Shown here in pieces: positions 1 through 64,000 of a stretch of DNA of 64,000 nucleotides (the first letter of the stretch is position 1; each line of letters begins with the position of its first letter). The notes beneath the pieces were generated by a model, which saw only the letters and a program-made list of their open reading frames with translations, did not search any database and was not told the DNA's origin. The stretch covers positions 434,001 to 498,000 of the forward strand of contig NZ_BSTQ01000003.1 of the NCBI RefSeq assembly GCF_030269605.1, in the 5' to 3' direction. The translations under genes were made by a program, and so were the position numbers. This stretch comes from Lentzea sp. NBRC 105346 (GTDB lineage: Bacteria > Actinomycetota > Actinomycetes > Mycobacteriales > Pseudonocardiaceae).

Positions 1-296
1 TCCAGCACGGACGGGGGCGGCACCGGGGCGAGCCTGCGCGGCTCTTCCACGCGGGCCGTCATGGGGCCGGAGGAAGCCTTGGCACGTGCGTCGTCGAGGT
101 CGGCACGCGCGGTCTCGAGCTGCTGGTCAAGCTGCTCAACCTGCTGACGGAGGTCGTTGTTCTCCTCGATCAGGCGGGCGAGCTCGCCCTCAACCAGGTC
201 GAGGAACGCGTCCACCTCGTCCTCGTTGTAGCCCCGCTTGCCAATCGGCGGCTTGCTGAACGCGACGTTGTGCACGTCAGCGGGGGTCAACGGCAT
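1..296 (-). CDS. wag31: Wag31/DivIVA polar growth protein, N-terminal part
   Basis: This is the first 98 codons of the pole- and septum-localised scaffold that organises tip growth in actinobacteria; the 3' end lies outside the window. It begins with ATG and the typical [20 protein letters not shown] membrane-binding head. This is followed by the conserved [18 protein letters not shown] segment and a heptad-like coiled coil rich in Glu, Gln and Leu. The last visible residues enter a Pro-rich linker, as in Wag31. It ends the dcw-associated string ftsZ-pgeF-yggS-sepF-yggT-wag31, with 46 bp between yggT and this start, so it is probably co-transcribed and also has its own promoter in relatives. 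Confidence 0.95.
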
Positions 297-342
297 CGGA
301 TCACCTCTCGCACTCCTGGGCTGCGGATATCCCGGCTCCCCG

Positions 343-627
343 TCACCTGGGATCTGCCACTCGCATCAAAATGATAACGACCAGCAACAGCACAATAATC
401 GATAGGTCCAGCCCGACGCCCCCGATCCGCACGGTTGGGATCAACCGTCGCAGCAAGCGGACCGGGGGATCGGTCACTGTGTAGATGGTCTCCAGCGTGA
501 CGGCGACACCGCCCGCAGGACGCCACTCCCTCGCGAAAGACCGCACCAGCTCGACCACGACACGCGCGGTCAGGAGCAGCCAGAACGAGAAGAGCAGGTA
601 GTACAGGACGAAGAGGATGGGCTCCAC
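343..627 (-). CDS. YggT family membrane protein (SepG/YlmG type)
   Basis: A 94-residue integral membrane protein of the YggT/YlmG family; in Streptomyces the orthologue in this position (SepG) helps place the Z-ring. Two hydrophobic helices are visible, one near residues 3-24 and one near 70-90, separated by a basic/polar loop containing [13 protein letters not shown], a family hallmark. It lies 9 bp downstream of sepF and upstream of wag31, the usual order. Length is normal for the family. The function is inferred from family and synteny. Confidence 0.9.
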
Positions 628-636
628 GTCACAACT

Positions 637-1263
637 CTAACCGTGGGAGCCGAACCCGCCTTCGGCCAGCTTCTTGCGGTCCTCGGCGGTCACGTCCACG
701 TTCGGCGGTGAGAGAAGGAACACCCTGCTGGTGATCTTGTCCATCGAGCCCCGCAGCGCGAACGCGAGACCCGCCGAGAAGTCGACGAGCCGCTTGGCGT
801 CCGCGTCGTCCATGTCCGTCAGGTTGAGGATCACCGGCGTGCCGTCGCGGTAGTGCTCACCGATGGTGCGCGCCTCGCTGTAGCTCCTGGGGTGGAGCGT
901 CGTGATGCGCGCCAGCGGGTTGCTCACCGGCTCGGCCACCGGCCGCAGCCGGCTGACCGGCTCGCGGTGCGGGTCGACCGCCAGCGCGCCGTGAACGGGC
1001 GCGTCGGCGTTCCACCGCCGCGCGGGGCCACGCCGCGACTCCGGCTCGTAGTCGTCGGACTCCTCGAGCTCCGAGCGGTACTCGGATCGACCCGTGAAGG
1101 CACGGGTGCGCCGGGGGTACGGGTCGTACTCCTCGGCCTCGGCTCCGTACTCGGACCGGTAGTCGCCGTGGTAGCGCCCCCGATCGTCCTCGTAGCCGGG
1201 GTCGTCTGCGTATTCGGCGGGGACCATGCCGAAGTAGGCCTTCAGCTTGTGCAACGCGCTCAT
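637..1263 (-). CDS. sepF: Cell division protein SepF
   Basis: SepF tethers FtsZ filaments to the membrane in actinobacteria, which lack FtsA. The 208-residue protein starts MSALHKLKAYFGM (membrane-binding amphipathic helix). A long Arg/Glu/Tyr-rich disordered linker follows. The folded C-terminal domain shows VILNLTDMDDADAKRLVDF and ALRGSMDKITSRVFLLSP, the conserved SepF dimer and FtsZ-binding core. The ATG is preceded by an excellent Shine-Dalgarno (GGAGGAGGGG). It is 67 bp downstream of yggS. The length is at the long end for actinobacterial SepF because of the linker. Confidence 0.96.
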   Translation of the reverse strand: MSALHKLKAYFGMVPAEYADDPGYEDDRGRYHGDYRSEYGAEAEEYDPYPRRTRAFTGRSEYRSELEESDDYEPESRRGPARRWNADAPVHGALAVDPHREPVSRLRPVAEPVSNPLARITTLHPRSYSEARTIGEHYRDGTPVILNLTDMDDADAKRLVDFSAGLAFALRGSMDKITSRVFLLSPPNVDVTAEDRKKLAEGGFGSHG

Positions 1264-1330
1264 CCCAGCCCCTCCTCCGCGAGTTCCCCACCATAGGGAC
1301 GGTGCGGCCGGCCCCTCGGTTCCCCGACAG

Positions 1331-2029
1331 TTACGGCAACGTTAGTCGCCTGCTGCCCAGCAACGCGGTTCCGACACGCACGCAAGTGGATCCGTGCGCG
1401 ATGGCATCTTCCAGGTCTCCGCTCATCCCCGCTGAAACCTCGGTGACAGTGGGATGATCATCACGTAGGCGAGATACCACCTCCTCCAGCACCTCAAACG
1501 CTGCTGTAGGAGACATCGCACGGGGCGCGACAGTCATCGCACCGCGGAGAATGAGATCACTCGATCGTGTGATCGCGCCAGCCAAATCCGGAACATCCGG
1601 AATAGCGCAACCGCCTCTCGACGTGTCGCCGTCGATGCTGACCTGCAGCAACACGTCCAACGGACGTCCGCGATCTTGTGCGGCTTTCGCGAGCGCCTCG
1701 GCGAGTCGCACGGAATCCACCGAGTCCACCCGGTCCGCCCACCCGACGACCGAGCGCGCCTTGTTGCGCTGCAACCGGCCGACCATGTGCCATCGCGCGT
1801 CGACCAGATCGCTGAGCTCCGCCGCCTTCGGCCCGGCCTCCTGATCGCGGTTCTCCGCGAAGTCCCGCAAGCCCAGCTCGTGCAGCAGCCGCACGTCGCT
1901 CGCCGGGAAGGTTTTCGTCACGGCGAGCAGCTTCACCTCACCCGGATCGCGCCCGGCCGCCCGGCACGCGGCGTCGATGCGCTCCCGCACCTCCGCGAGG
2001 TTCGCGGCCAACTCGTCGAGTCGGCTCAC
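1331..2029 (-). CDS. PLP-binding YggS/PROSC family protein
   Basis: A 232-residue pyridoxal-phosphate-binding protein involved in vitamin B6 homeostasis; no catalytic reaction is firmly established for the family. The PLP lysine sits in LLAVTKTFPA. The FAENRDQE segment corresponds to the conserved GEN.xQE region, and WHMVGRLQRNKAR and the C-terminal SAGMSGDLEDAI phosphate-binding loop are present. I chose the GTG start that overlaps the pgeF stop by 4 bp (GTGA), which signals translational coupling; the open frame extends further upstream only as an antisense-like extension of pgeF. Confidence 0.93.
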   Translation of the reverse strand: MSRLDELAANLAEVRERIDAACRAAGRDPGEVKLLAVTKTFPASDVRLLHELGLRDFAENRDQEAGPKAAELSDLVDARWHMVGRLQRNKARSVVGWADRVDSVDSVRLAEALAKAAQDRGRPLDVLLQVSIDGDTSRGGCAIPDVPDLAGAITRSSDLILRGAMTVAPRAMSPTAAFEVLEEVVSRLRDDHPTVTEVSAGMSGDLEDAIAHGSTCVRVGTALLGSRRLTLP

Positions 2030-2736
2030 GGCTCCATCCAGATCACCGCGGCCAGCCGTCCGGTCGGATTCTGCCTGCGGTGACTGAAGAGCGTCGCCTC
2101 CTCGAACGTGCACCGCGGGTCGATCCCGATCTTGCCGACACCGGCGTCCGCCAGCTGCTGCCACAACCCGGCGCGCAGGTCGAGCGAAGGCGTTCCCTTG
2201 CGGGACTTCGCCGCGCTGCCGGGCAGGTGCTTCTCGACGTCCTTCCGCATGTCCGCCGGAACCTCGTAGCACTCACCGCACACCGACGGCCCGAGCAGCA
2301 CCTCGATGCGATCCAGCCGCGCGCCCTGCGCCAGCATCGTCTTGAGCGTCTCCACCACGACGCCGACGCGCGCGCCGACACGTCCGGCGTGCACAGCCGC
2401 GATGACGCCGGCCTCCGGGTCTCCGAGCAGGATCGGCACGCAGTCCGCGGTGAGCACGACCAGTCCGAGGCCGGACTGTTTCGTAACAACGGCATCGGTG
2501 GCTTCGAGCGGTTCGGCCCGCGGTCCGTCGACCACGCCGACGGTCCGGCCGTGCACCTGCTCCATCCAAATGAGACGGTCGGGCGTGAGGCCGATCCCCT
2601 CGGCCAGCCGAGCCCGGTTCGCCTCAACGGCCTTCGGGTCGTCACCGACGTGGTCGCCGAGGTTGAACGACTCGTACGGCCCTTTGGACACCCCACCCTC
2701 GCGAGTGGTCACAACTCGACGGATGCGCACACCCAC
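2026..2736 (-). CDS. pgeF: Peptidoglycan editing factor / YfiH (DUF152) family
   Basis: A 236-residue YfiH-family (laccase-domain) protein. The family member studied in E. coli, PgeF, removes mis-incorporated residues from peptidoglycan precursors; related proteins show purine nucleoside phosphorylase activity. The metal-binding residues are visible as QVHGRT, TADCVPI and AAVHAG. The last motif lacks the tryptophan usually seen in HAGWRG (here HAGRVG), a small departure from the family. It lies directly downstream of ftsZ, beyond a strong hairpin, and its stop overlaps the yggS start. Confidence 0.9.
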   Translation of the reverse strand: MGVRIRRVVTTREGGVSKGPYESFNLGDHVGDDPKAVEANRARLAEGIGLTPDRLIWMEQVHGRTVGVVDGPRAEPLEATDAVVTKQSGLGLVVLTADCVPILLGDPEAGVIAAVHAGRVGARVGVVVETLKTMLAQGARLDRIEVLLGPSVCGECYEVPADMRKDVEKHLPGSAAKSRKGTPSLDLRAGLWQQLADAGVGKIGIDPRCTFEEATLFSHRRQNPTGRLAAVIWMEP

Positions 2737-2749
2737 AGCCTATTCATGC

Positions 2750-2796
2750 ATGAAGGGAGCTTTCCAAGCGGTCAGCGCTTGGAAAGCTCCCTTCAT
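2750..2796. terminator. Perfect 21-bp inverted repeat after ftsZ
   Basis: Two 21-nt arms (2750-2770 and 2776-2796) are exact reverse complements around the 5-nt loop GTCAG. The element begins 8 bp past the ftsZ stop codon and ends before pgeF. It lacks a U-tract, like many actinobacterial intrinsic terminators. It is one of several such long hairpins in the window and may serve as an ftsZ terminator or attenuator. Confidence 0.8.
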
Positions 2797-2803
2797 AGCG
2801 TTC

Positions 2804-4108
2804 TCAGCGGCGCATGAACGGTGGGACGTCGACCTCGTCGTCCGGGTCCTCGGTCACCGGGATCGGACGCGACGGCAGCGTGCCGTTCTGCGACAACGAA
2901 CGCGGCGCCGGGTAGCCGTTGCCCTGGGGCTGCGGCGGCACCGTGGTCGTCGGCGGAGGTGGCGTGGGCCGCGGGTCCGGCTGCACCGGCGGGGGCGGCG
3001 GAGGCGTCACCGGCTGGGCCACCGGGGGCGGCGGAGGCGGAGGAGCCTGCTGCGCGACGGGCTGGGGCTGCGAGATCTGCCCGGCGGTCGCCGCGGCGAC
3101 CGTCCCCGACATCCGCTGCGGCGAGGACAACGCCTGCGGCTCGAGCTTCTTGTGCGTCGGCCCGCCACTGTCGAACCCGGCCGCGATCACCGTGACCCGG
3201 ACCTCGTCGCCGAGCGAGTCGTCGATGACCGTACCGAAGATGATGTTGGCGTCGGGGTGCGCGGCCTCCTGCACCAGCGAGGCCGACTCGTTGATCTCGA
3301 ACAGGCCGAGGTCCGAGCCACCCGCGATGGAGAGCAGCACGCCGTGCGCGCCCTCCATGGAGGCCTCCAGCAGCGGCGAGTTGATGGCCTTCTGGGCGGC
3401 CTGCACCGCCCGGCCCTCCCCGCGCGCCGAGCCGATGCCCATCAACGCGGAACCCGCGCCGGACATGACCGACTTGACGTCGGCGAAGTCGAGGTTGATC
3501 AGACCGGGGGTCGTGATCAGGTCCGTGATGCCCTGGACACCGGAGAGCAGCACCTCGTCCGCGGAGCGGAAGGCGTCCATCAGGCTGACACCGATGTCAC
3601 CCAGCTGCAGCAGCCGGTCGTTCGGGATGACGATCAGCGTGTCGCACTCGTTGCGCAACGCCTGGATGCCGTCCTCGGCCTGCTTGGCGCGACGCTTGCC
3701 CTCGAACGAGAACGGCCGCGTCACGACACCGATCGTCAGTGCGCCGAGCTTGCGGGCGATCGAGGCGACGACGGGCGCGCCGCCGGTACCCGTGCCACCG
3801 CCCTCACCAGCGGTGACGAAGACCATGTCGGCGCCCTTGAGCACCTCTTCGATCTCTTCGCGGTGGTCCTCGGCGGCCTTGTGTCCGACCTCGGGGTTCG
3901 CGCCGGCACCGAGGCCGCGCGTGAGCTCGCGCCCGATGTCGAGCTTGACGTCGGCGTCGGACATGAGCAGAGCCTGCGCGTCGGTGTTCACCGCGATGAA
4001 CTCGACGCCCTTGAGCCCGACCTCGATCATGCGGTTGACGGCGTTCACGCCGCCACCGCCGATGCCGACGACCTTGATCACCGCGAGGTAGTTGTGCGGG
4101 GGCGTCAT
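2804..4108 (-). CDS. ftsZ: Cell division GTPase FtsZ
   Basis: The tubulin homologue that polymerises into the Z-ring. The 434-residue protein has the N-terminal [13 protein letters not shown] loop, the GTP signature [12 protein letters not shown], the T7 catalytic region [13 protein letters not shown], and a C-terminal Pro/Gln-rich linker. It ends in [15 protein letters not shown], the peptide that docks SepF/FtsW. The ATG start follows a conserved-looking upstream region with its own promoter. Unusually, ftsQ is not the immediate upstream neighbour: four unrelated genes (3.5 kb) lie between them. Confidence 0.98.
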
Positions 4109-4165
4109 CGGATCCGCCTTCCTGATCGTGGTCCGTGCTGTGGTGCTGGGTGGGACTCCACCCGG

Positions 4166-4210
4166 ATTGAAACCCTCAACCTCGACTTGAGGCTCAGAGT
4201 TATGTCAACC
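4166..4210 (-). promoter_or_regulatory. ftsZ promoter region with TTGACA and dyad
   Basis: On the minus strand, reading toward ftsZ, TTGACA (4203-4208) is followed by TAACTCTGAGCCTCAAGTCG and then AGGTTGAGG. The CCTCAA...TTGAGG arms form a dyad. A TTGACA followed by CTCAA/TTGAG repeats upstream of ftsZ is, from memory, recurrent in actinobacteria, so it is likely a dedicated ftsZ promoter and operator. No good -10 hexamer is obvious, so the exact transcription start is uncertain. Confidence 0.5.
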
Positions 4211-4291
4211 CCGTATGTTCCTGCTGGACGGTAGGCACCCTGGACCGCGTTTTCCAGCAGCCACGCCGTAGGCCCCCTCCACTGTGCGCTA

Positions 4292-4786
4292 CTACTCCCC
4301 GGTCGTGCCGTCAAGCAGTTCGCGCACGATGTCGATGTGGCCCGCGTGCCTGCCGGTCTCCTCGATCATGTGAGCCAGCACCCAGCGCGCGGAAATCGTT
4401 CCCTCCCCGCGGAACGGAACCTCGTGACCGAGGTCGAGACCCGCGAGGATCTCCCGACTCACCGTGCACTGCGCAGCGTAGTCGGCCAGCAATCCGGTGA
4501 TCGTCTCGCCTTCCTCGATGCGCCAGTCCGCGTCCGGATCCTCCTTCGTGTACGGGGCCCGCGAGGGTTGCCCGTCGAGCACGACCTCGAACCAGTAGTG
4601 CTCGACCCAGCGCAGGTGCTTCACCACGCCGGCGGCCGTCATCAGCGGCGACGGCAACGTCGAGCGCGTCGCATCCTCCTCGGACAAGCCCTCGCACTTG
4701 ACCTCGATCGTGCCGCGCAGGAAGTCCAGGAAGCCGTTGAGGGTGTCGCGCTCGTCGGCGACCATCGGTGGATCAACACGTGTCAT
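4292..4786 (-). CDS. DinB/DUF664-fold protein
   Basis: A 164-residue four-helix-bundle protein of the DinB/DUF664 type, often thiol-dependent metalloenzymes in actinobacteria. Putative metal ligands are a histidine in VVKHLRWVEHYWFE and the C-terminal ETGRHAGHIDIVRE, which is typical of DUF664. The ATG (MTRVDPPMVADE) is preferred over an upstream in-frame start because the family begins there. It is one of four genes inserted between ftsQ and ftsZ and diverges from the lectin gene. The substrate is unknown. Confidence 0.85.
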   Translation of the reverse strand: MTRVDPPMVADERDTLNGFLDFLRGTIEVKCEGLSEEDATRSTLPSPLMTAAGVVKHLRWVEHYWFEVVLDGQPSRAPYTKEDPDADWRIEEGETITGLLADYAAQCTVSREILAGLDLGHEVPFRGEGTISARWVLAHMIEETGRHAGHIDIVRELLDGTTGE

Positions 4787-4858
4787 GTGGCGCAGTCTGC
4801 ACGCAAGAATGTCCAAAATCATGCGGGTTTCCCCAAGGTCCCTCGTAGCGTCGCGCGC

Positions 4859-5737
4859 ATGAGCAAAAGATCACTGGCGGTCGCGCTGACCGCGATCGCC
4901 TTGGGGGCAGTGACCACGGTTTCCGCGCACGCCGAGGCGGCCGGGAACCCCGTCATCGAGATCAAGAGCGTCGCCCTGGGCTCGTGCTGGGAGCCCGGCA
5001 AGACCGACCGCGTCGACGACATCGTCGTGCTCGCGCCGTGCGACGGTTCCGCGAAGCAGCGCTGGGAGAAGGCGCCGGCCACCGCGGGCGGGTTCGTCCT
5101 GCGCAACACGGCGACCGGTCGGTGCGTCACCGGCTGGGGCTATCTGTCGATGTGGCACTGCGAGGTGGAAGGAACCGACCAGGCCGTCCAGATCGTGCCG
5201 GACGTCGCGGGCGCGGTGAAGCTGAAGTACGGCGAGAAGTTCGCCGACTCGTGGCTGGCGCCGGGTGTCGGCACGCGTGGCAAGTGGGATGGCCCGGAGC
5301 AGAAGTGGCTGGTGACCGAGGTCGGCACAGCCACGCCGCCCGCCGACACGGCAGGCAAAGTCGTCCGCATCAAGAGCCACTACCGGCAGGAGTGCGCGAC
5401 CCCCGGCCAGTTCTGGCCGGTGCTGGCGGCGTGCGATGACAGCACCGGGCAGCGGTTCGGGCGCATCGAGCTCGGCGACGGCTGGTTCCAGCTGCGCAGC
5501 GAGTCCACGGGCACCTGCGTCGCGGACGCCAAGTGGTACCCGGAGCTGGCGCCGTGCGCTGCGGGTGACAACCAGAAGTGGCGTCTGGACAACGACTCGC
5601 TCGGTCTGTCGACCATCGTCAGCGCCATCGGCAACACGCTGTACGTCGGCCCGGCGCCGGACAAGAACGTCGGTCTGACCGAGCCGATGACGCAGAACCG
5701 CTACGCCCAGAAGTGGGAGATCAGCGCGGTCGCGTGA
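4859..5737 (+). CDS. Secreted ricin-type beta-trefoil lectin-like protein
   Basis: A 292-residue exported protein. A Sec signal peptide (SLAVALTAIALGAVTTVSAHA) is followed by two beta-trefoil halves with Q-x-W/F repeats: QRWE, QKWL, QRFG, QKWR and QKWE. Paired cysteines (CWEP/APC, RCV/HC, ECA/AAC, TCV/APC) fit disulphides outside the cell. No catalytic domain accompanies the lectin fold, so a carbohydrate-binding role is inferred. It is convergent with the CrtI-like gene; their 3' ends overlap by 17 bp. Confidence 0.85.
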   Translation: MSKRSLAVALTAIALGAVTTVSAHAEAAGNPVIEIKSVALGSCWEPGKTDRVDDIVVLAPCDGSAKQRWEKAPATAGGFVLRNTATGRCVTGWGYLSMWHCEVEGTDQAVQIVPDVAGAVKLKYGEKFADSWLAPGVGTRGKWDGPEQKWLVTEVGTATPPADTAGKVVRIKSHYRQECATPGQFWPVLAACDDSTGQRFGRIELGDGWFQLRSESTGTCVADAKWYPELAPCAAGDNQKWRLDNDSLGLSTIVSAIGNTLYVGPAPDKNVGLTEPMTQNRYAQKWEISAVA

Positions 5738-7139
5738 TCCTTTCAGCGGCGAGCCGCCCGGAGATCAGCACGGGCGGCACGCCGACACCGGGCGTCGTGC
5801 CCGCCCCGGCGAGCACGACGTTCCCGGTGCCGCGCATCAGGTTCCGCGGCCGGAACGGCCCGGTCTGCGCGAACGTGTGCGCCGCCGCGAACGGCGTGCC
5901 CGCGGCGTTGCCCCAGTCGGCCGGCGTGACGAGCCGCTCGGTGGTGATCGCCGCGCCGAACCCGTCCAGCCCGCGCCGTTCCAGGGTGCGCACGAGCTCG
6001 TCGCGGTAGCGCGGCCCGACGCGCGCCCAGTCGATCGGCGCGGTGAGCAGGTTCGGGCACGGCGCCAGCACGTAGTGCATCGACTCCTGGGTCCGGGTGA
6101 CCAACAGGGACGGGTCCGACATCAACCGTCCCTTGTGGATGATCTCGTCGAACGTCTCGCGCCAGGCGTCGCCGAAGAGAATGGTGTGGTGGTCGAGGTC
6201 CCACGTCCGCGACGTCCCGGCGTGCAGCACCACCGCGGACGGCGACCACCGGATCGGCGGCACGCGCCGCGGGGTCCGGCCGAGCAACCGGTACGCCTCC
6301 GGCAGTTCCACCGCCAGCACCACGGCGTCGCACGGGATCCGTTCCTGCCCGGTGTGGACGGCGACGACTTGGTCGCCCCGCTTCTCCAGGCTTGAAACGG
6401 TTGTGCCGTAACGGAAGTCGGCACCGTGCTGTTGTGCTGCCGCGGCCATCGCCTTCGGCAGCTCGTGCATGCCGCCACGCGGGTGGTAGACGCCCGCGAT
6501 CGTGTCCATGTACGCGATCACCGCATACGCCCCCAGCGCGCGCTGCGGCGGCACACCGGCATAGAGAGCCTGGAACGAGAACACCCGGATCAGCCGTTCG
6601 TCTTTCAGGAACCGGCGCAGGTTGCGCTCCAGTTTCCCGAACCCGCCCAGCCACGCCAGCTTGGCCAGCTCGGGCCGCACGAGGTCGAGCGGCGAGTCGA
6701 AGTTCGCGCCGATGAAGTGCTCGCGCTGCACGTCGTACAACTCGGTGAGCCACCGGCGCAGCCTCCGGTACCCCGCGGCCTCGGCCGGCCCGGCGAACCG
6801 CTCGACCTCCGCCTCCATGGCGAACGAGTCCGAGAAGACGCCCAACGACGAGCCATCGGCGAACCTGGCCCGGTAGGCGGGGTCGAGGCGGTCGAGCGTG
6901 ACCCGGTCCGCCATCCGCTCCCCCACGGCCGCGAACGCCTCCTCGGCGTACTCCGGCATCGTGAGGACGGTCGGTCCGGTGTCGATGCGGTAGCCGTCCA
7001 GCTCGAGGAGTCCCGCGCGGCCGCCCGGCTGGTCCGAGCGCTCCACCACGGTGACGCGGCGGCCCGCGCCCAGCAGGTGCAGGGTCGCGGAGAGGCCGGC
7101 GAGCCCGGCGCCGACGACCACGACGTGGTCCGCCTTCAT
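5721..7139 (-). CDS. Phytoene desaturase-like FAD-dependent oxidoreductase (CrtI family)
   Basis: A 472-residue flavoprotein of the CrtI/phytoene desaturase family (carotenoid desaturases, isomerases and ketolases). The N-terminal dinucleotide fold VVGAGLAGLSA is followed by ERSDQPGGRAG. The C-terminal LAGAGTTPGVGVPPVLISGR is the typical CrtI FAD/substrate motif. The first Met of the fold is chosen as start (MKADHVVV), with GGAGG about 8 nt upstream. No crtB or crtE lies nearby, so a carotenoid substrate is likely but unproven. It sits between ftsQ and ftsZ. Confidence 0.85.
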   Translation of the reverse strand: MKADHVVVVGAGLAGLSATLHLLGAGRRVTVVERSDQPGGRAGLLELDGYRIDTGPTVLTMPEYAEEAFAAVGERMADRVTLDRLDPAYRARFADGSSLGVFSDSFAMEAEVERFAGPAEAAGYRRLRRWLTELYDVQREHFIGANFDSPLDLVRPELAKLAWLGGFGKLERNLRRFLKDERLIRVFSFQALYAGVPPQRALGAYAVIAYMDTIAGVYHPRGGMHELPKAMAAAAQQHGADFRYGTTVSSLEKRGDQVVAVHTGQERIPCDAVVLAVELPEAYRLLGRTPRRVPPIRWSPSAVVLHAGTSRTWDLDHHTILFGDAWRETFDEIIHKGRLMSDPSLLVTRTQESMHYVLAPCPNLLTAPIDWARVGPRYRDELVRTLERRGLDGFGAAITTERLVTPADWGNAAGTPFAAAHTFAQTGPFRPRNLMRGTGNVVLAGAGTTPGVGVPPVLISGRLAAERITRPR

Positions 7140-7223
7140 CGTTGTTCCTCCATTCGGGTGGCCACGGTAATGCGTGCGCCCACCTGCCGATGAGGACGGG
7201 TGACGCACACGAGTGGAGGCGCA

Positions 7224-7664
7224 ATGGACCAGGTTGTCTCGATCTCACCACCGATCGCAGCGGAGCAACCCAAAGCTCGCCGGCGTTGGCCGGTGTTCTT
7301 GGTCGGCGCTGTCCTGTTGCTCGCGGCGGGGGGCATCGGGTTCGGACTCGGTCGCGCCACGGTCCAGAACAATTCCGAGGCGTTTGCGGTCACCGGGACC
7401 ATCGACGTGCCGAAGTGCCAGTCGAGCGGCTACGACGACGTCCGCGTCGGAGCACAGGTCGTGATCACGAATCAGCAGAATGCCGTACTGGGAGCGACTT
7501 CGTTGAAGGCGAAGGGTGTGTGTCTGTTCGAGTTCAGCATCCCGGAGATCCCGTCCGGCGAGCGAATGTACGGGGTCCACGTCGGCAACTCGAACCGCGG
7601 CATCATCTGGAAAACCGAGGCGGAAGCTCGCAGCGAAGGCTTCCACCTGACGCTCGGCAGCTGA
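7224..7664 (+). CDS. Small single-pass membrane protein, unknown function
   Basis: A 146-residue protein with a cytoplasmic N-terminus containing KARRRWP. One transmembrane helix lies around residues 23-44 (FLVGAVLLLAAGGIGFGLG) and an extracellular domain follows with two cysteines (KCQSSGYDD and GVCLFEF). The start ATG has GGAGG seven bases upstream. The outer domain (AVTGTIDVPKC...FELS-like beta pattern) resembles small secreted beta proteins seen in actinobacteria, but I do not recognise a named family. It is convergent with ftsQ, with 1 bp between stop codons. Confidence 0.75.
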   Translation: MDQVVSISPPIAAEQPKARRRWPVFLVGAVLLLAAGGIGFGLGRATVQNNSEAFAVTGTIDVPKCQSSGYDDVRVGAQVVITNQQNAVLGATSLKAKGVCLFEFSIPEIPSGERMYGVHVGNSNRGIIWKTEAEARSEGFHLTLGS

Positions 7665-7665
7665 G

Positions 7666-8409
7666 TCACGACACCGTGGGCAGTTCCGGCGACGACACGT
7701 CGTACGTCTTGCCCTGACGCGTCAGCAGCACCATGAGAATGGCGCCCTTGCGCGTCGTGTCCGCCGCGCTCCCCCACTTCACGACCCGCCCCTGCGTCAG
7801 CTGCACCTTGACGTCCGCGGGTCCGGTGGCGGACACCGAAAGCACGTCGGGCCGCAGCTTCTCCGGCAGCTCGTTGACCACGGCGACGACGGCCCGCGTC
7901 GCGGGGTCGTTCGCACCGGGCGTCGCCAGCAGCAGCTCGGGCACCTGCGGCGGCGCGGTCGTCAGGGTCGCGTAGTCCTTGCCGGTGGCGTCGATCAGGT
8001 GGACGCCGTCGGACGTCTTCACGATGCCGACCGGGGTGCGTTCGGAGATCAGGATGCGGACGGTGCCCGGCAACGAACGTTCGACCTCCACCGACGCGAC
8101 CCGCGGCACCTCGCCGACTCGCGCGGCGATGCCCTTGAGGTCCAGGCGCACCAAGGGAGATCCGGGTTCGATCGCGGCGGCGGTCCGCACGTCGTCCTCA
8201 GTCAGCACGACGGTGCCGCGCACGTCGACCGTGCGGACGCCGAACAGCGGCGTGAACCACACGCTGTACGCCAGGCCGATGATCGACAACACCGTCAGTA
8301 CCGCCACGATCCGGCGGCGCATGATCTTGCGCCGCAGCTTGCGACGGTCTGGGCGCCGGTTCGCGGCCGCGCGAGATGTGACCCTGCGGCCACGAACCGG
8401 GGTGCTCAT
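7666..8409 (-). CDS. ftsQ: Cell division protein FtsQ (DivIB family)
   Basis: A 247-residue bitopic protein of the FtsQ-L-B divisome hub. A basic N-terminus ([12 protein letters not shown]) precedes one transmembrane helix near residues 33-52. A POTRA domain ([19 protein letters not shown]) and the FtsQ beta domain ([17 protein letters not shown]) follow. The ATG overlaps the murC stop (ATGA). Downstream it is cut off from ftsZ by the four-gene insertion. Confidence 0.95.
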
Positions 8410-9782
8410 GACAAGGCGCTCACGATCTCGGGACCAAGCATGGTGACGTCACCGGCACCCATGGTGACGACCAGATCGCCTTCGCGTACCAGGGAAGCGA
8501 CCAGGGACGGCACGCGGTCGAACGACGGCTCGTAGTGCACGGAACCGGACTTCACCGCGTCGGCCACGAGGGCACCGGTCACGCCGGGCTCGGGCTCCTC
8601 GCGCGCGCCGTACACGTCGAGCACGACGATCTCGTCCGCCAGACCGAGAGCCTCGCCGAACTCGCGCGCGAATGTACGGGTGCGCGAGTACAGGTGCGGC
8701 TGGAAGACGACGACCACACGTCCGTCACCGGCGACCGGGCGGGCGGCGCGCAGCTGCGCGTCGACCTCGGTCGGGTGGTGGGCGTAGTCGTCGTACACCG
8801 AGACGCCACCGGCGCGGCCCTTGAACTCGAACCGCCGGCGCACACCGCCGAACGCCGCCAGGCCCTCGAGGAAACAGTCCTTTGAGGCACCCAGCTCCAG
8901 GCCGGCCAGCAGAGCGGCGATGGCGTTCAACGCCATGTGCTCGCCGGGAACGGCTACCCGCACCTCGACCGTGGCGCCGTCCAGCGACACGGACGCGAGC
9001 CCGCCGCCCTCGTCGGGCCGGTAGTCCAGAATCCGCGCGTCGTCCGAGGAACGTCCGTAAGTGCGAACCCGGATGCCCAGTTCACGGGCGCGCGAGGCCA
9101 GTTCGGCAGCTCCGGGATCGTCCACACAGGTAATCAGCACGCCACCGGGCTCGATCCGCGACAGGAACGAGTCGAACACCGCCACGTACGCCTCGACGGT
9201 GCCGTGGTGGTCGAGGTGGTCGGCCTCGACGTTCGTCACGACCGCGACCGACGGCGAGAAGAACAGGAACGAGCCGTCCGACTCGTCGGCCTCGGCGACG
9301 AACATGCCACCGGTGCCCTGGTGCGCGTTCGCACCGGACTCGTTGAGGTCGCCGCCGATCGCGAACGACGGGTCGAGCCGGCAGTGCTGCAGGGCCACGG
9401 TCAGCATCGACGTCGTCGACGTCTTGCCGTGCGTGCCCGCGACACACGCGACGCGGTGCCCCTCCATCAACGCCGCCAGCGCTTCCGCGCGCCGCAGCAC
9501 CGTGATGCCGCGTTCCCGCGCGGACGCCAGCTCCGGGTTCGTCTCCTTGATCGCGGTCGAAACCACGACCGCGGTCGGGCCATCGGCCAGCTGGTCCAGG
9601 TTCGACGCGGCGTGCCCCACGGCAACGGACGCGCCCTGCGCACGCAGCGCCAGCACGGTCCGCGAGTCCTTGGCGTCCGAACCGGACACCTGACCGCCCC
9701 GCGCCAGCAGGATGCGGGCGATGCCGCTCATGCCCGCGCCACCGATACCGACCAGGTGGACGCGATCGAGAACATCGTTCAC
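8406..9782 (-). CDS. murC: UDP-N-acetylmuramate--L-alanine ligase
   Basis: Adds L-Ala to UDP-MurNAc using ATP, the first step of the peptide stem. The 458-residue protein has the N-terminal [19 protein letters not shown] Rossmann motif, the ATP loop [19 protein letters not shown], and the C-terminal [12 protein letters not shown] Mur ligase signature. I chose the GTG start overlapping the murG stop by 4 bp (GTGA); the frame continues upstream only as a shadow of murG. Confidence 0.97.
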
Positions 9783-10882
9783 TTCTTGATCACCTCCAGC
9801 ACGCTGCGAGCCAGGACCTCGTCGGCCTCGCGCCGCCCGGTGCCCAGCGTCGCGGTGGTCATCGCCTGCAGCCGCGCACGGTCGGCGACCAGCGGCACGA
9901 CCAGGTCGATCACCTTCTGCGTGGTGAGCTCCTCGTCCGGCACCAGGATGCCGCCGCCCGCCTGCACGACCGGGCCCGCGTTCAACGCCTGCTCGCCGTT
10001 GCCGTGTGGCAGCGGCACGAACACCGCGGGCAGGCCGACGGCCGACACCTCGGCGACGGTCATCGCGCCGGACCTGCACAGCACCGCGTCCGCGGCGGCG
10101 TAGGCGAGGTCCATGCGGTCCACGTACGGCACCGGCTGGTACGCGGGCGCGCCCGGAACCGCTTGCACCGCAACGGTGTTCTTGGGTCCGTGCACGTGCA
10201 GCACGCCGACACCGGCGGAAGCGAACGCCGCCGCCGCACCCGACACGGCGTTGTTGATCGACCGTGCGCCCTGCGAGCCGCCGGTCACCAGCAGCGTCGG
10301 CGCGTCCGGGTCGAGGTCGAAGAACTTGCGCGCCTCGGCCCGCAGCGCGGCGCGGTCCAGCGTCGTGATCGACTGGCGCAGCGGGATGCCGATGATCTCG
10401 GCGTCCGACAGGCCCGAGTCCGGCACGGCGGCCGCGACGTGCGCGGCGAACTTGGCGCCGACCTTGTTCGCGAGACCCGCCTTGGCGTTGGCCTCGTGCA
10501 CGACGATCGGCACCCGGCCGCGCGCGGCGAGGTACGCGGGCAGCGCCACGTAGCCGCCGAAGCCGACGACGACGTCGGCGCCGACGCGCTCCAGCACCTC
10601 ACGGGTCTGCTTCACCGCGCCACGCACGTTCAGCGGCAGCTTCAACAGGTCCAGCGTCGGCTTGCGCGGCATCGGCACCGGCGGGATGAGCTCCAGCGGG
10701 TACCCGCGCGCGGGAATGATCTTGCTCTCGAGGCCGCGCTCGGTACCGAGCGCCACGACACGCGCGTCCGGCCGCAGCCGCATGACCGCGTCGGCCAGCG
10801 CCAGGGCGGGCTCGATGTGTCCCGCGGTGCCACCGCCGGCAACCACCACGCACGGACCACTGGGGGCAGGGTGCCCGGTCAA
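9779..10882 (-). CDS. murG: UDP-GlcNAc:lipid I N-acetylglucosaminyltransferase
   Basis: Converts lipid I to lipid II on the inner face of the membrane. The 367-residue GT28 enzyme has [19 protein letters not shown] near the N-terminus, [13 protein letters not shown] in the middle and the donor site [19 protein letters not shown]. The start is a TTG with GGAGG six bases upstream. It lies 22 bp downstream of ftsW and is coupled to murC by a GTGA overlap. Confidence 0.96.
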
Positions 10883-10904
10883 GAAATGCCTCCGAAAGAT
10901 GACG

Positions 10905-12362
10905 TCAGTTGTAGCGCCCGCGAGTGCCGCGGGTGTTTCGGTCGGGGGACGCTCGTCGCGACTCGCGCCGACGGTACTCCGACGGCGGCGCGGATCGTCC
11001 GGCCATCCTGCGTTCGGCCGGATCCATGATCGGCAACTGCGCGGTGCGCCGGCCCGGCGCGCGCGGCGGCGTCGACGGCCGCACGGGCTTGCGCTTGGGC
11101 GGCGGCTTGTACGCCTCGGGCGCGGGCAGCTTCAGCAGGCCACCGACGCGACCGGGTCCGAGCTTGCGCAACGCGGCCACCGCGTCCGGCTCGTGCCGGG
11201 CGCAGTTCGCGAGGATGCCGAACACGACCATGGTCGTGACGATCGACGTGCCGCCACTGGAGATCATCGGCAGCGTGATGCCGGTGACCGGCAGCAACTG
11301 CACGACGTACCCGATGTTGATCGCGGCCTGCGCGACCAGCCACACGGTCAGCGTCGCGGCCACGATCCGGATCCACGGGTCGGTGTTGCGGGCGGCGATG
11401 CGCAGTCCCACGACCGCGAGCCCGGCGAACAGCGCCAGCACCAGGAAGCACCCGACGAAGCCGAGCTCCTCACCGATGACGGCGTAGATGAAGTCCGAGT
11501 GCACGTTCGGCAGGTACCGCCAGCGCGAGCTGCCCTGCGCGAGCCCCTTGCCGAACAACCCGCCCTCGGCGAGCGCGAACAACGCCTGCCGCGCCTGCAG
11601 ACCGGCGCCCAGCGGGTCCTGCTCGGGGTTGAGGAACGTCAGCACGCGCTGCAGCCGGTACGCCGCGCCGATCGCGAGGACGATGGCGCCACCGAGCGCA
11701 CCGGCCGCGATCACACCGAACAGCCGCAGCGGCGCGCCGACGAACCACAGCAGGCTGATCAGCACCACGCCGAGCGTGATCGTGCCGCCGAGGTCCGGCT
11801 GCAACATCACCAGCGCGAACACCAGCAGCGCCACCGGCACCACCGGGACCAGCAGGTGCCGGTACTGGCTGAGCAACGCGCGCTTCGTGACCAGCACGTG
11901 CGCGCCCCACAACGCCAGGGCGAGCTTCGCGGCCTCGATCGGCTGGAACGACACCGGACCGACCTGGAACCAGGACTGCGCGCCCCACTTCTCCGTCCCC
12001 AGCGGCGTCAGCACCAGGCCGAGCAGGATCACGCACACGAGCATCGCCATCGTGCTGGTGTGCCGCAGCCTTCTCAGCGGGAACCGCAGGACCAGCCAGA
12101 ACAGCACCGCGCCGACCAGCACGTAGAGCAGCTGCTTCTGGAAGACGCCGTACGCCGACTCGCCGTCCGCGACCTGGCCCGGCGCGGAGGCCGACAGGAC
12201 CATGACCAGACCGATCACGGTCAGCGTGCCGAAGATCGCCAGCAGCAGGTGGAAGTCGGCGAGCGGGCGGGACAGCCACGCGGTCAGGCCGTTGCGCAGC
12301 GCCACGACGCGCCCGGTGGGGCGCACGCGCTTCGTTCTCGGCTTGTCGGCGACGACGGTCAC
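10905..12362 (-). CDS. ftsW: SEDS peptidoglycan polymerase FtsW
   Basis: The septal SEDS-family glycan polymerase partner of FtsI. About ten hydrophobic helices are evident, with family motifs [48 protein letters not shown] and [10 protein letters not shown]. The C-terminus is a long basic cytoplasmic tail ([20 protein letters not shown]) typical of actinobacterial FtsW. I favour the GTG start that follows AGGAGA by 10 nt (485 residues). An upstream ATG at 12452 would instead overlap the preceding I36-type gene. The neighbour upstream is that inserted gene rather than murD. Confidence 0.93.
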
Positions 12363-12442
12363 GGGATCATCGTCTCCTGTGTCAAGCGCACGAACGGGGA
12401 ATTCTGGGGCGTGTCGCCCCTTTCGAACCCTACCCGTCAGAG

Positions 12443-13069
12443 TCAGCGGCATCCGCCACTGGTCCACTTGTGCGAACGGACCCGGTAAGTGCCCTTGAGG
12501 TTGATCCGCTGACCTGGCACTTCACACGCGATGGGTTGCTGGTAGCCGGACTCGGCGAAGAACACGAGAGTGCTCCTCGATTCGCCGGGCGCGCTGTTGT
12601 TCAGCACCGACATCACGTTGTCCCGGTCCGCCCAGGAACACATGAACTCGCCGTCCAGCCAGTCCGGGTCGGCGATGTCCCACTCGCAGCGGGAACCGGT
12701 GCCATCGGCGTCGTTCCAGAAACAGACGCTGCCCACCGGGCAATCCCACGCGATCATTTCGGCCGGAGCGGGTGCGGATTCCACGGGAGGCGGCAAGGGT
12801 TCCGCGGTCGATTCGGTCGTGGTGGTGGACGTCTCGGCCGCCGACATCCCGGACGACTCCGTGGCGAAAATGGTGCGTACCCATTTGGCGGTACCGGCCG
12901 GATCGGTGATGACGAAATACCCGGCGATCAGCATCCCGACCACGGCGAGGATGCCGAGTGCCTGTGGCCTGCCGACGGCGTGTGCGAGCACCACCGGTCC
13001 CGAACGCGCGGCGAACACCGACAACACCAGTAGAAATATGATCAAGCACCAGAACAGAAATGTTCCCAT
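12443..13069 (-). CDS. Membrane-anchored peptidase inhibitor I36-like protein
   Basis: A 208-residue protein with two hydrophobic N-terminal helices (GTFLFWCLIIFLLVLSVFAA and a second near residues 35-57), then a Thr/Ser/Pro-rich stalk. The C-terminal domain (WDCPVGSVCFWNDADGTG, then MSVLNN, ending GTYRVRSHKWTSGGC) resembles the I36 inhibitor / beta-gamma-crystallin-like fold common in Streptomyces exoproteins. The ATG follows a G-rich SD (GGTGGGGCGAC). It interrupts murD and ftsW and is preceded by a strong hairpin, so it probably has its own promoter. A protease target is not known. Confidence 0.75.
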   Translation of the reverse strand: MGTFLFWCLIIFLLVLSVFAARSGPVVLAHAVGRPQALGILAVVGMLIAGYFVITDPAGTAKWVRTIFATESSGMSAAETSTTTTESTAEPLPPPVESAPAPAEMIAWDCPVGSVCFWNDADGTGSRCEWDIADPDWLDGEFMCSWADRDNVMSVLNNSAPGESRSTLVFFAESGYQQPIACEVPGQRINLKGTYRVRSHKWTSGGCR

Positions 13070-13124
13070 GTCGCCCCACCCGCGCCGGCCCACCTGCATT
13101 CAACAGGACGACGGCGGCGGAACA

Positions 13125-13154
13125 AATGCCGCCATCCGAGTGGACGGCGGCATT
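13125..13154 (-). terminator. Hairpin terminator downstream of murD
   Basis: Arms 13125-13137 and 13142-13154 pair over 13 bp with one G-T wobble around the loop GAGT (AATGCCGCCATCC against GGACGGCGGCATT). It lies 24 bp past the murD stop on the minus strand and before the I36-like gene, where it would separate murD transcription from the inserted gene. Confidence 0.7.
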
Positions 13155-13178
13155 GTGGAGATTCAGTTCATGAATAGC

Positions 13179-14522
13179 TCAGGAAAGTGACTGAACGGCT
13201 TCCGTGAACACCTGCCCGCGGTGGGCGTAGTCGTTGAACATGTCCATCGACGCCGCCGCGGGCGCCAGCAGCACGGCGTCGCCGGGCCGGGCGAGGTCCG
13301 CGGCCGCGCGCACGGCCTCGAGCATGCCGTCGGCTAGCCGGACGGGGACGTCCGGGGCGTACCGCGCCAGCGCGTCCGCGATCACGTCACGATCCGCGCC
13401 GATCAGCACGGCCCCGCGCAGCCGATGTGCCTCGGACCGGACCATCTCCTCGACCGAAGCGCCCTTCAGCAGGCCGCCCGCGATCCACACGACCGACGGG
13501 AACGACCGCAGCGACGCCAGCGCGGCGTGCGGGTTCGTGGCCTTGGAGTCGTTGACGTACGTGACGCCACCGGTCTCGGCGACCACCACGGCCCGGTGCG
13601 CGGCCGGCGAGAAGGCCGCCAGACCCTCCCGGACGGCCTCGGACGGCACGCCGTACGCGCGCGCCAAAGCCGTGGCCGCCAACGCGTCCGCGATGCCGGG
13701 CGGCCCCGTGGGACGGATGCGGGAGACCTCGATCAGCGGCTCGTCGTCGGCGAACGCGCGGTCGACCAGCCAGCCGTCGCGCACGCCCAGCTGGCCCGGT
13801 GCGGGCACACCCAAGGTGAAGCCGACCTGGTCACGGGCCGGTGAGTCCTCCAGCAGGTCGGCGACCATGTCGTCGTCGAGCCAGCCGATGGCCACGTCAC
13901 CGGTGAGCACCTGGGCCTTGGCCTGCGCGTACCGGTCCATGCCGCCGTGCCAGTCGAGGTGGTCCTCGGCGAGGTTCAGCAACGCCCCCGCCTGCGGCCG
14001 CACCGACGGCGACCAGAACAGCTGGAAGCTCGACAGCTCCACGGCCAGCACCCGTCGTCCGGCCAGCAGCGCGTCGACGACCGGCAGGCCGACGTTGCCG
14101 CACGCGACGGCGTCGGCGCCGGCCGCGTGCAGGATCGACTCGAGCATGCCGACGGTCGTGGTCTTGCCGTTCGTGCCGGTCACCGCGAGCCACACGGGCG
14201 GGTCGGCCAGCTCGGCGCCCATCCGCCAGGCCAGCTCGACCTCGCCGATCACCTCGATGCCCCTGGCGGCGGCCGCGGCGAGCAACGGCGCGGTCGGCTT
14301 CCAGCCCGGTGACGTGACGACGAGGTCCGTCCCGGCGGGCGGCTCGGTCAGGCCCGGCATCAGCTCCACGCCGCTGAGCAGCGTGTCCAACGCCATCAGC
14401 CGCTCGGCGGAGCCGTCGGTCACGACGACCTCCGCACCCGCGGCGAGCAACGCCTCCGCGGCGGACCGGCCGGTCACACCGGCACCTGCGACCAGAACCC
14501 TGCGACCGGCCAGCACGCCCAT
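13179..14522 (-). CDS. murD: UDP-MurNAc-L-alanine--D-glutamate ligase
   Basis: Adds D-Glu to UDP-MurNAc-L-Ala. The 447-residue enzyme shows the VLVAGAGVTGRSAAEALL uracil-binding start, the ATP loop VTGTNGKTTT, NLAEDHLDWHGGMDRYAQAK, and the late NDSKATNPHAALAS motif. The ATG lies 2 bp downstream of the mraY stop. The frame continues far upstream but only as a shadow of mraY. The following hairpin suggests a transcript end here, which is unusual inside a dcw cluster. Confidence 0.97.
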   Translation of the reverse strand: MGVLAGRRVLVAGAGVTGRSAAEALLAAGAEVVVTDGSAERLMALDTLLSGVELMPGLTEPPAGTDLVVTSPGWKPTAPLLAAAAARGIEVIGEVELAWRMGAELADPPVWLAVTGTNGKTTTVGMLESILHAAGADAVACGNVGLPVVDALLAGRRVLAVELSSFQLFWSPSVRPQAGALLNLAEDHLDWHGGMDRYAQAKAQVLTGDVAIGWLDDDMVADLLEDSPARDQVGFTLGVPAPGQLGVRDGWLVDRAFADDEPLIEVSRIRPTGPPGIADALAATALARAYGVPSEAVREGLAAFSPAAHRAVVVAETGGVTYVNDSKATNPHAALASLRSFPSVVWIAGGLLKGASVEEMVRSEAHRLRGAVLIGADRDVIADALARYAPDVPVRLADGMLEAVRAAADLARPGDAVLLAPAAASMDMFNDYAHRGQVFTEAVQSLS

Positions 14523-14524
14523 AC

Positions 14525-15613
14525 TCAGCTCCCGACCGCGGTGAGCCACTCGCTGTAGAACAGGCCCAGGCCCAACATGCAGCAGATCCCGGCGAGCAGC
14601 CAGAACCGGATGATGACCGTGGTCTCCGCCCAGCCCGCGAGCTCGAAGTGGTGGTGGAACGGCGCCATGCGGAACAGGCGGCGCCGCGACGTGCGGAACA
14701 CCGCGACCTGCATGACGACCGACAGGGCCTCGACGACGAACAGACCGCCGATGACGACCATCAGCAGCTCGGTGCGCGTCGCGATGGCGAGACCCGCGAC
14801 GAGACCGCCGAGGGCCAGCGAGCCGGTGTCGCCCATGAAGATCTTGGCGGGCGCGGCGTTCCACCACAGGAAGCCGATGCACCCGGCCATCGCGGCGGCG
14901 GCGACCAGCGCCAGGTCCAGCGGGTCGCGCACCTCGTAGCAACCGGCCAGCGCGGAGGTCGAGCAGTTGTAGCGGAACTGCCAGAACGAGATCACCACGT
15001 AGGTGCCGAGCACCATCGCGGATGAACCGCCGGCGAGACCGTCGAGGCCGTCGGTCAGGTTCACGGCGTTCGACCACGCGCTGACGGCGGCGTAGCAGAA
15101 CACGACGAAGCCGACGGTGCCGAACGACACGACGGCGATGTCCCGCACGAACGACAGGTTCACCGAGGCCGGCAGGACCTGGTCCTTGTTCGGGAACTGC
15201 AGCACCAGGATCGCGAAGACGATCGTGGCGACGAACTGGCCGACGAGCTTCGCGGTCTTGTTCAGGCCCAGGTTGCGCTGCTTGCGGATCTTGATGAAGT
15301 CGTCGAGGAAGCCCACGATGCCCAGCGACGTGGTCAGCATCAGCACCAGCAGGCCGGAGGCGCTGGGCGTCTGGCCCTGGGCGGACGCCGAGAACGAGTT
15401 CACCAGGTGTGCGCCGAGGTAACCGGCCCACATCGCGACGAGGATGGCGACGCCACCCATGGTCGGCGTGCCGCGCTTGGTCTTGTGGTGCTGGGGGCCC
15501 TCTTCGCGGATCTCCTGCCCGAAGCCCTGCCGGGAGAAGGTCCTGATCAGGTACGGGGTCAGCAGGATCGACACGATCAGCGAGATCGCTGCCGCGATCA
15601 GAATGCTCTTCAC
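14525..15613 (-). CDS. mraY: Phospho-MurNAc-pentapeptide translocase
   Basis: Transfers phospho-MurNAc-pentapeptide to undecaprenyl phosphate, giving lipid I. The 362-residue membrane enzyme has ten predicted helices and the family motifs [41 protein letters not shown] and [11 protein letters not shown] chose the GTG ([12 protein letters not shown]) overlapping the murF stop by 4 bp; this also gives the normal family length. Confidence 0.97.
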
Positions 15614-17070
15614 TGGTTTCCTGCCTCCAGCAGGGCCTCGGCGACGCGCCACAGGCGGTAGGCGTTGGATGCCTTCACTAGCACGACGTCACCGGGCCGG
15701 ACCTCCGCGCGCAGCAACGTGATCGCCGCGTCCGCGTCCGGCACCAGGACGGATTCCTCGCCCCATGATCCTTCCAGGTGGGCGCCCTGGTGCATCGGCC
15801 GGGCGGCGTCTCCGACGACGACCAGCTTGTTGATGTCCAGCCGGACCGCGAGCCGGCCGATCTCGTCGTGCGCGCGAACGTGGTCGTCCCCCAGCTCGGC
15901 CATCGGCCCGAGCACGGCCCAGCTGCGGCGCGCGGGCTGCGTGGCACGCGAGATCGTCGCGAGCGACTTGAGCGCGGCGCGCACCGACTCGGGGTTCGCG
16001 TTGTACGCGTCGTTCACCACGGTCACGCCGTCCGCGCGCTCGGTGACCTGCATCCGATGCGCGGAAACCCGTTGTGCCGCACCGAGTCGCTCGGCGACCT
16101 GCTGCGGCGTCGCACCCAACTCCAGCGCGATCGCGGCGGCCGTCAGCGCGTTGCCGACCTGGTGCGGGCCGTGCACGCCGAGCTTGACGTGCGCCTCGCC
16201 CTGTGCGGACACGAGCGTGAAGCTCGCGCGGGCCTGCTCGTCCAGCTCGACGTTCGTCGCGCGGACGTCGGCCTTCGAGTCCTCGCCGACGAGCACGACC
16301 TTCGCCTTGGTGCGGCTCGCCATCGCGGCCACCAGCGGGTCGTCGGCGTTGAGGATGGCGATCCCGTCTTCGGGCAACGCCTCCACGAGCTCGCCCTTGG
16401 CCTGGGCGATGCCCTCGCGGGAGCCGAACTCGCCGAGGTGCGCGGTGCCGACGTTGATCACCGCGCCGATCTTCGGCGGGGCGACCTCGCACAGGTGCGC
16501 GATGTGGCCCGGTCCGCGCGCGGACAACTCCAGCACGAGGAAGCGCGTGTCCTCGGTGGCGCGCAACGCCGTCCAGGGGTGGCCCAGCTCGTTGTTGAAG
16601 CTCCCAGGCGGCGCGATCGTCTCGCCCGCGGGCGTCAGGACCTGCGCGATGAGGTCCTTGGTCGACGTCTTGCCCGCCGACCCGGTGACCCCGACGATCG
16701 TGAGGTCCTTCAAGCGATCCGTCACGTGCCGGGCGAGCTTCGCCAGTGCCGCGAGGACCGCGGCACCCGTGCCGTCCGTGTCACCCGCGAGGACGTAAGC
16801 GTTCCCGTGCTGGGTCTCGACCGGCGGCGCGATGACCGCGGGTGCGTCCACCTCACGTCCGGCCAGCACGCCCGCGGCTCCGGCTGCGACCGCCCGCGCC
16901 GCGAAGTCGTGCCCGTCGACGCGCTCACCGGGCAGGGCCAGGAAAAGCCCGCCCTCGGTGATCTTGCGCGTGTCGAACTCGATCGAGCCCGTGATCGTCG
17001 GTGTGCCGTCGGTTCCGTGCAACCGGCCGCCGACGATCTCCGCGATCTCGGCGAGGGTCAGAGCGATCAC
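15610..17070 (-). CDS. murF: UDP-MurNAc-tripeptide--D-Ala-D-Ala ligase
   Basis: Adds the D-Ala-D-Ala dipeptide to complete the muramyl pentapeptide. The 486-residue enzyme contains [20 protein letters not shown] (substrate-binding domain), the ATP loop [24 protein letters not shown], and [17 protein letters not shown]. It starts with GTG overlapping the murE stop (GTGA) and is coupled in the same way to mraY. Confidence 0.97.
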
Positions 17071-18590
17071 GAATGAGCCTTTCTGATCGCGGCGGCGAGC
17101 GTCTCCACATCGGAGAACGGGTGCACCACTCCGGCGATCTCCTGTCCGGTCTCATGTCCCTTGCCCGCGACGACGACGACGTCGCCCGTGCGGGCCAGCG
17201 AGACCGCGTGCTCGATGGCCTTCCCGCGGTCCCCGATCTCCACGACCTCGCCGCGAGGCTCGGCCTTGAGCGCCCCTTCGAGCATGGCGGCCCTAATAGA
17301 GGACGGTTCTTCGCTGCGCGGGTTGTCATCGGTGATGATCAACACGTCACTTCGCTGTGCGGCGGCCTCCCCCATCAACGGCCGCTTGCCCTTGTCGCGG
17401 TCGCCGCCGCAGCCCAGCACGGTGATGATCCGGCCGGCCGTCTTGGAGCGCACGGCGTCCAGCGCCAGCGCCACCGCGACGGGCTTGTGCGAGTAGTCGA
17501 CGACCGCGGTGAAGTCCTGGCCCTCGTCGACGCGCTGCATGCGGCCGGGCACCTGGACCTGCTTGAGCCCCTCGGCGATCGCCGCTTTGTCGACGCCCTC
17601 GAGGTGCAGGCAGCCGATCGCCAGCAGTGCGTTGGCCACGTTGAACGAACCGGGCAGGCGCAGCTCGATCGCGATGTCGCCGTCCGGGCCGTGCGCGGTG
17701 AACGTCTGCTCGCCGGTCGGCGACACCTCGACGTCGCTGGCGGTCCAGGTGGCGTTCTTCGTGGTGGCGACGGTGATCGTCTTGTCGTTGACCAGCCGCT
17801 CGCCCCACTCGCTGTCGACGCAGACGACCTCCTTGCGGGCGCGGCCGTCGAACAGCTTGGCCTTGGCCCGGAAGTAGTCCTCCATGTCCGGGTGGAAGTC
17901 GAGGTGGTCCTGGCTGAGGTTGGTGAACGCGCCGATCTCGAACTCGGTGGCGGCCACGCGCCCGAGTTCGAGCGCGTGGCTGGAGACCTCCATGACCACG
18001 TCGGTGATGCCGCGCTCGGCCATCACCGCGAAGAGGGCCTGCAGGTCCGGCGACTCGGGCGTGGTCAGCGCGCTGTCGATCCGCTCCGTGCCGATACGCA
18101 TCTCGACCGTGCCGATCAGACCGGTGCTCCGGCCCGCCGCCCGCAGCGCGGACTCGATCAGGTAGCTCGTCGTCGTCTTGCCCGACGTGCCCGTCACACC
18201 CCAGACCCTCGTCTTGGTGGACGGGTTGCCGTAGACGTGCGCGGCGAGCAGCCCGACGACGCTGCGCGGGTTGTCGTGCACCAGGACCGGCACATCGGCC
18301 TTGATCTTGGCGGCACCGACCTCGTCGGTGAGCACGGCGACGGCACCGTGCTCGATCGCGGTCCCGGCGAAGTCCGCGCCGTGCGCCCGGCTTCCGGGCA
18401 GCGCGGCGTAGAGGTCGCCGGGCACCACGTGCTGGGCACGGAGCGTCACGCCTGTCACCTGGACGTCGGCATGCGCTGGCCCGGTCAGGTGGGCGTCGCC
18501 GATCGTCGCGAGAGCGGCGACGGACACGGGTTTGATGCTGGTGGGGCGGGGCGGGGCGGTCGCGACCTTGCCCTCTAGCTTGGCAGGCAC
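17067..18590 (-). CDS. murE: UDP-MurNAc-L-Ala-D-Glu--meso-diaminopimelate ligase
   Basis: Adds meso-diaminopimelate to the peptide stem. The ATP loop is GVTGTSGKTTTSYL. The substrate-selecting motif TDDNPRSEEPSS contains DNPR, the signature for meso-DAP over lysine, which fits the inferred actinobacterium. The C-terminal domain has AGKGHETGQEI. I favour the GTG at VPAKLEGKVATAPPRP (507 residues). An upstream GTG (18758) would add 56 low-complexity residues and cannot be excluded. Upstream lies the inserted PKS/flavoprotein block instead of ftsI. Confidence 0.94.
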   Translation of the reverse strand: MPAKLEGKVATAPPRPTSIKPVSVAALATIGDAHLTGPAHADVQVTGVTLRAQHVVPGDLYAALPGSRAHGADFAGTAIEHGAVAVLTDEVGAAKIKADVPVLVHDNPRSVVGLLAAHVYGNPSTKTRVWGVTGTSGKTTTSYLIESALRAAGRSTGLIGTVEMRIGTERIDSALTTPESPDLQALFAVMAERGITDVVMEVSSHALELGRVAATEFEIGAFTNLSQDHLDFHPDMEDYFRAKAKLFDGRARKEVVCVDSEWGERLVNDKTITVATTKNATWTASDVEVSPTGEQTFTAHGPDGDIAIELRLPGSFNVANALLAIGCLHLEGVDKAAIAEGLKQVQVPGRMQRVDEGQDFTAVVDYSHKPVAVALALDAVRSKTAGRIITVLGCGGDRDKGKRPLMGEAAAQRSDVLIITDDNPRSEEPSSIRAAMLEGALKAEPRGEVVEIGDRGKAIEHAVSLARTGDVVVVAGKGHETGQEIAGVVHPFSDVETLAAAIRKAHS

Positions 18591-18817
18591 GGGCAAGAGG
18601 CTACCGGCGTACGGAGAGTGGCCGATCGCCGCGTGCGCGTTCGGGTGATGATCAGCAAGGATCGCCGTCACCGGCCCCGGCGCCGGGGCCGTGAACGGCA
18701 CCGAGGCGCCAGATTTGTCGGTGCCCGTCGCTAGGCTGGAATCGGGGGTGCCCCGCACGGCTGAGCAGACGACGGGCCCCCGAATCCGAGCCTAGCCGCG
18801 AGGTCTGACAGTTCCGG
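18591..18817. other. Upstream region of murE, no separate gene seen
   Basis: This stretch holds either an extended murE N-terminus or its leader. I see no convincing promoter hexamers. Together with the gene fragment and hairpin that follow, the gap between murE and the next intact gene is over 400 bp. Confidence 0.5.
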
Positions 18818-18916
18818 TCAGCACAGAGTCCATCCGCCGGCGGGCACCCGCAGCGTGAACGCCCCGCAGCTGAAGCTCAACCCGAACGCCACGAGCAGCG
18901 CCCCACCCGCCGTCCG
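18818..18916 (-). pseudogene. Duplicated 3' end of the type III PKS-like gene
   Basis: An 87-bp block (18830-18916) matches the end of the adjacent condensing-enzyme gene (19026-19112) with four mismatches. The reading frame is preserved: it encodes ALLVAFGLSFSCGAFTLRVP and then AGGWTLC and a stop, where the intact gene has AGGWDPS. No start or upstream portion is present. The fragment lies just beyond an inverted repeat that sits between the two copies. It is best explained as a partial tandem duplication or the relic of a second paralogue. Confidence 0.85.
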
Positions 18917-18931
18917 CCCCTGACGCGGAGC

Positions 18932-18975
18932 GAACGTGACGTTCAGGGACAACTATGTCCCCAAGCGTCACGTTC
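18932..18975. repeat. 20-bp imperfect inverted repeat between duplicated gene ends
   Basis: Arms 18932-18951 (GAACGTGACGTTCAGGGACA) and 18956-18975 pair over 20 positions with three mismatches that allow G-U pairs, around a 4-nt loop. It follows the stop of the type III PKS-like gene on the minus strand, so it may terminate that transcript. It belongs to the long-hairpin family found at several gene ends here. Confidence 0.75.
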
Positions 18976-19013
18976 ACCGCGCACCACCACGGCTGTTGAG
19001 CGGCCTGGGACGG

Positions 19014-20126
19014 TCAACTCGGATCCCATCCGCCGGCGGGCACTCGCAGCGTGAACGCACCGCAGCTGAAGCTCAACCCGAACGCCACGAGCAGCGCCTC
19101 ACCCGCCGACCGGTGCACCGGTTCCGCCAGCATCAACGGCACGGAACACCCGATCGTGTTCCCGTAGTCGCGCAACACCCGGTACGACGAAGCGACCTGC
19201 TCCCCGTTGTTCGGCACCCCGAACTCGGCGCACAGCCCGTCCAGGATCCGCGTGCTACCGGTGTGCAGCAACAACATCGACGCCTCACCGGGCGAGGAGA
19301 GACCGGTCCGCCCGGACGCGATCAGCGACTTGACCGTGGTGCTGGCGTAGTAGGTGCCGCGCGCGGTGACGTCCGGGCCGAGCGTGTAGAGCCGGCGGCC
19401 GTGCACGACCGGGATGTCGGAGCCGCCGTCGGGCACGGTGCCCAGCTCGGCGTCACTGGGCAGCGCGTTGGTCAGGTTCTCGACCTCACCGAACTCGGGC
19501 CCGTCGCCGTCGGCACCGAGCAGCATCGCCACGGACGCGTCACCGAAGAGGAACCCGTGCATGGCGTCGACGGTCCGCTGGCGGTCACTCTCCTCGGTGA
19601 AATGCCCGTACCGGCCGGGCAGCACCGGCGAGAGCGGCGTGATCGCCTCCATGAAGCACGCGAGCACGCGCTTGCCGGGGTTGGCGTTGAGGTACCAGCG
19701 CGCGGTCTCGACGACCTTCGCCAGCGCCGAGCACCCCATGTACGAGATGCTCAGGTTGGCCGCGTCACGCGGCAGCTCCGGCATCATCGCGAACACGTCG
19801 CACACCAGGCTCGGCAGCAACCGGCCCGGACTGCTCGTCACCCCGAGCACCAGGCCGATCTCGTCCGGATCGATGGAAGCGATCACACGCCGGGCGGCGG
19901 TCACAGCCATCTGGGTCGACGGGGCGTCCAGCACGGGGTCCGCGCCGTCGAAGAGGACCTGCGGGTAGTTGGCCAGCACCGAGTGGCGCTTCTCGACGCC
20001 GAGCTTGCCGAACATGTCCGTCAGCTGGTCGGTGAGGTGCCCGTCGGCGGCGGCGAGCAGCTCGTCGGTGGTGAAGTGCGGCCGCGGCAGCTCTGCGGAG
20101 ATGGCCTGCAGACGTGGGTTGATCAA
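19014..20126 (-). CDS. Type III PKS / KAS III-like condensing enzyme
   Basis: A 370-residue thiolase-fold enzyme. The Cys-His-Asn triad is visible as ISYMGCSALAKVVE (Cys), LLLHTGSTRILDGL (His) and VLRDYGNTIGCSVPLML (Asn). The LFGDASVAMLLGAD and LRDYGN motifs look more like chalcone-synthase-type (type III) PKSs than FabH. The reaction would be acyl-CoA or acyl-ACP condensation with malonyl units, inferred. The start is a TTG overlapping the upstream flavoprotein stop (TTGA), so the two are translated together. It lies inside the dcw cluster between ftsI and murE. A partial copy of its 3' end lies downstream. Confidence 0.85.
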   Translation of the reverse strand: MINPRLQAISAELPRPHFTTDELLAAADGHLTDQLTDMFGKLGVEKRHSVLANYPQVLFDGADPVLDAPSTQMAVTAARRVIASIDPDEIGLVLGVTSSPGRLLPSLVCDVFAMMPELPRDAANLSISYMGCSALAKVVETARWYLNANPGKRVLACFMEAITPLSPVLPGRYGHFTEESDRQRTVDAMHGFLFGDASVAMLLGADGDGPEFGEVENLTNALPSDAELGTVPDGGSDIPVVHGRRLYTLGPDVTARGTYYASTTVKSLIASGRTGLSSPGEASMLLLHTGSTRILDGLCAEFGVPNNGEQVASSYRVLRDYGNTIGCSVPLMLAEPVHRSAGEALLVAFGLSFSCGAFTLRVPAGGWDPS

Positions 20127-21379
20127 AGCTGGACCTCGATGTCGCCGTCTCGGTACTGGACTCGGGTGGTGCGGCCGGCCAGACCAGGATCCTCTGCCGG
20201 GTGATCCGCACGGAAGAAGAATCCGCGGCTCTCGGTCCGCGCCAACGCCGACGCGACGCACGCCTCGGCGAGAAGCAGCACGTCAGAGCCACGATTTTCC
20301 CGCGCCCAACGGAGAAAAGCGGTCATCGTCTCACTTGTCGAATTGTGGTCGAAACACGCTGCGAGACGTGCCCGCAGGTCCGGGAAATCGACGAAAGCAA
20401 CGGGCTCCTCCGGTATCGGCGAGGGCTTTCCAAGAGGCTCCAACCGTTCCGCGAGCATTCCGCCGGTGGCCAGGAAGACGAGCCACGGCAGTCCGGCGAG
20501 CGCGTCCGCGGCGATGTCGTAGCGCGCCTCACCCGTCGCGTGCAGGTTCTCGATCCCGCCGGCCAGACCGCCGTACGAGAACCCGCGCACGGGGCCCAGT
20601 TCGACGGTGACGTCCTTCAGCTGCGCCGTGTGGGGGACGCCCAGGTTCGACGTCCAGTACTCCCGGAAGAGGGCGAGATCCGTGCCCCGCAGCTCGATCG
20701 GCGAGCCGTCGCGCAACAGCCGGGCGCCGTCGAGGTCGAACGGGTAGAGCGGCCGCCGGCGCGTCCGGTCGCCGAGCGCGAAGCGCTGGAACAGCTCCAG
20801 GTTGGCCAGCGTCGCGCCGTGCCGCAGGCACGTGCCGAGCAGCGCGCCCGAACTGTTGGCGACGCCGTCGGCGAAGAGCCCGGAGAAACCGCCGGACGCC
20901 AGCACGACGTGGTTCGCGGCGATCGACCCGCGGTCGGTTCGCACGCCGTGGCAGACGCCGTCGCGGACGACCAGATCGGTGACGCGTGCCTCGACCATCC
21001 GTCCGGCGTAGTGCCGCAGCACGGTTGTGACGACCTCGTCGCCCGCGCCCAATCGGGGCATGGGCACCTGATGTCTGGGAATCAGCACACCTTCGAACGG
21101 CATGAGCTCGACGAGCGACCGTAGTTCGGCCAGCTCCCTCGGCAGGTGTCGTTCGATCAACGGGCGCAGCGCCGGATCCTGCGTCCCGGACGAGTCCTCC
21201 AGCGCCCGCACTGGATCTTCGACCAGCTGCCGGTTGAGCACGCACGCCGCCCACTCGCGCGAGACGGGTGGTTCGGGTCCGACGACGAGAACCGTGTCGA
21301 CGCCGCGCTGGGCGAGCCGGTACGAGAGCCAGGCGCCCGCGATTCCCCCGCCGACGACGGCGACCTGTGAGGTGATCAC
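20123..21379 (-). CDS. FAD-dependent oxidoreductase, NadB/fumarate reductase-like
   Basis: A 418-residue flavoprotein of the succinate dehydrogenase/L-aspartate oxidase superfamily. The FAD fold VAVVGGGIAGAWLSYRLAQRG opens the protein, and LASGGFSGLF and LRHGATLANLELFQ match the capping region of NadB-like enzymes. The C-terminus has a helical bundle. The GTG start (VITSQVAVVGGG) has GGAG upstream; an earlier ATG at 21403 adds eight residues. No nadA or nadC is nearby, so aspartate oxidation is less likely than a tailoring role with the coupled condensing enzyme. Confidence 0.8.
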   Translation of the reverse strand: MITSQVAVVGGGIAGAWLSYRLAQRGVDTVLVVGPEPPVSREWAACVLNRQLVEDPVRALEDSSGTQDPALRPLIERHLPRELAELRSLVELMPFEGVLIPRHQVPMPRLGAGDEVVTTVLRHYAGRMVEARVTDLVVRDGVCHGVRTDRGSIAANHVVLASGGFSGLFADGVANSSGALLGTCLRHGATLANLELFQRFALGDRTRRRPLYPFDLDGARLLRDGSPIELRGTDLALFREYWTSNLGVPHTAQLKDVTVELGPVRGFSYGGLAGGIENLHATGEARYDIAADALAGLPWLVFLATGGMLAERLEPLGKPSPIPEEPVAFVDFPDLRARLAACFDHNSTSETMTAFLRWARENRGSDVLLLAEACVASALARTESRGFFFRADHPAEDPGLAGRTTRVQYRDGDIEVQL

Positions 21380-21465
21380 GGCTCCGGATGCTATTGGTGA
21401 CAACCGCTACTAAAGTCGCTACGCGGTCCCTGACTTGGGTTCGAGCCATACCGGTGATGCCGGTG

Positions 21466-21485
21466 ATTGGGACTTTGGGCCCTTC
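21466..21485 (+). promoter_or_regulatory. DosR/DevR-box-like site upstream of the stress protein
   Basis: GGGACTTTGGGCCC (21469-21482) resembles the DosR (DevR) hypoxia box GGGACTWWAGTCCC, with mismatches only in the right half. It lies about 62 bp before the universal stress protein start, and USP genes are typical DosR targets. A second ACTAAAGT core with poor flanks lies at 21409-21416. A regulatory role is inference. Confidence 0.45.
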
Positions 21486-21546
21486 TGTCGATCACCTAAG
21501 ACGGGTGAGGTCAATACGGCAGGGGGTCGACGAGTTGAGGGCGGCG

Positions 21547-22362
21547 ATGACGAAGACGATCGACAGTGACGTTGCGGTTGAAGCCCGGCGGTTCTCCTTC
21601 TGGGCACCTGATTTCAGCCGCTCGGTCACGGTCGGCGTGGACACCTCCCAGGCGGCTTACCACGCGTTCGAATGGGCGGCACGGCACGCGTGGTCGTTGC
21701 GGACCGACCTTCAGGTGTTCCTCGCGGACCCGGCGGACGCGACCGTGCAGCGCGTGCTCGAGCGGCTGCCGATGCTGACCGCCCACTTCCGCCCCAGCGG
21801 CGACGACCCGGTCGCCGCGCTCGAGAAAGCCAGTGCGGACAGCGCCATGCTCGTGCTCGGCTGCCGGGGCGAACGGCACCGCAGCCTCGGCCTCGGCTCC
21901 CTGGTGCTCCCGGTCCTGCGGCGCGCGCGGTGCAGCGTCGTGGTCGTGCGCGGACGACCCCCGGCGATCCGCGGCGAATACGGTTGGATCACCGCCGCAG
22001 TCGGCGGGTGCGAGGACCCGGTCGTGCTGCGGCGCGCGGTCGAGCTCTGCCGCACCCGCCGGGCGCGTTTGCGCCTGCTGCACGTGCACCCGCCGCAGCC
22101 GCACGTCAGCGCCGTGCCGCGCGACGAGGTCGCGGTCCGGCGAGCGGTGCTGTTCCTGCGCACCACGGCGCCCGAGCTGACCCCCGAGGTGAAGATCGAC
22201 TCGCGTCACCCGCACGAGGCGGTCGCGTCGCTCGACAGCGACCTGCTGGTGGTCGGCCGGGGCGGCCAGCAGAACGGGGTCGGCCTGATCACCCGCGCCG
22301 CGCTCTACCACTCCTCGTGCCCGGTCCTGATCGCCCGCCCGGAACCCCAGGCCACCCTCTGA
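21547..22362 (+). CDS. Universal stress protein, tandem USP domains
   Basis: A 271-residue protein with two USP-like domains. The first starts at SVTVGVDTSQAAYHAFEWAARHA and contains ADSAMLVLGCRG then GLGSLVLPVLRRARCSVVVVRG. The second ends DLLVVGRGGQQNGVGLITRAA then CPVLIARPE. ATP-binding glycines are partly kept. In actinobacteria such proteins act in hypoxia or dormancy; here a DosR-like box is upstream. The ATG at MTKTIDSD is preferred to a distant upstream start. It is convergent with ftsI, separated by a perfect palindrome. Confidence 0.85.
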   Translation: MTKTIDSDVAVEARRFSFWAPDFSRSVTVGVDTSQAAYHAFEWAARHAWSLRTDLQVFLADPADATVQRVLERLPMLTAHFRPSGDDPVAALEKASADSAMLVLGCRGERHRSLGLGSLVLPVLRRARCSVVVVRGRPPAIRGEYGWITAAVGGCEDPVVLRRAVELCRTRRARLRLLHVHPPQPHVSAVPRDEVAVRRAVLFLRTTAPELTPEVKIDSRHPHEAVASLDSDLLVVGRGGQQNGVGLITRAALYHSSCPVLIARPEPQATL

Positions 22363-22378
22363 CTGACCGGGGTTAGTG

Positions 22379-22429
22379 CCGTTATGGCCACCATGACGGA
22401 CTTGAAGTCCGTCATGGTGGCCATAACGG
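22379..22429. repeat. Perfect 51-bp palindrome between convergent genes
   Basis: Arms 22379-22403 and 22405-22429 (25 nt each) are exact reverse complements around one base. The arm begins CCGTTATGGCCACCATGACG. It sits between the stop codons of the universal stress protein and ftsI, so it can act as a bidirectional terminator. The CCGTTA-GGCCACC core is shared with the palindrome at 59743-59795. Confidence 0.85.
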
Positions 22430-22433
22430 TTGT

Positions 22434-24320
22434 TCAGAGCTGGAGGATCGGCGTCTGCTCCGCGGACAGCGGCACCTGGTAGCGCTGCGCCAGGAAGGAC
22501 GCGATGTCGTGGAACAGCGGTGACGCGTTCTGCGACTTGGTCGGCGCGTCCAGCATGATCCCGACGACGTAGCGCGGGTTGTCCGCGGGCAGGATGCCGG
22601 CGAACGTGATCCAGTAGACCGAGCTGGAGTAGCAGGAGCAGTTCGGGTCGATCTGCTGCGCGGTGCCCGTCTTGCCGGCGATCTGGTAGCCCGGCAGCGC
22701 CGCCGCGGGCCCGGTGCCCGCCTGGCTCGGGTCTCGCGAGGTCTGGGTGACCCCGCGGAACATGTCGCGCACCGTGCGAGCCGTCTCGGGTGAGACGACG
22801 CGAACGCCGTCGGGCCGCTTCATCTCCGTGCGCGAGCCGTCCGTGCCGATCTCGGCGCGGATGATGCGCGGCGGGATGCGCAGGCCGTCGTTGGCGATGG
22901 CCTGGTACATGCCGGTCATCTGCAGCAACGTCATCGACAGACCCTGGCCGATCGGCAGGTTGCCGAACGTCGAGCCGGACCACTGGTTCAGCGGCGGCAC
23001 GAGCCCGGCCTCCTCGCCGGGCAGGCCGGACTGCGTGCGCCGGCCGAGGCCGAACTTCTGCAGCATCTCGGCGTAGCGCTCCTTACCGATCGCCTGCGCC
23101 GTCTTCAGCGTGCCGACGTTGGACGACCGGGCGAAGATCCCGGTGAACGTCATCGGCACGGTGCCGTGGTTCCACGCGTCCTTGATCGTGCGGTCGGCGA
23201 CCTTGATGCTGCCCTCGACGTCCAGCACGGTGTCCGGCTTGAACAGCCCGTCCTCGATCCCGGCCGACGCGGCGACGATCTTGTTCACCGAGCCCGGCTC
23301 GAACACGGCGGCGACCGAGCGGTTGCGGGTCTGGTCCACCGTCACGTTCTCGTAGTTCGACGGGTCGAACGTGTTGTCGTCCGCCATGGCGATGATCTCG
23401 CCGGTGCGCGAGTCGAGCACGACGGCCGAACCGTGCTTCGCGCCGCTTTTCGCGGTGTACTGGGCGACCATGTTCTGCACGGCGTGCTGGGTGTCGATGT
23501 CCAGCGTCAGCTCGAGGCTCTTGCCCGGTGTCGCGGCGATGACCTCGCGCTCGGTGTTCGGGATGACGAGCGTGTCGTCACCCTGCATCGTGTCGACGAC
23601 GCGCTGGCCCATCCGGCCGGCGAGCACGGTGTCCTGCGAGTTCTCGATTCCCAGCAGACCCTGCGTGATCGGCGGCTTCTCCTCGAGGCGCCAGTTGGCG
23701 TAGCCGACGACGTTCGCCCCGATGGTGTTGTCGGGGTAGATCCGCTTCGCCCGGTACTCCGAACCGATCTGCGCGTACTTCTTGACGATCGCCTGGGCCT
23801 TGCTGGGCTCGACCTCGCGGGCCAGCACGATGTAGCTCGTGTCCTTGGTGAGCTTGTCGTAGATCGTCTGCTCGTCGGTCTTGTCGCCGCTGACCTCGTT
23901 GCCCACCGTCAGGTTGATGAACTTCGCGATCTCGCGCGCACGGTCCTCGTAGCTCGGCAGGGTGTTCTTCTTGGCGCGCTCGGCGTCCCACGTCCTCCGC
24001 GCGGTCTGCGGCAGCGTGTAGAGCGCGCGCACCTCGATGCTGAACGCGAGCTGGTTGCCGTTGCGGTCGAGGATCGCGCCGCGCTCGGCGGGGATCTGTT
24101 GCTTGGTGGCGCGCTGCATCTTCGCCGCTTCGGACAGGGCCTCGGCCTGGAAACCCTGTACCTGCACCAGCTTGATGCCGGCGAGCAGCAGCGCGCCGAC
24201 GAGCAGGATGCGCCCGATGGCGATGCGGACGCGGCTGTTGCCACCCGCCCGCTTCGCCGGCCGGGGGCCGCGCACGGAGAGCGGACGGCGCGGTGCCCGG
24301 CCGCCCGGTGGACCCGGCAT
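22434..24320 (-). CDS. ftsI: Septal class B penicillin-binding protein FtsI (PBP3)
   Basis: The septal transpeptidase working with FtsW. The 628-residue protein has a basic cytoplasmic tail, one transmembrane helix near residues 34-52, and a dimerisation domain (AERGAILDRNGNQLAFS). The catalytic domain shows SxxK as FEPGSVNKIV, SxN as FARSSNVGTLK and KTG as IAGKTGTAQQI. The ATG overlaps the ftsL stop by one base (TGATG). It is separated from murE by three inserted genes. Confidence 0.97.
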   Translation of the reverse strand: MPGPPGGRAPRRPLSVRGPRPAKRAGGNSRVRIAIGRILLVGALLLAGIKLVQVQGFQAEALSEAAKMQRATKQQIPAERGAILDRNGNQLAFSIEVRALYTLPQTARRTWDAERAKKNTLPSYEDRAREIAKFINLTVGNEVSGDKTDEQTIYDKLTKDTSYIVLAREVEPSKAQAIVKKYAQIGSEYRAKRIYPDNTIGANVVGYANWRLEEKPPITQGLLGIENSQDTVLAGRMGQRVVDTMQGDDTLVIPNTEREVIAATPGKSLELTLDIDTQHAVQNMVAQYTAKSGAKHGSAVVLDSRTGEIIAMADDNTFDPSNYENVTVDQTRNRSVAAVFEPGSVNKIVAASAGIEDGLFKPDTVLDVEGSIKVADRTIKDAWNHGTVPMTFTGIFARSSNVGTLKTAQAIGKERYAEMLQKFGLGRRTQSGLPGEEAGLVPPLNQWSGSTFGNLPIGQGLSMTLLQMTGMYQAIANDGLRIPPRIIRAEIGTDGSRTEMKRPDGVRVVSPETARTVRDMFRGVTQTSRDPSQAGTGPAAALPGYQIAGKTGTAQQIDPNCSCYSSSVYWITFAGILPADNPRYVVGIMLDAPTKSQNASPLFHDIASFLAQRYQVPLSAEQTPILQL

Positions 24321-25081
24321 CAGTAATCTCCCGCCGTGCCGAGGACCTGCACGAGCCGTTCCTGGCCGTCGTGCGGCTGCTGCTGCCCCTGAACAGGCGG
24401 CTGCTGGACCTGCTGCTGCACCGGTGCACCCTGCTGGGCCGGGGGCTGCTGCTGGCCCTCGGCGGGCGGCTGCACCGGTTGCTGCTGCTGTTGCTGGGCG
24501 GGTGGCTGCTGGGCCTGGTCCTGCGCGGGCGGCTGTGCCGGTGGCGTCGTTGTCGTCGGCGTCGTCGGAGAAGACGGCGGCGGCGGCGCCGGCTTCGGCG
24601 GCGCCGAGGGCTTGCCGAACACCTCGATCGAGCCGTCGGCGTTCTGCCGCAGGCGCGCGGGATCCGGCGGCAGCACGAGGCCCAGCTCGGCCGCGCGCTT
24701 CGCCAGCTCGGTCGGCGACTCGAGCAGCGCCACGTCCTGGCGCAGCTGCTCGACGCGCAACGTCAGCCGCTCCTGCTCCGCACGGGCCTCCTGCAGCCGG
24801 TACGAGTCGGCCGCGGCCTGCGTGGAGAGGTACATGATCCCGGCCAGCCCGACGGCGAGCACGACCATGACCATCACGACGAACGGCGCCTTGGGGGCGG
24901 GACCGGCCGGACGCTGCTGGGCGGGCGTGCCGCGCAGGTTCTGCGCGCGCTGCGCCCGCCGGGCGTAGGCGCGCTCGGCCGCGGCGGAGCGCCGCCGGGC
25001 CCGGTCGGCCTCGTTCTTGCGCTCGCCGGTGCGGGAGCCGTCGCGAGGGGACGGCTCACCCACGTGCGGGAGTGCCGTCAT
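24320..25081 (-). CDS. ftsL: FtsL-like divisome protein with Pro/Gln-rich tail
   Basis: A 253-residue bitopic protein in the ftsL position. A basic N-terminus precedes one transmembrane helix near residues 67-85 ([20 protein letters not shown]). A leucine-zipper-like coiled coil ([20 protein letters not shown]) and [19 protein letters not shown] follow, typical of FtsL. The last hundred residues are low-complexity Pro/Gln/Thr, as in the mycobacterial FtsL. Start and stop overlap rsmH (ATGA) and ftsI. Confidence 0.88.
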
Positions 25082-26031
25082 GTTCTTTCTCCAATCCGTT
25101 CCGCTGCCCTGAGCCGCACCGGGGCGGCCCGCGGGTTCTCCTCGATCTCCTGCTCGGTCGCGAGTTCCGCGCCCCTGGTGAGCAGCTTCAGTTCGGGTCC
25201 GTGGCCCGGCAGTTCGACCGGCAGACCGGCCGGCGTGCGCGACGTCGCGAGCTTCGCGATCGCCTGCTTCACCATCCGGTCCTCAAGGGACTGATAGGAC
25301 TCGACGACGATCCGCCCGCCCATGCCCAGCACTCCGAGCGCGGCGGGCAGCGCCTGCCGCAGCGACTCCAGTTCGCCGTTGACCTCGATGCGCAGCGCCT
25401 GGAACGTCCGCTTGGCCGGGTGGCCACCGGTGCGCCGGGTCGCCGCGGGAACGTTGTCGTACAACAACTGCACGAGCCGGCCGCTGTTGGTGAACGGCTC
25501 GCGCGCGCGTTCGCGGACGATGGCGCCCACGATCTTCTTCGCGAACCGCTCCTCGCCATAGTCGCGCAGGATCCGGATCAGGTCGCCGGGTGCGTAGGTG
25601 TTGAGCACATCCGCGGCCGTCATGCCGGTGCCAGCGCTCATCCGCATGTCCAGCGGCGCGTCCTTTGAGTACGCGAAGCCGCGCTCCTCCGCGTCCAGCT
25701 GGAGCGAGGACACGCCGAGGTCCATCAGCACGCCGTCCACCTTGGACAATCCGAGATCGTTGACGGCGTCGGCGATCCGGTCGTAGGTGACGTTGACGAG
25801 GTGGACCCGTTCACCGTGGACACTCAGCCGCTCGCGGGCCAGCTCGATGGCCTGCGGGTCACGGTCGAGCCCGATGAGGGTGAGCTGGGGGTGCGCGCGC
25901 AGCAGGGCGTCGGAATGGCCACCGAGGCCGAGCGTGGCGTCGACGAGGACGGCGGGCTTGCCGGTCAGCGCCGGGGCGAACAACTCCAGGACGCGGTCCA
26001 GCAGCACGGGCACGTGCTGCGGTCGCTCCAT
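25078..26031 (-). CDS. rsmH: 16S rRNA (cytosine(1402)-N4)-methyltransferase
   Basis: Methylates N4 of C1402 in 16S rRNA with S-adenosylmethionine (formerly MraW). The 317-residue enzyme begins with [13 protein letters not shown]. It contains [16 protein letters not shown] (SAM motif I), [14 protein letters not shown] and [13 protein letters not shown], and ends with the [15 protein letters not shown] motif. The ATG is preceded by GAGAGGA. It is coupled to ftsL and lies 152 bp below mraZ. Confidence 0.97.
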
Positions 26032-26183
26032 TGCAGGTTCCTCTCCCCGAAACGCTCATCGGGTGGCGTCAGGTCCCCGCCCGCCCGTCGAACCTGGCGC
26101 CGGGGAAGGTGCGCCAGGGCCGATAGTCGAGCGGACCGAGGCCTCACGGCACCCGAATCGCGTTCTCCCACTCACCCCGTGTG

Positions 26184-26615
26184 TCAGAAGACGCCCGGTA
26201 TGACCTCCTCCCGAGCCTCCGCGTAGGAGTCCTCGTGCTCGTCGAGGTAGGTCTGCCAGGCCTGCGCGTCCCAGATCTCCAGCCTGGTGAACGCACCGAC
26301 GACCACGCACTCCTTGGTCAACCCGGCATACCGGCGCAACTCCGGTGCGATCAGGACGCGACCCTGACCGTCCGGACGCTGCTCGTCCGTGCCCGCGAAC
26401 AGGTAGCGCTGGTAGGCGCGAACCGCGTCGTTCGTGAACGGCGCCTCCGCGACCTTCCTCGCCATCTGCTCGAACTCCGCTCGCGGGAACACGTACAGGC
26501 AGTGGTCCTGGCCCTTGGTGACCATCAGACCTCCCGCCAGTTCGTCCCGGAACTTCGCAGGCAGTGTCAGCCGGCCTTTGTCGTCCAAGCGTGGGTGATG
26601 AGTGCCGAGGAACAT
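26184..26615 (-). CDS. mraZ: Transcriptional regulator MraZ
   Basis: First gene of the dcw cluster; a ring-forming SpoVT-AbrB-fold DNA-binding protein that represses its own operon in other bacteria. The 143 residues carry two AbrB repeats, with the family motifs [17 protein letters not shown] and [18 protein letters not shown]. The ATG has a strong SD (GGGAGGTGA). The upstream promoter carries phased TGGNG repeats matching the known MraZ operator pattern. Confidence 0.96.
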
Positions 26616-26655
26616 CGGCCTTCACCTCCCAGCCGGGCGACGGACCGGCAGTGGA

Positions 26656-26707
26656 ACCCCCGTAGCCCCACCGGCCGCCACAGTACCCCACTTTTCACCA
26701 CAGTCAA
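26656..26707 (-). promoter_or_regulatory. mraZ promoter overlapping a MraZ operator
   Basis: On the minus strand, TTGACT (26702-26707) and TACTGT (26680-26685), 16 bp apart, form a good vegetative promoter. Three boxes GTGGGG, GTGGCG and GTGGGG (26686-26691, 26676-26681, 26666-26671) follow at exactly 10-bp intervals, with a weaker fourth G-rich box at 26656-26661. TGGGN repeats separated by 5 bp are the described MraZ binding site. The overlap with the -10 region predicts autorepression of the cluster. Confidence 0.75.
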
Positions 26708-26925
26708 CGCTGAAACGGGTGTACACGCAGGGAGTCGTGACCCGTTTGTGCTGGTAGCCGTGGTGGTGTGTCGTGGGGGGATGGTGGGGGAGCACGTGCG
26801 GCATCACCTTCGCAGGTGAGTCGCAGCACGGCGTTTGCCACTCGGATGGCCTAGCAAATCGCCCCAAAACCAGTCTTTGAGACGGAAAGGTGGGGGAACC
26901 TGGAGTGGAGGGTTTGAACCTCTGG

Positions 26926-26953
26926 TTGACCGGAGGTGTAGGGCTCTTAGCCT
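26926..26953 (+). promoter_or_regulatory. Candidate promoter for the moxR operon
   Basis: TTGACC (26926-26931) and TAGCCT (26948-26953) are 16 bp apart, and would give a leader of roughly 58 nt before the moxR start. A second TTGACA (26958-26963) lacks a clear -10 partner. The rest of the 402-bp divergent spacer between mraZ and moxR contains nothing else I recognise. Confidence 0.35.
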
Positions 26954-27017
26954 CGGTTTGACACACTGCGTGAAACGCTCACACGTCCGTGTTCCGGACG
27001 CGGCTGCTGGAGGTCGA

Positions 27018-28061
27018 GTGACAAGCGCGAACAGCCACGCGCCGGTCGATCAGGTGCTGGGTGAACTGCACGGCTGCGTACAGCGAATCGCGGCCAACGT
27101 CGAGCGCGTGCTCGTCGGCAAACCCGACGTGGTGCGCCTAGCGCTGGTCACCCTGCTCGCTGAAGGCCATCTGCTCGTCGAGGACGTGCCGGGTGTCGGC
27201 AAGACGTCCCTCGCGAAGGCGCTCGCGCGGTCGATCGACTGCACGGTGAGCCGGGTTCAGTTCACCCCGGACCTCTTGCCGAGCGACATCACGGGTTCTT
27301 CGATCTACAACCGGCAGGAGAACGACTTCGAGTTCCGGCCGGGCCCGGTGTTCGCGAACATCGTGGTCGGCGACGAGATCAACCGTGCCTCTCCGAAGAC
27401 GCAGTCCGCGTTGCTGGAGTGCATGGAGGAGCACCAGGTCACGGTCGACGCCAACACCTACCCGCTGGGTTCGCCGTTCATGGTGATCGCGACGCAGAAC
27501 CCGGTGGAGATGGAGGGCACCTACGCGCTGCCGGAGGCGCAGCGCGACCGCTTCACCGCGCGCGTGTCGATCGGTTACCCGGACCCGCAGGCCGAGCTGG
27601 CGATGGTCGACGAGCACGCGGGCCACAACCCGCTGGACGACCTGCGCCCGGTGTCCGACGCCGCGCAGGTGCTGAAGCTGATCGAGACCGTGCGCCGCGT
27701 GCACCTCTCCCCCGACGTGCGCCGCTACGCCGTGGAGCTGGTCTCCGCGACGCGCCGCCTGCCGGAGCTGCGCCTGGGCGCCTCGCCGCGCGCGACGCTG
27801 CACCTGGTGCGCGCCGCCCGTGCCCAGGCCGCGCTGGCGGGCCGCGACTTCGTGGTGCCGGACGACATCCACGCCGTCGCGATCCCGGTGCTGGCGCACC
27901 GCCTGGTGCTGACCGCGGAGGCGCAGGCCGCCCGCCGGTCCGCCGCCGAGCTCATCCGCGCGCTGCTGCAACGGGTCCCGGTGCCGCAGGCCGCGATGGA
28001 CCCGAGCGCGCAGTTCGTCCGCAACCTGGGCATCAACAACAACGCAGGGACGCCTCGCTAA
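27018..28061 (+). CDS. MoxR family AAA+ ATPase
   Basis: A 347-residue AAA+ chaperone-like ATPase of the MoxR group, usually encoded with DUF58 and transglutaminase partners as here. Walker A is DVPGVGKTSLAKALA and Walker B NIVVGDEINRASP. Sensor 1 is IATQNPVEMEGTYALPEAQ, with QRDRF following. The C-terminal lid contains LGASPRATLHLVRAA. The GTG start follows GGAGG by 6 nt. Its stop is immediately followed by the ATG of the DUF58 gene. The client complex is unknown. Confidence 0.93.
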   Translation: MTSANSHAPVDQVLGELHGCVQRIAANVERVLVGKPDVVRLALVTLLAEGHLLVEDVPGVGKTSLAKALARSIDCTVSRVQFTPDLLPSDITGSSIYNRQENDFEFRPGPVFANIVVGDEINRASPKTQSALLECMEEHQVTVDANTYPLGSPFMVIATQNPVEMEGTYALPEAQRDRFTARVSIGYPDPQAELAMVDEHAGHNPLDDLRPVSDAAQVLKLIETVRRVHLSPDVRRYAVELVSATRRLPELRLGASPRATLHLVRAARAQAALAGRDFVVPDDIHAVAIPVLAHRLVLTAEAQAARRSAAELIRALLQRVPVPQAAMDPSAQFVRNLGINNNAGTPR

Positions 28062-29327
28062 ATGCGCACCGCACTGTCCGGCCTGACGACCCGCGGCCGC
28101 TGCCTGCTCGCCGCGGGGTTCGCCGCCGGTCTGTGCGCGGTGGCGTTGAACGAACGCGATCTCCTGCGCGTAGCCGCCTTTGTGATCGCCCTGCCGCTAC
28201 TGGCGGCCTGGCTCGCGACGCGAGCGCGGGTCGGCCTGCACGCCGCGCGCTTCCTGTCGCCGTCCCGCGTCCCCGTAGGCGCGGCGACCGAGGTGCGCCT
28301 GGACCTGCGCTCGACGGGCCGCCTGCCGACCGGCGGCCTTCTGTTGGAGGACAACGTCCCCTACGCCCTGGGCTCGCGCCCGCGGTTCCTGGTGGAGCGC
28401 CTGCCGCGCTACCACCCGACGGCGCTGCGCTACCCGCTGAAGCCGGTGATGCGCGGCATCCAGCAGGTGGGTCCGCTGATGGCCCGGATCACCGACCCCT
28501 TCGGCCTGGCAGAGTTCGACCGCGAACTGGCCGGCCGTTCCAAGTTGGTCGTGGTGCCGCGGGTGGTTCCGTTGCTGGGCCTTCCAGGTGGTTCCGGCAT
28601 GGGTGCCGGCGACGACGGCTCGGTGCGCCTGCGTTCGGGCCAGGGCGAGGACGACGCCGTCGTGCGGCAGTACCGCCAGGGCGACGACCTGCGCAAGGTC
28701 CACTGGCGCTCCACCGCGCGCCGCGACGAACTGATGGTCCGGGTCGAGGAACGCCCGTGGCGCGGCGGCACCACCGTCCTGCTGGACCACCGCCTGGTGG
28801 CGCACCGCGGCAACGGCCCTTCGGCGTCCCTGGAGTGGGCGATCTCGTTCGCCGCGTCGGTGTGTCTGCACCTGCACCGGTTCGGGCACCAGGTGCGTCT
28901 GGTGGCGGAGGACGGCCGGGTGCTGGCCGGTGGTCAGGCCGATGGCGGGCACTCCGACCACGTGGTGCTGGACTCCTTGGCGGCCCTGCAGCCTTCGCAT
29001 CGCCGTGAGCTGGCCGGTGGCCTGGATCCCGGTGCCGGTCAGGAGGTCATCGCCGTACTCGGCGGCATCACTCCGGCCGCTGTCGAGGACCTCATCCGGT
29101 TCCGGCCGCGCGGTATGCGCAGCCTCGCCGTCTTGTTGGATGTCAACGCCTGGGCTTCCGCTTCGGAGGACAAGGCACCCGATCCCGCCGATGCGCACCG
29201 GCTGCTGTCTTCGGCCGGGTGGGGCGTTGCTTTGGCGCGGCCTCAGTCGCCGATGCCTCAGGTGTGGCGGGAGCTCTGTGCCTCTTCGGTCAACCGGGGG
29301 CCGGTCGTGCGGGCGGACGTGACCTGA
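28062..29327 (+). CDS. DUF58 domain-containing protein
   Basis: A 421-residue protein with two N-terminal hydrophobic segments (residues about 12-30 and 36-48). A beta-rich middle region and the DUF58 signature YRQGDDLRKVHWRSTAR followed by DELMVRVEE come next. A von Willebrand A-like C-terminal half contains TTVLLDHRLV. In MoxR operons this protein is thought to act with the ATPase and the transglutaminase-like membrane protein. It starts directly at the moxR stop. Confidence 0.9.
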   Translation: MRTALSGLTTRGRCLLAAGFAAGLCAVALNERDLLRVAAFVIALPLLAAWLATRARVGLHAARFLSPSRVPVGAATEVRLDLRSTGRLPTGGLLLEDNVPYALGSRPRFLVERLPRYHPTALRYPLKPVMRGIQQVGPLMARITDPFGLAEFDRELAGRSKLVVVPRVVPLLGLPGGSGMGAGDDGSVRLRSGQGEDDAVVRQYRQGDDLRKVHWRSTARRDELMVRVEERPWRGGTTVLLDHRLVAHRGNGPSASLEWAISFAASVCLHLHRFGHQVRLVAEDGRVLAGGQADGGHSDHVVLDSLAALQPSHRRELAGGLDPGAGQEVIAVLGGITPAAVEDLIRFRPRGMRSLAVLLDVNAWASASEDKAPDPADAHRLLSSAGWGVALARPQSPMPQVWRELCASSVNRGPVVRADVT

Positions 29328-29329
29328 TC

Positions 29330-29695
29330 ATGAGCGCGCCGGAATTGTCAGACCTCTCTGGGAGAATTGAATTCGGGGGTCCCCCGGCGCGGGGGACGCT
29401 CGCTTCAGCGTTGTCAGGGCCAGCTTCGGCCGGTGAACGGCCCGCTGGCGTCTGCGCTCGCCCGAAATTGTCGGTACCGACTGGCAGACTTAAAGAAGGG
29501 GGTCCCCCTCGGCGGGGGACGCCCGCGCAAGCGTTGGCACACCCTTCCCGAACTCCGTGCCGTGAACGGCCCGTTGACACCTCGCGGCCCACGGAAATGT
29601 CGGTGCCGAATGGCAAAATGAAAATCGGGGGTCCCCCGGCGCGGGGGATGCCTGCGCGAGCGCGCTGGTCCGTGGGCGCGCTGGGGGTGAGCTGA
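29330..29695 (+). CDS. Possible repeat peptide gene between DUF58 and tgpA
   Basis: An open frame of 121 codons exactly fills the gap: its ATG is 2 bp after the DUF58 stop and its TGA touches the tgpA ATG. It contains three 24-residue repeats: ELSDLSGRIEFGGPPARGTL, KLSVPTGRLKEGGPPRRGTP and EMSVPNGKMKIGGPPARGMP, each followed by an Ala-rich tail. Changes are often conservative (K/R, I/L/M) and no indel breaks the frame. Against coding, there is no good SD and the DNA is itself a palindromic repeat family. I am unsure whether it is translated. Confidence 0.35.
   Translation: MSAPELSDLSGRIEFGGPPARGTLASALSGPASAGERPAGVCARPKLSVPTGRLKEGGPPRRGTPAQALAHPSRTPCRERPVDTSRPTEMSVPNGKMKIGGPPARGMPARARWSVGALGVS
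29342..29680. repeat. Three tandem copies of a hairpin-bearing repeat
   Basis: Units start at about 29342, 29465 and 29594 (spacing 123 and 129 bp). Each carries a G-rich hairpin core (GGGGGTCCCCC, a short linker, then GGGGGA), preceded by TTGTCRGT/ATGTCGGT and an A-rich stretch. The linkers also match (GTGAACGGCCCG in both). Unit 3 contains CGGGGGTCCCCCGGCGCGGG. The A-rich bases stand out from the surrounding GC-rich genes. It could be a mobile intergenic repeat or a repeat peptide gene. Confidence 0.85.
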
Positions 29696-32131
29696 ATGTC
29701 TGCGCGGCCCGGTATCGAGTGGTCGGCGTCGGCGACGCCGTGGATCGCGGCGCTGGCGGTGCTGTGCTCGTCGACTGCCCTCTCCGGCGTGATCGAAGGC
29801 GGCCTGTGGCTGGTGCACATCGCCGTCGCGATCGCGGTGGTGACGGGCACCGGCGCGCTGCTGCGGTCGACCCGGCTGCCCGCGCCCGTCGTGTCGCTGA
29901 TGCAGGTCATGGCGTTGCTGTGCCTGCTCGTCACGATCTTCACCCGCACCGGCATCCTCGCCGTGCTGCCCGGTCCCGAGTCACTCTCCGACCTCGGCAC
30001 GGTGCTCAGCGACTCGGTCGGCCAGGTGCAGACCGGCGTCCCGCCCGTCCAGGCGACGCCCGCGATCCGCTGCCTGGTGATGCTGGCGATCGGCCTGGTG
30101 ACAGTTCTCGTCGACACGCTGGCGGTCGCCGCCGCCGCGCCCGCGGCGTCCGGCCTGGTGCTGCTGTGCGTGTTCGCGGTGCCGGCCTCGCTGGCCGAGG
30201 AGATGCTGCCGTTCTGGACGTTCGTGTTCGGCGCGGCCGCGTTCGCGTTGCTGCTCGCCGTCGACGGGCAGCATCGGCACGAGGCGTGGCGCGGCCGGCT
30301 GGGCAGTGGGGCTTCGAGCGGATCCGGGTCGTCGGCGACGGCCGTCGCGAGCATCGCGATGGTGATCGCGTTGATCGTCGGTGCGGGGTTCACGCTCGTC
30401 GGCACCGTCGGGCGGCTGCCGGGGTCCGGCAACGGGGTCGGCGGCAGCGGCAACAGCGGGCTGGGCATCAACGCGATGACGAGCCTGCGCGGCATGTTGA
30501 ACCAGGGCAAGACGCGCGACCTGTTCCGCGTGCGCGGGTTGCCCGAGGCGACGTACATGCGTGCGACGACGCTCGACAAGTACGTGGCCAACAAGGGCTG
30601 GGAGCGCGGCGGCGACCCGTCCGGCACACCCGCGCAGGGTGAGCTGGCGCGCCCGCCCGGTGATCGCGGTGAGGGCAAGACGTCCCGCGTCGAGGTGGAT
30701 CCCGTCGGCTGGCGCGACTTCTGGCTGCCGATCTACGGCTCGCCGCGACGCCTCGACACTCCGGACGATCAGTACCTCTACGACCCCGGCCGCGGCATCG
30801 TGTTCGCCCAGAACCAGCGCAAGCCCGAGCCGTACCAGCTCGAGACCGTGCTCGACACCCCGACGGCCGACCAGCTGCGGCGTGCGTCCGGTGACGTGCC
30901 GGTCGACCAGTCGTACTTCGTCGTCGACGGGGTCGAGGACCGGGTCGCGCAGCTCGCCCGCGCGCTGACCAAGGACGCCACGAACCAGTTCGACCGCGCG
31001 GTGAAGTTGTACGAGTACTTCACCGGCCCGACCAGCGACTTCAAGTACAAGCTGGAGACCAAGGGCGACCTGACGTCCGACGCGCTGTCGGACTTCCTGT
31101 TCAACGGCAAGGTCGGCTACTGCGAGCAGTACGCGTCAGCGATGGCCGTGCTGGCCCGCCAGGTCGGCATGCCCGCGCGCGTCGCGCTCGGGTTCACCGC
31201 GGGCTACGTCGACGGCGACCAGCGCGTGATCACCAGCGAGGACGCCCACGCGTGGGTCGAGATCTTCTTCGCGGGCTACGGCTGGGTCACCTTCGACCCC
31301 ACGCCGATCGACGACGGCCGCGGCGTCACCCCGCCGTACCTGCGCGAATCCGGCGCGCCCGACGAGAAGGACCCGACGGCCAACTCGTCGTCGACCACCA
31401 CGACCACGACGACGGCCCCGACGTCGACCAGCGGCTCGGCCGTCCTCGGTCAGGGTCAGCAGGACCAGACGGACCCGGTCCACAAGACCCCGCCCTGGCA
31501 CTACGTCGCGCTGTCGGTCGCACTGGGTCTCGCCGTGCTGCTGACCGCGCTGATGATGCTGGCCCTGTTCGGAGTGCTCGGTGCCGGACTGGCGGGCATC
31601 CCTTGGGCCCGCAAGTTGATCCTGCCGATCGTCATCGGCCTGTGGGCGTTGGCCGCGGCATTGACCGCCGCGCTGGTCTCGTGGTGGCTCGCGATCCTGC
31701 TCGTGCTGGTCGGCGCGCTGCTGGCACCGATGACCGTCCGCGGCGTGCGGCGCCACAACCACCTGCACACGATCGCGGCCCTGGGCGCCGGCGCCGCCAC
31801 CGCCGCGTGGCAGGAGCTGCTGGCCGAGTCGATCGACCGCGGGGTGCGGATCCCGTCGTCCGAAACGATCCGCACGGCGTCCCGCCGCCTGGCGCGCGAG
31901 CACAACCTCGACGAGGACGGCCGCAACGGCCTGCGCACCGTGATCGGCGCCATCGAACGCTCCTGGTACAGCGCGCACCCAGGGACCGACCCGAACCTGC
32001 CCGGCGCGGTCGCGGCGGTCCGGGCGAGCATGGCCCGCAACGCGAAGCTGTCGCTGCGCGCCCACCTGTTCCCGCGCTCGGTGCTGCACCCGGCGCCGCG
32101 CCCGGTGATCGACGAACCGGTTCCGGTCTAA
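29696..32131 (+). CDS. TgpA-type membrane transglutaminase-like protein
   Basis: An 811-residue membrane protein: an N-terminal block of about six helices, a large extracytoplasmic transglutaminase-like domain, a Thr/Ser-rich linker and further C-terminal helices plus a cytoplasmic tail. The catalytic triad is visible as GYCEQYASAMAVLARQVG (Cys), SEDAHAWVEIF (His) and WVTFDPTP (Asp). Such proteins accompany MoxR and DUF58 partners, and in Pseudomonas the homologue is essential. The natural substrate is unknown. It ends the plus-strand operon before a strong terminator. Confidence 0.92.
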   Translation: MSARPGIEWSASATPWIAALAVLCSSTALSGVIEGGLWLVHIAVAIAVVTGTGALLRSTRLPAPVVSLMQVMALLCLLVTIFTRTGILAVLPGPESLSDLGTVLSDSVGQVQTGVPPVQATPAIRCLVMLAIGLVTVLVDTLAVAAAAPAASGLVLLCVFAVPASLAEEMLPFWTFVFGAAAFALLLAVDGQHRHEAWRGRLGSGASSGSGSSATAVASIAMVIALIVGAGFTLVGTVGRLPGSGNGVGGSGNSGLGINAMTSLRGMLNQGKTRDLFRVRGLPEATYMRATTLDKYVANKGWERGGDPSGTPAQGELARPPGDRGEGKTSRVEVDPVGWRDFWLPIYGSPRRLDTPDDQYLYDPGRGIVFAQNQRKPEPYQLETVLDTPTADQLRRASGDVPVDQSYFVVDGVEDRVAQLARALTKDATNQFDRAVKLYEYFTGPTSDFKYKLETKGDLTSDALSDFLFNGKVGYCEQYASAMAVLARQVGMPARVALGFTAGYVDGDQRVITSEDAHAWVEIFFAGYGWVTFDPTPIDDGRGVTPPYLRESGAPDEKDPTANSSSTTTTTTTAPTSTSGSAVLGQGQQDQTDPVHKTPPWHYVALSVALGLAVLLTALMMLALFGVLGAGLAGIPWARKLILPIVIGLWALAAALTAALVSWWLAILLVLVGALLAPMTVRGVRRHNHLHTIAALGAGAATAAWQELLAESIDRGVRIPSSETIRTASRRLAREHNLDEDGRNGLRTVIGAIERSWYSAHPGTDPNLPGAVAAVRASMARNAKLSLRAHLFPRSVLHPAPRPVIDEPVPV

Positions 32132-32136
32132 ACGCC

Positions 32137-32170
32137 GCTGGGCCCGTCCCCTGATCGGGACGGGCCCAGC
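32137..32170. terminator. 14-bp hairpin between convergent tgpA-type and DUF3040 genes
   Basis: GCTGGGCCCGTCCC (32137-32150) and its exact complement (32157-32170) flank the loop CTGATC and are followed by TGTTT. The hairpin serves the plus-strand operon and, being symmetric, possibly also the convergent DUF3040 gene. Confidence 0.85.
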
Positions 32171-32182
32171 TGTTTCGCGGCT

Positions 32183-32575
32183 TTACTCCTCGTCGAAACG
32201 ACGGCGGAAGCGCTCCTCCATACGTTCGGAGAACGAGCTGCGGCTGCGGGACGGCCGGCCGTCCTCCGCTGTCTCCTCAGCAACCTGGTCGCCGCGACGA
32301 AGCGTCGTCAGGGTGACCAGCACGCCGAAGAACATCAGCAGGAATCCAACGACGCTCACCACGGGAATGCCCACGATGGCGAGCTTCGGCAACATCACAC
32401 CAGTGACGAGCAGCGCCACACCAAGCACGAACAACGCGATGCCCTGGATGCGGCGACGCCGGGACGGCCTCCGCAACTTGGCGCCACGCACGGTGGATGC
32501 GAACTTCGGGTCTTCGGCGTAGAGCGCGCGCTCGATCTGGTCGAGCAGTCGCTGCTCGTGCTCGGAGAGTGGCAT
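32183..32575 (-). CDS. DUF3040 domain membrane protein
   Basis: A 130-residue actinobacterial DUF3040 protein. The N-terminus MPLSEHEQRLLDQIERALYAEDPKFAS is the family hallmark. It is followed by a basic segment, two transmembrane helices near residues 45-60 and 66-86, and an acidic/Arg-rich tail ending MEERFRRRFDEE. In mycobacteria a homologue lies near mraZ and the dcw cluster, which matches this location. The function is not established. Confidence 0.9.
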   Translation of the reverse strand: MPLSEHEQRLLDQIERALYAEDPKFASTVRGAKLRRPSRRRRIQGIALFVLGVALLVTGVMLPKLAIVGIPVVSVVGFLLMFFGVLVTLTTLRRGDQVAEETAEDGRPSRSRSSFSERMEERFRRRFDEE

Positions 32576-33723
32576 GGCTCCTCCTCCGGCACAGCGGTCG
32601 CGGGCGCCGGGTGTTCACGGTTGCCGCCGATCCCGGCGGACGGCCCACCCTGGGGACGTCACCATCCAGGATACGATCCACGCGGCCTGGCGACTACCCA
32701 GTCAGCCTTCTCATACGGTCGGTTCTGTCACCATCATCCTCCTGGGGCAGTGGTGAGGCCTCCGTGAGGCTGTCTTGCGCCGGTGCTCACGGCGTGTTTC
32801 CGCCGCTGTCTCACGTGGGCGCGGGCTGATCTTTCGGTCGGTCACGGACCGTAGAGGACGATTCCACTCCACGCGGCCAGACCGCGCCAGGTGGGGCGTG
32901 GGTGATGGGGCCGGTGGCGGGTTCGGCGCGCGCGGATGTCAGGTGGGGTACGCCAAGGCGGGCAGATCGGAGAAGCCCGGCGGGGTGCGGGAGCCGGACC
33001 GGGAGCCAAGGGCCGCGCGCGGAAGTCAGGCAGAGGGAACGCGAGCGGAGCGCGGAAGCCGGACGGGGCGGGGCGCGAGCGCAGGCACCGCGCGGAAGCC
33101 ACACCGAGTTCACGAACGCAGGCTGAGCGTGGAAGTCCGACGGGTGCGGGCAAGCCAGGCGGGCCGCGGACGCCGCCTTCGCGCGCGCGAAGGCGGAAGG
33201 GCGAAACCGGGTGTGCCACGAAGCTGGGCGCGCGCGGGCGGAGCCGGGAGAAGCGGGGCGGGAGGGTGCGCCAAGCCTGCAGGACGGAGAAGCCGGCGGG
33301 GCATGGGAAGGCCGGCGGGGCAAAGCGAAACGCAGGCGGAACCGGGAAGCAGCGTGGGCCGCGGAAGCCGGTGCGCGCGAGGCGAAGGCGGAAGTGGCGG
33401 GAGAAGGCGAGCGGGGCAGGAGAGGGCGAGCGGGGCAGGAGAGGGCGAGGGGCGGGCGGGGGCGCGTAAAGCGCACAGGGCGAAGAAGCCCGGCCGGACG
33501 GAAGCAGGGCGGGACGCGCGACCACTGAACGGCGAAGGCAAAGCGGTGCGCCAGGTGTTGAGCGGTGGGCCGAGTGCGCAACACGCCGGGGCTGAATGGG
33601 GAACACGCGAGACGTCGAGGGGTCGAGCGAAGGCCGGGCCGCGTGCGGCGGCGGGCGGGGTGCTAACACCGAATGGCTGGGAGCTCATTGGCGGGCGGCG
33701 GGTGCGCGGGGCGGTGGGTGGGG
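32576..33723. other. Gene-free 1.1-kb tract with purine-rich degenerate repeats
   Basis: From about 32830 the plus strand is almost entirely G, C and A, with strong purine bias and recurring short words (GCGGAAG, GAAGCC, GGGGCAGGAGAGG). A clean tandem copy of GCGAGCGGGGCAGGAGAGG lies near 33407-33450. Every open frame here translates to low-complexity Arg/Gly/Ala or Pro/Arg/Ala text with no domain and no SD, so I call none. The first 250 bp (32576-32830) is more balanced and probably contains the DUF3040 promoter. Confidence 0.7.
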
Positions 33724-34317
33724 TCATTGGGACATCGCTGGCTGGTGCAGTCCGGACAGGACTTGGCGGGGCACGGTTGTGCCGCGCTTCGGCGCCGCGT
33801 CCAGCTCCGCGTGCAGGGTGAGTGGGTCCACGAAGGAGGAGACCTCGCTCAGCACCGCGCGGATGTCTGCCATGGATCGCATGTGGCGCACGGTGTCGAC
33901 GGCCGCGCGCGCCAGCGGAGCGGTGATGGCTCCGTCGCGCATCACGGGAGCCGGTAGGCGGCTCGTTCGCTCGACGTGCACGGCGGCGCAGCCGGCGGTA
34001 CTCCGCAATGGCGCGAGGATGTGGACCGGGCCGGTGGCCGGTGAGGCGCGCATGCCGTGCAGCTGCAGGGCGTCGACGCCGGTGACAATCGCGCCACGGC
34101 CCGCGTAGCGCAGGGCCGCGTGAATCCGCTGGCGTCTGGTGGGCGGAGCCTTGCCCAGCAACACGATTCCGGGCATCAGGTGCTGCCACCCGCCCCCGGG
34201 ATCACAGCGGCGAGCGATCAGGGAGCTCGTCAGTCCGATGTGGATGAGATCGGAGATCAGGGCGATGCGGTAGGCGAACAGGTCTGCGAGGGCTTCCAGG
34301 TCGATGGGGTGGCGCAT
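33724..34317 (-). CDS. AbiEi-like antitoxin-domain protein, short form
   Basis: A 197-residue protein resembling the N-terminal part of actinobacterial type IV antitoxin (AbiEi)-domain proteins. A winged-helix start (MRHPIDLEALADLFAYRIAL) is followed by LMPGIVLLGKAPPTRRQRI, GAIVTGVDALQLHGMR and HVERTSRLP. Relatives often carry about 100 more residues with a DUF559 nuclease fold; here the protein stops after HAELDAAPKRGTT and abuts the purine-rich tract, so it may be truncated. No partner toxin (AbiEii) is nearby. Confidence 0.65.
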   Translation of the reverse strand: MRHPIDLEALADLFAYRIALISDLIHIGLTSSLIARRCDPGGGWQHLMPGIVLLGKAPPTRRQRIHAALRYAGRGAIVTGVDALQLHGMRASPATGPVHILAPLRSTAGCAAVHVERTSRLPAPVMRDGAITAPLARAAVDTVRHMRSMADIRAVLSEVSSFVDPLTLHAELDAAPKRGTTVPRQVLSGLHQPAMSQ

Positions 34318-34368
34318 GGGTTCAGCTTGCCGCGAGGGGAAGGGCCACAAGCCGGAGAACCGCGAAGC

Positions 34369-34395
34369 TGTGGATAACCGGGGGGCTGTGGATAA
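34369..34395. promoter_or_regulatory. Two perfect DnaA-box 9-mers
   Basis: TGTGGATAA occurs at 34369-34377 and 34387-34395, the exact complement of the DnaA box TTATCCACA, 18 bp apart and both after GCTG. They lie in the upstream region of the AbiEi-like gene. They could titrate DnaA or be chance remnants of a small repeat (GCTGTGGATAA). There is no other sign of an origin. Confidence 0.4.
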
Positions 34396-34442
34396 GTCGC
34401 CCCCAAAACCACCACGAGAGCGCGGGAATGTCGGTGGGGTGT

Positions 34443-34489
34443 GGTATGCGGCGTGGTCACGACCCCTCGACCCGACCACGCCGCATACC
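34443..34489 (-). terminator. 16-bp hairpin after the 97-residue membrane protein gene
   Basis: GGTATGCGGCGTGGTC (34443-34458) and its exact complement (34474-34489) enclose a 15-nt loop. On the minus strand it immediately follows the stop of the small membrane protein gene, a natural terminator position. Confidence 0.75.
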
Positions 34490-34783
34490 TCACAGGCGGA
34501 CCAGGGCGGACGTGTAGCCGACGGAGTCGGGCTCGTCCTCGGTCAGAGCGAGCGCACGCAGTTCCCGGCCGCGGGCGCGGACGTTCTGCCAGGACTCGTA
34601 GACGTACATCAGGCCGGCGGACAGCCCGATGGCGGCGGCGACGGCGAGCACGCCGGAGGCGTTGATCAGGACGACGGTGGCGACCACCGCCCACAGCACG
34701 ACGACGGTGAACAGGACCGTGGCCACGACCTGCTCGGTGTACTTGCGGCGGGCACGGAGGATCTCTTCGCGCGACAGCGACAT
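34490..34783 (-). CDS. Small two-helix membrane protein, unknown
   Basis: A 97-residue protein with a charged N-terminus (SLSREEILRARRKYTEQ), two adjacent hydrophobic helices (about residues 20-40 and 44-62) and a cytoplasmic Arg/Glu-rich tail. I do not recognise a named family. It sits between the Crp/Fnr gene and the AbiEi-like gene and ends in its own terminator. Confidence 0.75.
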   Translation of the reverse strand: MSLSREEILRARRKYTEQVVATVLFTVVVLWAVVATVVLINASGVLAVAAAIGLSAGLMYVYESWQNVRARGRELRALALTEDEPDSVGYTSALVRL

Positions 34784-34855
34784 GGCGACTCCTCTGGGAC
34801 GAGAACCTAAACAGGAGTCAAGCCAAGAAGCGGAAATACATCTGCGTCAGATGAC

Positions 34856-35503
34856 TCAGAGCAGGCGCAGTTCGTCCTCGCGCAGGATCGTGATGTGGTT
34901 GCGCCGCGTCTCGATGATTCCGCGCTCGCGCAGCACCTTCAAGACCCGGACCAGGGTCTCCCGCGAAATTCCCGCGATGCCGGCCAGCTCGCGCTGCGTC
35001 AACGGCACGGAGGCGATCAGGTCGTGGGACGCACCGAGAACGTCGCGGTGCGCCACGTCCAGCAACACAGCGGCGACACGGTGCAGCGCCGGACCGGAGC
35101 GGAGTTCCTGCTGGTTGCCCGCGGCACGGCTGCGCGACACCACGATCTGCAGCATCGCCCACGCGATCCGGGGGCGGGTCTGGCCCAGCGCCGCCAGCCG
35201 CGCACCGGAGATCAGCAAACCGGAAACGTTGTCGAGCGCGGTCAGCGTGGCGCTGCGCGGACGGCCGTCCACGGCGGCCATCTCACCGAGGATCTCCCCT
35301 GCCCCGCGCACGGCCCACACGGTCTCCTCGCCGGCCGCGGACACCGTGCTGACCCGCACCAGACCGCTGAACACCACCATGATGCTCTGCGTCGGGTCGC
35401 CCTGGTGACAGATCACCGCACCCGGCGCGAACTCGACCATCACGCCCGCGCGGAGCATGGCGGCCCGGTCCGCGGCCCCGATGAGCCCCCAGAACGTGTC
35501 CAT
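34856..35503 (-). CDS. Crp/Fnr family transcriptional regulator
   Basis: A 215-residue regulator. The N-terminal cyclic-nucleotide-binding fold shows GAVICHQGDPTQSIMVVFSG and GEILGEMAAVDGRPRSATLT. The C-terminal helix-turn-helix is TQRELAGIAGISRETLVRVL. There is no cysteine cluster for an Fe-S centre, so it is closer to Crp than to Fnr. I chose the ATG at MDTFWGLIG rather than an earlier non-conserved start. No obvious target operon is adjacent. Confidence 0.9.
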   Translation of the reverse strand: MDTFWGLIGAADRAAMLRAGVMVEFAPGAVICHQGDPTQSIMVVFSGLVRVSTVSAAGEETVWAVRGAGEILGEMAAVDGRPRSATLTALDNVSGLLISGARLAALGQTRPRIAWAMLQIVVSRSRAAGNQQELRSGPALHRVAAVLLDVAHRDVLGASHDLIASVPLTQRELAGIAGISRETLVRVLKVLRERGIIETRRNHITILREDELRLL

Positions 35504-35557
35504 GGCCCCAGCGTGCCCGCAGCGAGTACGACACCGCACTGCGCCAAAAAGGCGAGA

Positions 35558-36838
35558 TCACTCGGGCTTGGGCTCGAACTCCCCGGACCGGTCGGGGGCC
35601 GCGGCCAGCAGCGACGCGGGCCGCACCGCCAGCGAACCGAAACGCGAGCGCGCCTGGTCCGCGGCCTGCTCGGCCTCCCGCCAGCCGCGCTCCGGCGCGT
35701 CCAGCAGCAGTTGTTCCGAGCCCTCCGCGCCGACCAACTGCTCGACCCGCACCCCGATCAACCGCACGGCACCCGGCGGCACCTGCGTGTCCAGCAGCTC
35801 CGCCGCGGTCCGGTACACCTCCTGCGTCACGTCGGTCGGCACGCGCAACGTCCGCGATCGCGTGATCGTCGTGAAGTCCGAGAACCGCACCTTGATCGAC
35901 ACGGTTCGGCCGCGCAAACCCTTGGCGCGCAACGAGGACGCCGACCGCTCGGCCAGCCGGAGCAGCTCACGCCGCAACAACGAACGGTCGTAGTGGTCGA
36001 CCTCGAACGTCTCCTCGGCGCCGATCGACTTCTCCCGGTGCTCGGGCACCACCTTGCGGTCGTCGTGCCCCTGCGCCAACGAGAAAAGGTGCTCGGCCAG
36101 CGCCACACCGATCATCCGCCGCAGCCTCGGCAACGGGGTGGCCGCCACGTCCGCGACGGTCTCCAGACCCGCATGCGCAAGCCGTTCCGCCGTCTTCGCC
36201 CCGACGCCCCACAACGCCGACACCGGCAACGGGTGCAGGAAGTCGAGCACCGCGTCGCGCGGCACCACCATCATCCCGTCCGGCTTGCACATCCCGGACG
36301 CCAGCTTCGCCAGGAACTTCGTCGGCCCCACGCCCACCGAGCACGTGACGCCCTGCAACTCGAACACCCGCTGCCGGATCAGCTGACCCACCCCGCCGGA
36401 CGTGAGCCCCAGCCGCCGCAACGCTCCCCCGACGTCCAGGAACGCCTCGTCCAGCGACAGCGGCTCGACCAGCGGCGTGACGTCACGAAAGATCGCCATG
36501 ACCGCACGCGACACCTCGGTGTACAGCGGGAACTGCGGCGGCAGGTACACCGCGTGCGGCGCCAGCCTGCGCGCGTGCGCCGTCGGCATCGCGGACCGCA
36601 CGCCGTACTCGCGGGCGAGGTAGTTCGCCGAGCAGACCACCCCGCGGCCGCCGACCCCGCCCACGACGACCGGAACGGACTCAAGCTCGGGGCGTTCGCG
36701 GATCTCGACCGACGCGTAGAAGGCGTCCATGTCGACGTGCAGCATCGGGCAACCGGTGTCGTCGGGCCACGACCCGTCGCGCGCCAGGAAACGGTCGCGC
36801 AGCCCGCGCGGCAGGTTCGCGCTGCGCCCCACGACCAC
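35558..36838 (-). CDS. dinB: DNA polymerase IV (Y family)
   Basis: An error-prone translesion polymerase of 426 residues. The catalytic carboxylates lie in LHVDMDAFYASVE and EPLSLDEAFLDV, and the little-finger region contains FEVDHYDRSLLRREL. The C-terminal tail lacks a clear QxxLF-type clamp motif, although SEQLLLD could serve as one. It starts with GTG 10 bp below a LexA operator, so it is expected to be SOS-induced. The symbol dinB is used in the polymerase sense, not the DinB/DUF664 fold. Confidence 0.94.
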   Translation of the reverse strand: MVVGRSANLPRGLRDRFLARDGSWPDDTGCPMLHVDMDAFYASVEIRERPELESVPVVVGGVGGRGVVCSANYLAREYGVRSAMPTAHARRLAPHAVYLPPQFPLYTEVSRAVMAIFRDVTPLVEPLSLDEAFLDVGGALRRLGLTSGGVGQLIRQRVFELQGVTCSVGVGPTKFLAKLASGMCKPDGMMVVPRDAVLDFLHPLPVSALWGVGAKTAERLAHAGLETVADVAATPLPRLRRMIGVALAEHLFSLAQGHDDRKVVPEHREKSIGAEETFEVDHYDRSLLRRELLRLAERSASSLRAKGLRGRTVSIKVRFSDFTTITRSRTLRVPTDVTQEVYRTAAELLDTQVPPGAVRLIGVRVEQLVGAEGSEQLLLDAPERGWREAEQAADQARSRFGSLAVRPASLLAAAPDRSGEFEPKPE

Positions 36839-36848
36839 CCCCGAAAGC

Positions 36849-36864
36849 TAGAACACCCGTTCGA
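36849..36864 (-). promoter_or_regulatory. LexA (SOS) box of DNA polymerase IV
   Basis: Read toward the gene, TCGAACGGGTGTTCTA matches the actinobacterial LexA palindrome TCGAAC-N4-GTTCGA at 11 of 12 defined positions. It lies 10 bp upstream of the dinB start, where bound LexA would block transcription. Confidence 0.8.
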
Positions 36865-36869
36865 ACATC

Positions 36870-37970
36870 CTACAGGCCGTAGACGCGCCGGGCGTTCTCC
36901 GACGCGATCAGCCGCGCGATGCGCACGGCGTCGCGCTCGGTGAACGCGTCGTGCTTGAGCCCGAACGAGAGGAAGTCCGACAGCGCGTGCCGGAACAACA
37001 ACGCGCCCAGGTAGTACAGCTCCGCCAGCCCGAACGCGTCGGACGAGAAGAGGAACTTCCCGAACGGCACGATCTCCAGCGCCTCCTTGAACACGCGCGT
37101 CGCCTGGTGGCCCAGCGCGTGCGTCGCCAGCCCGAGATCGCAGTACACGTGCGGGAACACCTGCGCGAGATACCCCGCGTTGCGGTGGAACGGGTAGTTG
37201 TGCAGCAACATGATCGGCACGCCGCGCGACTCGGTGGCACGCAGGAAGTCGGTCAGCAGCAACGGATCGCAGCGGTGCAGGTCCGCGTCCGAGTCGCCGT
37301 ACCCGACGTGGAACTGCACCGGCAGCCCGCGTTCGATCGCCTCCCACACCAGGAACCGCGTCAACACCTCCGAGGCGCACCGCGAGCCGGACCACTCGTG
37401 CACCGCGCGCGCAACGTCCTCATCGGACGGACGCTCACCGCGCAGGGCGAGCCCGATCCGGTACGCCGCAACGGACTTCGCCCCCACGGCCGAAGAGGCG
37501 TGCAACCGGGAACGCACTTCGTCCGCGAACTCCCGCGGCCCCGTACCGGCCGCCTTCACCGCCTCGGCCAGCGTCTCCAGCCGCACGATCTCGAACGCGT
37601 CCGCGCCGTCGGCCAGCGCGCGCAGCTCGTCGTGCGCGAGCAGCCGGTCCGGCTGGAAGCCGCCGTCGACGAGGTAGGTCTGGATCCCGGTCGCGGTCAG
37701 GAACGTCCGGGACACCTCGGTGATGTGCAGCGAGTTCCGCCGTTCGAGGTACGCCTCCGGCGTGGCGTGCCGGGGCAGGTCCAGCAGCGGCGCGCACCAC
37801 TTGCGCACCGCGAGCCCGATGGACGAGTCGAACAGCGTCGTCCCGGGAGCGGCCGAGGAGGCCTCGGTGAGCAGCGACTCGAACTCGGCGCGGTCGCTGT
37901 CCGTCCGCAACACGCCATGGCAGTGGTGGTCGACCAGACCGAGTTCGGCGACGAACGGCAGGATGCCCAT
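36870..37970 (-). CDS. Amidohydrolase family 2 protein (FluG N-domain-like)
   Basis: A 366-residue TIM-barrel metal hydrolase. Metal ligands are visible as LVDHHCHGVL, QFHVGYGDSD, MLLHNYPFHRNAGYL and FSSDAFG. It diverges from a glutamine-synthetase-like ligase with 12 bp between the start codons. In eukaryotic FluG/NodGS proteins the same two domains are fused, so the pair probably works together, for example on a gamma-glutamyl compound. The substrate is unknown. The ATG at MGILPFVAELG gives a standard barrel. Confidence 0.85.
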   Translation of the reverse strand: MGILPFVAELGLVDHHCHGVLRTDSDRAEFESLLTEASSAAPGTTLFDSSIGLAVRKWCAPLLDLPRHATPEAYLERRNSLHITEVSRTFLTATGIQTYLVDGGFQPDRLLAHDELRALADGADAFEIVRLETLAEAVKAAGTGPREFADEVRSRLHASSAVGAKSVAAYRIGLALRGERPSDEDVARAVHEWSGSRCASEVLTRFLVWEAIERGLPVQFHVGYGDSDADLHRCDPLLLTDFLRATESRGVPIMLLHNYPFHRNAGYLAQVFPHVYCDLGLATHALGHQATRVFKEALEIVPFGKFLFSSDAFGLAELYYLGALLFRHALSDFLSFGLKHDAFTERDAVRIARLIASENARRVYGL

Positions 37971-37982
37971 ACCGTAAGCATC

Positions 37983-39302
37983 ATGGACTCTGCGGAACGG
38001 GACCAGCTCTTCGATCGGGCGACGGAGCTGTTCGACGGTTTGAACGCCCGCGACGTCGCCGCGATCGCGCTCACGTGGGTGGACAACAGCGGGATCACCA
38101 GGGTGAAGTCGGTGCCGCTGCGCCGGTTCGCGCACGCGGCCGCCTGGGGTGTCGGCGCGTCACCGGTGTTCGACGTCTTCCTCTTCGACGACTGGATCAT
38201 CACCGGGCGCCACGCGGGTGGACCGGTCGGCGACCTGCGCCTGCACCCCGACCTCGACCGGCTCACCGTGCTCGCCGGCCAGCCCGGCTGGGCGTGGGCG
38301 CCGGCGGACCGGCACGAGCAGGACGGCACGCCGTACGCGATGGACCAGCGCGGCGCCGCGAAACGGGCGGTCGCGCGGCTCGCGGAGCTCGGGTTCGCCG
38401 CCAAGGCGGGGTTCGAGATCGAGTGGGTCGTCGGCCGGCCGGGCACCGACGACTTCGTGCCCGCCTGCCAGGGCCCGGCCTACGGGCACACGCGGCAGGT
38501 CGAGCTGTCCGACTACTGCGCGGACCTGCTGCGCGCGCTGGACCAGCAGGACATCGCCGTGCTGCAGCTGCACCCCGAATACGCCGCGGGCCAGTTCGAA
38601 CTGTCGACCGAGCCGGAGGACGCGGTCGGCGCCGCGGACACGGCCGTGCTCGTGAAGGAGACGATCCGGGCCGTCAGCGCGCGGCACGGGATGCGCGCGT
38701 CCTTCTCCCCCAAGGTCGTCGTCGGCGGCGTCGGCAACGGCGGGCACCTGCACGTCAGCTTGTGGCGCGGCGAGACCAACCTGTTCGTGGACATGGCGCC
38801 GGAGGCGTCGGCGTTCAGCGCCGGCGTGCTCGCGCACCTGCCGGGGTTGTGCGCGATCGGGTGCCCGTCGCTGGCGAGCTACCTGCGGCTCGTGCCGTCG
38901 CACTGGGCGGGCGCGTACTCGGCGTGGGGCACGGAGAACCGTGAGACCGGGCTGCGGATGATCGAGGGACCGGGCGCGAACCTCGAGGTGAAGTGCTTCG
39001 ACCTCACGGCGAACCCCTATCTGGTGATCGCGGGCGTGCTCGGCGCCGGGATGGCCGGGCTCGCGGAGTCCCTGACACTGCCGGACCCTGTCACGGTCGA
39101 TCCGGTGACGCTTGAAGGTGTGCCGCGGCTGCCGACCACGCTCGTGGACGCGGTCGAGGAGTTCGAGAAGGACGCCGTGCTGGTCGAGACGTTCGGGGCG
39201 GAGCTGGCGGCGACGATCGCGGACGTGCGGCGCGGCGAGATCGAGCGGTACAAGGACGCCAGCCCGCAGGGCATCGCCAACGTCACCCGCTGGCGCCACT
39301 AA
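37983..39302 (+). CDS. Glutamine synthetase-like ligase (GlnA3/FluG C-domain type)
   Basis: A 439-residue type I glutamine synthetase homologue. It has the N-terminal beta-grasp region (ALTWVDNSGITRVKSVPL), metal-binding FEIEW, NGGHLHVSLW, and ENRETGLRMIEGPGANLEVK. It departs from housekeeping GlnA, lacking the adenylylation-site segment, so a gamma-glutamyl ligase for a polyamine or other amine is more likely. It diverges from the amidohydrolase and its stop overlaps the end of the convergent sigma factor gene by 4 bp. Confidence 0.88.
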   Translation: MDSAERDQLFDRATELFDGLNARDVAAIALTWVDNSGITRVKSVPLRRFAHAAAWGVGASPVFDVFLFDDWIITGRHAGGPVGDLRLHPDLDRLTVLAGQPGWAWAPADRHEQDGTPYAMDQRGAAKRAVARLAELGFAAKAGFEIEWVVGRPGTDDFVPACQGPAYGHTRQVELSDYCADLLRALDQQDIAVLQLHPEYAAGQFELSTEPEDAVGAADTAVLVKETIRAVSARHGMRASFSPKVVVGGVGNGGHLHVSLWRGETNLFVDMAPEASAFSAGVLAHLPGLCAIGCPSLASYLRLVPSHWAGAYSAWGTENRETGLRMIEGPGANLEVKCFDLTANPYLVIAGVLGAGMAGLAESLTLPDPVTVDPVTLEGVPRLPTTLVDAVEEFEKDAVLVETFGAELAATIADVRRGEIERYKDASPQGIANVTRWRH

Positions 39303-40327
39303 CCGGCCAGCTTGCGGCGCAACGTCGTGAGGGCGCGGTGCTGGGCCACCCGCACCGCGCCCGCCGTCGACCCGACCGCCTCGGCCGTCTCCTCCGCGGA
39401 CAGCCCCACGACGACCCGCAGCACGAGAATCTCGCGTTGCTTGTCCGGCAACAGCTTCAGCAGCTTGCTCATCTCGGCGGACAACTCCCCCTGCAACGCC
39501 CGCTGCTCCGGCCCCGCCTCCGTGACCGGACTCTCCGGCAGCTCCCACATCGACTCGGTCCGGTTGCGTGCGGCTGCTCGGTGCGCATCGGCCACCTTGT
39601 GCGCCGCGATCCCGTACACGAACGCCAGGAACGGGCGGCCCTGCTCGCGATAGGACGGCAGCGCCGACAGCACGGCGAGGCACACCTCCTGGGCCACATC
39701 GTCGGCCGTCTGCACCGAGCGGCCGATGCGGGCGCGGCAGTAGCGGACGATCAACGGCCGGATGCTCGCCAGCAGCCGTTCCACGGCCCTGCGGTCGCCC
39801 TCCACCGCAGCCCGGACCTGCTCGGCCACCTGTTCCGGGCGAACCGGCCTGAGCGGCACGGGATCGCCGGGCGACGCGGCGCGTTGCACCAGGGCGTCGA
39901 GGTCGGGTCCCCGCGCCTCCCGCGCCAGCGCCGCGACGGTGTCGTCGCCCAGCGACGACTCGCCGAGCAGCGCTTCCGAATCGGCGTCCATGGACGACAT
40001 CCAAGTGCTCCGGCGGTCAATTCGCGCGCTGTCGGGCGCGCGGAGGAATTTCGTGATCTCCGCGGGCCGCTCTTCTTCCGGCAACGCCCACACGCAGCAC
40101 TCGGCGAAGTACTCCGCCGCGGTCGGCTCACCCTTCCAGGCGCCGAACCGCTCGTATGCGGCCCACACGACCTCGGCAGGAACCACAGACGTCTCACGGT
40201 CCTCCAGCGTCCGCGTGACGAGGGCAAGGCCGTAGCCGAGCAGCCGGGCGAGGTATCCCCGCTCACCGGCACGCAGACGCTGGACGACGACGGCGTCCGC
40301 GCGAAGCCGGTCGGCTGAGTCGTCCAT
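39299..40327 (-). CDS. SigD/ShbA-like sigma factor with N-terminal extension
   Basis: A 342-residue protein whose last 170 residues are a sigma factor: region 2 with PLIVRYCRARIG, ADDVAQEVCLAVLSALP and RPFLAFVYGIAAHKVADAHR, and region 4 with LPDKQREILVLRVVVGLSAE then GAVRVAQHRAL. The first 150 residues (AERGYLARLLGYG..., AAYERFGAWKGEPT...) match no domain I know; an internal ATG at MSSMDADSE could make a shorter protein. It is the close paralogue of the next sigma gene, which lacks the extension. The ATG follows a G-rich SD. Confidence 0.85.
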   Translation of the reverse strand: MDDSADRLRADAVVVQRLRAGERGYLARLLGYGLALVTRTLEDRETSVVPAEVVWAAYERFGAWKGEPTAAEYFAECCVWALPEEERPAEITKFLRAPDSARIDRRSTWMSSMDADSEALLGESSLGDDTVAALAREARGPDLDALVQRAASPGDPVPLRPVRPEQVAEQVRAAVEGDRRAVERLLASIRPLIVRYCRARIGRSVQTADDVAQEVCLAVLSALPSYREQGRPFLAFVYGIAAHKVADAHRAAARNRTESMWELPESPVTEAGPEQRALQGELSAEMSKLLKLLPDKQREILVLRVVVGLSAEETAEAVGSTAGAVRVAQHRALTTLRRKLAG

Positions 40328-40442
40328 GACCAATGGGTCCCCGTGTAGTAGCGGCCGTTACACCTACCGCCTACTTACCTATGTCGTTTGGGGCCAGTAT
40401 CAAAACGTCGGAGACCGATCTAGTTTCGATAGCAAACATCTT

Positions 40443-41018
40443 TCACCCGATCGTGGCGTGCTGGGGGGCGAGTTCCTTGCGCAAACGGCCTAGTGCGCGG
40501 TGCTGAGCGACCCGGACTGCACCGGGCGTCGAGCCGATCATCTCGGCGGTCTCCTCGGCGGAGAGTCCCAGCACCACCCGGAGCACCAGGATTTCGCGCT
40601 GCTTCGCCGGCAACACACCCAGCAGCCGGCTCATCTCCTCGGCGCTCTCCAGGCGCAGGGCGCTCTGCTCCGGCCCCGGCTCGAGCTCCGGACCGTCCGG
40701 CACCTCGTCGACCGGCTCGGCCCGGTTGCGCGCGGCGGCGCGGTGCGAGTCGGCGACCTTGTGCGCCGCGATGCCGTAGACGAACGCGAGGAACGGCCGG
40801 CCCTGCTCGCGGTAGTTCGGCAACGAGGTCAGCACCGCCATGCAGACCTCCTGGGCGACGTCGTCCGCGGAGCTGTACGACCGCTCGAACCGACCTACCC
40901 GCGCGCGGCAGTACCGCACGATCAACGGCCTGATCAGCATCAAAAGCCGCTCGATCGACCGGCGATCACCCTGCACCGCCTGCGCGACCAGTGCGTCGGA
41001 TAAATCGGTGTGCTCCAT
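40443..41018 (-). CDS. SigD/ShbA-like RNA polymerase sigma factor
   Basis: A 191-residue sigma-70 family protein of the SigD/ShbA type. Region 2 reads LIVRYCRARVGRFERSYS and SADDVAQEVCMAVLTSLPNY. Region 4 is LPAKQREILVLRVVLGLSAE followed by STPGAVRVAQHRALGRLRK. In Streptomyces ShbA drives the principal sigma gene hrdB; whether this copy or its paralogue does so here is unknown. No anti-sigma factor gene is adjacent. It is transcribed in the same direction as the extended paralogue. Confidence 0.9.
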   Translation of the reverse strand: MEHTDLSDALVAQAVQGDRRSIERLLMLIRPLIVRYCRARVGRFERSYSSADDVAQEVCMAVLTSLPNYREQGRPFLAFVYGIAAHKVADSHRAAARNRAEPVDEVPDGPELEPGPEQSALRLESAEEMSRLLGVLPAKQREILVLRVVLGLSAEETAEMIGSTPGAVRVAQHRALGRLRKELAPQHATIG

Positions 41019-41115
41019 GCGCCGCTTCCCCTACGTCGGTGTGCTCGCTTGTGTGACGTGCGGCACCGGCGTTCTTATGCGGAAAGTAGGAAGTAGTTCC
41101 GAAAGCAAACGGGAT

Positions 41116-41832
41116 TCACCCGTTAGTGGCAACGATCACCGGTTGGTAATAGGCGGTATCCGGCCACAGGCAGTAATCGAAACCCGCTCGTTCCACCAAA
41201 GAGGTGAGTTCTGCGCGTGTGATCGCCCAGTACGTCGCGCGGTGCACTTCGACCCGCCAGGAGTCCGATTCGTGCAGCTGGAAGAGCTCCAGGTCGTAGC
41301 GGTCACCGTGCCAGTGCCAGAGCTGGAAGGTCACCACGCGGCCGGGACCCACCTGAGGAGGCGTCGAGATCGGGCGGTCCCGCAGCAACGCGTCGTAATC
41401 ACGCACGCTCAGAACGAGCCGCCCGCCGCGGCGCAGAACCCGGCGCATCTCCCCCAGCGCCTTCAGCACGTCTTCAGGATTCAGCAGGTGTGGCAACGCA
41501 TTGTCGGCCGCCAGCACCACGTCGAACTCGCCGTCGCGGAACGGCAACGCGCGCATGTCCGCGGCGAACGCAGGTACCCGCACACCGCGGGCCGAGGCCT
41601 CACGGGTCGCCCGCGCGGCCGCCGCCGGGCTGAGGTCGCTGCCGACGACGTCGTATCCACGCGACGCGAGGCCGATCGACTGCGTGCCGATGCCGCACGC
41701 GCAGTCCAGCACCCGCCCCGCCGGGCCGATCAGCTCCGACAGGACGCCGGCCTGGTAGGCGATGCCGGCGTCCCAGTCGCCGAACATCAGGTGGTAACTG
41801 GCCGACAGATCGTCGTAGAACCGTCCGGTCAC
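41116..41832 (-). CDS. SAM-dependent class I methyltransferase
   Basis: A 238-residue Rossmann methyltransferase. Motif I is VLDCACGIGTQSIGLASRG, followed by VVGSDLSPAAAARA and FDVVLAADNALPHLL, close to small-molecule methyltransferases of the glycine/sarcosine type. The GTG start overlaps the stop of the upstream orphan gene by 4 bp, so the two are translated together. The substrate is unknown. Confidence 0.88.
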   Translation of the reverse strand: MTGRFYDDLSASYHLMFGDWDAGIAYQAGVLSELIGPAGRVLDCACGIGTQSIGLASRGYDVVGSDLSPAAAARATREASARGVRVPAFAADMRALPFRDGEFDVVLAADNALPHLLNPEDVLKALGEMRRVLRRGGRLVLSVRDYDALLRDRPISTPPQVGPGRVVTFQLWHWHGDRYDLELFQLHESDSWRVEVHRATYWAITRAELTSLVERAGFDYCLWPDTAYYQPVIVATNG

Positions 41833-42461
41833 GCCCCCAGTGTCACCGCGACATCGCCTCCGGGCAGCCGCATCAGGTGCCGGTGGTCCCGCGTGAACGG
41901 CGGCTGGTCCTGGCACAACTGCATCGCGGCGCGCGCGCTGCGGGCCAACGTGAACGCGAGCGCGTCCCAGCCCTGGCAGTCGCCGCGACATCGCCCGGCG
42001 ACGGCGAACGTCAGCGCCTGCGTCAGCGCGCAGTACAACCGATCCCCCGCCGGTCCGCGGTAGACCGGATGACCGGGATCCCAGCGCAGGGCCGTCGTGC
42101 GCCCCAGCGCGAAGTCGAACAGGGCGCTGGCGGCCATCAGGAGCTCCGAGGACGGTCGCATGTGGTCCATCACGTCCAGATAGGCGACCAGGACACCGCT
42201 GAGGAACACGGCCGCGTCGTCGTCACCGCGGACGCGCACGATGCCGAGCCGCTCGTCCGTCTCGTCCGTCTCGTCCATGAAGCCCATCACGGGACAGCGG
42301 CCGACGAGGCCGTCACCGGCGAGCGCGGCCCGCACCCACACGCGGTCCTGCGAGTGCAGCACCCGGTCGTCCAGACCGAGTCTCGTGAGCCGCCGGGCCG
42401 CACCGGTGATGTCCACGGGCAGCAGTTCCGGAGGCAGTAGCTTGAGCCGCGCGACCGACAA
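41829..42461 (-). CDS. Hypothetical protein coupled to a methyltransferase
   Basis: A 210-residue soluble protein of no family I recognise. It contains an unusual DETDETDER acidic repeat, a hydrophobic patch AAVFLSGVLVAYLDVMDHM and paired cysteines in GRCRGDCQGWD. The start is a TTG with AAGGAG eight bases upstream. It is translationally coupled to the methyltransferase, which suggests a joint function. Confidence 0.65.
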   Translation of the reverse strand: MSVARLKLLPPELLPVDITGAARRLTRLGLDDRVLHSQDRVWVRAALAGDGLVGRCPVMGFMDETDETDERLGIVRVRGDDDAAVFLSGVLVAYLDVMDHMRPSSELLMAASALFDFALGRTTALRWDPGHPVYRGPAGDRLYCALTQALTFAVAGRCRGDCQGWDALAFTLARSARAAMQLCQDQPPFTRDHRHLMRLPGGDVAVTLGA

Positions 42462-42684
42462 ACGCCACGCTCCTTCGACGGAATGAGAACCGCCGCTCGG
42501 ATCGCCCGTGTCACTCGGTTGGCGGTTTACGCGCCCTCAGTCCAGCAAGATCGACATGCCGGGGTCAACGACCCCGATGAGGCCGACAGTCAACGGACAG
42601 GCTGACCGACATGCACGCAACAGGATCGGCGGATGCCGTGGCAACAGGGGGTGAACGGAACGTGGTCCGCCGTTCCAATTGGCC

Positions 42685-43404
42685 CTAGCGGCGGGCGAGA
42701 ACGTGCAGCCGAGCGGCCACATCCCGCAGCGGCGGCCGGGTCGCGGCGGCGAGCTCCAGTTCGACCAACGCCTCCGCGGCACCGGGGCTCGCGTCGAGCA
42801 CCGCACCGGGCACGAGGTCCGCGACGACACCGTGGCCCTGCAGCAGCTCCACGGTCAGGCCGGCCTTCTCGACCAGCGCCTCCAGCCCGGCCACGTCGAA
42901 GCGGCGCAGCAGCGGGTCACGGGTGCCCGCGAGCTGGCCCGCGTCGTCGTCCAGCAACCGCCGGGCGTCGACGATCCGGCCCGCGATCGCGCGGTGCAGG
43001 ATCGCGGCGAACCGGTTCGCGACCAACACGGACACCGCGCCACCTGCGGCAACGCTCGCGGCGAGCGCCCGCAGCGAGGTCTCGGCGTCGTCGACGACCT
43101 CGAGCAGGCCGTGCGCGAGCACTAGGTCGGCGGCCCCGGCGGGCACGAGGTCACTGAGCGCGTCGGTGTCGCCCTGGACGGCGTTGATGGTCACCCCGGC
43201 GTCGCGAGCGCGGCTGGCCAGCGTGGCCAGCGCGTTCGGGCTCGGGTCGATGACCGTGACGTCGCAGCCGGCCACGGCCAGGGGCACGGCCCACACGCCG
43301 CTGCCGCCGCCGACGTCCAGCACACGGGGTGCGTCACCACCCCGGCGGGCGCGTGCGGCGGCCAGCTCGGTGTCGAGCACCCTCTGTACGGCGTCCGGTC
43401 GCAT
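42685..43404 (-). CDS. SAM-dependent methyltransferase (SmtA/CmoM-like)
   Basis: A 239-residue methyltransferase with VLDVGGGSGVWAVPLAVAG (motif I), VTVIDPSPNALATLA and ADLVLAHGLLEVV. The C-terminal half has a conserved-looking basic region DARRLLDDD. It resembles actinobacterial SmtA-type proteins. It diverges from parA with 34 bp between start codons. About 220 bp follow before the next gene, including a small GGGGTC-AAC-GACCCC hairpin at 42561-42575. Confidence 0.85.
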   Translation of the reverse strand: MRPDAVQRVLDTELAAARARRGGDAPRVLDVGGGSGVWAVPLAVAGCDVTVIDPSPNALATLASRARDAGVTINAVQGDTDALSDLVPAGAADLVLAHGLLEVVDDAETSLRALAASVAAGGAVSVLVANRFAAILHRAIAGRIVDARRLLDDDAGQLAGTRDPLLRRFDVAGLEALVEKAGLTVELLQGHGVVADLVPGAVLDASPGAAEALVELELAAATRPPLRDVAARLHVLARR

Positions 43405-43438
43405 GGCACTAAAGGGTAGGGGTCGTAGGCTGCACCCC

Positions 43439-44287
43439 GTGCATACGGTCTCCGTGCTCAGCCTCAAGGGTGGCGTAGGCAAGACGACGGTGGTGCTCGG
43501 CCTCGCGTCGGCCGCCCTCCGCCGGGGCGTCCGCACGCTCGTCATCGACCTCGATCCGCAGTGCAACGCCACGTCCACGCTAGAACCCGACGACACCGAG
43601 ACGAGCATCTACGAAGTCCTCCAGGACCCGTCGCCGGAGAACCTGGAGAAGGCGATCCGGCCCAGCCAGTGGGGCGAGGGCGTCGACGTGCTCGCCGGCT
43701 CCGAGAGCGCCGAGCTGCTCAACCACCCCGATCCGGGTGAGTCCCGCCTCGGGAAGCTCCGCGAGGCGCTGCGCACGTTGCGCGAGATGTACGACGAGTT
43801 CCCGTACCAGCTCGTCCTGCTCGACTGCCCGCCGTCGCTGGGGCAGCTGACCAGGTCGGCGCTGGTCGCCGCGGACCGCGCGCTGCTGGTGACCGAGCCC
43901 ACGATGTTCGCGGTCGCCGGCGTGCAGCGGGCGTTCGAGGCGGTGCAGAACGAGCGGGAGAACAACGCGGACCTGCAGCCGCTCGGCGTCGTGGTGAACC
44001 GCGTGCGGCCGCGGTCGCACGAGCACCAGTTCCGCATCGAGGAGCTGCGCGACATCTTCGGGCCGCTGGTGATGCCGGTGGCGCTGCCGGACCGGCTCGC
44101 GGTGCAGCAGGCGCAGGGCGCGTGCATGCCGATCCACGAGTGGGGCACGCCCGGCGCCCGCGAGGTCGCGCTCGCGTTCAACCTGCTGCTCGCGCGGATC
44201 CTGCGGGTCTCGCGCAGCCGCCGCCGCGCGGTCCACGCCGACTTCGACGACGAGGAGATCCAAGAGGCGGTGGATGCCCGAGGGTGA
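43439..44287 (+). CDS. ParA family ATPase (orphan)
   Basis: A 282-residue deviant Walker ATPase. LKGGVGKTTVVLGLASAAL is the P-loop with the signature lysine, TLVIDLDPQCNATSTL is the A' motif and LVLLDCPPSLGQLTRSALV is Walker B. There is no parB neighbour, so it is an orphan ParA/MinD-like protein of the kind conserved next to nei2 in relatives. GTG start; its end overlaps nei2 by 14 bp. Confidence 0.9.
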   Translation: MHTVSVLSLKGGVGKTTVVLGLASAALRRGVRTLVIDLDPQCNATSTLEPDDTETSIYEVLQDPSPENLEKAIRPSQWGEGVDVLAGSESAELLNHPDPGESRLGKLREALRTLREMYDEFPYQLVLLDCPPSLGQLTRSALVAADRALLVTEPTMFAVAGVQRAFEAVQNERENNADLQPLGVVVNRVRPRSHEHQFRIEELRDIFGPLVMPVALPDRLAVQQAQGACMPIHEWGTPGAREVALAFNLLLARILRVSRSRRRAVHADFDDEEIQEAVDARG

Positions 44288-45047
44288 CACGGTCTTCCTC
44301 GCGGCCAGGCACCTGAACGACGCCCTGGCCGGGAAGACTTTGCTGCGCGCCGACCTGCGCCACCCTCGGCTGTCCACTGTGGACCTCACTGGTCAGACCG
44401 TGCTCGGCGTGCGCTCGTTCGGCAAACGCATGTTCACCCGGCTGTCGTCCGAACTGAGCCTGCACAGCCACTTCCGCATGGACGGCGAGTGGCACCTCTA
44501 CCGGCCGGGCGAGAAGTGGCGCCGGCCGGGACATCAGGCGCGCGTGGTGTTCGAGGTGGACGATCGCCAGGCCATCGGGTTCGCACTGCACGACCTGGAA
44601 CTCCTGCCCACCGCCGAAGAAGACCGGCTGATCAGCCATCTCGGCCCCGACCTGCTGGCCGAGGAGTTCGACGAGGAGCTGGCACTTTCCCGGTTGACCG
44701 CGGATCCGTCGCGCGAGATCGGCCTGGCGTTGCTGGACCAACGTGTGATGGCCGGAGTCGGAAACCTTTACAAGACCGAGGTCTGCTTCCTGCTCGGCGC
44801 CTCGCCGTGGGCGCCGGTGTCCGCCGTGGACGCGCGCAAGGCCGTCGCGTTGTCGCGAAAACTGTTGATGGCCAACCGATGGCACCCCGCGCAGATCACC
44901 ACGGGCGATCGCCGCCGGCCGCACTGGGTGTACGGGCGCGCCGGACGGCCGTGCCTGAAATGCGGCACACGGGTGAAGTCGGGCACCCAGGGACCGGACG
45001 AGCAGGCGCGGGTGGCGTATTTCTGCCCGAATTGCCAAAACGGGTGA
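44274..45047 (+). CDS. nei2: Nei2-type DNA glycosylase/AP lyase
   Basis: A 257-residue Fpg/Nei base-excision repair enzyme for oxidised bases. It begins MPEGDTVF, giving Pro2 as nucleophile and Glu3, followed by SFGKRMFTRL and LHSHFRMDGEWHLY. The helix-two-turn-helix includes VMAGVGNLYKTEVCFLLG. The zinc finger is CLKCGTRVK with CPNCQ at the end. It overlaps the ParA gene, so the two are probably co-expressed. Confidence 0.93.
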   Translation: MPEGDTVFLAARHLNDALAGKTLLRADLRHPRLSTVDLTGQTVLGVRSFGKRMFTRLSSELSLHSHFRMDGEWHLYRPGEKWRRPGHQARVVFEVDDRQAIGFALHDLELLPTAEEDRLISHLGPDLLAEEFDEELALSRLTADPSREIGLALLDQRVMAGVGNLYKTEVCFLLGASPWAPVSAVDARKAVALSRKLLMANRWHPAQITTGDRRRPHWVYGRAGRPCLKCGTRVKSGTQGPDEQARVAYFCPNCQNG

Positions 45048-45079
45048 ACCGAGTCGCACTGGCGTTCGTGTCCTCGGAC

Positions 45080-46354
45080 ATGGCCCTGAATCTGGATGCG
45101 CTCCGCCCAGGCTTCACCGAGGACCCATACTCGACGCTCGCCGGACTGCGCGAGCGGGGACCCGTCCACCAGGTCGAGATCTTCGGCATGCCGATGTGGC
45201 TCGTGACCAGGTACCGGGACGTGAAGGCGGCGCTGGGCGACCCGCTGCTGTCGTCGCACGGGTCGAGCGCGTCCGAGGCGACCAAGGCGCTCCCGATGAT
45301 CCAGGGCGGCTGGTTCAGCGAGGTGTCGCGGCACATGCTGATGAGCGACCCGCCCGACCACGGCAGGCTGCGCCGCGCGGTGAGCCGTGAGTTCACGCCG
45401 CGCCGCATCGCCGCGCTGCGACCACGCATCCAGGAGCTCGCCGACACGCTGCTCGACCTCGTGATCCCGGCGGGCAAGGCGGACCTGATCTCGTCGTTCG
45501 CCGCGCCGCTGCCGATCACCGTGATCATGGAGCTGCTCGGTGTGCCGGACGTGGACCAGGAGAACTTCCGGTACTGGGCCGACGTCGTGACCGGCGTGCA
45601 CGAGGGTGATCACGAGCTGATCCCGCAGGTGCACGCCGAGGCGGCCGGCTACCTCCGCGACCTGGTCGCGCACAAGCGAACGTCCGAAGAGGACGACCTG
45701 ATCGGAGCGCTCGCGCGCGTGGCCGGCCCGGACGCGCTGACCGACGACGAGCTCGTGTCGCTGGCGTTCCTGCTGCTCGTGGCCGGGTACACCACGACGA
45801 TCGACCTGATCGGCAACGGCACGCTGGCGTTGCTGCGCAACCCCGAACAGCTGGAGCTGCTGCGCGAGGCGCCGTCCATGCTGCCGGGCGCGATCGAGGA
45901 GTTCCTGCGGTTCGACGGCCCCACCTCGCACGCCACCCTGCGGTTCGCCAAACCGGGCCTGAACATCGGCGGCGTGGAGATCCCGGCGGGCGACCTCGTG
46001 CTGCTCTCGCTCGCGTCCGCCGACCACGACCCGGAGCGCTTCCCGCGCGCCGAGGCGTTGAACATCGAGCGCGCGGACCGCCAGCACCTGGCGTTCGGGC
46101 ACGGCATCCACTTCTGCATCGGGGCGCCGCTGGCCCGGCTGGAGGGCGAGATCGCGTTCCGGTCGCTGCTGGCGCGGCTGCCCGGTCTGGCGCTGGACAC
46201 CTCCGAGCCGCTCGACTGGCGCGTGTCGATCAACATCCGGGGGCTGAAGAAGCTGCCCGTGACGTTCCGCCAGCCCGTGGTGCCCTCCGTGCCGCTGGAC
46301 GAGCAGAAGACCGTTCAGGTGCCCAAGCCCAAGATCGGCGGCAGCAGGACATAA
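45080..46354 (+). CDS. Cytochrome P450
   Basis: A 424-residue soluble bacterial P450. The I-helix oxygen-binding motif is [14 protein letters not shown] (AGxTT), the ExxR region is [20 protein letters not shown], and the haem loop is [19 protein letters not shown] with Cys as axial ligand. The ATG is 32 bp past nei2. No dedicated ferredoxin or reductase lies alongside. The substrate cannot be inferred. Confidence 0.93.
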
Positions 46355-46364
46355 GCTGCTGCGT

Positions 46365-47378
46365 GTGGTCTACAAGCAGGTGGTTCGCAAGGCGTTGTTC
46401 CGCCTGCACGGTGGTGATGCCGAACGGGTGCACGAGACGACCCTGAAGGCGTTGCGCTCGCTCAGCCCGCTGATGCGGTTCAGCACGGCCGGGGGCAACG
46501 AGCGCACGGTGTTCGGCATCCGCTTCCCCAACCCCGTCGGACTCGCCGCCGGCCTGGACAAGGACGGCCGCGCGCTGCCCGCGTGGGCCGCGCTGGGGTT
46601 CGGGTTCGTCGAGGTCGGCACGGTGACGTGGCACCCGCAGCCGGGCAACCCGAAGCCGCGCCTGTTCCGGTTGCGCGACAGCGAAGCGATCATCAACCGG
46701 ATGGGCTTCAACAACGCCGGTTCCCAGGCGCTCGCCGACCGGCTGGACGGTCTCAAGCTCAAGGCGCCGCTGGGCATCTCGCTCGGAAAGTCCAAGGTCA
46801 CCCCGGTCGAGGAGGCCGTCGAGGACTACCGGCAGTCGCTCAAGGCGCTCTACCGGTTCGGTGACTACTTCGCGATCAACGTCAGCTCCCCCAACACGCC
46901 CGGTCTGCGCAGCCTGCAGGACAAGGGCGCGCTGGACGAGCTGCTCGGCGAGCTCGTCGCCACGGCGTCCGATCTCGCCGCCGGGCAGGCGCGCAAGCCG
47001 ATCCTGGTCAAGATCGCGCCCGACCTCACCGAGCCCGCGATCGGCGAGGTCCTGGACGTGTGCGCCGCGCACGGCATCGACGGCCTGATCGCCACCAACA
47101 CCACGCTGAGCCGCGACGGCCTGCGTCCGGCGGACCAGGCGCTCGCCGGCGAGGCGGGCGGGCTGAGCGGGCGGCCGCTGACCGAACGCGCGCGCGAGGT
47201 CGTGCGGTTCGTCAGCAAGGAGACCGGCGGCAAGCTGCCGATCATCGGGGTCGGCGGGATCTTCTCCCCGGACGACGCCAAGGCCATGCTCGACGCGGGC
47301 GCCAGCCTGCTGCAGATCTACACCGGGTTCATCTACGAGGGTCCCGGCCTGGTGAAACGGATCAACCGGGAACTGTGA
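46365..47378 (+). CDS. pyrD: Quinone-dependent dihydroorotate dehydrogenase (class 2)
   Basis: Oxidises dihydroorotate to orotate in pyrimidine synthesis, passing electrons to quinone at the membrane. The 337-residue protein has the class 2 N-terminal amphipathic segment ([19 protein letters not shown]), [20 protein letters not shown] and [14 protein letters not shown] with the catalytic Ser. Its C-terminal FMN-binding motif is [20 protein letters not shown]. It starts at GTG and converges with the GT2 gene, overlapping it by 17 bp. Confidence 0.96.
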
Positions 47379-48588
47379 CGCCGGTGCGTTCGACGTGCTC
47401 CCAGCGGCTCGCCGGGCGGTGCTGGCGCAGGAACGTCGCCACCGAGCGCAGCACGGCCGAGAAGTCGACCACGACGATCACCATGAGCAGCGGGTAGGCG
47501 AACGGCGCGAGCGCCAGCAGGATCGCCTTGTCCCCCAACGCCTCCGTGCGATCGCCGAGCACGGTGAACAGCGCGACGCCGGTGTAGACCGCGCACAGCA
47601 GCCCGACGCCGACGAACCAGCCCGTGCGCGCGGTCGCGCTGATCACCACGTACAGGAAGAGCGGCTCCAGCAGCACCAGCACCTCGCCGGCCGCGGTGTA
47701 GGGCAGGTGCAGCCACGACAGCAGGCGTGAGTGCTGCGGCCGCCGGCTGAAGAACAGCGAGCGGTGCTTCGCGAACGCCTGCAGCCGCCCGAACTTCCAC
47801 CGGAACCGTTGCCGCATCAGGCCGCGGAACGACGGCACGCCCTCGGTCCACGCGACGACGTCGGCAGCGAACACGATGCGCCACTGGATGTTCCCGACGC
47901 GTTCGAGGATCTTCATCGAGAAGTCGATGTCCTCGGTCATCGTGTCGGTGTCGAACAGCCCGCACCGCCGGACGATCTCCGTGCGGAACGCCGAGCCGAC
48001 GCCGCCGATCACGTACTCGCAGTTGAACACCGTGTAGCCCTGCTTGAGCCGGTGCACGACCGCGTACTCGAGCCGTTGCACCCACCCGAGCACGCCGCGC
48101 GGCGCCAGGATCTTGACGTTCGCGGCGGCCGCCAGCACGCGGGGATCGGCGAAGTGGGCGACCATCCGCTCGACGGCGTACCGGGTGACCATCGAGTCGG
48201 CGTCGAGCACCATCAGCAGGCCGTCGCCGACGTGGGCGACGCCCGTGTTGATCGCCGCGGCCTTGCCCGCGTTCGGCTGGCTGACGACGGTGAGCCGGGG
48301 GTCGGTGACCTCGCCGAGCACCGCGAGCGTGCGGTCGCTCGATCCGTCGTCCACGACGATCACGCGGACGTCGTCGTAGGAGCTGTTGAGCACCGACCGG
48401 ACGGCGCGCACGACGCACAGCTCCTCGTTGTACGCGGGGATGACGACCCACACGCTCGGCCGGTAGCCCGGTGCCGGCTCGGCCTTCGAGAGCGACAGGT
48501 CGTAGAGGTCCGCCGCGACGAGGACGACGCAGATGCGGCTGACGCCGATGATGGCCAGCGTCACCATCAGCACGCTCAGGAGGTTCAC
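47362..48588 (-). CDS. Processive family 2 glycosyltransferase, membrane
   Basis: A 408-residue membrane glycosyltransferase of the PgaC/BcsA/hyaluronan-synthase group. One N-terminal helix and at least three C-terminal helices flank the GT-A domain. Visible motifs are [33 protein letters not shown] and the processivity motif RQRFRWKFG. The product is an unknown exported beta-linked polymer. The GTG start overlaps the stop of a 35-residue membrane peptide gene by 4 bp. Confidence 0.9.
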
Positions 48589-48692
48589 GAGCGTGTCCTG
48601 CGCTGGCGCAGCAGCCGGATCCTAGACGCCGTCAGACTGCTCACAATGATCACGCACGCGGTGATCAGCACCATGTAGTACGCCGCCAACAT
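48585..48692 (-). CDS. 35-residue single-helix membrane peptide coupled to GT2
   Basis: MLAAYYMVLITACVIIVSSL, followed by [15 protein letters not shown]: one transmembrane helix and a strongly basic cytoplasmic end. The ATG has an excellent SD, AGGAGGG six bases upstream, and the stop overlaps the glycosyltransferase start (GTGA). This is strong evidence for translation. A role as a small accessory subunit of the glycosyltransferase, analogous in position to PgaD, is inference. Confidence 0.75.
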   Translation of the reverse strand: MLAAYYMVLITACVIIVSSLTASRIRLLRQRRTRS

Positions 48693-48772
48693 CCAAACCC
48701 TCCTGATTCCACTTGCGTTGCTCAGGGGGGATCGGCCGGGCAGTTCATTTGCAAAACCACACGATGGTGTGC

Positions 48773-50029
48773 TCAGGACGGGCGTAATGCGGCCCGCAGC
48801 CAGCGCAGCACCGGGTGCAGGATCACGATCAGCAACGAGCCCCAGACCAGGCCGCCCATCTCCAGCGTGCCGATCCTGAGGGTCAGGTCGCCGACACCGG
48901 CGATGAGCGCCGCGCCGCCGACCATGGCGTTCGTCGGGTTGGTGAGGTCGACGCGGGCGTTCGTCCAGATCCGCATGCCGATCAGCGCGATGAGGCCGTA
49001 GAGGACCAGCGTGAGGCCGCCGAGCACGCCCGGCGGAATGGTGCCGAGCAACGCCGTGAACTTCGGTGAGAACGACAGCAGGATCGTGAAGCCGGCGGCG
49101 AACGCGTAGGCGGCCGTCGAGTACACCTTCGTGACGGCCATGACGCCGATGTTCTCGGAGTACGTGGTCGTGCCGCTGCCGCCGCCCAGCCCGGCCAGCG
49201 TCGTCGACAGGCCGTTGGCGATGATCGAGTCGCCGATGCTGCCGTCGAGGTTGCGACCGGTCAGCGCGGAGACGGCCTTCACGTGGCCGACGTTCTCGGC
49301 GACCAGCACGATCACCACGGGCAGCACGAGCAGCACGACGGACGGGCGCAACTCCGGGCGCTGCAACTGCGGCAGCCCGATCCAGGCGGCCTCGCGCAGG
49401 GCGTCCAGCCGCGAGTCGTCGATCTGGCCGAACACGAACGCGCCCGCCCACACGGCGGCCACCCCGAGCAGGACCGACAGGCGGAACAGCAGGCCGCGGC
49501 CGAGTACCCCGCAGATCAGCACCAGTCCGGTCGTCACCGCGGCGAGCAGCGGCTGCTTGGAGAACTGGTCGGTCGAGGTGTGCGAGAGGTTCAGCCCGAT
49601 GAGGATCACCACGGCACCGGTGACGACCGGCGGCATCACGGACTCGAGCATCCGCACGCCGAGCGCCTTCACCGCGATCCCGACGACGATCACCAGCAGG
49701 CCGGCGGCGAGCACGCCGCCGAGCTGGGCGGCGGTGCCCTGTTCGCGGGCGGCGGCGAGCGGGGCGACGAACGCGAACGACGAGCCGAGGTAGCTGGGCA
49801 CGCGGTTCTTGGTGATCACCAGGAACAGCAGGGTGCCGATGCCGGAGAAGAAGAGGGTCGTGGCGACGGGAAGGCCGGTGGCGACCGGGACGAGCACGGT
49901 GGCGCCGAACATGGCGACCAGGTGCTGCACGCCGAACCCGATGGTGAGCGGCCAGCTCAGCCGCTCTTGCGGTGCGACGGTTTCACTGTCGGTGATCCGA
50001 CCGTCTCCGTGCACGGTCCACAACGCCAA
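48773..50029 (-). CDS. Uracil/xanthine permease (NCS2 family)
   Basis: A 418-residue NCS2 nucleobase:cation symporter, probably of 14 membrane segments. Recognisable motifs are GFGVQHLVAMFGATVLVP, SSFAFVAPLAAA, LVAENVGHVKAVSALTGRNL and the substrate loop GGSGTTTYSENIGVMAVTKV. I favour the TTG 7 nt after GGGAGG as start; an earlier TTG would add six residues and overlap the SD. Whether uracil or xanthine is carried cannot be told. It fits with the nearby pyrD as nucleotide supply. Confidence 0.88.
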   Translation of the reverse strand: MALWTVHGDGRITDSETVAPQERLSWPLTIGFGVQHLVAMFGATVLVPVATGLPVATTLFFSGIGTLLFLVITKNRVPSYLGSSFAFVAPLAAAREQGTAAQLGGVLAAGLLVIVVGIAVKALGVRMLESVMPPVVTGAVVILIGLNLSHTSTDQFSKQPLLAAVTTGLVLICGVLGRGLLFRLSVLLGVAAVWAGAFVFGQIDDSRLDALREAAWIGLPQLQRPELRPSVVLLVLPVVIVLVAENVGHVKAVSALTGRNLDGSIGDSIIANGLSTTLAGLGGGSGTTTYSENIGVMAVTKVYSTAAYAFAAGFTILLSFSPKFTALLGTIPPGVLGGLTLVLYGLIALIGMRIWTNARVDLTNPTNAMVGGAALIAGVGDLTLRIGTLEMGGLVWGSLLIVILHPVLRWLRAALRPS

Positions 50030-50095
50030 CGCAATGCCTCCCGGCAAACCCAGCCGGACCAGCCCCAGCCCGACTCAGGGATCCTGCCACGCCAT

Positions 50096-50106
50096 GTAGT
50101 GACTAC
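50096..50106. promoter_or_regulatory. Small palindrome upstream of the permease gene
   Basis: GTAGTGACTAC is a perfect 11-bp palindrome about 65 bp upstream of the permease start, in an AT-richer spacer of 150 bp. It could be an operator half of a GntR-type site; nothing else supports that. Confidence 0.3.
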
Positions 50107-50196
50107 GGCTAGATAACGGTCTGATAATCACACGATAGACGTAGCGATATCCAGCGCCGATCGAACCTTTTGCCAAAGTTGGCTACGGTATGTGAC

Positions 50197-51003
50197 TCAG
50201 AACGCTGTGTAACCGGAGATGTCGCGCATGGCGGAGGCCAGGCCGGCCAGGTGATCGGTGGCGTCGTCGAGCAGAGCCCGAGGGTTCTGCGCGGTGCTGG
50301 CGGCCAGCGCGCTGCCCGCCGCCGCGACCAGGGCGCAGTAGCCGTCGACGCCGTCCGCGAGCCGGGCCCGCAGGTTCCGGACGCCGTCGATCAACGGCCC
50401 GCGTTCCAGCGGCGGAGCGGTGTTGCGAGCGCGTTCGACGGCCTGCAGCTGCGCCGAGACCGCGCGGATCGCGTGCGACGCCTGTGCGGCGGTCTCGCGG
50501 GCGTGCTGGACGCTCGCGGTGGGCATGGAGGTGAGCGCTGACGAGTCCAGCTGTCGCAATAACTCCGCCAGGGTGTCCTCGGCGTTGTGCAGCTGTTCCA
50601 TCGGCACGCGCGCCGCGGAGATGTGCGGCGGCAGCGGCGGCCGGGCCGGCGCCATGGTCAGCTCCAGGCGCTGCCGCGCGGCGGTGAGCTGCCGCATCTT
50701 CTGCCCGGTGCGGATCGCCAGCACGCCGGTCACGCCGGCGCCGATCGTGCCGAAGACGCCGAACGCCTCCCCCAGCACACCGGTGAACCCGAACACCGCG
50801 AGCGTGCCGAAGATCGTGATCCAGATCGACCACAACGTCAGCACGGCACTGAGCCGCTGCCGCTTGCGCTCGATCTTGCGCCGCGGGTCGTTCCAAGCGA
50901 CGATCCGCTCCCTGACCTGCTCGGCGAGTGGATGCCCCCGGAGCTGGGCGCTGACCAGGTCGACGATCTCGTCGGCGCGTCGTCTCCGGGGCTCCATCAT
51001 CAC
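50197..51003 (-). CDS. pspM: PspM-like envelope stress membrane protein
   Basis: A 268-residue protein in the position of mycobacterial Rv2743c (PspM), directly below pspA. A soluble N-terminus (RRRRADEIVDLVSAQLRG) is followed by two membrane helices near residues 57-78 and 80-97. A long helical C-terminal domain rich in Ala, Arg and Gln comes next. PspM binds PspA at the membrane in mycobacteria. It lies 14 bp below pspA, so co-transcription is likely. Confidence 0.85.
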   Translation of the reverse strand: MMMEPRRRRADEIVDLVSAQLRGHPLAEQVRERIVAWNDPRRKIERKRQRLSAVLTLWSIWITIFGTLAVFGFTGVLGEAFGVFGTIGAGVTGVLAIRTGQKMRQLTAARQRLELTMAPARPPLPPHISAARVPMEQLHNAEDTLAELLRQLDSSALTSMPTASVQHARETAAQASHAIRAVSAQLQAVERARNTAPPLERGPLIDGVRNLRARLADGVDGYCALVAAAGSALAASTAQNPRALLDDATDHLAGLASAMRDISGYTAF

Positions 51004-51017
51004 GTCGAGGCTCCTGA

Positions 51018-51857
51018 TCAGTTCTGGGCGGGCGGTGCCTGCTGCTGCGTCTTCTGCTCCTGCGCGACGCGCTGCTGGATCTCGGCCTGAATGCTCGCCG
51101 CGGCGCTGTTCGAACCGGCGGTCACCTGCGGAGTGGCACCACCCATGGACGCGCGGATCTGCTCCAGCCGTGACGCACCCGCCATAGCGGTCGTCGACTG
51201 CTGCACCTCGAGCATGCGGCCCTGCACCGAGTTACCCGCGAGCTCAGCGGCGCCCACCGCGGTCGCGTACCGCTTCTCGATCTTGTCGCGAACCTCTTCC
51301 AGCGACGGGACGTTGCCCGGCGCGGCGAGCTCGGTCATCGACCGCAGCGACGCGGAGACCTGCTCCTGCATCTTCGCCTGCTCCAGCTGGCTGAGCAGCT
51401 TCGTGCGCTCGGCGAGCTTCTGCTGCAGCACCATGGCGTTGCGCTCGACCGCCTGCTTGGCCTGCGCGGCCGCCTGCAGCGACTGGTCGTGCAGCGTCTT
51501 CAGGTCCTCGATGCCCTGCTCGGCCGTGACCAGCTGCGTAGCGAAGCTCTGCGCCGCGTTCTCGAACTGCTGCGCCTTCTGCTCGTCGCCCTTGGAGCGG
51601 GCCTCGTCGGCCAGCACGAGCGCCTGCCGTGCGGACGCCTGCAGCTTCTCGACCTCGCCGAGCTGGCGGTTCAGCTTCATCTCCAGCTGACGCTGGTTGC
51701 CGATGACGGCGGCGGCCTGCTGGGACAACGCCTGGTGCTGGCGCTGGGCCTCTTCGATGGCCTGCTGGATCTGCACCTTCGGGTCGGCGTGCTCATCGAT
51801 TTTGGACGAGAACGCCGCCATGAGGTACTTCCAGGCCTTCACGAACGGGTTGGCCAT
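51018..51857 (-). CDS. pspA: Phage shock protein A (PspA/IM30)
   Basis: An ESCRT-III-like membrane-stress protein of 279 residues. It starts [20 protein letters not shown] (amphipathic helix), then long coiled-coil helices ([38 protein letters not shown]). The C-terminus is Ala/Gln-rich. In relatives the gene is activated by ClgR, whose gene lies 0.9 kb upstream beyond a repeat-rich spacer. Confidence 0.95.
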
Positions 51858-52687
51858 CTCCTACGCCTGCCTTCTAGGTGCCGGGTGTTGGAACCATCGT
51901 CTCAATTGTGCGGCCGTGCTTCCACCAAGCCGGGGAGATATCCGGGATGCCCCTGAGTCCGCCCCGACTTTCGAATGCACGACCCTTCGACGCCAATCCT
52001 GCCCTCGTCGTTGCGCCCGCGTGCCGCAACGCGGCGTGACGTGGCCAACCCGTTGCCTGAGGACTCGCGCGCACCAGGGCGGGATTGTCGGACTCTGGCG
52101 CTACGGTCGGCTGGGGGTGTGTCGGCGCGCAGGCGAGTTGAGCTGCCCCCGTATCCAGGCTAGCGAGGGGGACCGACAACCGGCTGGGTTGAGGATTCGC
52201 GGGTCTGGGTTGAGGACTCGCATGCACGATGCGCGAAGCGCGAGCCACGGGAACGTGGGACTCGGGGCGCGGGAACGTGGGACTCGCGGGCCGCGAACTT
52301 ACGACTCGCGATGCGGAGCGAGCGAGCCCCCACCCGCGCGCCAGCGCAGGAAACCAGCTGGTGGTGGGCCCCTCCCGTCGCATCGCAGGCGAAGCCCTGC
52401 CGCATCCGAGACCCCAGGTCAAGCACGCTTTTCGCTTGACCTGGGGTCTCGGATGTGGCTGCCTCAGGTGCGATGCGACGGGAGGGGCACACCACCCCAA
52501 CGCAACCCACTACGAAAAGAAGGCACGGCTGGGCCCCTCTTTGAGCTGAGCCGGGGTCCGGGGCGGAGCCCCGAGCAGTAAAGGCGACCACGCACGAAAC
52601 CGGCAGCCAAGGAAAGTCAGCGCGTCACCCAACGCAACCCACCACGGAAGCCGCCGCGTCAACACAAACGCAAGCCGACATGCGAAA
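51858..52687. other. Repeat-rich spacer between clgR and pspA
   Basis: About 830 bp with no credible gene. From 52050 to 52330 short words recur in decayed direct repeats: GGGTTGAGGAYTCGC twice near 52185-52220, GAACGTGGGACTCG twice near 52250-52285, and several isolated GACTCGC. Next come the 137-bp nested palindrome and a GGGGTCCGGGGCGGAGCCCC hairpin word near 52553-52572, a sequence style common after genes in actinobacteria. All open frames translate to low-complexity text. Confidence 0.7.
52360..52496. repeat. 137-bp nested inverted repeat
   Basis: An outer 28-bp stem (52360-52387 with 52469-52496, one mismatch; contains CCCCTCCCGTCGCATCGCA) encloses an asymmetric internal loop. An inner 26-bp stem (52399-52424 with 52434-52459, one wobble; contains GAGACCCCAGGTCAAGC) closes a 9-nt loop ACGCTTTTC. 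The whole can fold into a single rod-like hairpin. It may be a MITE-like element or a structured RNA between clgR and pspA. Confidence 0.85.
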
Positions 52688-52713
52688 CAGCCCGCAGGTC
52701 ACCCCACGGGCTG
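52688..52713 (-). terminator. Hairpin downstream of clgR
   Basis: On the minus strand CAGCCCG pairs with CGGGCTG across a 12-nt loop and is followed by TTTCG, 15 bp beyond the clgR stop. A modest intrinsic terminator. Confidence 0.55.
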
Positions 52714-52727
52714 CTCAACCCAGCACA

Positions 52728-53138
52728 TCAGGCGACAAGGACCGCCTTGGACGACTGCCCGATAGACGTCGAGAGCCGGTGACTGAGCACAGGCTGCAGA
52801 CGCAGGTCGGACAGATCGTCGGAGATCATCGCGGGCAGCACCCGGCCACCCTCCAGCTTCCCTGTGGCCGTGGCGGTCTCAGGCAGCGTGTCCGGCGTCT
52901 GCGACACGGCGCCGATGTCGGACGCGACCTTGTGCAGTAACTCGGACAGTGGCAGGTCCAGCGCTTCGCAGATGGCGGCCAGCAGTTCGCTGGACGCCTC
53001 CTTGCGGCCACGTTCCACTTCAGACAGGTACCCCAGGCTGACACGGGCGGTCCGAGAGACCTCGCGCAGCGTGCGGCGTTGGGTTGTGCGAGCGTGGCGG
53101 AGCCGATCACCGATCGCCTCGCGTAGCAGCACGGTCAT
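52728..53138 (-). CDS. clgR: Transcriptional activator ClgR
   Basis: A 136-residue XRE-family activator of clp protease and psp genes in actinobacteria. The helix-turn-helix reads [20 protein letters not shown] and is followed by [20 protein letters not shown]. The start ATG ([17 protein letters not shown]) matches the conserved N-terminus. The last residues are SSKAVLVA, a hydrophobic ssrA-like end consistent with the known Clp-dependent turnover of ClgR. A ClgR-type operator lies 75 bp upstream. Confidence 0.92.
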
Positions 53139-53213
53139 CGCGCGCCTCCTTCCGGCCGGCCGTGCCCCTACGTTACCGATCGACTCCGACAACGGGCAGT
53201 GACTTCAGAACAC

Positions 53214-53230
53214 GTCCGCCAAGGGCGAAC
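53214..53230 (-). promoter_or_regulatory. ClgR-box-like operator upstream of clgR
   Basis: Read toward clgR, GTTCGCCCTTGGCGGAC keeps the CGC-N5-GCG core of the described ClgR operator with near-symmetrical flanks. It lies between cinA and clgR, which predicts ClgR autoregulation, as known in Corynebacterium and Streptomyces. Confidence 0.6.
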
Positions 53231-53243
53231 GTGCGGGGCGGGC

Positions 53244-53717
53244 TCAATGTTCCCCGCCGCCGGTCACCGGCAGGTTGTCCGCCAGCAGGAGCAGTGCGTT
53301 TTCGACCGCTTTCGAACGTACCTCGTGCCGGTCGCCACGCACAGTGATGGTCCGCACACACGATACGCCGGGTCCCACTAGGGCGATGTGCACGGTTCCA
53401 GGTGAGACGCCGTCCTGCGGATCCGGGCCCGCCACGCCCGTCAGGCCGAGGCCCCATGTGGCACCGCAGCGGTCGCGCGCCCCCGCAGCCAGCTGCCGCG
53501 CGACCTCGGGGTGCACCGCGCCATGCGAATCCAACAAGTCGAGATCGACACCAGCCAGGGTGTGCTTCAACGACGTCGCGTACACGATCAGGCCGCCGCG
53601 CACCACGGCCGACGAGCCCGGGATCTTGGTCAGCTCCGCGCACACCAGGCCCGCGGTGAGCGACTCAGCGGTCGCGACCGTCTCGCCGCGCGAGCGAAGC
53701 AGCTCGACTACGTTCAC
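53244..53717 (-). CDS. CinA C-terminal domain protein (nicotinamide-nucleotide amidase type)
   Basis: A 157-residue protein equal to the C-terminal amidase domain of CinA/PncC. VATAESLTAGLVCAELTKIP carries the conserved catalytic Ser-Leu-Thr-xG region, GGLIVYATSLKHTLAGV follows, and GLTGVAGPD is typical. Family enzymes deamidate nicotinamide mononucleotide. The N-terminal MoCF-like domain of full CinA is absent, as is common. The GTG start overlaps the pgsA stop by 4 bp. Confidence 0.9.
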   Translation of the reverse strand: MNVVELLRSRGETVATAESLTAGLVCAELTKIPGSSAVVRGGLIVYATSLKHTLAGVDLDLLDSHGAVHPEVARQLAAGARDRCGATWGLGLTGVAGPDPQDGVSPGTVHIALVGPGVSCVRTITVRGDRHEVRSKAVENALLLLADNLPVTGGGEH

Positions 53718-54277
53718 GCCGCGGCCCGCAGGCGCACCGCGCGGACCACGTAGTCGATGCCGGTGACGACGGTCAGGACGACCGCGGCCGCCATGGTCAC
53801 CCAGGCCAGCAGCTCGACGGGGCCGGTGAGCGGCAGCAGGAACAGGCCGATCGCGACGATCTGCAGCAGGGTCTTGGCCTTGCCGCCGGGGCTGGCGGCG
53901 ATCACGCCGTACCTGATCACCCAGAACCGCAGGAACGTCACGCCCCACTCGCGCACCAGGATCACGATGGTGATCCACCACGGCACCACGCCGAGCACGC
54001 TCAGCCCGACCAGCGCGGAGCCCGTGAGGGCCTTGTCCGCGATCGGGTCGGCGATCTTGCCGAAGTCGGTGATGAGCTTGTACTTGCGGGCCAGGTTGCC
54101 GTCGACGTGGTCGGTGACGCTCGCGACGGCGAAGATTCCGAACGCCACCAGGCGCCAGAACGTGTCGTGCCCGCCGTTGGTGAACAACGCGACCAGGAAG
54201 ACCGGCACGAGCACCAGCCGCGACACCGTGAGGATGTTCGCGACGTTGAGCAGCGGAACCTTCCTGGCCTCGGTCAC
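53714..54277 (-). CDS. pgsA: CDP-diacylglycerol--glycerol-3-phosphate phosphatidyltransferase
   Basis: Makes phosphatidylglycerol phosphate. The 187-residue membrane protein has the CDP-alcohol phosphotransferase signature as [20 protein letters not shown] and then IADPIADK; the canonical first D-G pair reads D-H-V-D-G here. Four to five helices are visible. The GTG start overlaps rimO, and the order rimO-pgsA-cinA-clgR resembles the mycobacterial pgsA3-clgR neighbourhood. Confidence 0.93.
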
Positions 54278-55674
54278 CTCGGCACTACCTCGAGAGCTGT
54301 GACGACCAGGTCCACGCCCTCGGAGGCGTCCACGCGGCAACGGACCAGGTCGCCGATCTGCAGGTGCGAACCTTCGAGCACCACGCACTCGCCGTCGACC
54401 TCGGGCGCCTGGTGCGCGGCGCGGCCGACGCAGTCGTTCTCGTCGTCCTCTTCCTGCTCGATGAGGACCACGACCTCAGTCCCGACGCGGTCCTCGGCGC
54501 GCTGCGCGGTCAGCTCCTCGACCAGGTTGCCGATCCGGGTGACGCGCTCGGCGACGGTGTCCGCGTCGAGCTTGCCCTCGTACCCCTCGGCCTCGGTGCC
54601 GTCCTCGTCCGAGTAACCGAACACGCCGACCGCGTCGAGCCGCGCCTCCGTGAGGAACCGCTCCAGCTCGGCGAGGTCGTCCTCGGTCTCGCCGGGGAAA
54701 CCGACAATCACGTTGGATCGGATACCCGCTTCGGGCGCGTGTTCCCGGATCTGCTCGACCAGCTTGAGGAAGCTGTCGGTGTTGCCGAACCGCCGCATCC
54801 TGCGCAGCACCGGCTCGCTGGAGTGCTGGAACGACATGTCGAAGTAGTCCGCGACGCCCTCGGTGCGGGCGATGGCCGCGACCAGACCGGGCTTCGTCTC
54901 CGCGGGCTGCAGGTAGCTGACCCGCACGCGGTCGATGCCGGGGATGGCGGCGAGGCGCGGCAGGAGCTGCTCCAGCCCGCCCAGCTCGCGCGGCAGGTCC
55001 TTGCCGTAGGACGTCGAGTTCTCGCTGACGAGGAACAGCTCGCGCACGCCGTTGTCCGCCAGCCACATCGCCTCGGCGACGACCTCGTCGGGATGCCGGC
55101 TGACGAACGCGCCGCGGAAGCTCGGGATCGCGCAGAACGAGCACCGCCGGTCACAACCCGACGCGATCTTCAACGGCGCCACGGGCGCGTCGTCGAGGCG
55201 CGTGCGCATGACCCGCGGGCCCCAGCCGTGGCCCGGCACCGGTGTCTCGGACTTCTGCCGCTCGACCGGTGTGATCGGCAGCAGCGTCCGGCGGTCGACC
55301 GGCACGTGCGACTCAATGGTCTTGCCGTGCAGCACGTCCTCGAGGCGTTCGGCCAGGTCCGGGTAGTGGTCGAACCCGAGCACGGCGCTCGCCTCGGGCA
55401 GGCTCTCGGCCAGTTCCTTGCCGTACCGCTCGGCCATGCAGCCGACCGCGACGACCTTCGCGTCGGTGTCGCTGGCGGCGAGCAGCGTGTCGACCGAGTC
55501 CTTCTTGGCGGACTCGACGAAGCCGCAGGTGTTGACCACCACGACGTCGGCGCCTTCGTCCACCAGCTCCCAGCCGCCCGCGGAGAGCCGCCCGGCCAGT
55601 TCCTCGGAGTCGACCTCGTTGCGGGCACAGCCCAGGGTCAGCAGCGACACGCGTCGCGGGGTGGGAGAAGACAC
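54274..55674 (-). CDS. rimO: Ribosomal protein S12 methylthiotransferase RimO
   Basis: A radical-SAM enzyme adding a methylthio group to an Asp of ribosomal protein S12. The 466-residue protein starts with the UPF0004 domain ([34 protein letters not shown]; three cysteines for one Fe-S cluster). The radical-SAM motif [16 protein letters not shown] follows, and a C-terminal TRAM domain ends the protein. It heads the coupled string rimO-pgsA-cinA. Confidence 0.95.
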
Positions 55675-55713
55675 GGTGCTCAGCGTAACCGGGAGGCCGC
55701 CGAGCCCTGGAAT

Positions 55714-56262
55714 TCACCGGCTCAGGAGGTTCTCGACCAGCCTCCAGACGCCCGTGGACGGGTTGCCCGGCTCGTCCAGCGCCTTGGCCCGTTCGACCGC
55801 CGCCTCCACGCCTGCTTCGAACACCGCGAAATCGAGCTTCTTGTCGTAGCCAGGCACATGCTTGCCAAGCAGGGCGCAAGCTGCCTTCCCGTCCTTGACG
55901 AAGGCTTTGTGGTCGACGTGGTGCAGCAGAAGCCAGACCTCGAAGCAGGGGTTCGAGACCGCCAGCTCGATGCCGGACTGCGCCGCGAGCCGCGTCGCCG
56001 CGTCGATGTCGAAATGGTCCACGTCCACCACGCACCATGCCGCGTCGTACTCGTCCTTGCTGAACACACTCTTCGCGTACTTGACCAGGTTTTCGGGCGA
56101 GTCCGCCTTCACCCTCACCTTGAGGCGGGCTTGCCGAGATATGCGCAGGCCGGCGAAGTAGTCCGGCTCGGTCCGCTGTCCGCCGCACACCACAAGCACA
56201 TGACCTGGGCGTTGTGGACGCGGTTGCCCTTTGCGGTTCTGCGCGTTCTCACGCCTCGGCAT
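55714..56262 (-). CDS. rloB: RloB family protein (AbiL-like effector)
   Basis: A 182-residue RloB-fold protein, a TOPRIM-like nuclease candidate that pairs with an RloA ATPase in abortive-infection systems. The first motif reads VLVVCGGQRTEPDYFAGL, where many RloB proteins have EG in place of the first GG, so an acidic residue may be missing. The second is CVVDVDHFD, keeping the DxD pair. The third region is AVSNPCFEVWLLLHH. The ATG lies 14 bp inside the end of rloA, so the two are translated together. Confidence 0.85.
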   Translation of the reverse strand: MPRRENAQNRKGQPRPQRPGHVLVVCGGQRTEPDYFAGLRISRQARLKVRVKADSPENLVKYAKSVFSKDEYDAAWCVVDVDHFDIDAATRLAAQSGIELAVSNPCFEVWLLLHHVDHKAFVKDGKAACALLGKHVPGYDKKLDFAVFEAGVEAAVERAKALDEPGNPSTGVWRLVENLLSR

Positions 56263-57595
56263 CAATCCCCCGGACAGCTGCAGCGAACCGGTCCTCGAAC
56301 AAATTGGGGACCGCTCCATAGCGACCGGCGAGATACCGTCGCTGCACGTTGTCCTCGCTGCGAGGTTTGAAGTCGGTCAACGGGTAGAGCGAGCTCGCAC
56401 CCTTTTCATCCTTCTCTACGAACCACACCTCGTCCCTCGCTAGGACTTCCTCTCCGAACGGAGCGTGCAGCAAGGTCGCATCATGCGTCGTGAAGATCAG
56501 CTGACCGCCTGCGGTATTCGTGGCTTCGTCGTTGAAGAGGGCGATCAGACGCAGCGCCAGGAGCGGGTGCAAGCTGGCGTCGATCTCATCGATGACGAGG
56601 ACGCCACCTTCGTGCAGCACCGGCAGCACGGTCGGCAACAAGCCCAACCAAGATCGTGTACCCGCCGATTCCTCATCGAACTCGAACGTTTCGTTCTCGC
56701 CGTGCAAGAGTCGCACACGACGACGCTTCCGCTCGAATTCGAGAATGGCGATCTCCAATTGGAGCGCCGCTTCGCTCAATCGAAGGTCGACATTAAATGG
56801 GCGACGATCGACTACGCCCGTGCCACTGCGCGGAGCCGCCTCCGCAATCAACTCCGAATGAACCCGTTCGGCACGCTTGATTTCTGGAGCTGATTCAACG
56901 CCGCCTACAATAATGCCAGATATCCCGAAGTCCGCCGCGCGGAGTAGCTCAACCAGTTGCTCATGATAGTCAGTACGAGCCGCAATGAAGTGGCCAATTT
57001 GATGTTCGGCCATGTGCAGGTCGCCGTCAACGCGAAAGTGCAGCCCGTTGACAAACCATCGATAGACCGGCATCACCTGTGCGACATTGGATTGCGCCGC
57101 CAAGCTGACCAACAGGGAGTTGGGCCGCAGCAGTCCGGCAAGGACTTCCAGCTTCGCTTTGAGTTCCGAATCGGTGCTGCCGAACTTGATCTCGTCGGCC
57201 GACCGCTCGAACAGGATTCGCTTCCGCTTCTCCGGGTAGCTGTACAGCCACTCCTCACGGACACGCGTGTCGTCGACCTCGAAGCCGTAGGTGTACCGAA
57301 CGCCGGCCTCGATGAACTCCGCCACGAACACGGACGGCTCAGCGAGCGCAGCCGCGTCCAGCTTGAACGGGCGGCGCGGCACCCCACCATCCGGTCGCCA
57401 CGACGCGAACGAGTCACGGACGGCCGACGCCATGAACCGCAGCCCGTCGAGCAGGTTGGACTTGCCCGAGGCGTTGGCGCCGTAGACAGCCGCCACCGGC
57501 AGCGCCAGACGATCCTTCGCGTACGCGGGCATGAGCAACAACTCGTGCTCGTCACGGAACGAGCGGTGGTTGCCGAGCCGGAAGCTCCGCAGCAC
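56249..57595 (-). CDS. rloA: RloA-like AAA15 ATPase (AbiL-like)
   Basis: A 448-residue ABC-type AAA ATPase of the RloA/AbiLi group. The SMC-like N-terminus FRLGNHRSFRDEHELLL leads to Walker A VYGANASGKSNLLDGL. Walker B is GGVLVIDEIDASLHPLLALR and the downstream switch is LIFTTHDATLLH. The GTG start follows GGAGG by nine bases; an upstream ATG gives an unconserved extension. The middle of the gene is visibly more AT-rich than its neighbours, suggesting acquisition by transfer. Confidence 0.88.
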   Translation of the reverse strand: MLRSFRLGNHRSFRDEHELLLMPAYAKDRLALPVAAVYGANASGKSNLLDGLRFMASAVRDSFASWRPDGGVPRRPFKLDAAALAEPSVFVAEFIEAGVRYTYGFEVDDTRVREEWLYSYPEKRKRILFERSADEIKFGSTDSELKAKLEVLAGLLRPNSLLVSLAAQSNVAQVMPVYRWFVNGLHFRVDGDLHMAEHQIGHFIAARTDYHEQLVELLRAADFGISGIIVGGVESAPEIKRAERVHSELIAEAAPRSGTGVVDRRPFNVDLRLSEAALQLEIAILEFERKRRRVRLLHGENETFEFDEESAGTRSWLGLLPTVLPVLHEGGVLVIDEIDASLHPLLALRLIALFNDEATNTAGGQLIFTTHDATLLHAPFGEEVLARDEVWFVEKDEKGASSLYPLTDFKPRSEDNVQRRYLAGRYGAVPNLFEDRFAAAVRGIDAEA

Positions 57596-57740
57596 GTCTA
57601 AACACCTCCAACCGGATACCTTTGCACCGTTCTGTGCAAGTAAACCGCACGGACCGACCCCAAGCTGCCGTTGCGGTTCAGTTTCCACGATCTAGAACAC
57701 CCTGGAATCGTGCCAGTCAGGCGGGAGCTACTTTGATCCG

Positions 57741-58238
57741 GTGAGTGGCGTAGTCGTGCGACGGGCCCGCACCAGCGACGTGCGGGCGATGAAGGCCCTG
57801 ATCGACCAGTACGCGGGCAAGGTCCTCCTGGCCAAGCCCCTGGTCACGCTGTACGAGGACGTGCAGGAGTTCTGGGTCGCGGAGGAACACGGCGAGCTGC
57901 TGGGGTGTGGCGCACTGCACGTGCTGTGGGAGGACCTGGCCGAGATCAGGTCGGTCGCCGTCTCCCCCGTCTCGCTGGGCCGGGGCGTCGGGCACAAGGT
58001 GGTGTCCAAGCTCGTCGACATCGCCCGCGAGCTGGAGCTGAAGCGGATCTTCGTGCTGACGTTCGAGACCAAGTTCTTCGGCAAGCACGGGTTCGTGGAG
58101 ATCGAGGGCACGCCGGTGTCGCACGAGGTCTACGAGGAGATCATGCGCTCACGCGACGAAGGTGTCGCCGAGTTCCTCGACCTCTCGTACGTCAAGCCGA
58201 ACACGTTCGGCAACTCACGCATGTTGCTCGAACTCTAA
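57741..58238 (+). CDS. argA: Amino-acid N-acetyltransferase (short ArgA type)
   Basis: A 165-residue GNAT enzyme. VRRARTSDVRAMKALIDQYA opens the fold, EIRSVAVSPVSLGRGVGHKV is the acetyl-CoA motif, and KKHGF-like KFFGKHGFVEIEG closes it. It matches the mycobacterial Rv2747-type N-acetylglutamate synthase that lies beside pgsA3 in M. tuberculosis, which supports a role in arginine synthesis. GTG start. The stop codon lies within the presumed regulatory region of the merR-type gene. Confidence 0.88.
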   Translation: MSGVVVRRARTSDVRAMKALIDQYAGKVLLAKPLVTLYEDVQEFWVAEEHGELLGCGALHVLWEDLAEIRSVAVSPVSLGRGVGHKVVSKLVDIARELELKRIFVLTFETKFFGKHGFVEIEGTPVSHEVYEEIMRSRDEGVAEFLDLSYVKPNTFGNSRMLLEL

Positions 58239-58287
58239 GAGTAAATACTCGAATAGTCTTGACTCTAAGAAACCCGGCCAGCATGAT
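58232..58287 (+). promoter_or_regulatory. Leaderless promoter and repeat for the MerR-type gene
   Basis: TTGACT (58259-58264) and CATGAT (58282-58287) are 17 bp apart, and the GTG start is 6 bp past the -10 with no SD, as expected for a leaderless mRNA. The word ACTCTAAGA occurs twice (58232 and 58262); the first copy is part of the palindrome ACTCTAAGAGT and may be an autoregulatory site. The AT content is unusually high for this genome. Confidence 0.45.
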
Positions 58288-58293
58288 CACCGG

Positions 58294-59124
58294 GTGACCA
58301 TTGACGAGCTGGCGACACGGACCGGGCTGCCGAGCAGCACGATCCGCATGTACCAGACCAAGGGCGTGCTGCACCCGCCGCGCAGGCAGGGGCGCGTGGC
58401 GATCTACGACGCCACCCACGTCGAACGGCTCACGCTCGTGCAACGGCTGCAGAACCGCGGGTTCTCGCTGCCTGCCATCGCCGAACTGGTCGAGGCACGG
58501 GAGAAGGGCGCGAGCGTCGCCGAGGTGCTCGGCGTCGGCGACACCGAGGGGCCCGACGACTGGGTACGGGTGAAGGTCAAGGACGTCACCGGCCTTATCC
58601 CGATCGGCGACATGCGGCCGGCGATCCTGCTCAGGGCGATGCGCCTGGGCCTCGTGCGGTGGCGGTACGGCTGGCCGCACGCGCGGCGGTGGGCGCTGGA
58701 GTCCGGCAAACGGCTGGCGCACCTCGCCGTGCCGAGCGACGACGTGATGGACAACTTCGCGCGGCTGAAGAAGGCCACCGACGGCATCGCCGACGACTTC
58801 GTGCGGCTGTTCGAGGAACGGTTCTGGCCGCAGCTCGCCAAGCAGGCCGGCGACGAGGACCAGCTGGAGCACGTCCGGGCGTTGCTCGTCGAACTGACCT
58901 ACACCGCCGAGACGGCCGTGCTCGGCACACTAAGAGAGTCCATTCGCGACGCCGCGGAACGGTTCGCGCGCAAGCACGAACTGTTGCCCAGCGACGACTT
59001 CCAGCCCGTGTGGGCCGACCAGCCGGTGCCCGCGATCGCGGAGACGCTGCTGGAGAACAAGCCCGACGAGTTCCCGACCGAGCCGGAGATCGAACGGTTC
59101 CTGGCGCGCGGGGACGACGACTGA
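58294..59124 (+). CDS. MerR family transcriptional regulator
   Basis: A 276-residue regulator. The N-terminal winged helix TIDELATRTGLPSSTIRMYQ, then RQGRVAIYDATHVERL and LQNRGFSLPAIAELVEA, is MerR-like. The long C-terminal half is helical and contains no cysteine cluster, so the signal is not a metal. No efflux or tailoring gene is adjacent, so its targets are unknown. The start lacks an SD and is probably leaderless. Confidence 0.85.
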   Translation: MTIDELATRTGLPSSTIRMYQTKGVLHPPRRQGRVAIYDATHVERLTLVQRLQNRGFSLPAIAELVEAREKGASVAEVLGVGDTEGPDDWVRVKVKDVTGLIPIGDMRPAILLRAMRLGLVRWRYGWPHARRWALESGKRLAHLAVPSDDVMDNFARLKKATDGIADDFVRLFEERFWPQLAKQAGDEDQLEHVRALLVELTYTAETAVLGTLRESIRDAAERFARKHELLPSDDFQPVWADQPVPAIAETLLENKPDEFPTEPEIERFLARGDDD

Positions 59125-59127
59125 TCT

Positions 59128-59173
59128 CGCGCCCGCCCGAGCCGGTCTGAGGGGTACGGCTCGCGCGGGCGCG
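59128..59173 (+). terminator. 17-bp hairpin after the MerR-type gene
   Basis: Arms 59128-59144 (CGCGCCCGCCCGAGCCG) and 59157-59173 pair with one mismatch around a 12-nt loop, starting 3 bp after the stop codon. A strong GC terminator without a U-tract. Confidence 0.8.
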
Positions 59174-59273
59174 GCTGTCTGATGTGGTCAGAGATTCACC
59201 CGAAGTTGTCTACCGGAGCTCCGACAGGAGGCGATACAAAGATCGTGACCCTGCACACATGGGAGGTTTTCCT

Positions 59274-59738
59274 GTGTCATCACCCCTGCGCAGCACGATC
59301 GCCGCGAGCGCGGCCTCGGTAGCACTGATCTTCGGAACCGGCACGGCCCAGGCCGTGAACATCCCGGCCGTCACGGACCAGTACCTGTTCTCGACGTCCC
59401 TGTCCGGCTTCGAGACCGCCCGCGCCCAGCAGCCGTACAACGGCCAGCTCGACTGGTCGAGCGACGGCTGCTCGTACTCGCCCGACAGCCCGTTCGGGTT
59501 CAAGTTCTTACCGTCGTGTCACCGGCACGACTTCGGTTACCGCAACTACAAGCGCCAGAGCCGGTTCACCGAGTCGAACCGGCTGCGGATCGACAACAAC
59601 TTCAAGTCCGACATGTACAACGCGTGCGGCGGCAACTGGGCGTGCAAGCGCACCGCGGACGTCTACTACGCCGCGGTCCGCAAGTTCGGCGGCACCAGCA
59701 CGTCCACGGCGGACGCCGTCACCACCTACACCCGCTAG
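59274..59738 (+). CDS. Secreted prokaryotic phospholipase A2
   Basis: A 154-residue exported lipase. A signal peptide (SSPLRSTIAASAASVALIFG ending TAQA) precedes the mature enzyme. The catalytic motif FLPSCHRHDFGYRNYK contains the His-Asp pair of bacterial PLA2s, and DGCSYSPDSPFGFKF supplies the calcium-site region. Four cysteines allow two disulphides (DGCS/SCHR and YNACGG/WACK). The GTG has GGGAGG seven bases upstream, better than an earlier in-frame ATG. It converges on the KAS III-like operon. Confidence 0.9.
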   Translation: MSSPLRSTIAASAASVALIFGTGTAQAVNIPAVTDQYLFSTSLSGFETARAQQPYNGQLDWSSDGCSYSPDSPFGFKFLPSCHRHDFGYRNYKRQSRFTESNRLRIDNNFKSDMYNACGGNWACKRTADVYYAAVRKFGGTSTSTADAVTTYTR

Positions 59739-59742
59739 AAGT

Positions 59743-59795
59743 ACCGTTAAGGCCACCTTCACTGCGTCTGACGCAGTGAAGGTGGCCTTAACGGT
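59743..59795. repeat. Perfect 53-bp palindrome between convergent genes
   Basis: Arms 59743-59768 and 59770-59795 (26 nt each, starting ACCGTTAAGGCCACCTTCAC) are exact reverse complements around one base. It fills the gap between the phospholipase and KAS III-like stop codons and likely terminates both transcripts. The CCGTTA-GGCCACC core is shared with the palindrome at 22379-22429. Confidence 0.85.
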
Positions 59796-59797
59796 GG

Positions 59798-60829
59798 TCA
59801 CACGATTTCGAGGACGGCGCAGGCCAGGGTTACACCTACGCCGTTGCCGAGCATGAGGATGCGGTCACCCGAGCTCAGCTGACGGGTTTCCAGCAGGTGG
59901 TGGAGCGCCGCGAAGTGGTCGCTGGCACCGAGGTGGCCGACGCCCCGGCCGAACTCCAGGACACCGAGCGACGGATCGATGCCCAGCGGGTCGAGGACAC
60001 TGCGAATGTAGGGCTCGCCGCCGCTGAACACGTGCGTGACGCGGGTGACGTCGGCCGCGCTGATGCCGGCCTCCTCCAGCGTCCGCTTGGCCAGCTGCGT
60101 CCGTGCCTCGGTGATCTCGGCCCTGGCCCGCCGGACGACGGCGGGGGCACGCCGGGTGAACTCGGCGATGCGGGCGCCGATGCGGACCGGTTCGCCGATC
60201 GTGCACTGCGGCGGGTACAGCGGCACGTCGCCGCGGTACATCTCCTCGAACTCCGGCAGCGACGCCGAGCCGACGGCCAGCACCCTTGCGAACCCCGTGC
60301 GCCGCGACAGCACGACCGCGGTGCCCGCGTCACCGAAGATCGAGAGCCGGTTGGTGCCCGCGCCCGCCGCGTAGCGCCAGCGGTCCATCTGCGGACCGCT
60401 GAAGTTGTCCGCACAGGAGATCAACGCGGCCGAACGGTCCGAAGTGGACAGATAGCAGTACGCGATCTCCATGGCGCTCAACGCCGCCGTGCACGTTCCC
60501 CGCACCTCGATCGCGGGGGCGGTGCCGCCGATCGTGTGCCGCTGCACGTAGGTCGGGGCGATCCAGCCCTCCAGCCCTTGGTGGTACGTGCACGCGTGCA
60601 CGACGATGGCGAAGTCGTCACCCGACAGCCCCGATCGCTCGACGGCCTGCCGCGCGGCCAGCACCGCCAGGTCCGGCGCGGACAACGAGCCGGCGACCGC
60701 GGCCCCGGTCCACCCGCTGGCCTCGCATTCCTCCGCCGAGTACCAGCCCTCGCGCACCGCTGATGAAACCGGCGTCACCGCGGGCAGGTGCAGCCCCAGT
60801 CCCGCGAGGAAAAGCCCGTCGGTCCTCAT
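59798..60829 (-). CDS. Atypical KAS III-fold acyltransferase/condensing enzyme
   Basis: A 343-residue thiolase-fold protein. The nucleophile is in EVRGTCTAALSAMEIAYCYL. The usual FabH His position (PHQAN) reads FSGGEPYIRS, and the usual Asn position reads GRGVGHLGASDHF, so His/Asn are replaced by a His and nearby Asp. KAS III relatives with altered triads that transfer acyl groups in antibiotic pathways (for example CerJ and DpsC) are known. The ATG overlaps the upstream kinase stop (ATGA). It is the last gene of the five-gene operon. Confidence 0.85.
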   Translation of the reverse strand: MRTDGLFLAGLGLHLPAVTPVSSAVREGWYSAEECEASGWTGAAVAGSLSAPDLAVLAARQAVERSGLSGDDFAIVVHACTYHQGLEGWIAPTYVQRHTIGGTAPAIEVRGTCTAALSAMEIAYCYLSTSDRSAALISCADNFSGPQMDRWRYAAGAGTNRLSIFGDAGTAVVLSRRTGFARVLAVGSASLPEFEEMYRGDVPLYPPQCTIGEPVRIGARIAEFTRRAPAVVRRARAEITEARTQLAKRTLEEAGISAADVTRVTHVFSGGEPYIRSVLDPLGIDPSLGVLEFGRGVGHLGASDHFAALHHLLETRQLSSGDRILMLGNGVGVTLACAVLEIV

Positions 60830-61446
60830 CCGGGCACCACCTCGAAACACGCCGAGACGTCGTCCAGCACGAGATCCAGCGGCCGCCGTGCGTCGATCTC
60901 GACCCAGCCGTGCCGGGCCGACCAGCGGTCGAGTACCCGGTGGATCTCGCGCTGGTGCGCCAGGAAGCTCTCCCGCGACCGGCTCATGTCCATGCCGCAC
61001 TCGTACGGCAGCACGTCACCGCCCTTGCGCAGCCACGCGGTCTCCGGATCGGACCGCAGGTAGATCACCAGGTCCGACGGCGGCAGCCCCGCCGTCACCG
61101 CCTCCACCCACGCGGGGTCCGCCCCGTACGCGATCTCGCTCGCCGCGTGCTTGACCCAGTAACCGTCGAGCAGCAGCACCGAGTCCGGGTCCCAGCCCGA
61201 GGAGTTGTCGGTGATCGCCATGACCGACGCCCACACCAGGAACAACAGCCGGGGCGTACTGGACATCCGCGCCGCGCACGACCGCACGACGCGCGTGTCG
61301 TCCACCAGGCACGAGGCGGTGGGATAGTCCTGGTTTCCTACGATGTCCCAGCGGTCGACCAGCCGCGCGGGCACCCGTTCCCGCAAAGCCGCGGTCACCG
61401 TGGACTTTCCGACGCCATCGGCGCCGACGATGCTCACCATCCTCAC
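60826..61446 (-). CDS. Thymidylate kinase-like P-loop enzyme
   Basis: A 206-residue kinase of the thymidylate kinase superfamily. VSIVGADGVGKSTVTAALRE is the P-loop, LLLDGYWVKHAASE is near the DR(Y/H) position, and LVIYLRSDPETAWLRKGG is typical of the family. Poor conservation of the thymidylate-binding residues and its place in the operon argue for a different nucleotide or small-molecule substrate. The GTG start overlaps the nucleotidyltransferase stop by 4 bp. Confidence 0.82.
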   Translation of the reverse strand: MRMVSIVGADGVGKSTVTAALRERVPARLVDRWDIVGNQDYPTASCLVDDTRVVRSCAARMSSTPRLLFLVWASVMAITDNSSGWDPDSVLLLDGYWVKHAASEIAYGADPAWVEAVTAGLPPSDLVIYLRSDPETAWLRKGGDVLPYECGMDMSRSRESFLAHQREIHRVLDRWSARHGWVEIDARRPLDLVLDDVSACFEVVPG

Positions 61447-62585
61447 GCGGCACCACCGACAGCCGCCTTGGGGTGCACGCTGAACTGCGGGGCCCTGCGG
61501 ATGAACAGCTTGCCCTGCGCGGCGGGCTGGGCGGGGCGGACCGCGCCGAACCGGACGAGCTGCGCGACGGCGTCCGCGGCCTCCTCGAGACCGATGTCCG
61601 GCACGGAGTTCACGACCTCGGCCAGCGGCCTGCCGTCGAGCCCGCCCCACAGCCGGACCACGCACTCCGAGACCTCGAACCCGTCCTCCGGCCCGATCAA
61701 CGCCCAGCCGTCGGCGAAGCGCAACGGCGTGAAGTAGACGTTGCGCAACGGGCCGGGCGCGTACGGCGGCCACTCCCCCGGCGGCGCGGGCAGTGTGCCG
61801 GGCAGCCCCTCCCAGCCGTCGGTCGCGCACCACGCGAGCAGGACCGCGGCCGCGTTGAGGCGTTGCGCGGTGAGCCAGCCCACCTTGTTACGCGGCACGT
61901 TCTGGTTGTTGAGCCAGAACACGAGGTCACACCACGCCCCCAGCTCCCGCGTGCGGGCAAGCCTGCGGAACAGGAACTTCGGCCCGACGTAGAGATCACC
62001 GGACGCGGCCAGCGCGGCCTCGCACGCCGACTCCAGCGCGAGCGCCGACGCGCTGACCGCGGTCAGCAGGTCGCCCGTGGCCAACGCACCGGAGACGTCC
62101 TCGGCGTAGGCCGAGGCGACGTTTCCGTTGCGCACCATGAGAATCTGCCGCACCACGTTCGCGTCGAGGCGAGCGAGCTCCTCGGCCCAGGCGGGCGACA
62201 CGAGCAGCCGCTGCCCACCAGCCAGGCGGACCAGCGAGTTCAGGGTCTTCACGTGGATCGCGGCCTGCGACCGGTCCGCTCCCGTCGTCCGGTACACGTC
62301 CGCGATGGCCACCAGCTCGCGCACCTTGGCCGCGCTCAACGGGTTCACGTGCACCGGAATGCCCCGGTGCTCGTGCACCACCTCCGCGGCCGGCAGGTCG
62401 GGCCCCACTACGTACAGGTCGATGTCGGACGTGCCGTGCCCGAGACCGACCGCGAGACTGCCCGCGAGGAAGGCCAGCTCGACGTCCGCGAGCTGTTCGG
62501 TGACCACGACCCGCGCCGCCTCGATCTGCGCGTCGGTGAACCCGACGTCGTCGGGCGCCCATGAGCGCACGGATTCCGTCAGCAC
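61443..62585 (-). CDS. Nucleotidyltransferase with C-terminal PqqD-like domain
   Basis: A 380-residue protein. The N-terminal Pol-beta-type fold shows AFLAGSLAVGLGHGTSDIDL with the GS and DxD motifs. A helical HI0074-like middle follows (LTAVSASALALESACEAALA). The last 90 residues (FEVSECVVRLWGGLDGRPLA, AADAVAQLVRFGAVRP) resemble a PqqD-type winged domain that often binds a peptide or carrier. The GTG start overlaps the P450 stop by 7 bp. The transferred nucleotide and acceptor are unknown. Confidence 0.78.
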   Translation of the reverse strand: MLTESVRSWAPDDVGFTDAQIEAARVVVTEQLADVELAFLAGSLAVGLGHGTSDIDLYVVGPDLPAAEVVHEHRGIPVHVNPLSAAKVRELVAIADVYRTTGADRSQAAIHVKTLNSLVRLAGGQRLLVSPAWAEELARLDANVVRQILMVRNGNVASAYAEDVSGALATGDLLTAVSASALALESACEAALAASGDLYVGPKFLFRRLARTRELGAWCDLVFWLNNQNVPRNKVGWLTAQRLNAAAVLLAWCATDGWEGLPGTLPAPPGEWPPYAPGPLRNVYFTPLRFADGWALIGPEDGFEVSECVVRLWGGLDGRPLAEVVNSVPDIGLEEAADAVAQLVRFGAVRPAQPAAQGKLFIRRAPQFSVHPKAAVGGAA

Positions 62586-63691
62586 GGCTTACCCCATTCG
62601 ACCGGCAACTCCCACAACCCGCGCACGAACATTCCCCTTCTCCACGTCAACCGATGCTCCGGCACGGCGAAACGCATGTCGCCGAGCACGTCGAGCAGGC
62701 GGCCGATGCCGACCTGCAGTTCCACTCGCGCCAGGTGCGCGCCGAGACAGTGGTGCCGTCCGTGTCCGAACGCGACGTGCGGGTTCGGCGCCCGGTCCGG
62801 CACGATCCGGTCCGGCTCGGGGAACACCGCGCCGTCCCGGTTCGCGGCGTCGATGACCGGCACGACCGCCTGGCCCGCACGCACCACGACGTCGCCCAGC
62901 GGCACGTCCGCCAGCGCCACGTGCGGCGGACCACCGGTGGACATGAACGACGTCCACCGCAGCATCTCCTCGACCAGTGCGGGCAGATCCGCTCGTGCCG
63001 CCGTCATCAGCGACGGATCGCGCAGCAGCAGATACAGGCAGATCGCGAGCTGGTTGCCGGTCGTCTCATAACCGGCGATGAACATGCCCGCCCCGAGCGC
63101 GACGAGCTCCTCGCGGTCCAGATCCGATCCGTCGATCAACAGCTCACCCGCGTCGACCAGCCGCGCGAAGTACTCGTGCATGCGCCGATGTGCGCCGGCG
63201 ACCTGCTCGGCGGGAAACCGCGACGTCGACATCATCGCGTCGCCCCACTCCCGCAAGGCGGCCATGTCCCGCTCGGGCACGCCGAGCATCCGGCACATCA
63301 CGATCATCGGGAACGGCATCGCGAACTCGTTCACCAGATCCGCCGGCGAGCTCAGTTTCGCCAGCAGTTCGTCGGCGATCGCCGTGAGCTCGGGCCGCAT
63401 GCGTTCCGCGTGCCGCGCGGTGAAGGCGGCCGTGACCGCCCGCCTTCTCCGCGTGTGGTCCGGCGGATCACTCGCCACGAGCGCGAGGGACCGGCGTTCA
63501 CGGGCGAACAACGCGGGCCCGGCGAAGGCCTCGCGGCTGAACCTCGGGTCGGCCAGCACGGTGCGCACGTCCTCGTACTTCGTCACGAGCAGCGCCTCCC
63601 GGTCGCCGCGCAAGGTGACCGTCCTGGGTGGACGGTCGTACTCGACGGGCGGTAACAGGCAAGGACGTTCGGGGAACGGGAAGTCAGGCAT
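62579..63691 (-). CDS. Cytochrome P450 in the five-gene operon
   Basis: A 370-residue P450, slightly short. The I-helix motif is MFIAGYETTGNQLAICL, the ExxR region LPALVEEMLRWTS, and the haem loop FGHGRHHCLGAHLARVELQ with axial Cys. The ATG (MPDFPFPERPCLLPPVEYD) lies 8 bp inside the end of the PEP-utilising gene. Dense overlap with its neighbours points to one pathway. The second P450 in the window (45080-46354) is not closely similar by eye. Confidence 0.92.
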   Translation of the reverse strand: MPDFPFPERPCLLPPVEYDRPPRTVTLRGDREALLVTKYEDVRTVLADPRFSREAFAGPALFARERRSLALVASDPPDHTRRRRAVTAAFTARHAERMRPELTAIADELLAKLSSPADLVNEFAMPFPMIVMCRMLGVPERDMAALREWGDAMMSTSRFPAEQVAGAHRRMHEYFARLVDAGELLIDGSDLDREELVALGAGMFIAGYETTGNQLAICLYLLLRDPSLMTAARADLPALVEEMLRWTSFMSTGGPPHVALADVPLGDVVVRAGQAVVPVIDAANRDGAVFPEPDRIVPDRAPNPHVAFGHGRHHCLGAHLARVELQVGIGRLLDVLGDMRFAVPEHRLTWRRGMFVRGLWELPVEWGKPC

Positions 63692-64000
63692 CGAGCCACA
63701 CCGTCCCCGCGCCGCCGTCGACCTCGACCTGATCACCAGTCTTGATCAACCGGGTGGCGCCCTCGACGCCCACGACGGTCGGGATGCCGAGCATCCGCCC
63801 GGTGATCGCCGTGTGCGACACGGGACTGCCGCGCTCCACCACCATCGCGGTCGCCGTCAGCATCAGGAACAGCCACCCCGGATCGGTCTCCCGCGCGACC
63901 AGGACCTTGCCGTCGCACGACACACCGGGCGCGGCCGGGTCGAGCACGACCCGCGCCTCACCGCGCACGCGTCCGCTGCTCGACGCGATGCCCCGCAAGG
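63684..64000 (-). CDS. PEP-utilising enzyme, C-terminal swivelling domain (partial)
   Basis: Only the last 105 codons are in the window; the 5' part lies beyond the right edge. The swivelling phosphohistidine domain is clear: GKVLVARETDPGWLFLMLTA, then GSPVSHTAITGRMLGIPTVV with the phosphorylated His, then DQVEVDGGAGTVWLD. It resembles PEP synthase and rifampicin phosphotransferase C-termini. The full-length partner would normally carry an ATP-grasp domain. It is the most upstream visible gene of the operon. Confidence 0.88.
   Translation of the reverse strand, partial: LRGIASSSGRVRGEARVVLDPAAPGVSCDGKVLVARETDPGWLFLMLTATAMVVERGSPVSHTAITGRMLGIPTVVGVEGATRLIKTGDQVEVDGGAGTVWLDA

Follow-up and report, generated by a model that had tools for sequence, protein, structure and literature searches.

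At the end of the window, as we call the whole stretch of 64,000 nucleotides analysed, Lentzea sp. NBRC 105346 carries five minus-strand genes. In 5' to 3' order they encode a PEP-synthase-like dikinase (PEPS; only the 3' end of the gene lies in the window), a cytochrome P450, a nucleotidyltransferase (NT), a thymidylate-kinase-like protein (TK) and a KASIII-like acyltransferase. The successive overlaps are 8, 7, 4 and 4 bp with the gene starts that we chose. The sequence-only reading had described such an overlapping series running past the window edge, and genes for an ICMT-like methyltransferase, an AfsA-like protein and a nitroreductase do follow there (Table 1). The locus is thus probably an eight-gene biosynthetic operon for a putative, probably phosphate-bearing small molecule. 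The same reading had suggested looking beyond position 64000 for a scaffold enzyme, for which the AfsA-like double hotdog protein just past the edge is a candidate. The Pfam families PPDK_N and PEP-utilizers were identified in PEPS, P450 in the cytochrome and ACP_syn_III in the KASIII-like protein, and the matches of NT to NTP_transf_2 and of TK to Thymidylate_kin are weak, below the gathering score. An inverted repeat at the end of the operon is, from its sequence, probably a shared terminator.

Table 1. Features of the operon; coordinates above 64000 continue the window numbering (positions in L009 are 58000 lower).
Feature	Position	Strand	Remarks
Perfect inverted repeat, ~25-bp arms, 1-nt loop	59739..59797	.	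Between KASIII and phospholipase genes; arms read by eye
KASIII-like acyltransferase	59798..60829	-	343 aa; nearest in PDB: ChlB3/DpsC/CerJ
TK, thymidylate-kinase-like P-loop kinase	60826..61446	-	206 aa
NT, pol-beta-type small-molecule nucleotidyltransferase	61443..62585	-	380 aa; GS..DxD kept
Cytochrome P450	62579..63691	-	370 aa
PEPS, PEP-synthase/rifampin-phosphotransferase-like dikinase	63684..66212 (window part 63684..64000)	-	842 aa
ICMT-like methyltransferase	66216-66833, beyond window edge	-	
AfsA-like protein	66830-67672, beyond window edge	-	
Nitroreductase-family protein	67817-68404, beyond window edge	-	

The operon sits between phospholipase and ftsK genes. Because these flanking genes adjoin each other, without the operon, in all six congeners fetched, gain of the eight-gene unit as a block is the simplest explanation. 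Two other loci hold the full set, L055 from Streptosporangiaceae and L056 from Micromonospora chaiyaphumensis (L087 is the same place as L056), and AfsA, ICMT, PEPS, P450, NT and TK occur together in L040 and L041. Because four other genomes also have these genes together, their grouping is not accidental, and a chance neighbourhood is ruled out by this co-conservation together with the absence of the block from the congeners. L055 was found through NT only, so the presence of NT there was selected for; L040 and L041 were found first through NT and again through PEPS. A core with AfsA, ICMT and PEPS is more widely spread than the eight-gene set. The operon family was found in genomes of Streptosporangiaceae, Micromonosporaceae and Pseudonocardiaceae, and we take Streptomycetaceae to be a fourth actinomycete family with such genomes. 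Four loci (L085, L096, L178 and L184, the last after 11.5 kb) end at contig ends, and one match, G571, lies outside the locus set. Amos 2017, Kudo 2020 and Creamer 2021 are reportedly the likeliest to treat related clusters. Literature searches outside the main salinipostin-cluster papers returned no earlier description of the gene set, so a prior listing in those papers is possible. The literature consulted on the compounds and on AfsA includes passages of PMC6681047, PMC7460513, PMC7888443, PMC11095149 and PMC12838356.

PEPS keeps K, R, E, Q, R and His, which we take to be ATP-site residues and the phospho-histidine, in 60 of 60 cases. As in Rph, the ATP-binding domain comes first and the phospho-His domain last, and the best PDB matches are 5hv and 5fb entries, presumably Rph. 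PEPS nevertheless scores low to Rph models (215 bits, cut-off 999), and another substrate is expected. In a quick tree, from which L099, with its PEPS in pieces, was left out, it falls in a separate clade (SH-aLRT 100) from the PEPS of the salinipostin operon (spt) of Salinispora. The matches of PEPS to the models of the prodigiosin ligases RedH (205 bits) and PigC (193 bits) suggest another reading, a polyketide- or fatty-acyl-ester pathway, with PEPS driving the condensation of two halves of the product with ATP and the AfsA-like protein acting as a dehydratase or thioesterase. We regard this as unlikely, since PEPS scores higher to a PEP-synthase subfamily model (465 bits), although its score stays below the curated cut-off of every model displayed. 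The ester pathway would also suit the KASIII-like protein, whose nearest relatives are the acyl-handling ChlB3, DpsC and CerJ, although these belong to other pathway contexts. Its match to ChlB3 in the PDB is full-length (E 2.3e-74), and Cys, His and Asp, the triad of CerJ/ChlB3-type KASIII-like acyltransferases, are each kept in 17 of 17.

The structure model of NT (pLDDT 84.5) has neomycin and kanamycin nucleotidyltransferases as its best Foldseek matches in the PDB. The fold is that of the kanamycin enzyme ANT(4') (E 2e-5 to 2e-4), but identity is 13-16% and NT has an extra C-terminal domain; an NT profile found nothing meaningful among PDB sequences. The GS...DxD motif is kept in 5/5 sequences, and the residue at the inspected site for the usual third acidic residue, on the following strand, is non-acidic. 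Two NT relatives, L057 and L059, have a degraded DxD motif. For the suggestion that a PqqD-like tail of NT holds a scaffold no supporting sign emerged, and a Pfam scan gave no PqqD match in the C-terminal tail. The family resemblances of NT and PEPS could also point to a drug-inactivation cassette, combining a rifampin-phosphotransferase-like enzyme, an aminoglycoside-nucleotidyltransferase-like enzyme and a P450. This we consider highly improbable, given the low Rph score and the company the genes keep: AfsA and ICMT are found in 5/5 of the loci with NT and TK (type A) and KASIII in 3/5.

Neighbourhoods of the NT family were fetched with wide flanks at 12 places besides that of the window, leaving out the weakest matches. 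Other operon genes are lacking at 10 of the 12, and likewise at 8 of the 10 named NT loci (two of these eight, L061 and L062, are short loci or lie at a contig edge), with one weak PEPS piece in L048 as the exception among the lone-NT loci. Since NT homologues mostly occur without the operon, NT is ruled out as an operon marker. The sequence-only reading had proposed the NT neighbourhood as a test of a conserved pathway: most NT loci speak against it, and the conservation of the full set elsewhere, with the block absent from congeners, speaks for it. A phylum-wide search of 396 genomes gave only three weak NT matches besides the genome of the window; one of these, L052, is a short locus with NT alone.

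The distribution of NT and TK is complementary to that of a UbiA-like membrane protein. Outside the spt type, UbiA was found in none of five loci with NT and TK and in 33 of 33 others, so that one or the other is present in all 38 PEPS loci, and the PEPS tree shows at least two changes between them. A genome-wide search gave the same picture, with UbiA in 0/4 NT+TK genomes and 5/5 controls (the L055 genome was outside this search). Operons of the spt type carry NT and the UbiA-like protein together; the strict rule that the two never coexist is thereby ruled out, and the either/or pattern is limited to non-spt operons. The type B protein is called UbiA-like because it resembles the spt protein; the Pfam score of the L084 protein itself, 13.6 bits, falls short of the cut-off of 34.2. 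The co-occurrence of PEPS with NT and a kinase or with UbiA suggests phosphate handling and is a further argument against the ester pathway. The earlier proposal of a single biosynthetic unit that carries out phosphoryl and probably also nucleotidyl transfer is supported, and the set occurs together in distant genomes.

The AfsA-like protein shares the AfsA hotdog domain with the A-factor/SCB butyrolactone synthases AfsA and ScbA (53.7 bits against a gathering score of 24; E 2.8e-14); a search of PDB sequences gave no convincing match. We compared 28 relatives with 19 ordinary AfsA proteins, all from operons of type D or of the spt type, a set that does not include AfsA and ScbA; this split was made after the motifs had been seen and matches operon type (A, B and C versus D and spt-type). 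The ordinary C-terminal profile scores better on the first half in 28/28 relatives, and on the second half the N-terminal profile is better in 21/28 and the C-terminal one in 7/28. The two hotdog halves thus appear to be in reversed order relative to ordinary AfsA, a reading that is well supported, not proven. The conserved Glu and Arg of AfsA are catalytic. The pair is kept in the VHR half and, unlike in ordinary AfsA, lost in the DHxxDHxPG half, where Glu is replaced in 27 of the 28 relatives (four by Asp) and Arg in all 28. Lacking Glu/Arg in one half, the AfsA-like protein may have a job other than lactone formation, which would suit the ester pathway. A structure model of the L055 relative, at a pLDDT of 55.4 not good enough for a fold search, shows a helix followed by four strands, twice. 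The AfsA domain, together with a nitroreductase or luciferase-like flavoenzyme in 5/5 type A loci (luciferase-like in two relatives), would also fit an A-factor-like signalling operon whose end product is a plain butyrolactone hormone that the other enzymes only decorate. We find this rather improbable, somewhat more so than the ester pathway: the tailoring enzymes are many for a plain hormone, all non-spt PEPS loci carry NT and TK or UbiA, and by eye no receptor-type regulator stood out among the flanking genes.

The closest characterised system is the spt operon, to which the Lentzea operon is, by sequence, distantly related; its products, the antimalarial salinipostins, are phosphotriesters. 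Common to both are AfsA, a Rph-type PEPS (30% identity over the full length), a distantly homologous NT (291 aligned columns, probability 85%; the spt protein is longer), a nucleotide kinase and a flavin enzyme. The sequence-only reading knew of no characterised pathway with this exact set, but with AfsA, PEPS and a distant NT also found in spt, the set does have a known relative. The spt operon differs in having an AMP-ligase, a carrier-like protein, a reductase, an NDK-like kinase, and UbiA-like and luciferase-like genes; it lacks the P450, ICMT, KASIII and TK that the Lentzea operon combines with its nitroreductase. Profiles of the spt ligase and reductase gave no match at the window locus, and no alkyl-chain genes of spt were recognised in the operon. 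The apparent reversal of the AfsA halves holds also relative to the AfsA-type synthase Spt9. A plain spt member is ruled out by AfsA (Glu/Arg pair lost) and by the separate clade of PEPS.

On balance, we lean towards an operon of the AfsA-PEPS kind, a kind that includes the salinipostin operon, whose candidate product here is a lactone-type molecule that PEPS would phosphorylate and NT and TK would activate. The KASIII-like protein would load or transfer an acyl group. The AfsA-like protein may couple this group with a small oxygenated partner, which in ordinary AfsA is a C3 phosphate, giving a butenolide or lactone-like core for reduction by the nitroreductase or, in two relatives, the luciferase-like flavoenzyme. 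PEPS would phosphorylate a hydroxyl through ATP and the phospho-histidine, like rifampin phosphotransferase, and NT would then add a nucleotide to this phosphate or to a hydroxyl, giving a reactive intermediate. TK could supply or recycle the nucleotide or add a phosphate, the P450 would oxidise and the ICMT-like enzyme methylate. In related operons, the UbiA-like protein stands where NT and TK stand here. A bolder proposal, to which we give only limited credence, is that the two are non-homologous solutions to one step, and that the UbiA-like protein, in spt too, is no prenyltransferase and acts on the phosphate ester made by PEPS. With the reversed AfsA with one active site, this would define an undescribed phospho-lactone class, in which a phosphate methylated by the ICMT-like enzyme may take the place of the salinipostin alkyl tail.

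Salinipostin-type lactones carry rare phosphate esters, whose route of assembly in actinomycetes is not known to have been settled, and the either/or of the UbiA-like protein and NT plus TK offers a direct genetic handle on the phosphate-ester step. With its single presumed active site, the altered AfsA provides a natural variant for studying how AfsA enzymes work. The operon family, spread across four actinomycete families, should encode new metabolites.

The window (G000:C3:434001-498000, in an assembly of 9.39 Mb) carries five minus-strand genes that the sequence-only reading took to be a pathway candidate running past the window edge. They encode a PEP-synthase/rifampin-phosphotransferase-like dikinase (PEPS), a P450, a pol-beta-type nucleotidyltransferase (NT), a thymidylate-kinase-like P-loop kinase (TK) and a KASIII-like acyltransferase. 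Both the gene overlaps, which measure 8, 7, 4 and 4 bp in succession, and the continuation past the edge were borne out: in sequence taken from loci L009 and L010, ICMT-like, AfsA-like and nitroreductase-family genes lie upstream of the five, with 144 bp between the last two. An inverted repeat, its arms read by eye, marks the operon end ahead of a convergent phospholipase A2 gene. The eight genes almost certainly form one unit.

Features of the operon and its surroundings, in window numbering continued past 64000 (last row: numbering of locus L060)
Feature	Position	Strand	Remark
ICMT-like methyltransferase gene	66833-66216	-	upstream of PEPS
AfsA-like gene	67672-66830	-	upstream of ICMT-like gene
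Nitroreductase-family gene	68404-67817	-	11-bp overlap with ftsK
Prokaryotic phospholipase A2 gene	59184-59738	+	convergent operon neighbour
AbiLii/AbiLi-matching overlapping pair	55714-57688	-	phage-defence pair
NT relative, then NDK-like gene (by eye)	9995-12314		Streptomyces, L060

Twenty-three other members of the genus were searched, and six of these congeners were fetched. The phospholipase and ftsK genes adjoin in all six, at distances ranging from 30 to roughly 650 bp, and none of the operon genes lies between them (E 1e-10). Because the flanking genes adjoin in this way, the sequences are most simply read as a joint gain of the unit from nitroreductase to KASIII, the alternative being loss in the congeners. 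A strong NT match was found in 0/23 of the other genus members and a weak one (E 1e-5 or worse) in 12; the window-type PEPS is likewise absent from all 23, five of which have a PEPS at 33 to 34% identity. The phospholipase gene itself is present in 6/6 fetched congeners, and relatives of the AbiLii/AbiLi pair lie at the same site in 4/6.

The NT was used as a query against 390 genomes of the window's family (Pseudonocardiaceae), 396 of the phylum and a named genome collection, with matches at E 0.001 in 27/390 family genomes. The conserved neighbourhood expected for a pathway was found in part: besides the window's own, the operon recurs at 2 of 12 fetched places in the family search (G126 and G132) and at 2 of 10 loci from the named collection, and the remaining loci of these two sets are without it. 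PEPS searches at E 1e-60, whose counts take in PEPS of the type found in the salinipostin (spt) operon of Salinispora, gave matches in 17/300 genomes of G593's family (taken as Micromonosporaceae), 21/386 of the window's family and 21/297 of G412's family (presumably Streptomycetaceae). Per-gene profiles were run over 61 loci, 23 spt-type and 38 others, the latter being 37 reached by the PEPS searches plus L055, found via NT. Counted within each fetched locus (11.5 to 21 kb, E 0.01), the 38 fall into four types. Type A (n=5: the window, L040, L041, L055 and L087) has AfsA, ICMT, PEPS, P450, NT and TK throughout, KASIII and nitroreductase in 3/5 each, and a luciferase-like gene in L040 and L041. 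Type B (n=19) always has ICMT, P450 and UbiA, with AfsA strong in 18, KASIII strong in 14 and weak in one, nitroreductase in 11 and SnoaL in 10. The smaller gene set of type C (n=8) includes ICMT and UbiA in 8/8 and a strong AfsA in 5; type D (n=6) combines UbiA with an ordinary AfsA in 6/6 and has ICMT in none. The eight-gene unit very probably belongs with these AfsA-PEPS operons. By eye, a TetR-like regulator gene lies downstream of the type B operon in L083, L084 and L085, and L099, a second copy in G958, is a type B operon with its PEPS gene in pieces, possibly a pseudogene.

The types divide by UbiA and the NT-TK pair. UbiA is found in 0/5 type A loci, 19/19 of type B, 8/8 of type C and 6/6 of type D; NT and TK occur in 5/5 of type A and 0/27 of types B and C, and in type D (n=6) NT is absent and TK gives one weak match. 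A UbiA query of four type A genomes returned no match, and in five control genomes it returned one in each. The type B UbiA-like protein scores under the Pfam UbiA cut-off, and that of spt over it. A PEPS tree of 60 rows, built by a quick method (LG+G4, SH-aLRT support only) with long-branch warnings for locus L184 and against the spt rows, needs three changes for type A, at least two of them forced by well-supported branches; these can be gains or losses. A simple Fisher test on the locus counts takes no account of the relatedness of the loci, and its value is set aside here.

All 47 AfsA-type proteins over the score limits were compared, 28 AfsA-like and 19 ordinary. The half bearing DHxxDHxPG comes first and that bearing VHR and E..RQ second in the 28, the opposite of the order in the 19. 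In the first half of the AfsA-like proteins the Glu position is taken by Cys in 14, Ala in 8, Asp in 4 and Asn in 1, with Glu itself in 1, and the Arg is gone in 28/28; their second half retains Glu in 27/28 and Arg throughout. Ordinary proteins keep Glu in both halves (19/19) and Arg in 19 and 18. Mutagenesis of ScbA reportedly found such residues essential. Scored against N- and C-terminal-half profiles from the ordinary proteins, the leading half of the AfsA-like proteins matches the C-terminal profile in 28/28; the second half matches the N-terminal one in 21, among them the protein of the window operon (24.9 versus 5.3 bits), and the C-terminal one in 7. A reversal of halves is thus likely, short of proven.

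In G963 (5,183,331 bases), which we take to be Salinispora tropica CNB-440, locus L093 has nine genes across about 11 kb: PEPS, AMP-ligase, NT, a small frame that looks carrier-like by eye, reductase, NDK-like kinase, UbiA-like, luciferase-like and AfsA. We infer that L093 is spt, because the assumed strain identity combines with one table entry. That table (PMC7888443) gives spt as RS20900-RS20940, with the entries 11.1, butyrolactone and salinipostin. The window and spt NTs align across 291 columns (BLAST E 1e-6, 27% across 185 columns), although the window NT has no match at E 0.01 against the whole G963 genome, and the PEPS proteins are 30% identical over their full length. On these grounds the two operons share a logic of AfsA, PEPS, NT and nucleotide kinase, but the window PEPS falls in another clade of the tree. 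An spt-like NT lies on the PEPS strand in 20/23 spt-type loci. Six further loci (L155, L158-L162), five from the window's genus, combine a reductase and a P450 with PEPS and NT of the spt-like kind, and no AfsA was recognised in them. Creamer is said to have described salinipostin-like clusters outside Salinispora in 2021. In searches of the literature on the gene set and on AfsA, with key salinipostin-cluster papers outside that scope, we found no description of the window gene set, the reversed AfsA or the UbiA/NT-TK pattern.

The window PEPS has the ATP-binding to phospho-His domain order of rifampin phosphotransferase, and the residues checked are kept in 60/60. Closest to the KASIII-like protein are ChlB3, DpsC and CerJ, which handle acyl groups instead of serving fatty acid synthesis. 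The predicted NT structure (pLDDT 84.5) matches neomycin and kanamycin nucleotidyltransferases at TM-scores of 0.34 to 0.39 (query length); the TK keeps its P-loop and weakly matches thymidylate kinase (E 0.011). Away from the operon, the NT relatives in L057 and L059 have a degraded catalytic DxD motif and so may have a non-catalytic role, and in L060, where the NDK-like gene was identified by eye, an NT relative is again paired with a nucleotide kinase. In the order we propose, acyl loading would be followed by AfsA-type joining, reduction and phosphorylation by PEPS; NT with TK would then provide nucleotidyl activation, and oxidation and methylation would come last. There is an even chance that the product bears phosphate or is made via a nucleotidyl intermediate.
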